This document shows, one piece after another, positions 1-35,866 of a stretch of DNA of 35,866 bases (position 1 is its first letter; each line of letters starts with the position of its first letter). Below the pieces are notes generated by a model. The model had not been told where the DNA came from, made no database searches, and saw only the letters and a list, made by a program, of their open reading frames with translations. Origin of the DNA: Nitrospinota bacterium. GTDB taxonomy: Bacteria > JADFOP01 > DATKYB01. Both the position numbers and the translations under genes were made by a program. The stretch covers positions 1 to 35,866 of the forward strand of contig DATKYB010000109.1 in the NCBI GenBank assembly GCA_035528715.1. The letters are read 5' to 3'.

Positions 1-1266
1 CTCCCCTATCTTTAACTTCTCGGTTTTCATTAACTCCATACCCTCTTTGGTACCGCCACCCCTAAGAAGATAATCCCCCTCTCTTATCCGGTAAACACAC
101 TCATCAGCCTCAAGAAGTCGAGCCGCCTGCTTTGCTATCCATGGGAGAAGTTCTTCTCTTGAGACAATAGAGGCAATCTTTTTATCTACTTCAAAAAGGG
201 TCTTTAACTGCCCTGCCTTTTTCTTTAACTCCTCTTCTGCTTTTTTGAATTCTGTAATATCTGTGAGCACACCGAAGCTCCCCTTAAAGTGGCCTTTTGA
301 ATCGAATATCCCTTTTGGGGATGCAAGTGTATGAACACGACGGCCATATTTACTTCTCCAAACAAGTTCAAAGGGAGCGGCATCGCCTTTTTTTCTCTCA
401 GCAATCTGTTCCTTCATTAAGGCCTGATAATCCTCAGCTATAAATTCTAACAAGTGATGCCCTAACATCTCATGCTTTGAGTAACCCAACATGTCACTGA
501 ACTTACTGTTTACATAAGTCAAGATATAATTCTTGTCAGCTATCCCTAAACCTTCATTCATTGTTTCAACCAGTTTGCGGTATTCTTCCTCGCTTTTCTT
601 CAGTGCCTCTTCTGCTCGCTTACGTCCGATGACGTGCCTTCTCATTGATCGAAGGGCAAAAAACCAGACAAACAATAGGATGGGGATAGTAATCACGATA
701 GATAAAACAGCCAAGAATGCCTGCCGACGTTGCCTGTGAAGGTTCGATTTTGCACGCTCTTGTAAAGCCACGGTGACATTCTTTATTCCTTCGGAGTAAA
801 TCCGTTTCTGATTTTCATACTCATCACCAAATAGAAGGAATGCAGCTTTTTCAGGATGGCCCTGGCGCACTAAATCAAAGGCTTGTTTTTCTATTGCGAC
901 CAGTTTAAGGTTAGCAGTATTTGTCTGGGCCGCGGCTTCACTCATGAAGATCTTCGGTTCCAGTTTCATTGCCTCCTTGATAGCTGCGTCTAACTTTGGC
1001 TCGAAGACTAAATAGCGCTCTTCCCACCATAGGTCGCCTGTGGATGCTGCCATGCGTGCTGACATGGTCAAGACTTCGTCAAGATGCGTAATGATACCGC
1101 TTAATTCCTGGAGTCGGAAGTCTGTTAACTTAATTATCTCAAAGTTCCTGTAAGAGTTCCAAACGTGCCAGCCTAACCCTGCAAACACAGCTATGGTAAG
1201 AACCAAAGCAGCCGCAAAAACCTTTACTGGGAAAAATCTTAATGATTTATTTTCGGTATGTGTCAT
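1..1266 (-). CDS. membrane PAS/GAF sensor protein (partial, C-terminus outside window)
   Basis: Open frame of 422 codons from an ATG at 1266 running off the left edge, so only the N-terminal part is seen. The first segment has a membrane helix at about residues 13-33. A roughly 150-residue extracytoplasmic region follows, then a second helix at about residues 185-207 (VLSIVITIPILLFVWFF). After it comes a PAS domain (about 222-340: EEYRKLVETMNEGLGIADKN, then a PAC-like end, DITEFKKAEEEL) and the beginning of a GAF domain (KTLFEVDKKIASIVSREELL). This architecture is typical of membrane sensor histidine kinases or diguanylate cyclases. The output domain lies outside the window, so the activity cannot be named. 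Base composition is visibly richer in G+C than the kinase gene to its right. The protein is divergent from that gene, with about 400 bp between them. No strong ribosome-binding site is seen before the chosen ATG. Confidence 0.85.
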   Translation of the reverse strand, partial: MTHTENKSLRFFPVKVFAAALVLTIAVFAGLGWHVWNSYRNFEIIKLTDFRLQELSGIITHLDEVLTMSARMAASTGDLWWEERYLVFEPKLDAAIKEAMKLEPKIFMSEAAAQTNTANLKLVAIEKQAFDLVRQGHPEKAAFLLFGDEYENQKRIYSEGIKNVTVALQERAKSNLHRQRRQAFLAVLSIVITIPILLFVWFFALRSMRRHVIGRKRAEEALKKSEEEYRKLVETMNEGLGIADKNYILTYVNSKFSDMLGYSKHEMLGHHLLEFIAEDYQALMKEQIAERKKGDAAPFELVWRSKYGRRVHTLASPKGIFDSKGHFKGSFGVLTDITEFKKAEEELKKKAGQLKTLFEVDKKIASIVSREELLPWIAKQAARLLEADECVYRIREGDYLLRGGGTKEGMELMKTEKLKIGE

Positions 1267-1670
1267 GGATTTGCTTTTAGAGAATGGGGAGTTAACCAAT
1301 CTTTACTATCTCCTCTTTTGATCTGTCTGCTTCAATCAAAGTTAATCTCACTCGCAACTTCTTGGATCTTTGATTTTTATTTTAAACCAAAATCAGATTT
1401 TTGTCTAAAAAAGTATGTTATTAACTCTAGGATATTTTTTGTTCAATCCTCAAAGCTCAAAATAAAAATTATAAATAATAATATTTATCGGCTCATTTTC
1501 TCTAGAAATCAACTCTTTAAAAAAATTTTTTACTTCTTTTGAAAAATAAGAAATTAAGAAATCCTTCTTAGGAAAGATTTTATGGAAAAGTGTTTAAAGT
1601 ATTTAAAGTAAGTGTCCGATATATTTTTATAATCATTAAAGTTATAGAAAAAACAAATAAAGGTTTTCTC
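1267..1670. other. AT-rich divergent intergenic region
   Basis: This gap between the divergent sensor genes is strongly AT-rich. It carries a 94-codon plus-strand frame that begins inside the neighbouring start codon region. That frame has no ribosome-binding site and an unlikely composition, so I do not call it a gene. No clear promoter consensus, hairpin or RNA motif was recognised. Confidence 0.4.
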
Positions 1671-3440
1671 ATGTCTTTAAGCATAAGAGAACAGGAAAAG
1701 AAGGATACTCTTGTTTACACTTTTGATAAAGTATTACAGGGTGATCTTTCTGTCAGGGTAGATCTGGAAGGTCTTTCTAAAAAACAGAGCGAATATGGAA
1801 AGAGATTAAACATGCTCATTGACATCCTTGAAAAAAGTGAAAAAGAAAAAGATATGTATATTAATATTTTTGGAGATTCATTTTTCTCTTATGAGAGTTA
1901 TATATATTGCTTCTCAGCCTTTAACCGTATTGGGGATATATTAAATAATACCTTTGATGTTAGCGAGATCTGTAAATCAGCCATTAAGATATGCAAAGAG
2001 GAGCTTGATTTTAAAGACTACATCATTGCTTTAAAAAGTAAAGGTAGGCCTGGATTAAAAATTTATAGAGAAGATGGGAAATTAGAATTGGAAGCGAACA
2101 GTGAATTTCTGAAGGTAGAGGGAATGATAAATAAAGTATTTAAAAAAGAAGAATCGACATTTATTACACAACATGAAGAAATAAAACACTTTAAAAAGCT
2201 TCTATCAAAAAATGATCTCTCTTCTATCCTGCTAGAACCGATTATTTCTAATAAAAAGGCGGTTGGAGCAATAGGGTTTGTCAATGGAAATGAAAAAGGT
2301 TTAGATCCAGGATATGAAAAACTGCTTGGAATTTTATCAAATTTTTTCGGACATGTTATTACGATTGCAGATCTCTATAAAGATACAAGGTTAAAGTCGA
2401 AAGAGATAAAAAACAGTAAAAATAAATTACAGGCCCTTTTTGATAGTATTTCAGACATGATCCTGGTTGTTAATAGGGATTTTGAGATTACCATGGCAAA
2501 TTATAAGCTGGCAGAATTTTGCAATACAACTCCTCGGGATATCATAGGTAAAAAGTGCTACTCCTCCTGCTATAAAAAAGAAGATATTTGTCAAGAATGC
2601 CCCTCATTGAAGACCTTTGATTCAAAAAAGCCACAGTTCTTAGAATTTACTTTTGGCAATGAAATTCTTCAATTATGGACCTATCCCATGTTTAATTCAG
2701 ACGGCGAACTTGAGTTTGTTATTGAATATGCAAAGTTTATAACAGAACAAAAAAAACTGGAAAGACAGATACAACAAGCAGAAAAAATGTCTTTAATAGG
2801 ACATTTGGCCACAACAATAGCCCATGAGATTCGAAATCCATTATCTGGCATCCTTACAACAGCACAACTGTTAGAAGAAGAATTCGACCAAGATGACCAG
2901 AGAAAGATGGATATGCAGGATATCACTCAAGAGATTCACAGGATTGAAAAATTAATGAATGAAATGCTTTCATTTTCAAAACCACAGCCTTTACAATTTA
3001 ACTCTGTTGATATCCACGATATATTAAATACGGCCTTTTCTTTTCTAAAAAAGGATGCCAAAAGACATAATATTGAGATTGTTGAAGATTTTGATAGAAC
3101 ATTACCTAAAATAAAAATAGACCCCAACAGAATACAACAGGTATTTCTTAATCTTATGTTAAATGCCATTGAATCTATGGCAAATGGTGGAAGGCTCAAG
3201 ATATCAACCAATAGAAGCGAAGAATGGATAGAGATAAAATTTATAGATTCAGGCATAGGAATATCCAAGGAAAATCTCAATAAGATATTCGATCCCTTTT
3301 TTAGTACGAAGACCAAAAAAAAAGGAACAGGTCTCGGTTTATCAGTGAGTTATAAAATTATAAAAGACCATAAGGGAGAAATAGAGGTAGAGAGCAAACA
3401 GGGAAAAGGGACCACTTTTACAGTAAGGTTAAAAATATGA
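1671..3440 (+). CDS. NtrB-type PAS sensor histidine kinase
   Basis: Cytoplasmic two-component sensor kinase of 589 residues from ATG 1671, which has AAAGG 8 nt upstream. The frame is open back to a GTG at 1590, but that start is less convincing. Domain order: N-terminal helical segment, GAF-like region (about 85-245), PAS (about 260-375), HisKA with the phosphorylatable His385 in AHEIRNPLSG, then HATPase_c with an N box (NLMLNAIESM), a G1 box (DSGIGI) and a G2 box (GTGLGLS). There are no membrane helices. The PAS domain holds four cysteines (C296, C300, C307, C310; C-x3-C-x6-C-x2-C), which suggests a redox or metal sensing site; this is inference. The stop overlaps the next gene's start by 4 nt, so the kinase and the sigma-54 activator are translationally coupled and form a cognate pair. 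Confidence 0.93.
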   Translation: MSLSIREQEKKDTLVYTFDKVLQGDLSVRVDLEGLSKKQSEYGKRLNMLIDILEKSEKEKDMYINIFGDSFFSYESYIYCFSAFNRIGDILNNTFDVSEICKSAIKICKEELDFKDYIIALKSKGRPGLKIYREDGKLELEANSEFLKVEGMINKVFKKEESTFITQHEEIKHFKKLLSKNDLSSILLEPIISNKKAVGAIGFVNGNEKGLDPGYEKLLGILSNFFGHVITIADLYKDTRLKSKEIKNSKNKLQALFDSISDMILVVNRDFEITMANYKLAEFCNTTPRDIIGKKCYSSCYKKEDICQECPSLKTFDSKKPQFLEFTFGNEILQLWTYPMFNSDGELEFVIEYAKFITEQKKLERQIQQAEKMSLIGHLATTIAHEIRNPLSGILTTAQLLEEEFDQDDQRKMDMQDITQEIHRIEKLMNEMLSFSKPQPLQFNSVDIHDILNTAFSFLKKDAKRHNIEIVEDFDRTLPKIKIDPNRIQQVFLNLMLNAIESMANGGRLKISTNRSEEWIEIKFIDSGIGISKENLNKIFDPFFSTKTKKKGTGLGLSVSYKIIKDHKGEIEVESKQGKGTTFTVRLKI

Positions 3441-4795
3441 AAAAGACTATTCTTTTAGTGGATGATGAGGAGCTCATCAGAAAGTCTCTCTGTAAGGCAC
3501 TTAGCAAGCAGGGATATGAAGTTTTTGCCGTGGATAATGGAAAGGAGGCTCTAAGGCAGTATGAAGATATATGTCCAGATCTTGTCCTCCTCGACATAAT
3601 ACTTCCTGATATGAATGGTTTTGAAATATTAAAAGAGATAAAAAAGATAGATAAAGAGGCTCTTATCGTTATGATTACAGGCGATAGCGGAATAAAAGGA
3701 GCTGTAGAAGCGGTAAAATTAGGGGCTTATGATTATGTTGGAAAGCCTATAAATCTTGAAGAGTTAAAATTTACCATAAATAAGGCCTTTGAGAATCTAA
3801 AGCTAAAGAGAGAGGTCAAGGCCATTAAGGAAACAAAAAGGGAAAGATATGGATTCGATAAGATTATTAGAAAAAGTCAAAAAATGGAAGAGTTATGCGA
3901 TCGAGCCAAAAAGGTGGCAGCCAGCAATGCCTCAATAATACTGATCCAAGGAGAGACCGGGACAGGAAAGGAGCTACTAGCACAGGCGTTTCATTACCAT
4001 AGTTCAAGAAGAGATAAACCTTTTGTTATCGTCAATTGTACTGCGCTTTCAAAGGAGCTTTTAGAAAGCGAATTCTTTGGTCATGAAAAAGGAGCCTTCA
4101 CAGGGGCTATAAAACTGAGAATTGGGAGATTTGAAATGGCAGATGGTGGCACGATATTTCTGGATGAAATAGGAGATGTGAACATAAGATTGCAGTCCAA
4201 ACTCTTAAGGGTAATCCAAGAAAGGCAATTCGAAAGGGTTGGGAGCGCTAAGACCATTTCTGTAGATGTCAGGGTTATTGCAGCTACGAATCACGATTTA
4301 GAGGTTTCAGTTAATGACGGTCGTTTTAGGGAAGACCTGTATTACAGACTCAAGGTTATTCCCCTTTATATTCCTCCATTAAGAGAAAGAGAAGAAGACA
4401 TACTGGTGCTGGCAGAAGATTTTATAAAAGAATATAACAAAGAATTTAGAAAAAATATAAGAGGGATTTCTCCAGAGGCTGCTAAGATACTGCAGAATCA
4501 TGTATGGAAAGGGAATGTGAGAGAGTTAAAAAATATAATAGAGAAGACGGTCCTCTTAGAAAGCGAGGAGATCATAGAGGCAAAAGATCTTCCATTAGAT
4601 ATAAAAAGTTCCGTCAAAGAAAATGAAGACTTTTTTGAGAATGATGAACTGATAACCTTAGATAAAATTGAGAAATATTATGTAGAGAGGGTATTGGAAA
4701 AGACGGGCGGAAATAAAAGTAAAGCCGCAAGGATATTAGGTATCACAAGACAAAGGCTTAAAAGAAAATTAAATCCTACTGGAGTCACAACTTAG
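3437..4795 (+). CDS. NtrC-family sigma-54-dependent response regulator
   Basis: Response regulator of 452 residues that activates RNA polymerase carrying sigma-54. The receiver domain (1-120) has the acidic pocket D9-D10 and the phosphoacceptor D53 (LVLLDIILPD). The AAA+ domain (about 135-370) has Walker A GETGTGKE, the sigma-54 contact loop GAFTGA and Walker B TIFLDEIGD. The C-terminal Fis-type helix-turn-helix (NKSKAARILGITRQRLKRKL) binds DNA. All elements needed for a classical enhancer-binding protein are intact and the length is normal. It overlaps the kinase gene by 4 nt, so it is the kinase's partner. Its targets are not known. The closest sigma-54-like promoter seen in the window is ahead of the receiver gene downstream. 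Confidence 0.96.
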   Translation: MKKTILLVDDEELIRKSLCKALSKQGYEVFAVDNGKEALRQYEDICPDLVLLDIILPDMNGFEILKEIKKIDKEALIVMITGDSGIKGAVEAVKLGAYDYVGKPINLEELKFTINKAFENLKLKREVKAIKETKRERYGFDKIIRKSQKMEELCDRAKKVAASNASIILIQGETGTGKELLAQAFHYHSSRRDKPFVIVNCTALSKELLESEFFGHEKGAFTGAIKLRIGRFEMADGGTIFLDEIGDVNIRLQSKLLRVIQERQFERVGSAKTISVDVRVIAATNHDLEVSVNDGRFREDLYYRLKVIPLYIPPLREREEDILVLAEDFIKEYNKEFRKNIRGISPEAAKILQNHVWKGNVRELKNIIEKTVLLESEEIIEAKDLPLDIKSSVKENEDFFENDELITLDKIEKYYVERVLEKTGGNKSKAARILGITRQRLKRKLNPTGVTT

Positions 4796-5095
4796 ATTTA
4801 AAAAGTTACCCCCTCCATCTCAACTAGTCTATTTCATAACACCACTGGGTTAATTCAAACCTTAAATTATCTATTAAAAATCAAAGGTTTTTCCAAAAGA
4901 TTAGAAATCTGTTTGAAAGCGTACACAAAAACTTTTGTAAAAAGATAAACTCAGAAATTCTTTTAAAGCCTTCTATCTTTTAACATATTGATAAATAATA
5001 AGTTATTATTTTTTTTATTCCTTTTCTCCTATGGCATAAAAATAGCAATAATAAAAGTTTGTTTTTAATAAATTTAATAAAAGGAAGAAAAACTT
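4796..5095. other. AT-rich intergenic region with a possible sigma-54 promoter
   Basis: A 300-bp spacer between the NtrC-type regulator and the lone receiver gene. It is very AT-rich and I find no open frame. The only signal I recognise is the sigma-54-like element listed separately near its right end. Confidence 0.5.
5032..5047 (+). promoter_or_regulatory. putative sigma-54 (-24/-12) promoter
   Basis: The 16-mer TGGCATAAAAATAGCA matches the sigma-54 consensus TGGCACG-N4-TTGCW at the invariant GG and GC with exact spacing (first G of GG to G of GC is 12 nt). The positions after TGGCA and before GC deviate. It lies about 50 bp before the receiver gene and directly downstream of a sigma-54 activator gene, which supports function. 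One short degenerate match in AT-rich DNA could still be chance. Confidence 0.5.
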
Positions 5096-5497
5096 ATGTT
5101 GAAGATTAAACCAACAATACTCATTGTAGAAGATGAGGAACTATTCAGAAAGTCGCTTGGTAGACTTATCGATAGATTGGGCTATAAAGCAATTTCAGTC
5201 TCAAATGCCGAGGAAGCATTAGAGTTAACAAAAAATGCCTCTTTTGATCTTATTTTGACAGATATCAAGCTACCTGGAATTACTGGATTAGAACTTTTAA
5301 AAACAATAAAACAACGTTCCTTAAATTCAATAGTAATCGTTATAACAGGATATGGAAATCCAGATATTGCAGTAAAAGCAATTCACTGTGGAGCAGACGG
5401 TTATCTTTTAAAACCAGTAAGAATAGAGGCTTTAAAACATACTATTAATCAGGGAATCGAAAAAAGTTGTCGCCTAAAAAATGTCTCTTGTAACTGA
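5096..5497 (+). CDS. stand-alone response regulator receiver protein
   Basis: A 133-residue protein that is only a CheY-like receiver domain. The acidic pocket is E12-D13, the phosphoacceptor is D56 (DLILTDIKLPG), the conserved Thr lies in VIVITGYG, and the Lys lies in YLLKP. There is no output domain, so it probably acts by protein contact, for example in a phosphorelay or on another kinase. Start ATG 5096 is preceded by AAGGAAGA. Its sequence resembles the receiver of the NtrC-type protein upstream (both begin IL-V-DEEL-RKSL), suggesting a related pathway or duplication. A sigma-54-like promoter precedes it. The stop is TGA; see the rejected list for the readthrough check. Confidence 0.92.
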   Translation: MLKIKPTILIVEDEELFRKSLGRLIDRLGYKAISVSNAEEALELTKNASFDLILTDIKLPGITGLELLKTIKQRSLNSIVIVITGYGNPDIAVKAIHCGADGYLLKPVRIEALKHTINQGIEKSCRLKNVSCN

Positions 5498-5698
5498 GCC
5501 TGTTACTGGCGAATAATAAATAGTCGAAAAATGGTGTATATAAACAAATCCTGTATAAAATAATCAAGAGAAATAGAAGTTTTTCCTGTCGTAATTTCTC
5601 CCTATAAATAATCACGCCTTTAAACATTTTATTGACATCTTATTTTTGGTCTATTATAAACTCTAAATGAGATTGCTCCCTTAAGAAGGATATTGATA

Positions 5699-6547
5699 AT
5701 GAGAGCCAAAATTCTAAAGAATCAAGAAGTGTCTCCTGGCTATTATAAAATGATTCTTCTTTCCCCGGAGGTTGCCAGCAAGGGAAAAGCAGGACAATTT
5801 ATTATGCTAAGGATAAAAGAGGGCTTTGATCCCCTTCTTCCCAGAGCATTTGCTATTCATAGAATCATATCTGAAAGAGAGGGTTTAAGCAACTATCATT
5901 CCATAGAGATATTATATCAAGTAGTGGGAAGGGGAACCAAATTGATGAGTTTAATGAAACCAGAAGAGGAACTTTATATTATTGGACCCCTTGGAAATGG
6001 ATTTACCATTTCTCCTCCAACAAAAAGGGCTCTTATTATTGCAGGAGGAATTGGTATTGCACCGATGTATTTTTTGGCAGAGGAGTTAAAAAAGGAAAAT
6101 ATGAAAACTCACCTCATCATAGGTGGAAAAGGGGAAAAAGATATTCTCTGTATAGAAGAATTTTTTTCCTTAGGGGTTGAAATAGAAATTTCTACAGAGG
6201 ATGGTAGCCTTGGAAAAAGAGGTATGGCAACAGGGCTTTTTAGAGACCTCATCGAAAAAGAAGACAAAAACTTCTTTAAAGATATTTCTATTTTTGCCTG
6301 TGGTCCGGATGCGATGTTACAAAACATTGCAGATTTAGCCTTAAAAAATTCCTTAAACTGTCAAGTCTCTATGGAGGCAAAGATGGCTTGTGGAATTGGT
6401 TCATGTTTAGGTTGTGTCGTTAAAACAAAAAGTGAAGGATCAGAAAGGCATTCTCAAAAAAATTCAAACCAAACTCAAATGTTTTCTTACGACCGGGTTT
6501 GTAAAGAAGGTCCTATCTTTGATGTTAATGATCTTATCTGGGAATAA
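5699..6547 (+). CDS. pyrK: dihydroorotate dehydrogenase B, electron-transfer subunit
   Basis: A 282-residue FAD and [2Fe-2S] protein that passes electrons from the PyrD flavin to NAD+. Together with PyrD it forms the type 1B dihydroorotate dehydrogenase, the fourth step of UMP synthesis. Visible features are a ferredoxin-reductase-like FAD domain (LLPRAFAIHR), an NAD-binding segment (ALIIAGGIGIAP), the CGPDAML motif, and a C-terminal cluster motif ACGIGSCLGC with a fourth Cys in DRVCKEGP. The start is ATG 5699, with AAGGA 8 nt upstream; an in-frame TTG at 5693 is less likely. It sits 12 nt before pyrD on the same strand, the usual pyrK-pyrD order. Confidence 0.95.
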   Translation: MRAKILKNQEVSPGYYKMILLSPEVASKGKAGQFIMLRIKEGFDPLLPRAFAIHRIISEREGLSNYHSIEILYQVVGRGTKLMSLMKPEEELYIIGPLGNGFTISPPTKRALIIAGGIGIAPMYFLAEELKKENMKTHLIIGGKGEKDILCIEEFFSLGVEIEISTEDGSLGKRGMATGLFRDLIEKEDKNFFKDISIFACGPDAMLQNIADLALKNSLNCQVSMEAKMACGIGSCLGCVVKTKSEGSERHSQKNSNQTQMFSYDRVCKEGPIFDVNDLIWE

Positions 6548-6559
6548 AAAGAAACGAAT

Positions 6560-7492
6560 ATGAATTCAGAGGATAAAAAAATAAAGCTATCAGTTAATAT
6601 TGCTGGCTTGAAACTCAAAAATCCAGTACTCACTGCTTCAGGGACCTTTGGATATGGAGAAGACTATGATGAATATATTGATTTGAATAAGTTAGGAGGT
6701 ATTGTCGTTAAAGGCTTGTCTTTAAAACCCACCTTGGGGAATCCACCTCCTCGAATTGTTGAAACCCCAGCAGGAATGCTCAATGCAATAGGATTACAAA
6801 ATATAGGAATCAATTCTTTCATAGAAGAAAAGCTCCCCTTTTTAAGGGGATTTGATACCAAGATAGTGGTTAATATATATGGCCATACTCAAGAAGAGTA
6901 TAGCCTGATTGCAGAAAAAGTAGAGGGGGTGGACGGAATTCATGGAGTTGAGGTAAACATCTCTTGTCCTAATGTGAAAAAGGGAGGAATGATATTTGGA
7001 ACTGATCCTAAAGAGACATATAAAGTCGTTCAGGCAGTAAGAAAAAAGACCTCCTTGCCATTGATAATTAAACTGTCTCCTAATGTAACTGATATAACCG
7101 TTATTGCTAAGGCAGCAGAAGATGCCGGGGCAGATGCCCTATCCCTCATAAATACCCTCTTGGGCATGGCTATTGATATCGACTCCTTAAGGCCACTCCT
7201 TGCCAATATTACTGGAGGGCTTTCTGGCCCAGCGGTTAAACCTGTGGCTCTAAGAATGGTATGGGAGGTATATCATTCGGTCAAGATACCCATCATTGGC
7301 ATAGGAGGAATAACGAAGGCCTCGGATGCCGTAGAATTTATGATAGCTGGAGCCTCTGCTGTAGAAATAGGAACAGCAAACTTTATCGATCCTACATCTA
7401 CTCTAAAGATATTGGAAGGGATAAAGATCTATTGTTTAGAAAAAGGCATAGATAATATTAATAGCCTTATAGGTAAATTACAGATTGATTAA
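6560..7492 (+). CDS. pyrD: dihydroorotate dehydrogenase B, catalytic subunit
   Basis: A 310-residue FMN TIM-barrel enzyme that oxidises dihydroorotate to orotate. The family catalytic cysteine is present as C136 in VNISCPNVK, which marks class 1 enzymes rather than the membrane class 2 type with Ser. Other conserved parts are the N-terminal [13 protein letters not shown], the substrate loop [19 protein letters not shown], and the phosphate-binding IGIGGI and AVEIGTAN. With pyrK immediately upstream this is the NAD-dependent 1B form. Length is normal. The gene ends 9 nt before the convergent spoVG gene. Confidence 0.97.
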
Positions 7493-7500
7493 TGATTATC

Positions 7501-7782
7501 TTATTCCTTTTTCATATATAGTTCTTTGTATCTGTCAATAATAGATTTTCTCAGATACTCTTTTATCTCATTATTTAATGGAATGACGAGATCTTTATAT
7601 TTTCCGTCCCTTGTCTTTTGGTTTGGAAAGCCTACAAAAAGACCGCCTTTTTCCGCTTCAATGATTTTAAATCCTTTAAGTAAAAGGGCGTCTTCTATAG
7701 TAACGTCAGCATATCCTCTTACCTGTCCGCCTATATTTCCTGTATCAAAGGGATATATCTTGATATCGGTTATCTTTAACAT
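7501..7782 (-). CDS. spoVG: SpoVG family nucleic-acid-binding regulator
   Basis: A 93-residue protein with the SpoVG signature: an N-terminal strand KITDIKIYPF, a middle GYADVTIEDALLLKGFKI, and GLFVGFPNQK-RDGKYKDLVIPLN. Family members bind DNA or RNA and modulate gene expression and cell division in Firmicutes and spirochaetes. They also occur in many deltaproteobacteria, so the name does not imply sporulation. I chose ATG 7782, giving MLKITDIKIYPF as in homologues; a GTG at 7791 would add three residues. It is convergent with pyrD, with no terminator seen in the 8-nt gap. Confidence 0.93.
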   Translation of the reverse strand: MLKITDIKIYPFDTGNIGGQVRGYADVTIEDALLLKGFKIIEAEKGGLFVGFPNQKTRDGKYKDLVIPLNNEIKEYLRKSIIDRYKELYMKKE

Positions 7783-7950
7783 GAGTATCACCCACGGATA
7801 ATTTATTCAAACTATAAGAGGAGTGGGATATTAATTTTATAATTTAAAATAGATAAAGTGAAAGATCAAGTTTAATAAAGCAAATCAATGAAATAATTGA
7901 CCCAAGCATTTTTATATGTTACTTTAAAAATTATAGAAAAAGGCTTTCAT

Positions 7951-8196
7951 ATGAGACATATAATATTAATTATCCTCATTATTCTTTTTTACTATCTCGT
8001 AAAAAGTTTTTTCTCGCCACCGAAGGCTAGTCAAAAAAAAGGGTATGGTGGAACAGAAATTGATGATGAAATGGTTAAAGATCCCAATTGTGGTGTCTAC
8101 ATACCTAAAAAGGAAGCATTAGAAAAGAAGATTAAAGGCCAGAAATACTATTTCTGCAGTAAAGAATGCATTGAAAAATTCAAACAAGGGAATTAA
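7951..8196 (+). CDS. membrane-anchored YHS-domain protein
   Basis: An 81-residue protein with a single N-terminal membrane helix (about 2-19, HIILIILIILFYYLVKSFF). A YHS-type metal-binding domain follows, with MVKDPNCGVYIPKKEAL and the closing YYFCSKECIEKF (a C-x3-C pair with Y-x-F context). YHS domains bind heavy metals and are common next to metal transporters, though none is nearby here. The start ATG 7951 has AAAAGG 7 nt upstream; a TTG 54 nt earlier is in frame but would disrupt the membrane signal. It stands alone between spoVG and doxX. Confidence 0.82.
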   Translation: MRHIILIILIILFYYLVKSFFSPPKASQKKGYGGTEIDDEMVKDPNCGVYIPKKEALEKKIKGQKYYFCSKECIEKFKQGN

Positions 8197-8331
8197 TCTC
8201 TGATTACTTTATAATCTTTTAATATATTTAATTATTCAATAATTTTTTAAACCTTCCTTTATTCCTTTATCAAGATATCAAAAACTTAAATCAAAACTCT
8301 CTGATCGTTGAAAATATCTCTACCAAAGCAA

Positions 8332-8784
8332 TTATTCCTCAAGTCTATTAGTAATGAGTTGATCCAAGGAATATTTTCCAGGTCCATAGAAAAGAAGAAA
8401 CAGGGCCATTCCAAGAAGGGCAAGATTGCATTCAATACCGTGTTCCTTTCCAGGTAGATTAAACCAGTTCATAAAGAATCCTGCATGAATATGAATCTTA
8501 AAAATGGCTACCAGCATAACTATAGAAATGCCAAGGGAAGATAAGCCTGTAAGAAACCCAAAGATTACTGCAATACCTCCAAGGAATTCTGTAAATGCTG
8601 CAATCACTGTTAAAAAGGCTGGAATGCCTAATGCCTCGTTAAAGACCTGTATAGTACCGCTGAGTCCCTTCCCACCAAAAATTCCTAAAACCTTTTGAGC
8701 GCCATGGGCAAAAAAGATAACTCCCAGAGGTATTCTAATAGCAAGGACTGCGCCTTCCATATAAGGCAATAAGTACTTTTTCAC
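8332..8784 (-). CDS. DoxX family membrane protein
   Basis: A 150-residue protein with four hydrophobic helices. The DoxX pattern is visible: RIPLGVIFFAHGAQKVLGIFGG near the start, then FLTVIAAFTEFLGGIAVIFGFLTG and a third and fourth helix. Such proteins are often linked to thiol, sulfur or quinone redox, but the role here is unknown. A GTG at 8784 is preceded by AGGAGG at 8 nt, so I take it as the start. An in-frame GTG at 8793 overlaps that ribosome-binding site. It appears monocistronic and lies downstream of a bidirectional hairpin terminator. Confidence 0.88.
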   Translation of the reverse strand: MKKYLLPYMEGAVLAIRIPLGVIFFAHGAQKVLGIFGGKGLSGTIQVFNEALGIPAFLTVIAAFTEFLGGIAVIFGFLTGLSSLGISIVMLVAIFKIHIHAGFFMNWFNLPGKEHGIECNLALLGMALFLLFYGPGKYSLDQLITNRLEE

Positions 8785-8837
8785 ATATACCACCTCCTTT
8801 TTTTAATTTCTAAAAGAATTCATCTTATTTATCATAA

Positions 8838-8872
8838 AAAAAGAAAAACCCCTGTATTCTCGGGGTTTTTTC
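8838..8872 (-). terminator. bidirectional intrinsic terminator
   Basis: A short stem (ACCCC paired with GGGGT) with a nine-base loop is flanked by A and T runs on both sides, so it can terminate on either strand. For the minus strand it ends the galU/MBL/zinc-ribbon transcript before doxX begins. Confidence 0.7.
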
Positions 8873-8924
8873 ATATATGTCGAATTATTTTCTTACTTTT
8901 TTAAGATTCACAGATATCTTCAAA

Positions 8925-9113
8925 TCAATCGGAGGATATTATGTCACCAATATCCTCATTCTTTGGCCTGCATTTAGGGCAAAACCTTATAATCTGATCC
9001 CTGCGGTAATAAAAATCTGCATCCATATCATCCTGCCTTAACATCTCAAAGGATTTAGGATTGATATAATATATCTCTCCACACTTCTTACATTTCGCCT
9101 CATTTTCTTCCAT
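8925..9113 (-). CDS. small zinc-ribbon protein
   Basis: A 62-residue protein with two CxxC knuckles (CKKC near residues 8-11 and CPKC near 45-48) that probably bind one zinc. Between them is a helical, acidic stretch. I do not recognise a named family. It follows the MBL gene by 118 nt on the same strand and is closed by a terminator, so it is probably the last gene of that operon. Function unknown. Confidence 0.7.
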   Translation of the reverse strand: MEENEAKCKKCGEIYYINPKSFEMLRQDDMDADFYYRRDQIIRFCPKCRPKNEDIGDIISSD

Positions 9114-9231
9114 CTTCTATCCCTTTCAAAAAATATCAATTAAAGAACTTTATAAAATATAATATAATATGAGTTTGGCTCATCAACAAGGATTTTGTTT
9201 AAAAATAGAAGAGATCATCTCTTGTAAACAA

Positions 9232-10008
9232 TTACAAAACAAATCGCATCAGGTCTTCTGCTAAGACAATTTCTCCCTGATAGACCGATCTACACTGATT
9301 AAGTATATCATGGCTATCACAAACAGGATAGAAATGTGTGAGAATAAGCTTTTTGCAACTTGATCTCTTGGCTATCTGGCCAGCTAAGGAAGGGGTAAGA
9401 TGCCCGCTGACTCTCTTTTCATCTGGAAAGGAACATTCTAAAATTAAGATGTCTACATCTTTTGCAATTTTTATTAAGCTCTCGCAGTAATCAGTATCTC
9501 CTGAAAAGACAACAGACGATTGTTTTCCCTCTCCGTCTTCTGATTCAACACGATAGGCTACACTATTTTTGCTATGGAGGACAGGGGTACTCATAACTTT
9601 AAAGTTTTTAAAGGTAAATTCAGAATTTTCAATGGTCGATACTTCATGTATAAGAATCTTATATGATAGGGAGGTAATCCATTTCCCATATAAAGAAATA
9701 AAACTGTTATAGAGTTCTTTAAACCCTTCTGGACCGACAAGGACAAGGTCTTTATCTCGAAGCAATTCTGGGGTATTTTTCATTGCAAAGAGGAGGGGAA
9801 TCAGATCTCCTGTATGATCAGGATGGAAATGAGTGTAAAACATAAAATCGATCTCGAGATATTCTAAACCAGCCTCCAATAATCTCCTCATTGTGCCTGA
9901 ACCACTATCAAGCAATACAATATTATCCTCAATCTTTAAGGCTATACCAGGAGAACTTCTCCTTAAATACGGCACACATGTTCCAGAACCGAGGATATAT
10001 AACTCCAT
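9232..10008 (-). CDS. MBL-fold metallo-hydrolase (RNase Z-like)
   Basis: A 258-residue metallo-beta-lactamase-fold enzyme. It has the metal motif H60-F-H62-P-D64-H65 (THFHPDHTGD), the N-terminal LGSGTCVP typical of RNase Z and cyclic phosphodiesterase relatives, GDTDYCESL, and a closing His in LILTHFYP. Two metal ions would be bound. The relatives hydrolyse phosphodiester bonds, but substrate cannot be read from the sequence. It is shorter than tRNA-processing RNase Z and lacks a clear exosite arm, so I would not call it rnz. The start lies 2 nt after the galU stop, so it is translationally linked to galU. Confidence 0.85.
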   Translation of the reverse strand: MELYILGSGTCVPYLRRSSPGIALKIEDNIVLLDSGSGTMRRLLEAGLEYLEIDFMFYTHFHPDHTGDLIPLLFAMKNTPELLRDKDLVLVGPEGFKELYNSFISLYGKWITSLSYKILIHEVSTIENSEFTFKNFKVMSTPVLHSKNSVAYRVESEDGEGKQSSVVFSGDTDYCESLIKIAKDVDILILECSFPDEKRVSGHLTPSLAGQIAKRSSCKKLILTHFYPVCDSHDILNQCRSVYQGEIVLAEDLMRFVL

Positions 10009-10010
10009 GA

Positions 10011-10868
10011 TTATTCCTGTTTTTTAAAAGAATGGGAACTGCTCTTTAAATACTCATCTGCTGCCAAGTAGCCAGCAGGATGTCCTGTATCAAATACACT
10101 ACCTTCAACAATAACTCCCAAAAGACTTCTATCCTCTATCATCTCTTGAAAGGCAGGGACATCATCTAACTCACCATTAACCTTCTCCTTAATCTTATCT
10201 ATACATTCAAATAGCCTCGAAGTACATATATATCTGGCAATACCCCTTAGGGTCTCATTTTCATCCTGAAGGGAAAAGGTTCCTTCTCCTTTATCATGGA
10301 GCTTTGTTAATTCTAATACTCCTTCTTCAAGAATATTAAATTCGATTCTCCCACAGTTACCAAAGAGATGGGCATTACTCTTATCAATCCTTGTGATTCC
10401 CAAAAGATCTTTTTTGTACCTTCTAAATTCATTGATGAGCTGTAAAGTTACAGGTACCTTACCAATGATTATATTATCAGGTATTAAGACGGCAAAAGGC
10501 TCGTTTTTTAAAAAGTCTTTTGCAAGGTAAAAGGCATCTGCAACACCTCTTGGTTCATCCTGATAAATAAAGATGAATTGAAGAGCTGAATAAGGTTCTT
10601 TTTTAAATTGATCTCGAAACCTCTCTAAAAGATAATCTCTCAAGATATTCTTTCTTTTATTGATGATGATAATGATATCTTGAATTCCTGAATGAATTGC
10701 CTCTTTTATTGAATATTCAATCATACATTTATTATTTATGGGAAGCATCTCTTTTGGAACCATGTCTGAAATTGAGAGCAGTCTTTTCCCCAGCCCTGCA
10801 GCAGGTATAACGGCTTTTGTTATTTCTAAATCCTCATTCATAATCTTTAATTGCTTTTTTATAACCAT
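10011..10868 (-). CDS. galU: UTP-glucose-1-phosphate uridylyltransferase
   Basis: Nucleotidyltransferase that makes UDP-glucose for envelope polysaccharides. The signature AVIPAAGLGKR, then VPKEMLPINNKCMIEYSIKEAI, the acceptor DEPRGVADAFYLAKDF, AVLIPDNII and VFDTGHPAGYLAA identify GalU. Lys replaces the more usual Thr in GLGTR, and the loop after it differs somewhat. The ORF starts at 10868, but an internal ATG at 10841 (MNEDLEITKAVIPAAG) fits family starts better; neither has a strong ribosome-binding site. It is the first gene of a minus-strand operon with the MBL hydrolase and the zinc-ribbon protein. Confidence 0.92.
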   Translation of the reverse strand: MVIKKQLKIMNEDLEITKAVIPAAGLGKRLLSISDMVPKEMLPINNKCMIEYSIKEAIHSGIQDIIIIINKRKNILRDYLLERFRDQFKKEPYSALQFIFIYQDEPRGVADAFYLAKDFLKNEPFAVLIPDNIIIGKVPVTLQLINEFRRYKKDLLGITRIDKSNAHLFGNCGRIEFNILEEGVLELTKLHDKGEGTFSLQDENETLRGIARYICTSRLFECIDKIKEKVNGELDDVPAFQEMIEDRSLLGVIVEGSVFDTGHPAGYLAADEYLKSSSHSFKKQE

Positions 10869-11045
10869 TATTTTTATCTATGTGAATAAAATATTAGAAA
10901 ACTATTCTTATTTCAAGCTGATTTTTTAATGCTATAAGTCATCTTTCTTATTTAATTTAAAAAACTCTACTACCTAATGATTGACAGAGGATAATGAATT
11001 TAGTAGTTTAGTAACAACTCATTTAATAAAAACTGGAGATGAAAG

Positions 11046-11189
11046 ATGCATTGGACGACAGGTCTTTTAATCGGTCTCTTTGGTCTATTTTTTATGGCAA
11101 GTACTGAAAATGTGCTTGGAGATTATATTGGTATAGCTATTGTTATATTTGGTGCTGCTTTGGCTATTAAATTAAAAAGGAAGCTTTAA
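11046..11189 (+). CDS. small hydrophobic membrane protein
   Basis: A 47-residue ORF from ATG 11046, with GGAG about 8 nt upstream. It encodes two short hydrophobic stretches (TGLLIGLFGLFFMA and YIGIAIVIFGAALAI) separated by a turn, and ends in KLKRKL, so it is probably a two-helix membrane hairpin with a cytoplasmic basic tail. No family is recognised. It sits alone between divergent galU and convergent hydrolase genes. The ribosome-binding site and membrane-like pattern favour a real gene over chance. Confidence 0.55.
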   Translation: MHWTTGLLIGLFGLFFMASTENVLGDYIGIAIVIFGAALAIKLKRKL

Positions 11190-11211
11190 GGAATTTTTTT
11201 ATCATAAAAAC

Positions 11212-12102
11212 TTATGACTCCTTTTTTAAAAAATCTGTTACGAGACTGTTGACTATTTCTGGTTTTTCTTCTTGAGGGGCATGTCCGCATTGAGGGATGA
11301 TATGGAGGGTTGAGTGAGATATTTCTTGATGAAGCCGCTTTGCAAGGGCAAGCGGTATTATTCTATCCTCTTCTCCCCATATAATTAATGTCTTATGTTT
11401 GATGGTGGGGACCTGTTTTTCAATATCATCTATATCCGAAGGAATTAGTCCCTTTGCAAGAGCAACGAATGCTGACTTCGTTCCTTTTAGATTTAAAGGA
11501 GCACTATATCCATTTATAACCTCCTCAGTTATTAATCTGTTATCAAAATAGACCCTTGGAAGGACCTGCTGGATAATAGACTTTGAAGAAAAAAAATAAA
11601 AAGGAATCCTAAGCAGTGGGTTTTTTAACTTTCTTATATAGGATGGGAGACTTTGTTTATAGCAAGCAGGGGCCAATAATACAAGCTTAGATACCAGAGA
11701 AGGAAATTTTAAGGCCATAAGGAGAGATATTCCCCCTCCCAATGAATTCCCTACAAAGACAGCCTTTTTAATTTCTAAATAATTCATAAATTCTCTTATA
11801 AAGAGGGTCAGCGCCATTGGTGAATAGTCAGAATTCTTGGGTTTGTCAGAATTACCATGTCCTTTGAGATCAAGAGCATAAATTGGGTTGTGGCGAGATA
11901 AAACATCAACGTTATTTCTCCACGAAAATATTGAGGCAAAGAGGCCATGGATGAGGATGATTGGGCAATTTTTTTTCTTGGACTCAGTATTATCCTGAAA
12001 GATATAAGAAACCTTTAAGGGGTTTTCTGACTCTTTATTCATTGAGTCTGATATATCAATATATTTTTTTTTATAATCTTTCATCTTGATTTTAAGAATC
12101 AT
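11212..12102 (-). CDS. alpha/beta-hydrolase fold protein
   Basis: A 296-residue alpha/beta hydrolase. The oxyanion region is ILIHGLFAS, the nucleophile elbow GNSLGG supplies Ser, the acid lies in IIWGEEDRIIP, and the catalytic His lies in IIPQCGHAPQEEKPE. There is no signal peptide, so it is cytoplasmic. Members of this fold include esterases, lipases and C-C hydrolases, and the substrate is not evident. The ORF starts at 12102, and an internal ATG at 12084 is possible. It is a single gene, divergent from ndk. Confidence 0.87.
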   Translation of the reverse strand: MILKIKMKDYKKKYIDISDSMNKESENPLKVSYIFQDNTESKKKNCPIILIHGLFASIFSWRNNVDVLSRHNPIYALDLKGHGNSDKPKNSDYSPMALTLFIREFMNYLEIKKAVFVGNSLGGGISLLMALKFPSLVSKLVLLAPACYKQSLPSYIRKLKNPLLRIPFYFFSSKSIIQQVLPRVYFDNRLITEEVINGYSAPLNLKGTKSAFVALAKGLIPSDIDDIEKQVPTIKHKTLIIWGEEDRIIPLALAKRLHQEISHSTLHIIPQCGHAPQEEKPEIVNSLVTDFLKKES

Positions 12103-12179
12103 TAAGTATTAATATTACAGTTTAAAAAATGATTATGTCAAGAATAAGGGGCTACTGAGAATGAGAAAAGGAGGTAATA

Positions 12180-12596
12180 ATGGAAAGAACGCTGGCTATT
12201 ATAAAACCGGATGCAGTATCGCGAAATCTCACAGGAAAGATTTTATCCATTATCGAGGCTAATGAATTTAAGATAAAGGCTATGAAAATGTGCTCCTTGA
12301 CAAAAAGGGAGGCAGAAGGATTTTATTATGTCCACAAGGAAAAACCATTCTTTGAAGGCTTGACAAATTTTATGTCATCAGGTCCGATAGTTGTCCTTCT
12401 ATTGGAACGGGAAGGAGCTATAGATCAGTTAAGGGAGATTATGGGAGCAACCGATCCAAAAAAGGCTGATATATGTACGATAAGAAGAGAATATGGTCTT
12501 GATGTCGAGAAAAATTCCATTCATGGCTCTGATTCAAAAGAATCAGCAGATTTTGAAATCTCCTATTTTTTTAGTGATTTAGAGATACTAAAGTAA
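12180..12596 (+). CDS. ndk: nucleoside diphosphate kinase
   Basis: A 138-residue enzyme that balances nucleoside triphosphates by moving a phosphate through the active-site histidine. That residue is H115 in NSIHGSDS. The N-terminal [12 protein letters not shown] and the MGATDPKKA segment are characteristic, and the length matches the family. A strong ribosome-binding site (AAAGGAGG, 6 nt before ATG) suggests good expression. It is convergent with ddl, with 10 nt between stops. Confidence 0.98.
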
Positions 12597-12606
12597 TGAA
12601 GGGTCG

Positions 12607-13710
12607 TTAAAATCGGGTTTTTGATTTCTTTTTATCTCTATATCTTTCTAAGGCAAGGTCAATAAGCCTGTCTATGAGTTTCTTATAGGATAGCCCCGAG
12701 GCCTCCCAGAGTTTTGGATAACAACTCAATTGAGTAAATCCAGGAATCGTATTGACCTCACTGACATAAAGCTTATTCTTTGTTTTTTCCAAAAAGAAAT
12801 CGACTCTTGCCATGCCTGCACAGTCTATTGCCTTATAAGCCTCTATGGATAATCTTCTTACCTTTTCTGAGACCCTTTTGGGAAGAGGTGCAGGTATAAC
12901 GATATCAGTCATCCCGTCGGTATATTTAGCCTCATAATCATAAAACTCCTTTTTAGGAATAATTTCTGCAACGACAGATGCTATAGGATCGTCATTTCCC
13001 AATACACTACACTCGACTTCTCTGCAGAATATTCCTTCTTCAACGATAACCTTTCTGTCATATAAAAAGGCCGACTTTAAGGCCTCTTTTAACTTCTTTC
13101 TGTTTGTAGCCTTTGAGATGCCAACACTCGAACCAAGATTCGTTGGCTTGATAAAGGATGGAAAACCTATTTTATCTTCAATTACTTTAATGGCATTTCT
13201 CTCGTCTTTTTTCCAATCGACCCTTTTTATTATTGCAAAATCAGGTGTTGGAAGTCCCTTTTGCTTGAAGAGAGACTTCATAATCCCTTTATCCATGCCT
13301 ATAGCTGAGGCCATAACCCCTGCTCCTACATAAGGAATATCCGCCATTTCAAGAAGACCCTGAATCGTCCCATCCTCTCCATAGGTGCCGTGCAAAACGG
13401 GAAATACAACATCGATTTTTAATTCCTTTTTCAAAATTTCTTTTTGACTTTTAAGAATAAAAATTCTTTTTTCACGAGGATTAAGAGAGAGAAGGGCCGT
13501 CGTGTTATTGACCCATTTTCTTTTTGATTTAAGAATCGCCATGGGGTCTTGAGACACAATCCATTTGCCATCAAGAGATATGCCTATGGGGATAATTTCA
13601 TATTTTTTTCTGTCCATTGCATCCATAACAGATGCAGCAGAAATCAAGGATATCTGATGCTCGCCTGATCTCCCCCCAAAGAGGACAGCTACCTTTAGCT
13701 TTTTTTTCAT
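12607..13710 (-). CDS. ddl: D-alanine-D-alanine ligase
   Basis: A 367-residue ATP-grasp enzyme that joins two D-alanines for peptidoglycan. It has the N-terminal VLFGGRSGEHQISLISAASV, HGTYGEDGTIQGLLEMADIPYVGAGVMASA, the ATP-grasp GFPSFIKPTNLGSSVG, and the metal and substrate region ARVDFFLE and VSEVNTIPGFT. Length is typical of the VanA/DdlA-like longer form. It stands apart from a division and cell-wall cluster, so it is probably transcribed alone. Confidence 0.97.
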   Translation of the reverse strand: MKKKLKVAVLFGGRSGEHQISLISAASVMDAMDRKKYEIIPIGISLDGKWIVSQDPMAILKSKRKWVNNTTALLSLNPREKRIFILKSQKEILKKELKIDVVFPVLHGTYGEDGTIQGLLEMADIPYVGAGVMASAIGMDKGIMKSLFKQKGLPTPDFAIIKRVDWKKDERNAIKVIEDKIGFPSFIKPTNLGSSVGISKATNRKKLKEALKSAFLYDRKVIVEEGIFCREVECSVLGNDDPIASVVAEIIPKKEFYDYEAKYTDGMTDIVIPAPLPKRVSEKVRRLSIEAYKAIDCAGMARVDFFLEKTKNKLYVSEVNTIPGFTQLSCYPKLWEASGLSYKKLIDRLIDLALERYRDKKKSKTRF

Positions 13711-13892
13711 TATTAAAACAGTCTTATATATTGAAAAAGATAAGCTTAGGTTTATTTAACATAGAGAGAGGGAATCGTCAATAGATATTGCTTTTTCAAG
13801 CTAAATAATTTTTTATAAACATATCAATACAATAAATCTTGCTATTTTAAATAAATTTTACTATCTTAAAAAAACTTTCAGAGGATGCTTAT

Positions 13893-14270
13893 ATGGTCTA
13901 TGGCATAGGTATTGATATTGTTAAAGTTGAAAGGATCAAAAAGGCCATTCTCAAAAACGGCCAGAGATTTGTAAAGAGGATTTTTACAGAAAAAGAAATC
14001 TCATATTGTGAGAAGCGAAAAAGCATGTATCAACATTATGCCGCAAGGTTTGCTGCAAAGGAGGCGGTTTTTAAGGCAATGGGAACAGGCTGGCGCAAGG
14101 GAGTTTCATGGAATGAGATTGAAGTAGAAAATGATTCCTCTGGAAAACCTCATATCAATATCTATGGAAAGACAAAAGAGATCGCTGAAAGGATCGGGGG
14201 CAAGAGGTTTCTTATAACGATAACCCATAGTGATGAATATGCTATTTCAAAGGTTATTTTGACAGATTAA
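13893..14270 (+). CDS. acpS: holo-[acyl-carrier-protein] synthase
   Basis: A 125-residue phosphopantetheinyl transferase that attaches 4'-phosphopantetheine from CoA to acyl carrier protein. The two family motifs are present: GIGIDIVKVERI at the N-terminus (metal-binding Asp8) and FAAKEAVFKAMGTG in the middle, followed by NEIEVENDSSGKPHI and the ITITHSDEYA segment. The length is that of AcpS-type trimers. The start ATG 13893 has AGAGGA upstream. It is read towards the riboswitch-controlled flagellar gene and ends about 38 bp before that gene's promoter. Confidence 0.97.
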   Translation: MVYGIGIDIVKVERIKKAILKNGQRFVKRIFTEKEISYCEKRKSMYQHYAARFAAKEAVFKAMGTGWRKGVSWNEIEVENDSSGKPHINIYGKTKEIAERIGGKRFLITITHSDEYAISKVILTD

Positions 14271-14307
14271 AGTTTTAAACAATAATACTTTTTTAGCACT
14301 TTAGGTC

Positions 14308-14335
14308 TTGACAAAATTTCAAAAGGTACTATCTT
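14308..14335 (+). promoter_or_regulatory. sigma-70-type promoter of the riboswitch transcript
   Basis: A perfect -35 box, TTGACA (14308-14313), lies 16 bp before a TATCTT -10 (14330-14335). Transcription would start near 14342, just before the riboswitch. The -10 is imperfect, so a neighbouring hexamer may be the true one. Confidence 0.65.
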
Positions 14336-14354
14336 TTATTAATACGGATTTTTT

Positions 14355-14432
14355 TCCGAAAGGGCAAACTATTCCGAAAGGATAGGACGCAAAGCCACTG
14401 GCCCAGCAAAGGGCAGCAGGGTTGCCAAGAGA
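14355..14432 (+). promoter_or_regulatory. c-di-GMP-I (GEMM-I) riboswitch
   Basis: The aptamer core is recognised by eye. AGGGCAAAC is followed by a hairpin capped by the conserved GAAA tetraloop (14376-14379), then the hallmark GACGCAAAGCC (14386-14396). A second hairpin follows (CTGGCCC, loop AGCAAA, GGGCAG) and the closing GGGTTGCC (14420-14426) pairs back with the GGCAA strand. This order matches the Vibrio Vc2 c-di-GMP-I class. It sits between a promoter and an intrinsic terminator ahead of a flagellar rod gene, a typical location. The strand at 14378-14386 can pair instead with the terminator 5' arm (see findings). Confidence 0.93.
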
Positions 14433-14447
14433 GATAAAAGAGATTTC

Positions 14448-14481
14448 AAAGCCTATCCTTTAAGGAGGATAGGCTTTTTTT
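14448..14481 (+). terminator. riboswitch expression-platform intrinsic terminator
   Basis: An 11-bp stem AAAGCCTATCC / GGATAGGCTTT with an eight-base loop is followed by a run of seven T (14475-14481). It lies between the aptamer and the flagellar start codon, so it can stop transcription before the gene. Its 5' arm (14452-14460) is perfectly complementary to 14378-14386 of the aptamer. Confidence 0.9.
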
Positions 14482-14514
14482 GTTGGATATGTGTATCGCT
14501 AAAGGATATTTTCT

Positions 14515-15228
14515 ATGCCTCTATATAGTTCGGCTATATCAGGTATAAATGCAGCTATAGATAGATATAATGTTTCCGCGAACAACAGAGCGAACATATC
14601 AACCAGCGGTTTTAAGAAAAGCAGGGCTCTTTTGGCCACATCTCCGTCTAATAGTGGGGTCATAACCTCTTCGATCCAGCGGATGCATAGCCAGGGAAGC
14701 CTCATTCTCACCAACCAGTCTTTGGATATAGCCATTGATGGCAAGGGCTTCTTTCAAATATCATTAGGCAATAATGGAAAAGCCTATACCAGAGATGGAA
14801 CTTTCCAACTAGATAATCAAGGAAGAATCGCAACCACCAGCGGTAAGCCCCTCTATCCCGAAATCACTGTGCCGGTCAATGTAGAAAAAATAAGCATGGA
14901 TACATCAGGAAACATAAGGGCACTTATCAACGGAAACTGGCAGGACCTCGGTCAGATTGAATTGGCATATTTTCAAAATCCAGGGGGGCTAACCCCAATA
15001 GGAGACAATCTCTTCGTAGAGACCATTGATTCAGGAATACCTCTAACAGGTATCCCTGATAGTGGGGGTTTTGGTAAAATCATTCAAGGAAGTCTAGAGT
15101 TATCAAATGTGAATCTGGCAGAAGAGGCTGTGAGTGATGTTATTACAAAAACCATAGTTGGAGCGAATATAGCTGCATTAAAAACAGAGGATAAGATGTT
15201 AGGGGCCTTGATCGATTTATTTGTCTAG
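14515..15228 (+). CDS. flagellar basal-body rod protein (FlgF/FlgG-like)
   Basis: A 237-residue axial flagellar protein, exported through the flagellar type III apparatus and assembled in the rod. The N-terminal rod domain (LYSSAISGINAAIDRYNVSANNRANISTSGFKKSRA), the middle GFFQISLGNNGKAYTRDGTFQLDNQGRI, and the C-terminal GSLELSNVNLAEEAVSDVI with a final coiled segment are FlgF/FlgG hallmarks. It is slightly shorter than usual FlgG, and which paralogue it is cannot be decided. The start ATG 14515 has AAAGGA 9 nt upstream. It is alone: no other flagellar gene is adjacent and dapF converges with a 4-nt overlap. A c-di-GMP riboswitch controls it. Confidence 0.9.
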   Translation: MPLYSSAISGINAAIDRYNVSANNRANISTSGFKKSRALLATSPSNSGVITSSIQRMHSQGSLILTNQSLDIAIDGKGFFQISLGNNGKAYTRDGTFQLDNQGRIATTSGKPLYPEITVPVNVEKISMDTSGNIRALINGNWQDLGQIELAYFQNPGGLTPIGDNLFVETIDSGIPLTGIPDSGGFGKIIQGSLELSNVNLAEEAVSDVITKTIVGANIAALKTEDKMLGALIDLFV

Positions 15229-16058
15229 CCTAAATTCCACTCACCTGTAAATATCTCTCTTGCTGGACCTTTCATATAGACGCTATTATCCTCTTTCCAT
15301 TCAATCTCAAGGTCTCCACCTTTTAGATGGGTCAACAAAATTCTTTCGGTCTTATGATTTAATACGCCAGCAACGGTTACAGCTGAAGCCCCCGTTCCGC
15401 ATGCCAGAGTCTCTCCAGAACCCCTTTCCCATGTTTTTATCTCCACCTCTTTCGAATTAATCATTTGGACAAACTCCACATTTGTTCTATTAGGAAATAG
15501 AGTACTGGTCTCAATGAGAGGCCCGTATTTTTCAACAGGAAAAGAGCGAACATCATCTACATATATGACACAATGGGGGTTACCCATAGATACGCAAGTA
15601 ATATTAAAGGTTTTATCGTCCACTTCAAGTTCTTCGTTTATCACTCTTCCCTCCTGTCCTTTCATGGGTATATCTCCCCTCTCCAGAGTGGGGCAGCCCA
15701 TATTCACTCTTACCTTGCCTACCTTGCCATCCCCTATGTATAAATCCAATGTTTTTATTCCTGAAAGAGTCTCTACCGTTATCTTCTCTTTATTTGTCAT
15801 TTTATGATCGTAAACGTACTTACCAAGACATCTGATTCCATTACCACACATCTCGGCCTCACTACCGTCAGCATTAAATATCCTCATCTTAAAATCGGCT
15901 TTATCTGAAGGTATAATAAGGACCAGACCGTCTGAACCAACACCAAAATTCTTATCACTTATTTCTCGGGCCAAAGCAGATGGGTTTTTTACCTCTTCAT
16001 TAAAGCAGTTAATATAGATGTAGCTGTTTCCAATCCCATGCATCTTGGTAAATCTCAT
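15225..16058 (-). CDS. dapF: diaminopimelate epimerase
   Basis: A 277-residue cofactor-independent epimerase that turns LL- into meso-diaminopimelate, for lysine and peptidoglycan. The catalytic cysteine pair is C71 (EMCGNGIRCLG) and the Cys in LACGTGASAV. Also present are KMHGIGNSYIYI, VGSDGLVLI, MGNPHCVIYVDDV and NRTNVEFVQ. Length and motifs are complete. The 3' end overlaps the convergent flagellar gene by 4 nt, so neither has room for its own terminator. Confidence 0.98.
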   Translation of the reverse strand: MRFTKMHGIGNSYIYINCFNEEVKNPSALAREISDKNFGVGSDGLVLIIPSDKADFKMRIFNADGSEAEMCGNGIRCLGKYVYDHKMTNKEKITVETLSGIKTLDLYIGDGKVGKVRVNMGCPTLERGDIPMKGQEGRVINEELEVDDKTFNITCVSMGNPHCVIYVDDVRSFPVEKYGPLIETSTLFPNRTNVEFVQMINSKEVEIKTWERGSGETLACGTGASAVTVAGVLNHKTERILLTHLKGGDLEIEWKEDNSVYMKGPAREIFTGEWNLG

Positions 16059-16246
16059 TTTTTTCTTTCCTGGTCTCCTGATTTTTAAAATTACTTATTT
16101 AACTATATATAAAAATCTCTATATTAGCAAATCATCTCACTCTATCTTAAATAAAAAGTTATATAAAAAGAGTGAAAAATGCAAGGAGCAAATTTCAGGT
16201 ATGTCCCTGTAGATAGCCTTATCCGGGCAATGACAAGAGTTTTGTA

Positions 16247-16275
16247 TTGACACTATAAAAAAGAGAGTATATTCT
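16247..16275 (+). promoter_or_regulatory. promoter of the selenocysteine tRNA gene
   Basis: TTGACA (16247-16252), a 17-bp spacer, then TATTCT (16270-16275). A start near 16282 would give a short leader before the tRNA at 16290. An alternative -10, TATATT at 16268, gives a 15-bp spacer. Confidence 0.65.
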
Positions 16276-16289
16276 TTCAATACTTAAAA

Positions 16290-16386
16290 GGAAGCGTCTA
16301 GGTGCCGGTGTGCCTCCTGGACTTCAAATCCAGTGGCGAGCTCTAATAAAGTTCGTGGTGGGTTCGACTCCCATACGCTTCCGCCA
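16290..16386 (+). tRNA. selC: tRNA-Sec (anticodon TCA)
   Basis: This 97-nt gene folds as bacterial selenocysteine tRNA. The acceptor stem has 8 bp (GGAAGCGT with ACGCTTCC), then discriminator G and an encoded CCA. The D stem has 6 bp with a CGGT loop, and the anticodon arm CTGGACTTCAAATCCAG is identical to that of Escherichia coli as I recall it. The variable arm is long (about 16334-16355) and the T arm carries GGTTCGACTCC. The anticodon TCA (16324-16326) decodes UGA. The 8+5 acceptor/T geometry excludes a suppressor or Ser tRNA. It implies that the organism uses selenocysteine; selA, selB and selD are not in the window. Confidence 0.97.
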
Positions 16387-16390
16387 AATA

Positions 16391-16426
16391 AATCAATAAG
16401 TTCCCGCGAACTGATTTTTCTTTTCA
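16391..16426 (+). terminator. probable terminator after selC
   Basis: AGTTC/GAACT stem with a CCGC loop, extended by AATC/GATT across a four-base bulge, then TTTTTCTTTTC. It starts 5 nt after the CCA of the tRNA and is well placed to end that transcript. The stem is weak, so confidence is moderate. Confidence 0.5.
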
Positions 16427-16846
16427 ATTTAAAGCCTCTCTGGAATTTGAAGCATTGTGATAAATTTGTGATAAAAAATATCACCAATCCCCTTCAGATT
16501 TTTCAGGAATTTTTCCTGCACCCTTTTGCTTTTTAGGAATTTTTCCAGCGAATGAGGAAAGTATGGATTTTTTAATTCCCCCTTTCGATTTTTAGGGATT
16601 TGACAAGCGAGCAAGCGAAAAAAGAAGCAGCTGTCTGAAGCCGAAGGCTGAGTTTGCTGTTTCGCCGAGCGAGCAAAGGCAAATCCCGTTAAGAAAATCG
16701 AGGGGGTGTTCTTTTTTCGTCACTTTTTTGGACAAGCAAAAAAGGGACATATCAATCCTATAAACTTTTTTTCTAGAATCACTAAAGTTTTTAAGTAAGA
16801 TTACCGATAAGATAAAAAATTTAAAAATTTAGAGGTTATTTTATCA
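16427..16846. other. gene-free region with inverted repeats
   Basis: No credible coding frame. It holds a small palindrome (CAGGAA-TTT-TTCCTG, near 16504-16518), a second copy of the GGAATTTTTCC core shortly after, and the 129-bp inverted repeat annotated separately. The last 130 bp are AT-rich leader DNA of the first PilZ gene. Confidence 0.5.
16578..16706. repeat. large imperfect inverted repeat (129 bp)
   Basis: The outer arms match as CCCCC, CGATTTT and GGGATTTG (16578-16602) against CAAATCCC, AAAATCG and GGGGG (16680-16706). The dyad axis at about 16642-16644 coincides with a small inner hairpin AGCC-GAA-GGCT (16639-16649). GCGAG/GAGCGAG-rich segments between arms can pair partly. The element is G+C-richer than its surroundings and sits between selC and the PilZ genes. 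It could be a structured RNA, a MITE-like remnant or a repeated palindrome; the window holds no second copy that I saw. Confidence 0.6.
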
Positions 16847-17224
16847 ATGAAAACAGTAGCAAAGAAAGAGAGACGTCGATCACCAAGAATAGTTTTACAC
16901 TCTGCTGTTATGGATGTATATGATACCGATATTAAACTTCAAGCAAAACATAGAGGAAGAATCTGTGACGTTTCTACTTTAGGAGTAAAATTTATTTCTA
17001 ACAGGTCCTATGCTAAAGAATCGACGATTTATGTCGGTCTTTTGTTACCGAATTATAATTCTTTGATAAATGTCTCTGGAAAAGTAGTCCGGTGTGAACA
17101 GGAAAGAGGTGAAGAGTACAATATTGCTGTAGAATTTAAGGAAGATCACTATCAACAGTCTTTAGTATTAGAATATATAAGAATTATGAAGTTGTGGGAT
17201 AATCAATGGACGGGTCCCAGATAG
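16847..17224 (+). CDS. PilZ domain protein (putative c-di-GMP receptor) 1
   Basis: A 125-residue protein that is essentially one PilZ domain. The c-di-GMP-binding RxxxR motif is R10-R-S-P-R14 and the D/N-x-S-x-x-G motif is D41-V-S-T-L-G46. Strands typical of the fold follow (VGLLLPNY, VSGKVVRCEQ, YNIAVEFKE). There is no enzymatic domain, so it would act as an adaptor that changes partner binding when c-di-GMP is bound. It is followed after 79 nt by a paralogue with the motifs at exactly the same residue numbers, which indicates tandem duplication. It is near a c-di-GMP riboswitch and chemotaxis genes. Confidence 0.88.
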   Translation: MKTVAKKERRRSPRIVLHSAVMDVYDTDIKLQAKHRGRICDVSTLGVKFISNRSYAKESTIYVGLLLPNYNSLINVSGKVVRCEQERGEEYNIAVEFKEDHYQQSLVLEYIRIMKLWDNQWTGPR

Positions 17225-17303
17225 TTTTCCTCTCTAAATTGATAAACTTAAATTTTTCTTCTTTCTCTTTTATTTTTATTAATCTTTAAATAATATTTTT
17301 GAA

Positions 17304-17666
17304 ATGAAAAAGAGAGATCAAAAAGATAGGCGTCAAGCACCAAGAACAGCTTTGAACAAAGCCCTTGTTGATTTATTTTCACAGAAGATGCTAAATCAAA
17401 AAGGGCAGAGAGGAAAAATCTGTGATATCTCTCATTTAGGAATAAAATTTAGTTCTGACAAACCCTATATTAAGGGTTCGATAATTCATTTGGGTCTTTT
17501 ACTGCCAAACTTTGTTCCCATAAGCGATATGACTGGTAAAGTCATACGCTGTGAACAGAAAGATAATGTTGAATGCTATACTGCTGTGGAATATAAAGGA
17601 GATTATTACTTACGGTCTCTGATAGAAGCATACATAAAAGCGATGAAATCGTGGAACTCACTTTAA
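17304..17666 (+). CDS. PilZ domain protein (putative c-di-GMP receptor) 2
   Basis: A 120-residue single-domain PilZ protein, paralogous to the gene just upstream. It has R10-Q-A-P-R14 and D41-I-S-H-L-G46, then LGLLLPNFVP, MTGKVIRCEQ and YTAVEYKGDYY. Both binding motifs are kept, so it should still bind c-di-GMP. The residue between the two arginine-motif ends and the hydrophobic surface differ from copy 1, suggesting a different affinity or partner; this is inference. Spacing of 79 nt and the same strand allow co-transcription. Confidence 0.88.
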   Translation: MKKRDQKDRRQAPRTALNKALVDLFSQKMLNQKGQRGKICDISHLGIKFSSDKPYIKGSIIHLGLLLPNFVPISDMTGKVIRCEQKDNVECYTAVEYKGDYYLRSLIEAYIKAMKSWNSL

Positions 17667-17864
17667 ACCAAGATCTCTTTTCACCCTTCCCTTAATATCC
17701 ATATTAGTTATTTAAATACAAAAACTTTTTTATTTTCTGGCTTAATCTCTTTTATAAGTTCTTTTTCAAATCTTTCTCTACTGCTTTTCTTTACTCTTTT
17801 TTGTCTATTTTTAAACTAACTTTTCCCTTTTTTAGATTTCTGTACCTTTATGTGTTATCTTACG

Positions 17865-18023
17865 TCAGATATCAATATCGCCACAGGCTGAACACTTCGG
17901 GAAATATTCTCCTTTCCTTAATGATACGGTTATCTTCTTTCCTAAACTTTCATCACATACATCACATTCATATGTTCCGCTTTCAAGAACCCTGTCCCCT
18001 GTTTGATAAATTTTTTCTTCCAT
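17865..18023 (-). CDS. small zinc-ribbon protein
   Basis: A 52-residue minus-strand ORF from ATG 18023 with AAAGGAG about 7 nt upstream. It carries two CxxC knuckles (YECDVCDESLGKK and PKCSACGDIDI) spaced for one zinc ribbon, preceded by YQTGDRVLESGTYEC. This resembles small zinc-ribbon proteins found in many bacteria, but I give no function. It lies alone and opposite to the PilZ and cheW genes on either side. The strong ribosome-binding site and cysteine pattern support it as a real gene. Confidence 0.75.
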   Translation of the reverse strand: MEEKIYQTGDRVLESGTYECDVCDESLGKKITVSLRKGEYFPKCSACGDIDI

Positions 18024-18274
18024 TTTTAGCTCCTTTCGGCATATATAATTTCTTGTTTAATTTTTTAATATTAATAAAAATATGCCTTTTTAAAACTTCA
18101 AATTTGATATCTCATAAAATTTAACCTTTTCGCACTTCAAATCCATTTGTATATTTTTAATTTTTAACTAAAGAATTTTTCTTAAACACCGATAAAGAAA
18201 CAGAGATAATAATTTATTAATTTAATCACATAGAAGAGATCACGAAATAATAACCCTCACTGCATAAAATACAT

Positions 18275-18763
18275 ATGGAAAAAACAGCAACAGTCGAAAA
18301 AAAAGAGGCTGAAGAAAAACTTCTTCAATTAGTCACTTTTTGTTTAGATAATGAGGAATTTGCCATAGATATATTGAAGGTGCAGGAGATAAACAGAATG
18401 ATGGAGATTACTAAAGTTCCCAAATCTCCAGATTTTGTAGAGGGTGTTATCAATCTAAGGGGCAAGGTTATTCCTATCGTAGATTTAAGAAAAAGGTTTG
18501 ACTTAGAAATCGCAGAGTATACTAAAAAAACCCGTATAGTAGTAGTGGATATTGAGGGAAAGATTGTAGGCTTGATTGTTGATTCAGTATCTGAGGTATT
18601 ACGCCTTCCTTCAGATACCATAGAACCGCCTCCATTTATGGTGACAGATATAAATTCTGAGTATATACAGGGAGTAGGAAAACTCGAGGATAGATTGTTG
18701 ATATTGCTGAACCTCAATAATCTCTTTTCAAAAAGAGAAGGTAAGGAATTAAAGACCTTTTAA
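18275..18763 (+). CDS. cheW: chemotaxis coupling protein CheW
   Basis: A 162-residue adaptor that links methyl-accepting receptors to the kinase CheA at the membrane. Family features visible are LVTFCLDNEEFAIDILKVQEI, the strongly conserved VEGVINLRGKVIPIVDLRKRF, IVVVDIEGKIVGLIVDSVSEV and the closing GVGKLEDRLLILLNLNNLF. Length is normal. It lies 33 nt before an MCP gene on the same strand, so the pair is probably co-transcribed. CheA, CheR, CheB and CheY of the array are not in the window. Confidence 0.96.
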   Translation: MEKTATVEKKEAEEKLLQLVTFCLDNEEFAIDILKVQEINRMMEITKVPKSPDFVEGVINLRGKVIPIVDLRKRFDLEIAEYTKKTRIVVVDIEGKIVGLIVDSVSEVLRLPSDTIEPPPFMVTDINSEYIQGVGKLEDRLLILLNLNNLFSKREGKELKTF

Positions 18764-18796
18764 TTTTTTAATTTAAAATTCAGAGAGGAATATATC

Positions 18797-20827
18797 ATGA
18801 AAAAAATAGATCTCAGTCTTATAAAAAATATTAGTATAAGATACAAGCTGATCGTAACTACTCTCATATTAATCCTTATCCCTTTGTTAATCTCCTCTTA
18901 TGATGCCATCTCCACGTCCGATAGAAATATAAAAAAGATTATAACCTCAAAGCTTGATTCTGACCTTAAGGTTGCTTGGCAGATTTATAACCAGGAGTTA
19001 ATGAATAATAAAATAATTGCGGAAAACCTCTCCCATAATAATAACCTTTTAAATTTTGTCATGGCAACCCAAAACGAACTTTTAGATCAGTGGTTAAAGG
19101 CTCAAAAGAATGTGACAACGTTAAATATTCTTACCGCCTTAGATACAAAGGGTGTGGTTGTCGGATCAGCAAACAATCCCGGTCTTGTGGGGAGTAAAAT
19201 ATATCAGGGCAGTCTTATCAATGAAGCCATCAGCGGCAAGGCGGTAAACTCTACAGAGATCATTCCTTACAATATCATTAAAAATGAGTTATTAGAGAAT
19301 AATGTCAATATAAATGGTTTTCAATCAAACAATGCCATGGCCCAACTCTCTGTAATTCCTCTCATCGATATGTATAATAATCAGATGGGGATTCTTGTTG
19401 CTGGAAGCCTCATCAATAATAATTTTTCAATCGTTGATAAGATTAAAGATACAGTAGGGGGAACAGCCACCATATTTCAAGGTGATAACAGAATATCAAC
19501 AAATGTTAAGGATAAGTCTGACAATCGAGCTATCGGTACCAAGATGTCAAAGACGGTTTTTGACAAGGTATTATTTGAAGGCTCGAGTTTCAGGGGCAGG
19601 GCATTTGTGCTAACAGATTGGTATCTCGGCGCCTATGATCCGATAAAAAATAACGATGGCAAAAACATAGGTGCCGTGTACGTAGGGGTGGAAGAAAAGC
19701 CTTTTAATAAGATACAAAAAAGTTTTAGAAATCGAGTGATGTTGCTTGTATTATTTTTTATAGCTCTTGGCGCCATTATTGTCTATTTCAGTACCGGTTT
19801 GATTATTAAACCCATTGAAAAGGTAAGCCATAGGCTTAAAGACATTGCTGAAGGAGAAGGGGATTTAACCAAAAGCTTAGAGGTTACATCTAATGATGAA
19901 ATAGGAGAATTAGCCAAGTGGTTTAATGTCTTTGTGGCAAAGCTTCACAGTATCATTCATAAGGTATCTAACTCTACAAGTCAATTAGCCTCAGCGGCAG
20001 AACAGTTATCTGCGTCCTCTGCTCAAATTTCTTCTGGGGCGGAGAAACAGACATCCCAGACAGAACATATCGCAACCTCTATGGAGGAGATGAGCGCCAC
20101 GATCATAGACATAGCTAAGAATGCCAACGAAGCAGCAGAAGCTGCAAAGGGTGCAGATGAAAAGGCAAATAAAGGGGGAGAAATCGTTAAAAATACGGTA
20201 GGGGGCATGAATAGAATAGCCGAAGCTGTCAAAGAATCAGCACATACTATGCAAGCCTTAAAAAGCAGCTCAGAGCAGATAGGAGAAATCATAGGGGTAA
20301 TCGATGATATAGCTGACCAGACGAATCTTTTGGCCCTGAATGCAGCGATTGAGGCAGCCCGTGCTGGAGAACAGGGAAGGGGCTTTGCTGTTGTGGCAGA
20401 TGAAGTAAGAAAGCTAGCAGAAAGAACAACCAAGGCCACCAAAGAAATCGCAGAGATGATAAAGAGTATCCAGTCAGATACCAGCGGTGCTGTGAGTTCC
20501 ATGGAAGCGGGGAGCAAGGAGGTAGAGAAAGGGGTTGCATTAGCCAATGAAGCAGGAGAGGCGTTGAAACAGATTGTAGAAGAGGTTCTGAAAGTAACAG
20601 ATATGGTTCAGCAGATAGCCACATCTACAGAGGAGCAGTCTGCTGCTACTGAAGAGGTATCTTCTAATATAGAATCTGTTTCTACGGTTGCCAAAGAGAC
20701 CTCCTCAGGTATGGAACAATCTACTAATGCCATACAAGAGTTGAGCCAACTCGCTACTGGGCTTAAGAATATTGTTGGACAGTTTAAGTTGAAAGTTGAA
20801 GAAGAAGTAAACGTTAAAGAGGAATAA
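18797..20827 (+). CDS. methyl-accepting chemotaxis protein
   Basis: A 676-residue transmembrane receptor. It has an N-terminal helix (about 17-37, [20 protein letters not shown]) and a roughly 270-residue periplasmic Cache-type sensor domain with the signature [21 protein letters not shown] second helix follows (about 314-337), then HAMP (about 335-390, [22 protein letters not shown]) and a long coiled-coil signalling domain. The hairpin tip is [26 protein letters not shown]; this is the region that contacts CheW and CheA. No CheR-binding pentapeptide is seen at the C-terminus. The ligand is unknown. The start ATG 18797 has AGAGAGGA upstream. Confidence 0.96.
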
Positions 20828-20884
20828 GTTTAGACAAAGAAGAGGTTGCCTTCAGATTAAAAATCTTGCATGCTCATTAAAAAT

Positions 20885-21412
20885 TTATTTTACCAAAGAA
20901 TAGGTGAGTTGAAGGCCTATGATACTCTTCGCATCAATAATTTCTCCTTTTTTAATCATATCTAATGCTTCTTTTATAGGTCTTTCTGATATTTCTATTA
21001 TCTCATCAAAATCAGGATTTTTGGGACAACGCTTAAGTCCTGTTGCAAGAAATATATGAATACGCTCATCACTAAATCCAGGTGTAGTCCATATTGTGGT
21101 TAATTTTTTAAAGTTTATTGCATGATAACCCACTTCTTCCCCTAACTCCCTCTTAGCGCATAAAAGAGGGTCTTCATTATTATTTAACTTGCCTGCTGGA
21201 ATCTCCCATATATGCCCCCCTGTTATATACCTGTATTGTTTGATCATAACGACTCTCCCATCTTCATGCATGGGAACAATAGCTGATGCCCCAGGATGGC
21301 GTACTATCTCTATTTTACACTCTCTTTCATTAGGCAAGATGACATCTTCAACATCTAAATCTATAGTAACGCCCTTATAGATATTTTTGATTCCCTTTTT
21401 ATAGCTTTCCAT
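20885..21412 (-). CDS. NUDIX hydrolase (ADP-ribose pyrophosphatase type)
   Basis: A 175-residue hydrolase with a complete Nudix box: G74, E80, R88, E89, L90, E92, E93, G95 (GX5EX7REUXEEXG). The upstream KQYRYITGGHIWEIPAGK is typical of the ADP-ribose pyrophosphatase (NudF-like) branch, which cleaves ADP-ribose to AMP and ribose-5-phosphate. The start is ATG 21412 with AAAGGAGA upstream. It is the last gene of a same-strand series. The 97-nt gap to the preceding gene (the candidate selenoprotein) could hold its own promoter. Confidence 0.92.
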   Translation of the reverse strand: MESYKKGIKNIYKGVTIDLDVEDVILPNERECKIEIVRHPGASAIVPMHEDGRVVMIKQYRYITGGHIWEIPAGKLNNNEDPLLCAKRELGEEVGYHAINFKKLTTIWTTPGFSDERIHIFLATGLKRCPKNPDFDEIIEISERPIKEALDMIKKGEIIDAKSIIGLQLTYSLVK

Positions 21413-21509
21413 ATTATTCAGTATCTCCTTTAAGACAGTTTCACTTGTTTGATAGGATTCTTGCTCTTTTATACGAGTTTCTCTAGAGGAGAGAATAACT
21501 CTTTTTTGT

Positions 21510-21698
21510 TTATGAATCTTTGTTGAGGACCCTCAACACAATCCCTTTTCACGGACAATATCTCAATATAGAGGTTGCTAAAAAGAAAAGGCCTAACCAT
21601 CCCCAAGAAGTTTTTGGACCAACAAAGACAATCATGATAAGCAGGACTCCGAGGATGATTCTAAGAATGGCTTCAGTCTTATCAACATTTTTTTTCAT
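21510..21698 (-). CDS. candidate selenoprotein: DUF2892-type two-helix membrane protein with in-frame UGA
   Basis: From ATG 21698 the frame encodes MKKNVDKTEAILRIILGVLL, a helix (IIVFVG region), GWLGLFFLATSILRYCP, then TGA at 21551-21549. After it, 12 further sense codons (KGIVLRVLNKDS) lead to TAA at 21510. DUF2892 proteins are about 60-70 residues with this exact layout: start MKKN, then an R-I-I-x-G helix, a G-W-x-G second helix and a conserved C-P. Stopping at the UGA gives 49 residues, while reading it as Sec gives 62, the family length. A SECIS-like hairpin follows directly (separate entry) and tRNA-Sec is encoded in the window. The start lies 11 nt after the lipoprotein gene, with GAAGAG upstream, so it is in that operon. 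Alternatives are a truncated 49-residue protein, or TGG-to-TGA decay or error. Confidence 0.6.
21521..21538 (-). promoter_or_regulatory. putative bacterial SECIS hairpin
   Basis: On the minus strand a perfect 7-bp stem TGTTGAG / CTCAACA is capped by the tetraloop GGTC. The stem begins 10 nt after the in-frame TGA, and the loop begins 17 nt after it. In E. coli fdhF the SECIS starts about 11 nt after UGA and also presents GGUC at its tip, with G and U read by SelB. The stem is not followed by a T-run on either strand, so it is not an intrinsic terminator. It could instead be a palindromic operator of the NUDIX gene. Confidence 0.55.
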
Positions 21699-21709
21699 TA
21701 TCTCTTCAA

Positions 21710-22330
21710 TCAAAGCACGATTTCAAACTCTGTCATCCTTTTATCGACAACGTCTAGTAAAGGAAAAAAGAGTTTTCCCATCATTCTTTCATCTTTATCC
21801 ATAGAAAAAAACAGATATCCATGGGTTTGATGCCTAGGAGAAATCGTCATACTTTTTAAGCTCTCTTCTATCAGATTCTTTTTAAGCCTTGACGCCTTTC
21901 GATATTTATTGCTAAAGGCTCTGGCTCTTATGAAATCCAAACCAAAAGGCAATCTTTTCTCTTCGCTTTCCCGAAATCCAGTCAGTCTTTCTATTAAGTC
22001 AGAGTCAGATATTGGAAATTGTTTTTCTCCTTTATTATTAACCAGAAATATTTGGAGAGTATCCAGAAAATGAGATCGATTACCTTTATTTGATATGACA
22101 ACGTATATTGGCAATATTTTTTTTGATACCATATCTTGATTATTAAAGACTGCTTTTATCCTATGGGGTTCAATAATGGGGTCAATCCCCACCATAAGAC
22201 CTTTTTTTATCTGGTGCCTTGTATAAGAATCTGCTGATTTAATGTCTTTAGATTGAGAATTGATTTGATGAGCAGAACACCCTGCTATAAAAAATATGAA
22301 TAAAAATAATATTAATTTAATCTTTGTCAT
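21710..22330 (-). CDS. putative lipoprotein of unknown function
   Basis: A 206-residue protein with a lipoprotein signal (MTKIKLILFLFIFFIAGC; lipobox IAGC with Cys18), so it is probably anchored to a membrane and periplasmic. The mature part has an Ig-like, strand-rich look (IIEPHRIKAVFNNQDM, LPIYVVISNKGNRSHFLDT) and ends with MDKDERMMGKLFFPLLDVVD. I do not recognise the family. It is followed after 11 nt by the DUF2892-type gene, so the two envelope proteins are probably co-expressed. Confidence 0.75.
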   Translation of the reverse strand: MTKIKLILFLFIFFIAGCSAHQINSQSKDIKSADSYTRHQIKKGLMVGIDPIIEPHRIKAVFNNQDMVSKKILPIYVVISNKGNRSHFLDTLQIFLVNNKGEKQFPISDSDLIERLTGFRESEEKRLPFGLDFIRARAFSNKYRKASRLKKNLIEESLKSMTISPRHQTHGYLFFSMDKDERMMGKLFFPLLDVVDKRMTEFEIVL

Positions 22331-22399
22331 CTTTTTCGATGTTATATTTTTTTATATTAAAGGGTTAAAGGAGAGGTATCCCAAATATAAGTCTCTAAC

Positions 22400-22633
22400 T
22401 CAATATCTTTTTTTCTTAACCTCTCTTATAAGGTAAGCTGGCTCTCTGCCATTATAATAGGAAGGACTGTTTAAGGCCCTATCTAATTTAAAGATATCCT
22501 CTAAATTATACTTCATCTCACCTTCAAGGAAATCTTTGATTATCTCTGCCTTCTCCTTCGTTCCCAGATCCATATCATCTATTTCTATAAGCGTCTCCCA
22601 TATTTTTTTAATGTCCGATTCTTTAAATCCCAA
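22400..22633 (-). CDS. hypothetical small acidic protein
   Basis: A 77-residue, highly charged, mostly helical protein (ESDIKKIWETLIEIDDMDLG, then EKAEIIKDFLEGE). No cysteines, signal or membrane segment. No family recognised. It lies 10 nt after the coiled-coil membrane gene on the same strand, and is so probably part of the same operon. The upstream sequence has a GGGGGCAC stretch before the ATG that could serve as ribosome-binding site. Confidence 0.65.
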   Translation of the reverse strand: MGFKESDIKKIWETLIEIDDMDLGTKEKAEIIKDFLEGEMKYNLEDIFKLDRALNSPSYYNGREPAYLIREVKKKRY

Positions 22634-22643
22634 AATGTGCCCC

Positions 22644-22898
22644 CTATTGCTTAATTTCCCCCTTTGCTTCTGAACCCTTTATTATCTTGCTTAAGGATTC
22701 TGTAAGATTTTCAATAAAGGACATGGTTTTTTCTGAAACCAAAATCTTTTTATTCAGCTCTTCTATCTCCTTTGAGAGTGTTGCAACATCTTGTTCTAAG
22801 GCAACCACTTTCCCAGAAAGTTGTTTTGTGCGAGAATATCCTAAAAAAGTAAAGACCAAAGCTATCACAACCCCTGCAATAATCAACTTATCCTTCAT
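22644..22898 (-). CDS. single-pass membrane protein with coiled coil
   Basis: An 84-residue protein: one N-terminal membrane helix (about 5-22, IIAGVVIALVFTFLG) followed by a heptad-like coiled coil (QLSGKVVALEQDVATLSKEI and onwards to about residue 65). Such small anchors often scaffold a complex, but no family is recognised. The ATG overlaps the stop of the zinc-ribbon gene by 4 nt, so they are translationally coupled. Confidence 0.72.
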   Translation of the reverse strand: MKDKLIIAGVVIALVFTFLGYSRTKQLSGKVVALEQDVATLSKEIEELNKKILVSEKTMSFIENLTESLSKIIKGSEAKGEIKQ

Positions 22899-23248
22899 TT
22901 TCTCCCTCCCTTTTTTGGTTTTAGATATTTAATTATGGAATATAACCCAACAAAATGAGAATAGTGACAGTAAGGGCACTTGTTCAAGCCTTTAAAAATC
23001 CTACCACAATTGATACAAATTTGTACACTATTTTTACAGATGGCACATTGTCTAAATTTAACCTTTGAGTAATTAAAGGACAAGCCTAAAAGGACATGCG
23101 CAGATATATATTCTAATATTTGAGGAAAGCTTATATCAATAAAATATGAATTCTTTTTGCACTTTATACATATCCCGACCTCTGCTCCACAGTGAATACA
23201 GACAGGAGTATTTTCAAAAACCTGGTTATGACACTTAGGACATTGCAT
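22895..23248 (-). CDS. multi-zinc-ribbon protein
   Basis: A 117-residue protein with six CxxC knuckles (CPKC, CIHC, CIKC, CAIC, CINC, CPYC). The first and last pairs are arranged as double zinc ribbons flanking a central hydrophobic stretch (FPQILEYISAHVLLGLSF). It probably binds two or three zinc ions and mediates protein or nucleic-acid contact; no specific family recognised. It lies 15 nt downstream of the Gfo/Idh/MocA gene and overlaps the coiled-coil gene by 4 nt. Confidence 0.75.
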   Translation of the reverse strand: MQCPKCHNQVFENTPVCIHCGAEVGICIKCKKNSYFIDISFPQILEYISAHVLLGLSFNYSKVKFRQCAICKNSVQICINCGRIFKGLNKCPYCHYSHFVGLYSIIKYLKPKKGGRK

Positions 23249-23263
23249 ATCATTCCTTATCTA

Positions 23264-24229
23264 TTATAAATAAACTGCTTTCCCTTCCCTTGCTGACCTG
23301 TAACAGCCATCAGCTATTTCTATTGTTTTTAAACCATCGTAGCCTGTAATCGGTGGATTTCTGTCATTAACTATTGAATCACAAAAATCTTCCAGTACTT
23401 TTTTGATGGTTGGTATGTCCCCTGAAGTAGGAATGGGTATCATTTCATTGCCTTTTATCTTAGCGAGAGAATAATGGACAAAATCCCCTATTAACTGGCC
23501 ATCTTCCCCAACAAGTTCAATCCTTCCTGACCTGCTATCTGTGTATCTACAAGAATCAATCACACATTTTATTCCTTTATTTAAATTAAAGGCAGCGACA
23601 AAGGAATCTTCAAGCTCAGGATTAAAGATATTCGCAGTCTCACAATACACCCTCTTGACCTCGTCCCCTGTAATCCAACGAATAAAATCAAAAATATGCA
23701 CCCCAAGATGTAATACATTACCACCGCCAGCAACCTTAACCTCTCTTTGCCACTCTCTATCTAAAGATTCATATCTTTGGCTTACACTGATTGTATGGAT
23801 AGATCCGATTTCTTCTTTTCTCTTTTTAATCTCACTAATCACAGGATTATAGCGAAGGGTTTGGGCTACCATAAGCTTAATTGTTTCCCTCTCTGCCTCT
23901 TCTATGATTGTTTTTGCATCTTTAAGATTTGTGGCAAACGGTTTCTCTATGAGGATATGTTTTTTTGCTTTTATTGATTCTATAGAGATATCAAGGTTCA
24001 TATTTGGAGTTGTTACTATGATAACAGCCTCTATGTCTTTGTCTTTTAGAAGTTCAGTATATTGATTATAAAACTTAATATCCTTTTCTTTTGCAAAGGC
24101 TTTTCCTTGTGCTTCTTTTCTCCTGCATATCGCTACTAGTCTTCCATTTTTAGTATCTTTTAAAATATGGTTTGCGTATCTGATTCCATGTCTTCCAAGA
24201 CCAATGAGCCCTAAATTTACCTTTCTCAT
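23264..24229 (-). CDS. Gfo/Idh/MocA family oxidoreductase
   Basis: A 321-residue NAD(P)-dependent dehydrogenase of the inositol dehydrogenase/glucose-fructose oxidoreductase superfamily. The Rossmann motif is LGLIGLGRHGIRYA, the catalytic lysine motif is LIEKPFATN, and the second domain has GGGNVLHLGVHIFDFIRWI. The His in LGVHIFDF and the preceding region fit a sugar or cyclitol dehydrogenase active site, but the substrate is unknown. The ATG overlaps the stop of the upstream radical-SAM gene by 1 nt (TAATG), so both are coupled. Confidence 0.92.
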   Translation of the reverse strand: MRKVNLGLIGLGRHGIRYANHILKDTKNGRLVAICRRKEAQGKAFAKEKDIKFYNQYTELLKDKDIEAVIIVTTPNMNLDISIESIKAKKHILIEKPFATNLKDAKTIIEEAERETIKLMVAQTLRYNPVISEIKKRKEEIGSIHTISVSQRYESLDREWQREVKVAGGGNVLHLGVHIFDFIRWITGDEVKRVYCETANIFNPELEDSFVAAFNLNKGIKCVIDSCRYTDSRSGRIELVGEDGQLIGDFVHYSLAKIKGNEMIPIPTSGDIPTIKKVLEDFCDSIVNDRNPPITGYDGLKTIEIADGCYRSAREGKAVYL

Positions 24230-25134
24230 TAAAATCCCCTATGTAAACCAGCCTTTTTTGCAATATCAATCGCTTCAAAAAACTCATCAGGAGCAATTCT
24301 TCTTGCCAGCTCCTGGTATTCACCAGCCTTATGGCAGGGGCGATACTGATCCATAATATTTACATAGGTATTCTTTGATATCTCTTTGGCGATAAATTCC
24401 AGGATCCTCTTTGTGCCTGCAAGCCCATTTGGCATAATCAGATGACGGACCAAAAGTCCTCTCTGCGCCACGCCCCTTTCATCTATGATGAGGTCCCCAG
24501 TCTGTCTTTGCATCTCCTTTAATGACTCTTTCAATATCTCAAAATAATCTGGGGCATTGGAATATTTTGCGGAGACATCCTTGTCGCTATACTTTGCATC
24601 AGGCATATAGATATCAATAATACCATCCAAAAGCCTCAATACCTCTAAAGAATCATATCCGCCACAGTTATAAACGAGAGGAATCTTAAGGCCCCTCTCA
24701 ATGGCCTCAGGAAGCGCAGCTATTATCTGAGAAATATAATGGGTTGGAGTTACAAAGTTTATATTATGACAGCCTCGGGATTGTAGGTATATCATATGTT
24801 CGGCTAAATCGCGGATGGATATTTTCTGCCCCTGTCCTTGATGGCTGATATCGTAGTTCTGACAGAAGACGCAGAGAAGGTTGCAATGAGTCAGAAATAT
24901 TGTTCCTGAGCCATTCATGCCGACCAGTGGCGGCTCCTCACCAAAATGGGGAAAGACGCTCGACACAATCAGATCCTTTCCAGCACCGCAATAACCCTCT
25001 TCTCCCTCAAGGCGATTAACTCGGCACTTTCTGGGGCAAAGAGTACATGATTCCAAAAGGCCAAAAAGTTGTTCTTTTCTCCTGTTGAGCCCCCCCTTTT
25101 TGTGAAGGTTTATATATGGTGGTTCATAGGGCAT
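24229..25134 (-). CDS. PflX-like radical SAM protein (COG1313 type)
   Basis: A 301-residue radical S-adenosylmethionine enzyme related to pyruvate-formate-lyase activases. The radical [4Fe-4S] motif CxxxCxxC is CNLLCVFC. An N-terminal extra cysteine set (CTLCPRKC, then GYCGAG) suggests a second cluster or zinc site, as in the COG1313 family. Conserved stretches include FLTHCNLLCVFCQNYDISHQ, NINFVTPTHY, YNCGGYDSLEVL and IYMPDAKYSD. The target is unknown and no glycyl-radical enzyme is in the window. It follows the aconitase gene by 40 nt and is coupled to the Gfo/Idh/MocA gene. Confidence 0.9.
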   Translation of the reverse strand: MPYEPPYINLHKKGGLNRRKEQLFGLLESCTLCPRKCRVNRLEGEEGYCGAGKDLIVSSVFPHFGEEPPLVGMNGSGTIFLTHCNLLCVFCQNYDISHQGQGQKISIRDLAEHMIYLQSRGCHNINFVTPTHYISQIIAALPEAIERGLKIPLVYNCGGYDSLEVLRLLDGIIDIYMPDAKYSDKDVSAKYSNAPDYFEILKESLKEMQRQTGDLIIDERGVAQRGLLVRHLIMPNGLAGTKRILEFIAKEISKNTYVNIMDQYRPCHKAGEYQELARRIAPDEFFEAIDIAKKAGLHRGF

Positions 25135-25174
25135 GGTTCGCTTTTGCTAAAACCTGTCTCTTGGCAAGTCATAT

Positions 25175-27091
25175 TTATTGCTTTGCCTGGTTAAGAAGCC
25201 CACCGGCAAGAAGAATCTGCCGTCGCCTTCCCGAGATATCGAGAATGGTCTTGATCTCCTGCCCGTTCACAAATACGGTGATCTCCTCCTGTCCTTCCTC
25301 AATGGCCTTTCTTATACCCGGTATCTTAATCATGTCACCCTGATTAATCCTGTCGTAATCGGCCGGATCTTTGAACATCAAGGGGATAATGCCAAAATTG
25401 ACCAAGTTCGACTTGTGGATGCGGGCAAAGCTCTTGGCGATCTTGACCCGGACGCCCAGATATCTCGGCGCTAGGGCGGCATGCTCCCGCGATGAGCCCT
25501 GTCCGTAGTTCTCGCCGCCGACGACAACGCCGCTCTTCTTCTCCTTTGCCCTCTCTGTAAACTTATCATCGATCACATCGAAAACGAACTCGCTGATTGC
25601 AGGGATGTTGCTTCGAAGCGGTAGAACCTTGTTCCCACCAGGGAGGATGATGTCGGTGCTGATATCGTCCCCGACCTTTATCAATACCTCTTCTTCAAGG
25701 TCGTCCTCCAGCTTATCAAAAAGAGGAAACGGTTTGATGTTAGGGCCTCGAAGAATCTCCACCTCCTCAGGCTTTTCTGCAGGAGGAATAAACCATTTTG
25801 AATTGAAGGAAAACTTCTCTGGGTATTCAACTTTAGGATAATTGCCCATGGTTCTCGGATCGGTAATCTTACCAGTAAGGGCTGATGCCACGGCGGTTTC
25901 CGGCGAACAGAGGTACACTGCATCGTCCTTTGTTCCGCTTCTCCCCTTAAAGTTTCTCGGGAAGGTTCTAAGGGAATTCGTCCCTGTGGCAGGTGCCTGT
26001 CCCATTCCAATACAACCGAGACAGCCCGACTCATGTATTCGTGCACCGGCACTCACAAGGGAGATCAGCCCGCCCATGGCCGTAACATTTTCCAATGTCT
26101 GGCGGCTTCCAGGGTTGATCTCGAAGCTCACAGCCGGGTGTTTGATTTTTCCCTTTACGGTTTCGGCCGTTATCATAATATCACGGTAGTCGCCATTGCA
26201 GGAAGAGCCGACAATGACCTGAGAGATTTCAACATTCTTTAAATCTTTAGCTGGCTTTACATTATCTGGATTATAAGGACAGGCTACAAGGGGCTCTATC
26301 TTACTTAGGTCTAACTCGGTAACCTCGTCAAACTCTGCATTTGGATCGGTCTTAATCTCCTTCCATACCTCTTCCCTGCTATTGAGTCTCAGATAGTCTT
26401 TCGTTACCTCATCCGATGGAAAAAGAGCGGCTGTTCCGCCGATATCGACACCCATATTGGCAATGGTTCCGCGGGCACTCATGTCGAGATTCTTCACGCC
26501 TGGCCCATAAAACTCCATGATCTTGCCCAGACTGCCCATTACCGTGTATCGCTTGAGAAGTTCAAGAATGACGTCCTTTCCAGAGACCCAAGGCTGAAGC
26601 TCTCCCTCCAGATAGATGCCCCAGATTTTCGGGGTATATATATAGTAAGGCTTTCCAGCCATGGCCATGGCAACCTCCATTCCGCCCGAGCCCATGGCAA
26701 GCATGGCGAGGCTTCCGCCTGTGGTGGTGTGGCTATCAGAACCGATAAGGGTTTTTCCCGGTATGCCGAACCTCTCCCTGTGCACGTGGTGGCAGATGCC
26801 GTTTCCCGGAGGAGAAAGAATCACCCCATATTTTGATGACATCGACTGGAGAAAGCGGTGGTCGTCTGCGTTCTTAAAATCGGTCTGGATAATGTTGTGG
26901 TCGATATAACTCACAGAAAGCTCTGTCTTTACGCGTGGAATGCCCATTGATTCAAATTCCAGATAGACCATGGTCCCGGTCGCGTCCTGTGTCAGGGTCT
27001 GGTCAATGCGAAGGCCAATCTCTTTTCCTGGTTCGAGTTTTCCTTCTAAGAGATGTTCCTCGATAATCCTTTCTGCGATTGTTCCCTTCAT
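25175..27091 (-). CDS. aconitate hydratase
   Basis: A 638-residue aconitase of the compact bacterial/archaeal type. The [4Fe-4S] cysteines are in VGSSCNGDYRD and ESGCLGCIG; SDSHTTTGG, the swivel-domain GENYGQGSSREHAALAPRYLG and FARIHKSNL bind substrate. The start is ATG 27091 with GAGGGGG upstream; an ATG at 27106 is in frame but overlaps that site. It interconverts citrate and isocitrate, although close relatives such as homoaconitase or methylcitrate dehydratase are not excluded. The gene is clearly richer in G+C than the genes on both sides, as are the ThDP/ALDH genes further right. It heads a nine-gene same-strand series. Confidence 0.93.
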   Translation of the reverse strand: MKGTIAERIIEEHLLEGKLEPGKEIGLRIDQTLTQDATGTMVYLEFESMGIPRVKTELSVSYIDHNIIQTDFKNADDHRFLQSMSSKYGVILSPPGNGICHHVHRERFGIPGKTLIGSDSHTTTGGSLAMLAMGSGGMEVAMAMAGKPYYIYTPKIWGIYLEGELQPWVSGKDVILELLKRYTVMGSLGKIMEFYGPGVKNLDMSARGTIANMGVDIGGTAALFPSDEVTKDYLRLNSREEVWKEIKTDPNAEFDEVTELDLSKIEPLVACPYNPDNVKPAKDLKNVEISQVIVGSSCNGDYRDIMITAETVKGKIKHPAVSFEINPGSRQTLENVTAMGGLISLVSAGARIHESGCLGCIGMGQAPATGTNSLRTFPRNFKGRSGTKDDAVYLCSPETAVASALTGKITDPRTMGNYPKVEYPEKFSFNSKWFIPPAEKPEEVEILRGPNIKPFPLFDKLEDDLEEEVLIKVGDDISTDIILPGGNKVLPLRSNIPAISEFVFDVIDDKFTERAKEKKSGVVVGGENYGQGSSREHAALAPRYLGVRVKIAKSFARIHKSNLVNFGIIPLMFKDPADYDRINQGDMIKIPGIRKAIEEGQEEITVFVNGQEIKTILDISGRRRQILLAGGLLNQAKQ

Positions 27092-27251
27092 TGGAAACCC
27101 CCTCATTACTGTTTTAAGTTATTTATGACTAAGTCTATCTTCTGATATCTGCTCTGTCAAGAACTAAGGTTTATCAAATAAAACATAATAAAATGATTTA
27201 TCCGCTCACAACCATTAGGGATTTATGAGGTTTAGAGAATTATTTGTGCAT

Positions 27252-27289
27252 AAAAAAATCAACCCCTTAGAAAATAGTTTCCAAAGGGC
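27252..27289 (-). terminator. intrinsic terminator after the uspA-type gene
   Basis: On the minus strand the stem CCCTTTGGAAA / TTTTCTAAGGG (one internal mismatch, loop CTA) is followed after GTTGA by seven T. It lies 100 bp past the end of the universal stress gene. Confidence 0.6.
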
Positions 27290-27387
27290 TCGATATTTAT
27301 GAATGAAATGTTCAAACAATAAGGGAGGGTGTATGGAGGATGAAATTATTCGAAAATTAAAATTCTCTCTTCTATAAAATTATCCTT

Positions 27388-27873
27388 TTATGGAACCTTA
27401 AATTCAAAATCTCTTGGCTTAATTGTCAAAACAGGGCAAGGTGCTTTCCTAACCACCTTTTCTGCAACGCTTCCCATTAAAGCATGAGAAATCCCTGTTC
27501 TCCCGTGGGTTCCCATGACTATCAGATCTGCCTCCTTTTCTCTCGCAGCTATAATGATCTCTACAAAGGGTTTGCCTTTTCTTATAAATTTCTCTATCTT
27601 AAGTCCCTTATAATCCTTTGTATTCTTCTTAATAAACTCCTCTGTTTCCTTTGCTTTTTCTTTAACAATATTCTCTTCTAAATCCTCCACAGGAGACCTA
27701 CGAGGATTTGACTCATACCTATAGCCCTGCTCTAGGTAGCTCATATCTACCACATAAACAGCATAAATTGTTGACCCGTATTTTTCTCCTAAACTGATCG
27801 CATATTTAAACGCTTCTCTTGAATTTTCTGAATTATCTGTTGGTAACAATATCTTTTTAATCAAAGTAGACAT
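27388..27873 (-). CDS. universal stress protein (UspA family)
   Basis: A 161-residue UspA-fold protein. The ATP-binding motif G-x2-G-x9-G-S is visible in MGTHGRTGISHALMGSVAE, followed by PCPVLTI. The N-terminal KILLPTDNSENSREAFKYAI is typical. It probably dimerises and binds ATP, aiding stress survival; the trigger is not visible. The ATG has AAAGGAG upstream. It follows the small membrane protein by 35 nt, on the same strand. Confidence 0.94.
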   Translation of the reverse strand: MSTLIKKILLPTDNSENSREAFKYAISLGEKYGSTIYAVYVVDMSYLEQGYRYESNPRRSPVEDLEENIVKEKAKETEEFIKKNTKDYKGLKIEKFIRKGKPFVEIIIAAREKEADLIVMGTHGRTGISHALMGSVAEKVVRKAPCPVLTIKPRDFEFKVP

Positions 27874-27908
27874 TTTAAACTCCTTTTTTTCTTTATCTTT
27901 ATAGAAAA

Positions 27909-28154
27909 TTACTTCACCATAAGATTGTAGAGCCAGGCTATCAAAAAACCAAATATGAAACCATCAATAAAGCCCCAGATGATACCAATAAGACAACCCA
28001 GTATAGATGGTTCATATCCTATATAAACAGATGAAATGACCTCTAAAAGTTTGGTTCCCCAATTAAACCCTGCCACCATAATTGTAAGCATGATAAGAGA
28101 AACTGCCCAAATTATACCAAAGGCTAAACCTGCTTTTAATGCATCTAGTTTCAT
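27909..28154 (-). CDS. two-helix membrane protein (holin-like)
   Basis: An 81-residue protein with two hydrophobic segments (LAFGIIWAVSLIMLTIMVAG and a second from about 50 to 77, LGCLIGIIWGFIDGFIFGFL). Proteins of this shape are often labelled 'bacteriophage holin' by similarity. No phage genes surround it, so I describe it only as a small membrane protein. The start has AAGGAGG upstream. It is sandwiched between a zinc-knuckle protein and UspA on one strand, with short gaps, so probably one operon. Confidence 0.8.
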   Translation of the reverse strand: MKLDALKAGLAFGIIWAVSLIMLTIMVAGFNWGTKLLEVISSVYIGYEPSILGCLIGIIWGFIDGFIFGFLIAWLYNLMVK

Positions 28155-28164
28155 ATGAACCTCC

Positions 28165-28380
28165 TTAAAACTTTGACAAATATCTAAATCGGAAATGCCT
28201 GCAATATTCTAAGATAACTTCTTTTAAGGACAAACTCTCTGATGCATGAATATAGAGACCAAATTTATTGCAGTATTCACATCTGCACCAAAAAAGATCC
28301 TCATTTCTCATGCCATCAGCTAAAAGTCTCTTCTGTTCTTTAGTACAATGCTTACACTTTACTGTTTTACTTAACTTCAT
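28165..28380 (-). CDS. small cysteine-rich protein
   Basis: A 71-residue protein with CKHC and a CRCEYC cluster, spaced for a zinc site, and a basic C-terminal tail (CRHFRFRYLSKF). No family recognised. It is the first gene of a minus-strand series with the two-helix membrane protein (10 nt downstream) and UspA. Confidence 0.65.
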   Translation of the reverse strand: MKLSKTVKCKHCTKEQKRLLADGMRNEDLFWCRCEYCNKFGLYIHASESLSLKEVILEYCRHFRFRYLSKF

Positions 28381-29052
28381 TATAATTAATCATTTATATT
28401 GGAAAATTTTTAAAAATTTTTGGAAGATGATATCTAAAAGTAAATTCTGAAGATTTTAAATAAAGGGGAAAAGAGGTTCTGATGGAGATCGAAATTCGGA
28501 TCCTAAAAAATATAATTATCTAAACAAAGGATATAAATCTCAATCCTGGTTTAGACCCAAGAATCACTACTCATTTTAATATTTGTTTTTTAGATATCTT
28601 TAATTATCAATATATGAAGAATATTTTTACTGTCAATAGTGAAATGCAAAATATTCTAAAGTAAAATTATACAATTACTTATAAAAATATAATTTGAATG
28701 TTTGGGTATTGAAAAAGTTCAATAAATGCTCATAAAAGCAAAATAACAGGATTGTAAAAGCCTTGTTTCTCTTCATAGAAATTTTATTTCACAAAAACTT
28801 CTTTTATACTAAAAAATGATATATTGTGATAAGATAAGGATTGAAATTTTAATTCTGTTTCGTTTTATGAAGGTAATTTTGCATAATTTTTTTGTATGTG
28901 CTAGCATTTTAAGAAAGCAAATCATAATCAAAAAACGTCTTTTAGCAAAAGCGCTTCGTATTTAAATAAGTATATTCAATTGGGAAATTGGTGTTATAAT
29001 ATAGGACTTTTTAACAAGCTACATTAATCAATAATTAAATTCTATTCAAATC
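28381..29052. other. long AT-rich gene-free region
   Basis: A 670-bp region between divergent genes, very AT-rich. I find only frames of about 13 codons (for example from 28482) and no RNA gene motif. The one signal is the extended -10 promoter near its right end, listed separately. Confidence 0.5.
28992..29000 (+). promoter_or_regulatory. extended -10 promoter of the aminomutase gene
   Basis: TGTTATAAT (TG-N-TATAAT) is a perfect extended -10 element, 53 bp before the start codon at 29053. No good -35 is seen 17 bp upstream, as is normal for extended -10 promoters. Confidence 0.6.
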
Positions 29053-30150
29053 ATGAAGTGGGAAAATAAACTCAAGGAAAATATCTGTTCTATTGAAGAA
29101 TTAAAAAAGCATATTAAATTGACAAAGAATGAAGAAAAAAAACTACAGAGGGTAACCGAAATCTACCCTATTAATATTACCAAGTATTATTTATCTTTAA
29201 TCAATAAAAATGATAAAAAAGATCCATTAAGAAAATTGATTGTTCCTTCTGAAAAAGAATTAGACATTTCAGGAATTTATGACACAAGAGACGAAAAGGA
29301 AAACACAAAGGTTGCTGGGCTTCAGCATACATATAAGCAAACAGCCCTCATTTTATCCACAAATTGGTGTTCAGCCTATTGCAGGTTCTGCTTTAGAAAA
29401 CAGTTTCTTACTTTTCCAAAGAAAGAGATAGCTTGGGAATTTAATGATGGAATAGAATATATTAAAAGTCATAAGGAAATTAATAATGTACTTGTTAGCG
29501 GCGGAGATCCTCTTATATTGCCAACTGAAATAATAGAGAATTTTCTAAAAAAACTTTCAGCTGTAAAACATCTCAATTTTATCCGTTTTGGATCCAGAAT
29601 CCCAGTAGTCTTTCCAGATAGGATTTTAGATGATAAGTCATTCCTTGAGCTTTTAAAGAAATTTTCGTTAAAGGAAAAAAAGATATATATTGTTGTGCAC
29701 TTTAACCATCCAAGAGAAATTACTCAAAAATCAATCGCTGCAGTGGACAAGATCATTAAGTCTAATGTCATTGTTAAAAATCAGACTGTATTGCTTAAAG
29801 GAATCAATGATAATCCAGATACCCTGGCAGAGTTATTAAATAAATTGGTTGGCATTGGCATCAATCCTTACTATATATTTCAGTGTAGACCAGTAAAAGG
29901 TGCAAAGGAATATTTCCAAGTACCATTATATAGGGGGTATAGGATAGTCGAAAATGCCAAAAAGAAACTCGACGGTCTCAGTAAAGGCTTTAAATACATT
30001 ATGTCCCATAAAACAGGGAAGATAGAGATCGTTGGAGTTATGGGGAATGAAATCTATTTTAAATATCACCAAGCAAAAGAATCGAAAAATATCGGTAAAT
30101 TCTTCAAGAAAAAAATAAACAAAAAAGCAAAATGGCTTGATGATCTATAA
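29053..30150 (+). CDS. lysine 2,3-aminomutase family radical SAM enzyme
   Basis: A 365-residue PLP and [4Fe-4S]/SAM enzyme of the KamA/EpmB family. The cluster motif is CSAYCRFCFRKQ, followed by NVLVSGGDPLILPTEII, FIRFGSRIPVVFPDRI, and the PLP-lysine region NQTVLLKGINDNP. The final HKTGKIEIVGVMGNEIYFKYH resembles the KamA end. It lacks the longer C-terminal extension of clostridial KamA, so it may act on a different amino acid or on EF-P; I cannot say which. No EF-P or lysine-degradation gene is adjacent. It is on the same strand as the ThDP enzyme, 73 nt upstream. Confidence 0.88.
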   Translation: MKWENKLKENICSIEELKKHIKLTKNEEKKLQRVTEIYPINITKYYLSLINKNDKKDPLRKLIVPSEKELDISGIYDTRDEKENTKVAGLQHTYKQTALILSTNWCSAYCRFCFRKQFLTFPKKEIAWEFNDGIEYIKSHKEINNVLVSGGDPLILPTEIIENFLKKLSAVKHLNFIRFGSRIPVVFPDRILDDKSFLELLKKFSLKEKKIYIVVHFNHPREITQKSIAAVDKIIKSNVIVKNQTVLLKGINDNPDTLAELLNKLVGIGINPYYIFQCRPVKGAKEYFQVPLYRGYRIVENAKKKLDGLSKGFKYIMSHKTGKIEIVGVMGNEIYFKYHQAKESKNIGKFFKKKINKKAKWLDDL

Positions 30151-30223
30151 TCATCTTTAGCTTCAGCCTCTGAACTCTTTCATCTCACCAGTAGCAATAA
30201 AATAAAGAAATAAGGTTTGAACC

Positions 30224-31873
30224 ATGAAAGTATCTGACTTTTTTGTCAAGTGCTTGGAAAACGAAGGTGTTCGATATGTCTTCGGTGTACCGGGAGAGGA
30301 AAATGAAGACCTGCTTTTCTCTTTGGAAAATTCGTCCATTCAGTTTGTGCCGACAAGGCATGAACAGGGAGCAGCCTTTATCGCGAACTTCTGGGGCCGA
30401 TTGACAGGTAAGGCTGGCGTCTGTCTATCAACACTCGGTCCCGGAGCGACAAACCTCGTCACAGGCGTCGCTGATGCAAACTTAGATAAAGCCCCATTGG
30501 TAGCTATTACCGGCCAAGAGGGTCTCGCAGGATTGCATCATGAGAGCCACCAAACACTTGATATTGTTAATCTGTTTAAACCGATAACCAAATGGAACAC
30601 AGCCATTTCCTCGCCAGAGGTTGTGGCCGAGGTTATCAGAAAGGCCTTTAAGGTAGCAGAGTATGAAAAGCCAGGGGCAACCCACATTGAACTCTCGGAA
30701 GACATGGCAAAACAACAGGTGATGAAGATGATAACCCCCATTCCTCCTGAAAGGGTGCGACGGCCCAGCCCTGATTACAAGGTTATCAACCGCACGATTG
30801 AGCTCCTGAAAGAGAGCAAGAAACCTCTTATCATTGCCGGGAACGGTGCGATTAGAAAGCTTGCAAGCAAACACCTCACGAAGTTCGTTTTGAAGCACAA
30901 TATCCCTGTGGCGTGCACCTTCATGGGGAAAGGCGCAATATCTGATAAAATGGAGCAGTCGCTCCTTAGCATTGGTCTCGGATATAAAGACTACGTTATT
31001 GAGGCAGTCGAAAATGCAGATCTCATCCTCGCTGTTGGGTATGACATTGCAGAGTTCGAACCAGAGAAGTGGAATCCTAAAGGTGAAAAGAAAATTGTCC
31101 ATATTGACTTTATTCCAGCTGAGGTTTACACACACTACAATCCAGAAGTTGAGGTTGTAAGCGACATCTCTGGAGCACTCTGGGAGCTTAATTCCAAGCT
31201 CATCAATGAAGAACTCAAAATCGATACCGAATGGTATAAACCGATCCGGATTCGGATTCTTGAAGACATCAAGAGCTATGAACTGAATAACACGGATACC
31301 TTCACAATTCCTGGCACGCTGAACATCATCAGGGAGATTCTCGATGATTGCGGTCTTATGATCAGCGATGTTGGGAGCCACAAAATCTGGATTGCAAGAA
31401 ACTTTCCTACTTACTGCCCTAATGGATGCATTATGAGCAATGGTCTGGCTAGTATGGGCAGTGCTATCCCAGGGGCCATTGCCGCCTCCCTCATCGACCC
31501 TGAAAGACAGGTAGTAGCAGCAATGGGCGATGGCGGTTTCCTCATGAACTCACAGGAACTGGAAACGGCAAAACGGCTTGGTGTTAGTTTCACGGCTGTG
31601 ATCCTTAACGACAATGATTACGGCCTGATCAGTTGGAAACAGAGTATTACCAGAGGCAGATCAATAGGCACAAAGATCCATAATCCTGATTTTAAGGCGT
31701 ATGCAGAAAGTTTTGGTATCAAGGGCTATTGCCCAAAGAATCTTGCCGAGCTTAAAGATCAATTACAAATAGCTATCACTTCGAAAGAACTCTGTGTAGT
31801 AGAAGTCCCGATCGATCCTAAAGTTAACCATTCTCTCGTTGAAAAACTAAACAAATACTGGGGGGAGGAATAA
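30224..31873 (+). CDS. thiamine-diphosphate-dependent acetolactate synthase-like enzyme
   Basis: A 549-residue ThDP enzyme close to catabolic acetolactate synthase. The catalytic Glu is E47 (RHEQGAAFIANFWGR), the N-terminal VFGVPGEENEDLL is characteristic, and the ThDP-binding segment is MGDGGFLMNSQELETAKRLGVSFTAVILNDNDYG. No regulatory subunit gene (ilvN) is adjacent, favouring an AlsS-like or other 2-oxo-acid enzyme rather than the IlvBN pathway. The stop overlaps the start of an aldehyde dehydrogenase (TAATG), which suggests that the two act in series. The gene is richer in G+C than most of the window. Confidence 0.87.
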   Translation: MKVSDFFVKCLENEGVRYVFGVPGEENEDLLFSLENSSIQFVPTRHEQGAAFIANFWGRLTGKAGVCLSTLGPGATNLVTGVADANLDKAPLVAITGQEGLAGLHHESHQTLDIVNLFKPITKWNTAISSPEVVAEVIRKAFKVAEYEKPGATHIELSEDMAKQQVMKMITPIPPERVRRPSPDYKVINRTIELLKESKKPLIIAGNGAIRKLASKHLTKFVLKHNIPVACTFMGKGAISDKMEQSLLSIGLGYKDYVIEAVENADLILAVGYDIAEFEPEKWNPKGEKKIVHIDFIPAEVYTHYNPEVEVVSDISGALWELNSKLINEELKIDTEWYKPIRIRILEDIKSYELNNTDTFTIPGTLNIIREILDDCGLMISDVGSHKIWIARNFPTYCPNGCIMSNGLASMGSAIPGAIAASLIDPERQVVAAMGDGGFLMNSQELETAKRLGVSFTAVILNDNDYGLISWKQSITRGRSIGTKIHNPDFKAYAESFGIKGYCPKNLAELKDQLQIAITSKELCVVEVPIDPKVNHSLVEKLNKYWGEE

Positions 31874-33240
31874 TGACGATAAAAGCAATCTATCCCGCAA
31901 CAGGAGAAATAATTAAAGAATACCCGGAAATGACACCGGAGGAGGTAAAGAGCATCATAGAGAAGTCACACGAAGCCTTTCTTTTGTGGCGAAAAACCAG
32001 GTTTTCTGAAAGAGCTGTGCTTATGAAAAAAGCTGCCAAGGTTCTTCGAGATAATGCAGAAGAGTATGCAAAGCTCATGACTCAAGAGATGGGCAAGCTT
32101 ATCAAAGACGGTAAGGCAGAGGCTGAGAAGTGTGCCTGGGTCTGCGACTACTTTGCAGAAAATGCTGAGAGGTTCCTTAAGCCAGAGATAATCGAGACTG
32201 ACGCAAAAAAGAGCTTTGTTACATTTCAGCCTTTGGGCGTTGTGCTGGCGGTCATGCCATGGAACTTTCCCTTCTGGCAGGTTTTTAGGTTTGCTGCGCC
32301 TGCGCTCATGGCGGGCAATACAGGTGTATTAAAGCATGCCTCGAATGTTCCGGGATGTGCTTTGGCAATAGAGGGTGTCTTTAAAAATGCGGGTTTTCCA
32401 GAGAATATCTTCAGGGCCTTGCTTGTCGGGAGCAGGCAGGTCGATGCAATTATAGAAAATCCTTTGGTTAGGGCAGCAACCCTTACTGGAAGTACCCCTG
32501 CTGGAAGATCCGTAGCAAAAAAGGCAGGTCAGATGCTCAAGAAGACCGTCCTTGAGCTAGGGGGGAGCGACCCCTATCTGATTTTGGAAGATGCGGATAT
32601 GGAAGAGGCTGTGACCACATGTGTCAACAGTAGGCTTATCAATGCTGGGCAGAGCTGCATTGCTGCAAAGCGTTTCATTGTGGTTGAGCCGATTCAAAAG
32701 CGATTCGAGGAGCTCTTTTTGGAAAAGATGCGCGCTAAAAAGATGGGTGACCCCATGGAAGGTGGGATTGCAATCGGCCCCATGGCGCGGAATGACCTGA
32801 GAGATGAGCTTCACGAACAGGTGAAGAAGAGCATTGAAAAAGGGGCAAAGTGTCTTCTCGGTGGTGAGATACCAGAAGGCAAGGGTGCTTATTATCCCCC
32901 AACTGTTCTTGCGGATGTGAAAAAGGGGATGCCTGCATATGATGAAGAGATGTTTGGACCGGTAGCAGCTATTATCCCTGTAAAGAATGAGAAAGAAGCG
33001 ATAAAGGTCGCAAACGACTCTCTATTCGGTCTGGGCGCGGCTGTCTTTACCAAGAACATTGAAAAAGGCGAGAGAATCGCGGCAAATGAACTGGAAGCGG
33101 GCTGCTGTTTTGTTAATACATCTGTAAAGTCAGATCCCCGTCTTCCCTTCGGAGGCATAAAGGAGAGCGGGTATGGCCGAGAGCTGGCCTCTTATGGGAT
33201 CAAGGAGTTCGTAAATATCAAGACCGTTTATGTAAAGTGA
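31873..33240 (+). CDS. NAD(P)-dependent aldehyde dehydrogenase (succinate-semialdehyde type)
   Basis: A 455-residue aldehyde dehydrogenase. The catalytic Cys262 lies in NAGQSCIAAKRF and the general base Glu228 lies in VLELGGSDPYLILEDADM. The cofactor segment has MPWNFPFWQVFRFAAPALMAGN and GSTPAGRSVAKKAG, and FGGIKESGYGRELASYGIKEF closes the family signature. It resembles succinate-semialdehyde dehydrogenases but is short, and the substrate is unproved. It overlaps the ThDP enzyme gene by one nucleotide, so it may oxidise an aldehyde made by that enzyme. It shares the same elevated G+C. Confidence 0.92.
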   Translation: MTIKAIYPATGEIIKEYPEMTPEEVKSIIEKSHEAFLLWRKTRFSERAVLMKKAAKVLRDNAEEYAKLMTQEMGKLIKDGKAEAEKCAWVCDYFAENAERFLKPEIIETDAKKSFVTFQPLGVVLAVMPWNFPFWQVFRFAAPALMAGNTGVLKHASNVPGCALAIEGVFKNAGFPENIFRALLVGSRQVDAIIENPLVRAATLTGSTPAGRSVAKKAGQMLKKTVLELGGSDPYLILEDADMEEAVTTCVNSRLINAGQSCIAAKRFIVVEPIQKRFEELFLEKMRAKKMGDPMEGGIAIGPMARNDLRDELHEQVKKSIEKGAKCLLGGEIPEGKGAYYPPTVLADVKKGMPAYDEEMFGPVAAIIPVKNEKEAIKVANDSLFGLGAAVFTKNIEKGERIAANELEAGCCFVNTSVKSDPRLPFGGIKESGYGRELASYGIKEFVNIKTVYVK

Positions 33241-33279
33241 GCGAAAAGCAACGATTAAAAAGAGAACTGCCAGATGAAA

Positions 33280-33882
33280 TCAAGTCGTCTTCGAGCCAAG
33301 ACCTGAAAGCCTCATGATTGACTTCCAAAGATCCTTTTTCCCCTCTCTTGTCTTAGCAGAAAAGATAATAAGAGATGCCATATCGTTGAGTTCGAGATCC
33401 TGTAATATTTCTTTAATTTTCTGATTTCTTGATCCCTTACTAATCTTATCTGTTTTTGTTAATACTAATATCGTTGGGGTTTTATAATGATCGAACCATT
33501 CCTTCATTTTTAAATCAAGCTCAGTGGGTTTGTGTCTTATGTCTAAGCAATGGATAACCCCTTTGAGATTGCTCCTCCCTTTGAGATAACTTTCAATGAG
33601 TGCCCTCCAATTTTTCTTAATAGAGATTGGTGCATGAGAAAAACCATATCCAGGAAGATCTGCAAAAACTAAAGATTCATTGATTTTGAAAAAGTTTATC
33701 ATCTGTGTCTTGCCGGGCGTAGAGCTCGTCTTTGCTAATTTTTTTATATTCGTTAGTGTATTAATCAAAGAAGACTTTCCTACATTGGAACGCCCAACAA
33801 AGGCAATTTCTGGAAGGGAGATATCTGGAAATTGATCAGGCTTAAATGCACTCTTTAAGAAAAGCGCTGAAACATTGCTCAT
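33280..33882 (-). CDS. engB: ribosome-biogenesis GTPase EngB/YsxC
   Basis: A 200-residue TRAFAC GTPase needed for large-subunit assembly and cell division. The G motifs are G1 GRSNVGKSSLIN, G3 DLPGYGFSHA, G4 LTKTDKISKGS and G5 FSAK. The N-terminal FLKSAFKPDQFPDISLPEIAFVG is typical of EngB, and the length fits. It is convergent with the aldehyde dehydrogenase and follows the DUF1015 gene by 14 nt on the same strand. Confidence 0.97.
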   Translation of the reverse strand: MSNVSALFLKSAFKPDQFPDISLPEIAFVGRSNVGKSSLINTLTNIKKLAKTSSTPGKTQMINFFKINESLVFADLPGYGFSHAPISIKKNWRALIESYLKGRSNLKGVIHCLDIRHKPTELDLKMKEWFDHYKTPTILVLTKTDKISKGSRNQKIKEILQDLELNDMASLIIFSAKTREGKKDLWKSIMRLSGLGSKTT

Positions 33883-33896
33883 CAGACTTTTTTCTC

Positions 33897-35204
33897 TTAA
33901 TCTAATTTATTGAAAACAAGTCCCGTTAAGAGTTTTGGGAAAAAATATGTGGATTTTTGAGGCATCTTTTCCCCTAATCCAACAATCTTCTTTAGGTCTT
34001 CTATCTTTGTTGGATTTAAAAATAAGGCGAGAGAATCTTTAGTATCTCTAACCCTTCTTATTGCCTCTTCCTCGTCATGGGTATAGATAAGATTGTCCTC
34101 ATTGCTATCCCTTTTTCCCAAAGCCTCTTCAATAATTAATTTTTGGAGTATGGTTACATCCAGCTCCCACCATTCTCTAGGCCTTGAGTCCTCTCGATAA
34201 CTCTCCATAATATCTTTATTCTTAAGGGTAAGGAGATAATGCCTCTCCTCTCCCCAAAATATTCCAAAGGAAATATCCTCTTTTCCTTTTTGCCTTAAGG
34301 CTTGAAAGAATCTCTTCTTCTCCTCATAATCAAAAGTATCCACATCAAAATCTTTGTTCAATTGATCCATTAAAGATCTCAAATTCGACCTATCTAATTT
34401 CTGAATGATTCTGTGTGTTGGAAGAATTGAAAGCCCTTCATCATCCATATTGGTGAGATACATCATAACATAATCAAAAGGCATCTCAGGCTCAGAAGAG
34501 CCTTTTTCTCTCCTTAGGATGTTTCTCAATCCCAAAGCAGTTTCATATCTGTGATGACCATCTGCAATAATAAGCTGTTTGTCACTAATGAGCTCTTTTA
34601 TTTTATCAATCTCTTGAATATCGCTTAACCTCCACAAGAGATGCTCTGTAGAATCATTATCATGAATATCAATGATAGGAGGATTTTTTGAAATCCCTTT
34701 TTCAATGGTATGATTAATCTCATTTTCAGGGTCAGAGTATAATGAGAAGATCGGAGAGAGATTTGCATTGCAGGCTCTCTTTAAACAGATAAGGGTCTCT
34801 TTTGTCTTGGAAAAGGTCTCTTCGTGGGGAAGGACGATTCTTTTCTCGTATTCCTCTAACCTAACGAGGGCAATAAACCCCTTTCTTGTCTTCTCCTTTC
34901 CATTTTTAATTCTATATTTTTGAAGATAGATATAGAAAGAGGGGAGGGAATCCCTTTTAAAAATCCCATCTTTGATCCAGCCCTCAAAATACCCGGCTGC
35001 ACGGGTAAATTTATTATAACTATCATTATCGTGTGGATAGTCTTTTCCCAAGATAATATGGATAATGTTATTCCCATGTCTTTGATAATATTTCTTATAG
35101 TCTTCTTTTGGGATAACATCATAAGGAGGGGTTACCACGTCTTCCAGATTGGTAATCTTTTCTCTGTTATATAATATCCCCCTAAAGGGAATGATCCTCG
35201 TCAT
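33897..35204 (-). CDS. DUF1015 family protein
   Basis: A 435-residue cytoplasmic protein of the widespread DUF1015 family, whose function is not settled. The family start is MTRIIPFRGILYNREKITNL, followed by VTPPYDVIPKEDY, the conserved IADGHHRYETALGLRN, YVMMYLTNMDDEGLSILPTHR, and a C-terminal segment with LIYTHDEEEAI. I chose ATG 35204 because GGAG precedes it at about 9 nt; the ATG at 35219 includes that site. It is probably co-transcribed with engB. Confidence 0.9.
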   Translation of the reverse strand: MTRIIPFRGILYNREKITNLEDVVTPPYDVIPKEDYKKYYQRHGNNIIHIILGKDYPHDNDSYNKFTRAAGYFEGWIKDGIFKRDSLPSFYIYLQKYRIKNGKEKTRKGFIALVRLEEYEKRIVLPHEETFSKTKETLICLKRACNANLSPIFSLYSDPENEINHTIEKGISKNPPIIDIHDNDSTEHLLWRLSDIQEIDKIKELISDKQLIIADGHHRYETALGLRNILRREKGSSEPEMPFDYVMMYLTNMDDEGLSILPTHRIIQKLDRSNLRSLMDQLNKDFDVDTFDYEEKKRFFQALRQKGKEDISFGIFWGEERHYLLTLKNKDIMESYREDSRPREWWELDVTILQKLIIEEALGKRDSNEDNLIYTHDEEEAIRRVRDTKDSLALFLNPTKIEDLKKIVGLGEKMPQKSTYFFPKLLTGLVFNKLD

Positions 35205-35734
35205 CAAGGAAAGCTCCATGATCTATGTAGTTTTTCAATCACTGATAAGGGATAATTAAAGAATATATCATAATTCTATCCAAGTCAATTGTTATGTGAT
35301 TTTAAGTAAAATTCTAGGTCTGACAATTTTAAAGACAGGTTTTTCTCAAAAAAAACCCTGTCTAAATGCCGTGTGAAAGACTGTCTTAGAGACTCAGTTT
35401 AATAAAGTGGCGACCTAAAATATTTAAAGGTCCCTATTATTTACTGTTAATCTCTGAAGAAAATCTTTCATCACAAACATGACAGGGTTTTATTCTCAAT
35501 TCATGCATTATTTTAAATCCTATAAATCTATATCGACATCTTAGAAAAATACTTTAAAAAAATATAAATAAACTAGTAATTTTCCTAGTTGTCAGACGAT
35601 AAATTATTCTTTATTTTTTCTATATTTATTCATTTTAAAGGAGGATATAAGAATGTAATAAAATGGAAGAAATATCTCTTTCATTAATGGTCGATATGAG
35701 CTAACAGAAATAGAAAAACAGGGAGACAAAGAAA
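35205..35734. other. AT-rich divergent intergenic region with hairpin and leader ORF
   Basis: A 530-bp AT-rich region. It contains an inverted repeat GACAGGTTTTT / AAAAACCCTGTC (35334-35362, one bulge) of unknown role. There is also a strong ribosome-binding site AAAGGAGG (35637-35644) placed 8 nt before ATG-TAA at 35653. A 13-codon frame follows (35663-35704, MEEISLSLMVDMS) ahead of the lipoprotein gene. No RNA motif or promoter consensus was clear. Confidence 0.45.
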
Positions 35735-35866
35735 ATGAGATCATTTAATACAAGATTTTTAGCAATATTTATTGCAATTTTAGCTTCGCTAGCTTTAGCA
35801 ATAGGATGTTCTGACGAGGCTAACGTTGCTACCGAACACACGCACTACCACCCCAAGGGCAAACAG
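35735..35866 (+). CDS. putative lipoprotein, N-terminal part (partial)
   Basis: Frame of 44 codons from ATG 35735, with GGGAG 9 nt upstream, running off the right edge. It begins with a signal peptide (MRSFNTRFLAIFIAILASLA) and a lipobox-like AIGC (Cys25), then the mature start SDEANVATEHTHYHPKGKQ, rich in histidine. It is probably an exported lipoprotein; too little is present to name the family. Confidence 0.65.
   Translation, partial: MRSFNTRFLAIFIAILASLALAIGCSDEANVATEHTHYHPKGKQ

Follow-up and report, generated by a model that had tools for sequence, protein, structure and literature searches.

A selenoprotein subfamily, very probably, among the small two-helix membrane proteins of the PF11127 (YgaP-like_TM) family

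The Nitrospinota DNA analysed here, a stretch of 35,866 nucleotides (the window), very likely encodes on its minus strand a selenoprotein of 62 residues in which an in-frame UGA is read as selenocysteine (Sec). We put the probability of this reading at about 0.94, a figure which covers the selenoprotein claim and not the function of the protein. The evidence is that of comparative sequence analysis, which supports the gene family, the conservation of its UGAs, its hairpin and a tail that is coding; selenium has not been shown in any member.

The gene (21510..21698, minus) runs from ATG to TAA and was recognized by its frame, its PF11127 match and the presence of the same tail in 20 further genes. 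Read from 21698 to 21510 the frame gives MKKNVDKTEAILRIILGVLLIMIVFVGPKTSWGWLGLFFLATSILRYCP-UGA-KGIVLRVLNKDS-TAA, the C-terminal end being YCP-UGA-KGIVLRVLNKDS, and the product has 62 residues if UGA specifies Sec and 49 if it is a stop. The protein scores 53.5 bits against the PF11127 profile (Pfam cut-off 25.3), a family currently named YgaP-like_TM and formerly DUF2892. This was the sole domain found, a rhodanese domain being absent. The Sec50 codon is the TGA at 21549..21551 (minus), invariant across the subfamily described below, and the Cys48 codon is the TGT at 21555..21557 (minus). A preliminary description made from the sequence alone had reported this frame, the UGA following Cys-Pro, the two alternative lengths, the relationship to DUF2892, a 7-bp GGUC hairpin ten nucleotides on with the layout of E. 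coli fdhF, and a tRNA-Sec gene in the window. All of these held, and its selenoprotein interpretation is supported by the 20 further genes, which have UGA at the Sec50 position and conserved residues downstream. What it missed is the existence of relatives with two Sec, the first of which replaces the Cys of Cys-Pro.

Upstream lies a lipoprotein-like gene (21710..22330, minus) whose TGA stop is 11 nt ahead of the selenoprotein ATG; the two genes are likely to share a transcript. This gene is not kept beside relatives of the selenoprotein gene, nor is the NUDIX gene (20885..21412, minus) which starts 97 nt downstream on the same strand. As no neighbour gene recurs across the 15 family loci compared, the gene neighbourhood gives no clue to function.

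The 20 further genes were found through pattern and HMM searches in Nitrospinota, Desulfobacterota and Methylomirabilota, those members with a named source being MAG sequences. Every one of them has a second in-frame UGA where the window has Cys, producing the motif Sec-x-Sec-Lys (UxUK; at the DNA level TGA-(P/L/S)-TGA-AAR). Together with the window gene, which specifies Cys-Pro-Sec, this UxUK subfamily has 21 members, 20 of them double-Sec. The first genome search led to locus L004, with two in-frame TGAs (...NY-U-P-U-KQMLLRS), and a profile constructed from the window and L004 gave two more, ending ...GY-U-P-U-KGLTLRVLSKRN and ...SY-U-P-U-KGLMLKVFSSK. When 84,980 species genomes were scanned with the DNA pattern 45 stretches matched. 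Fourteen of these carry the N-terminal features of PF11127, which the pattern does not require, and all fourteen are Sec-Pro-Sec-Lys (three are genes found earlier). About 30 of the 45 lack the membrane domain and were rejected as chance matches, in agreement with a roughly estimated chance expectation of about 24. Scanning viral contigs gave eight pattern matches, none with the N-terminal domain, and tblastn against plasmids gave no match. The gene is also absent from the two genomes of the class to which the window organism belongs.

Among 395 Desulfobacterota genomes, 11 matches reach the end of the subfamily model and all 11 have two TGAs; the stop-free matches are of the ordinary Cys-Pro-Leu/Pro/Ala type, the match being lost at or soon after Cys-Pro. 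Methylomirabilota contributed one further member of the UxUK type. The Desulfobacterota set includes Sec-Leu-Sec-Lys in two genomes and Sec-Ser-Sec-Lys in one copy with a decayed N-terminus. Loci L115 and L116 of this phylum read Thr-Sec-Leu-Sec-Lys, and proline between the two Sec is thus not required. Locus L128 (1486-1656, minus; Desulfobacterota), with Sec-Ser-Sec-Lys, has a degraded N-terminus and a changed hairpin arm and is likely a decaying gene. Genomes G389 and G396 each possess a double-Sec member plus an ordinary, stop-free paralogue.

In an alignment of 69 sequences only the Arg13 and Cys48 columns are invariant, the latter being Cys or Sec in all 69 rows and TGA in each of the other 19 UxUK members that are intact. 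Of the 19 members aligned without gaps all have the second TGA, and all but the window, where the codon is TGT, have the first (18). The Sec50 column behaves differently: it is Sec in all UxUK relatives, while in ordinary homologues Cys-Pro is followed by Leu, Ile, Ala or Pro, never by Cys, and a Cys at this second Sec site was not found in any homologue examined. The evidence therefore rests on the subfamily, without a classic Sec/Cys pair at Sec50. A bolder reading, for which the odds seem to us a little short of even, is that the second Sec is an obligate selenium site, Cys never taking its place in any family member. This would be at odds with a published statement that Cys homologues seem to exist for all known selenoproteins (PMC12013277). 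Were this reading true, two selenols would stand one residue apart at the membrane surface, with a chemistry beyond that of a dithiol.

A second form was encountered in three Methylomirabilota genomes (loci L139, L140 and L141, about 1450-1650, minus). These otherwise canonical homologues end Y-U-PGSHALGVSTRK, with a single Sec exactly at the family-invariant Cys, and have a strong hairpin of their own with a GGU loop some 20 nt downstream; they likely represent a second new selenoprotein subfamily. The tree places the three sequences with ordinary homologues and outside the UxUK group; if it is correct, Sec has come into the PF11127 family on two or more occasions.

The pattern of substitution indicates that translation goes on past the UGA. 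Ahead of the first UGA the members differ at the three codon positions by 0.51/0.27/0.66, and over the four codons past the second by 0.34/0.17/0.44, which is the usual protein pattern. In the hairpin the values are 0.13/0.09/0.04, the third position being the most constrained, and past the stop 0.75/0.74/0.77. The hairpin is accordingly under a double constraint, and it accounts for part of the conservation of the tail. The preliminary description had held that a lack of conserved residues past the UGA, or a TGG misread as TGA, would overturn its reading. Neither applies: conservation extends to these residues, and the TGA, seen again in independent assemblies, is not a read error.

Exactly 10 nt separate the window UGA from a perfect 7-bp stem closed by a GGUC loop, UGUUGAG-GGUC-CUCAACA (21521..21538, minus; loop 21528..21531), the loop lying 17 nt past the UGA. 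We consider this to be the bSECIS hairpin on the basis of its fold, covariation and a covariance model. The region has a folding energy of -11.7 kcal/mol (z -2.4). Of the 1307 TGA triplets counted over the two strands of the window, that of Sec50 alone is followed at that distance by a GGUC loop closed by six or more Watson-Crick pairs, and among 5000 dinucleotide shuffles of the window tail such a strict hairpin appears in two. A loose bSECIS rule is satisfied after 67 of the 1307 and so means little by itself. With its 4-nt loop, 7 bp, 17-nt distance and folding energy the hairpin also fulfils the published bSECIS model (loop 3-9 nt, stem 4-16 bp, G in the first two loop positions, 16-37 nt from the UGA, MFE <= -7.5; PMC13188914). 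Across 20 sequences 99.3% of the cells of the 7-bp stem are paired, and three stem pairs have been altered on both sides (UA/CG, CG/UA and AU/GC). The covariation score was reached by none of 500 shuffles, and slid versions of the stem score lower. When the window was left out of the covariance model, that model still picked out the window hairpin, at 39.1 bits and E 2.4e-9, and nothing else in the window was significant (next match E 0.56).

The loop letters are those of the E. coli fdhF SECIS, the sequence of which we confirmed on E. coli genomes, and they sit on a stem at nearly the same distance from the UGA (18 nt in fdhF). Unlike fdhF, the hairpin of the window family also codes for L-K/R-V-F/L-S, and in the double-Sec relatives a single hairpin seems to act on both UGAs, which lie six bases apart, the first being 23 nt from the loop. 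A one-base deletion in the hairpin of L074 / L004 (499-568) shifts the frame of the last residues (LLRSSAQES, not LRVLS), and the hairpin still folds; either the RNA counts for more than the residues of the tail or the deletion is a sequencing error.

The machinery for Sec insertion is present. The tRNA-Sec gene, with anticodon TCA, lies in the window itself (16290..16386, plus; ARAGORN; Rfam RF01852, 73.7 bits). The genes selA (C123:11830-13203), selB (C123:13246-15129) and selD (C25:19322-20248, with an in-frame TGA of its own), which the preliminary description had proposed looking for, all occur in the window genome. SelB is above cut-off in 24 of 24 member genomes (15 tested initially and nine added, the three single-Sec genomes included) and SelA in 19 of the 20 tested (14/15 and 5/5). 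Since both are common in control genomes of the same phyla (SelA 53/60, SelB 60/70; about 87%), co-occurrence adds little: it is consistent with the claim and no proof of it. As a discriminating test it was dropped because of this high background. No other Sec gene was obvious among the read-through ORFs of the window.

We propose that SelB carrying Sec-tRNA-Sec would bind the GGUC hairpin, whose loop lies 17 nt past the UGA, and that the ribosome would insert selenocysteine at the UGA and run on to the TAA 12 codons later. The predicted product of 62 residues would have two membrane helices and a short C-terminal helix, with Cys48-Pro-Sec50 at the junction past the second membrane helix; in the double-Sec relatives one hairpin would appear to recode both UGAs. 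Structure prediction with AlphaFold2 gave two models of modest confidence (pLDDT 68). They are alike in having two helices, at 7-26 and 33-44 in the window protein, and a short third one with the motif at its start. PDB sequence searches gave no credible homologue. Lysines and arginines occur at both ends, and from this charge distribution, together with the cytosolic rhodanese domain of YgaP (PMC3551814), we infer that the motif faces the cytosol. E. coli YgaP, a membrane rhodanese, has the same kind of two-helix membrane domain, with Cys159 in its predicted second helix (PMC3551814); the window protein differs in having no rhodanese domain. We infer, with a confidence no better than that of a coin toss, that the selenol of the motif works at the membrane surface in redox chemistry or in the handling of persulfide. 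A sulfur or redox role is favoured by reports on DUF2892 genes, one of which is induced about 10-fold in H2S oxidation, its deletion having only a minor effect (PMC5358917), and another of which is grouped with trxC in an operon of a denitrification regulon (PMC6710368). The redox or metal role put forward in the preliminary description remains unproven.

A rival reading is that the UGA is a true stop, the gene then encoding a 49-residue protein ending Cys-Pro followed by a chance or regulatory hairpin. In its favour are the frequency with which the loose bSECIS rule is met in the window, the differing tails of ordinary homologues past Cys-Pro, where the next residue is non-redox, and the termination of other window genes by TGA, among them the lipoprotein-like gene at 21710, so that there is no general reassignment. 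We nevertheless regard it as very unlikely, because tail, UGA and hairpin are kept together in 20 other genes, the codon pattern carries on past the UGA, the window-free covariance model detects the hairpin, and relatives have conserved sequence past both of their UGAs, six bases apart, for which a plain stop offers no explanation. Genome-wide reassignment of TGA was itself ruled out, as other genes, both in the window and in relatives, terminate at TGA. A further possibility is that the UGA acts mainly as a selenium-sensing switch for a downstream gene. The proximity of the NUDIX gene might suggest this, but no downstream partner is held in common with relatives, and such a role is very improbable.

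The first of two other alternatives leaves the selenoprotein claim intact. The window copy might be a mosaic of a canonical Cys-Pro membrane part and a Sec-x-Sec-type tail, or an intermediate which gained the second Sec first. On the membrane-part columns alone it pairs with the ordinary protein L013 (100/87), with which it has an FVGPKT-WGW stretch in common; with the tail included it falls inside the UxU clade (98/88), and no other member has Cys at the first site. Only 50 columns are available, however, an AU test does not reject a single UxU clade (p 0.354), and one Sec-to-Cys reversion would account for the window codon as well; we think it less likely than not. By analogy with P1B-type ATPases, whose Cys-Pro-Cys binds soft metal, the motif might serve to hold a soft metal such as mercury or copper instead of acting as a redox couple. 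The spacing of one residue, usually Pro (Leu in two members), at the end of a membrane helix would suit such a role, and known selenoprotein families include a mercuric transport protein and a cation ATPase (PMC13188914). Against it, no neighbour gene recurs, and hence no metal-resistance or copper genes, and the DUF2892 genes in the literature are tied to H2S oxidation (PMC5358917) or a trxC operon (PMC6710368). The balance falls against a metal site, without making it improbable.

The window protein resembles the stand-alone small PF11127 proteins in its predicted two-helix length, its N-terminal N-V/E/R/G features and the invariant Arg13 and Cys48. Ordinary members read Cys-Pro-(Leu/Ile/Ala/Pro)-(mostly Tyr), often with a G-(I/V)-(N/S)-T tail, and have no UGA, while the UxUK subfamily has Sec-x-Sec-Lys or Cys-Pro-Sec-Lys and an LKVFSK-type tail. 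The 119 prokaryotic families of a 2026 catalogue (PMC13188914) likewise combine in-frame UGA and bSECIS, and some have two Sec, but no motif given there is UPU, ULU or CPU, and the catalogue has no PF11127 entry. NCBIfam 20.0 holds no matching model (no match at E up to 5). The suspicion in the preliminary description that DUF2892 was not among known selenoprotein families is borne out in these two sources, and the PF11127 selenoprotein family is new to both. The open-access literature searched contained no paper on selenoprotein with DUF2892/YgaP, or on selen- with PF11127; description elsewhere is not excluded. A probable family of tiny integral membrane selenoproteins, mostly with two Sec in Sec-x-Sec-Lys, is thereby added, spanning at least three named phyla and the window's own lineage. 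A UGA near the end of a 60-residue gene is easily missed by gene finders, and the deep-Sep predictor is stated by its authors to be liable to filter out selenoproteins without Cys homologues (PMC12013277). The function of PF11127, a widespread family, is unknown; the occurrence of Sec in place of its invariant Cys suggests that this is the reactive residue and opens the function of the family as a whole to testing.

Several other features of the window were noted. At 7897-8196 (plus) is a small YHS-domain protein with an N-terminal hydrophobic stretch; a YHS family is counted among known selenoproteins, and this copy has no in-frame UGA. Two similar genes at 16847-17224 and 17304-17666 we tentatively take to be PilZ-like. 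A c-di-GMP-I riboswitch (14353-14429, plus; 64.1 bits) lies upstream of a flagellar FlgE/F/G-type gene (14515-15228).
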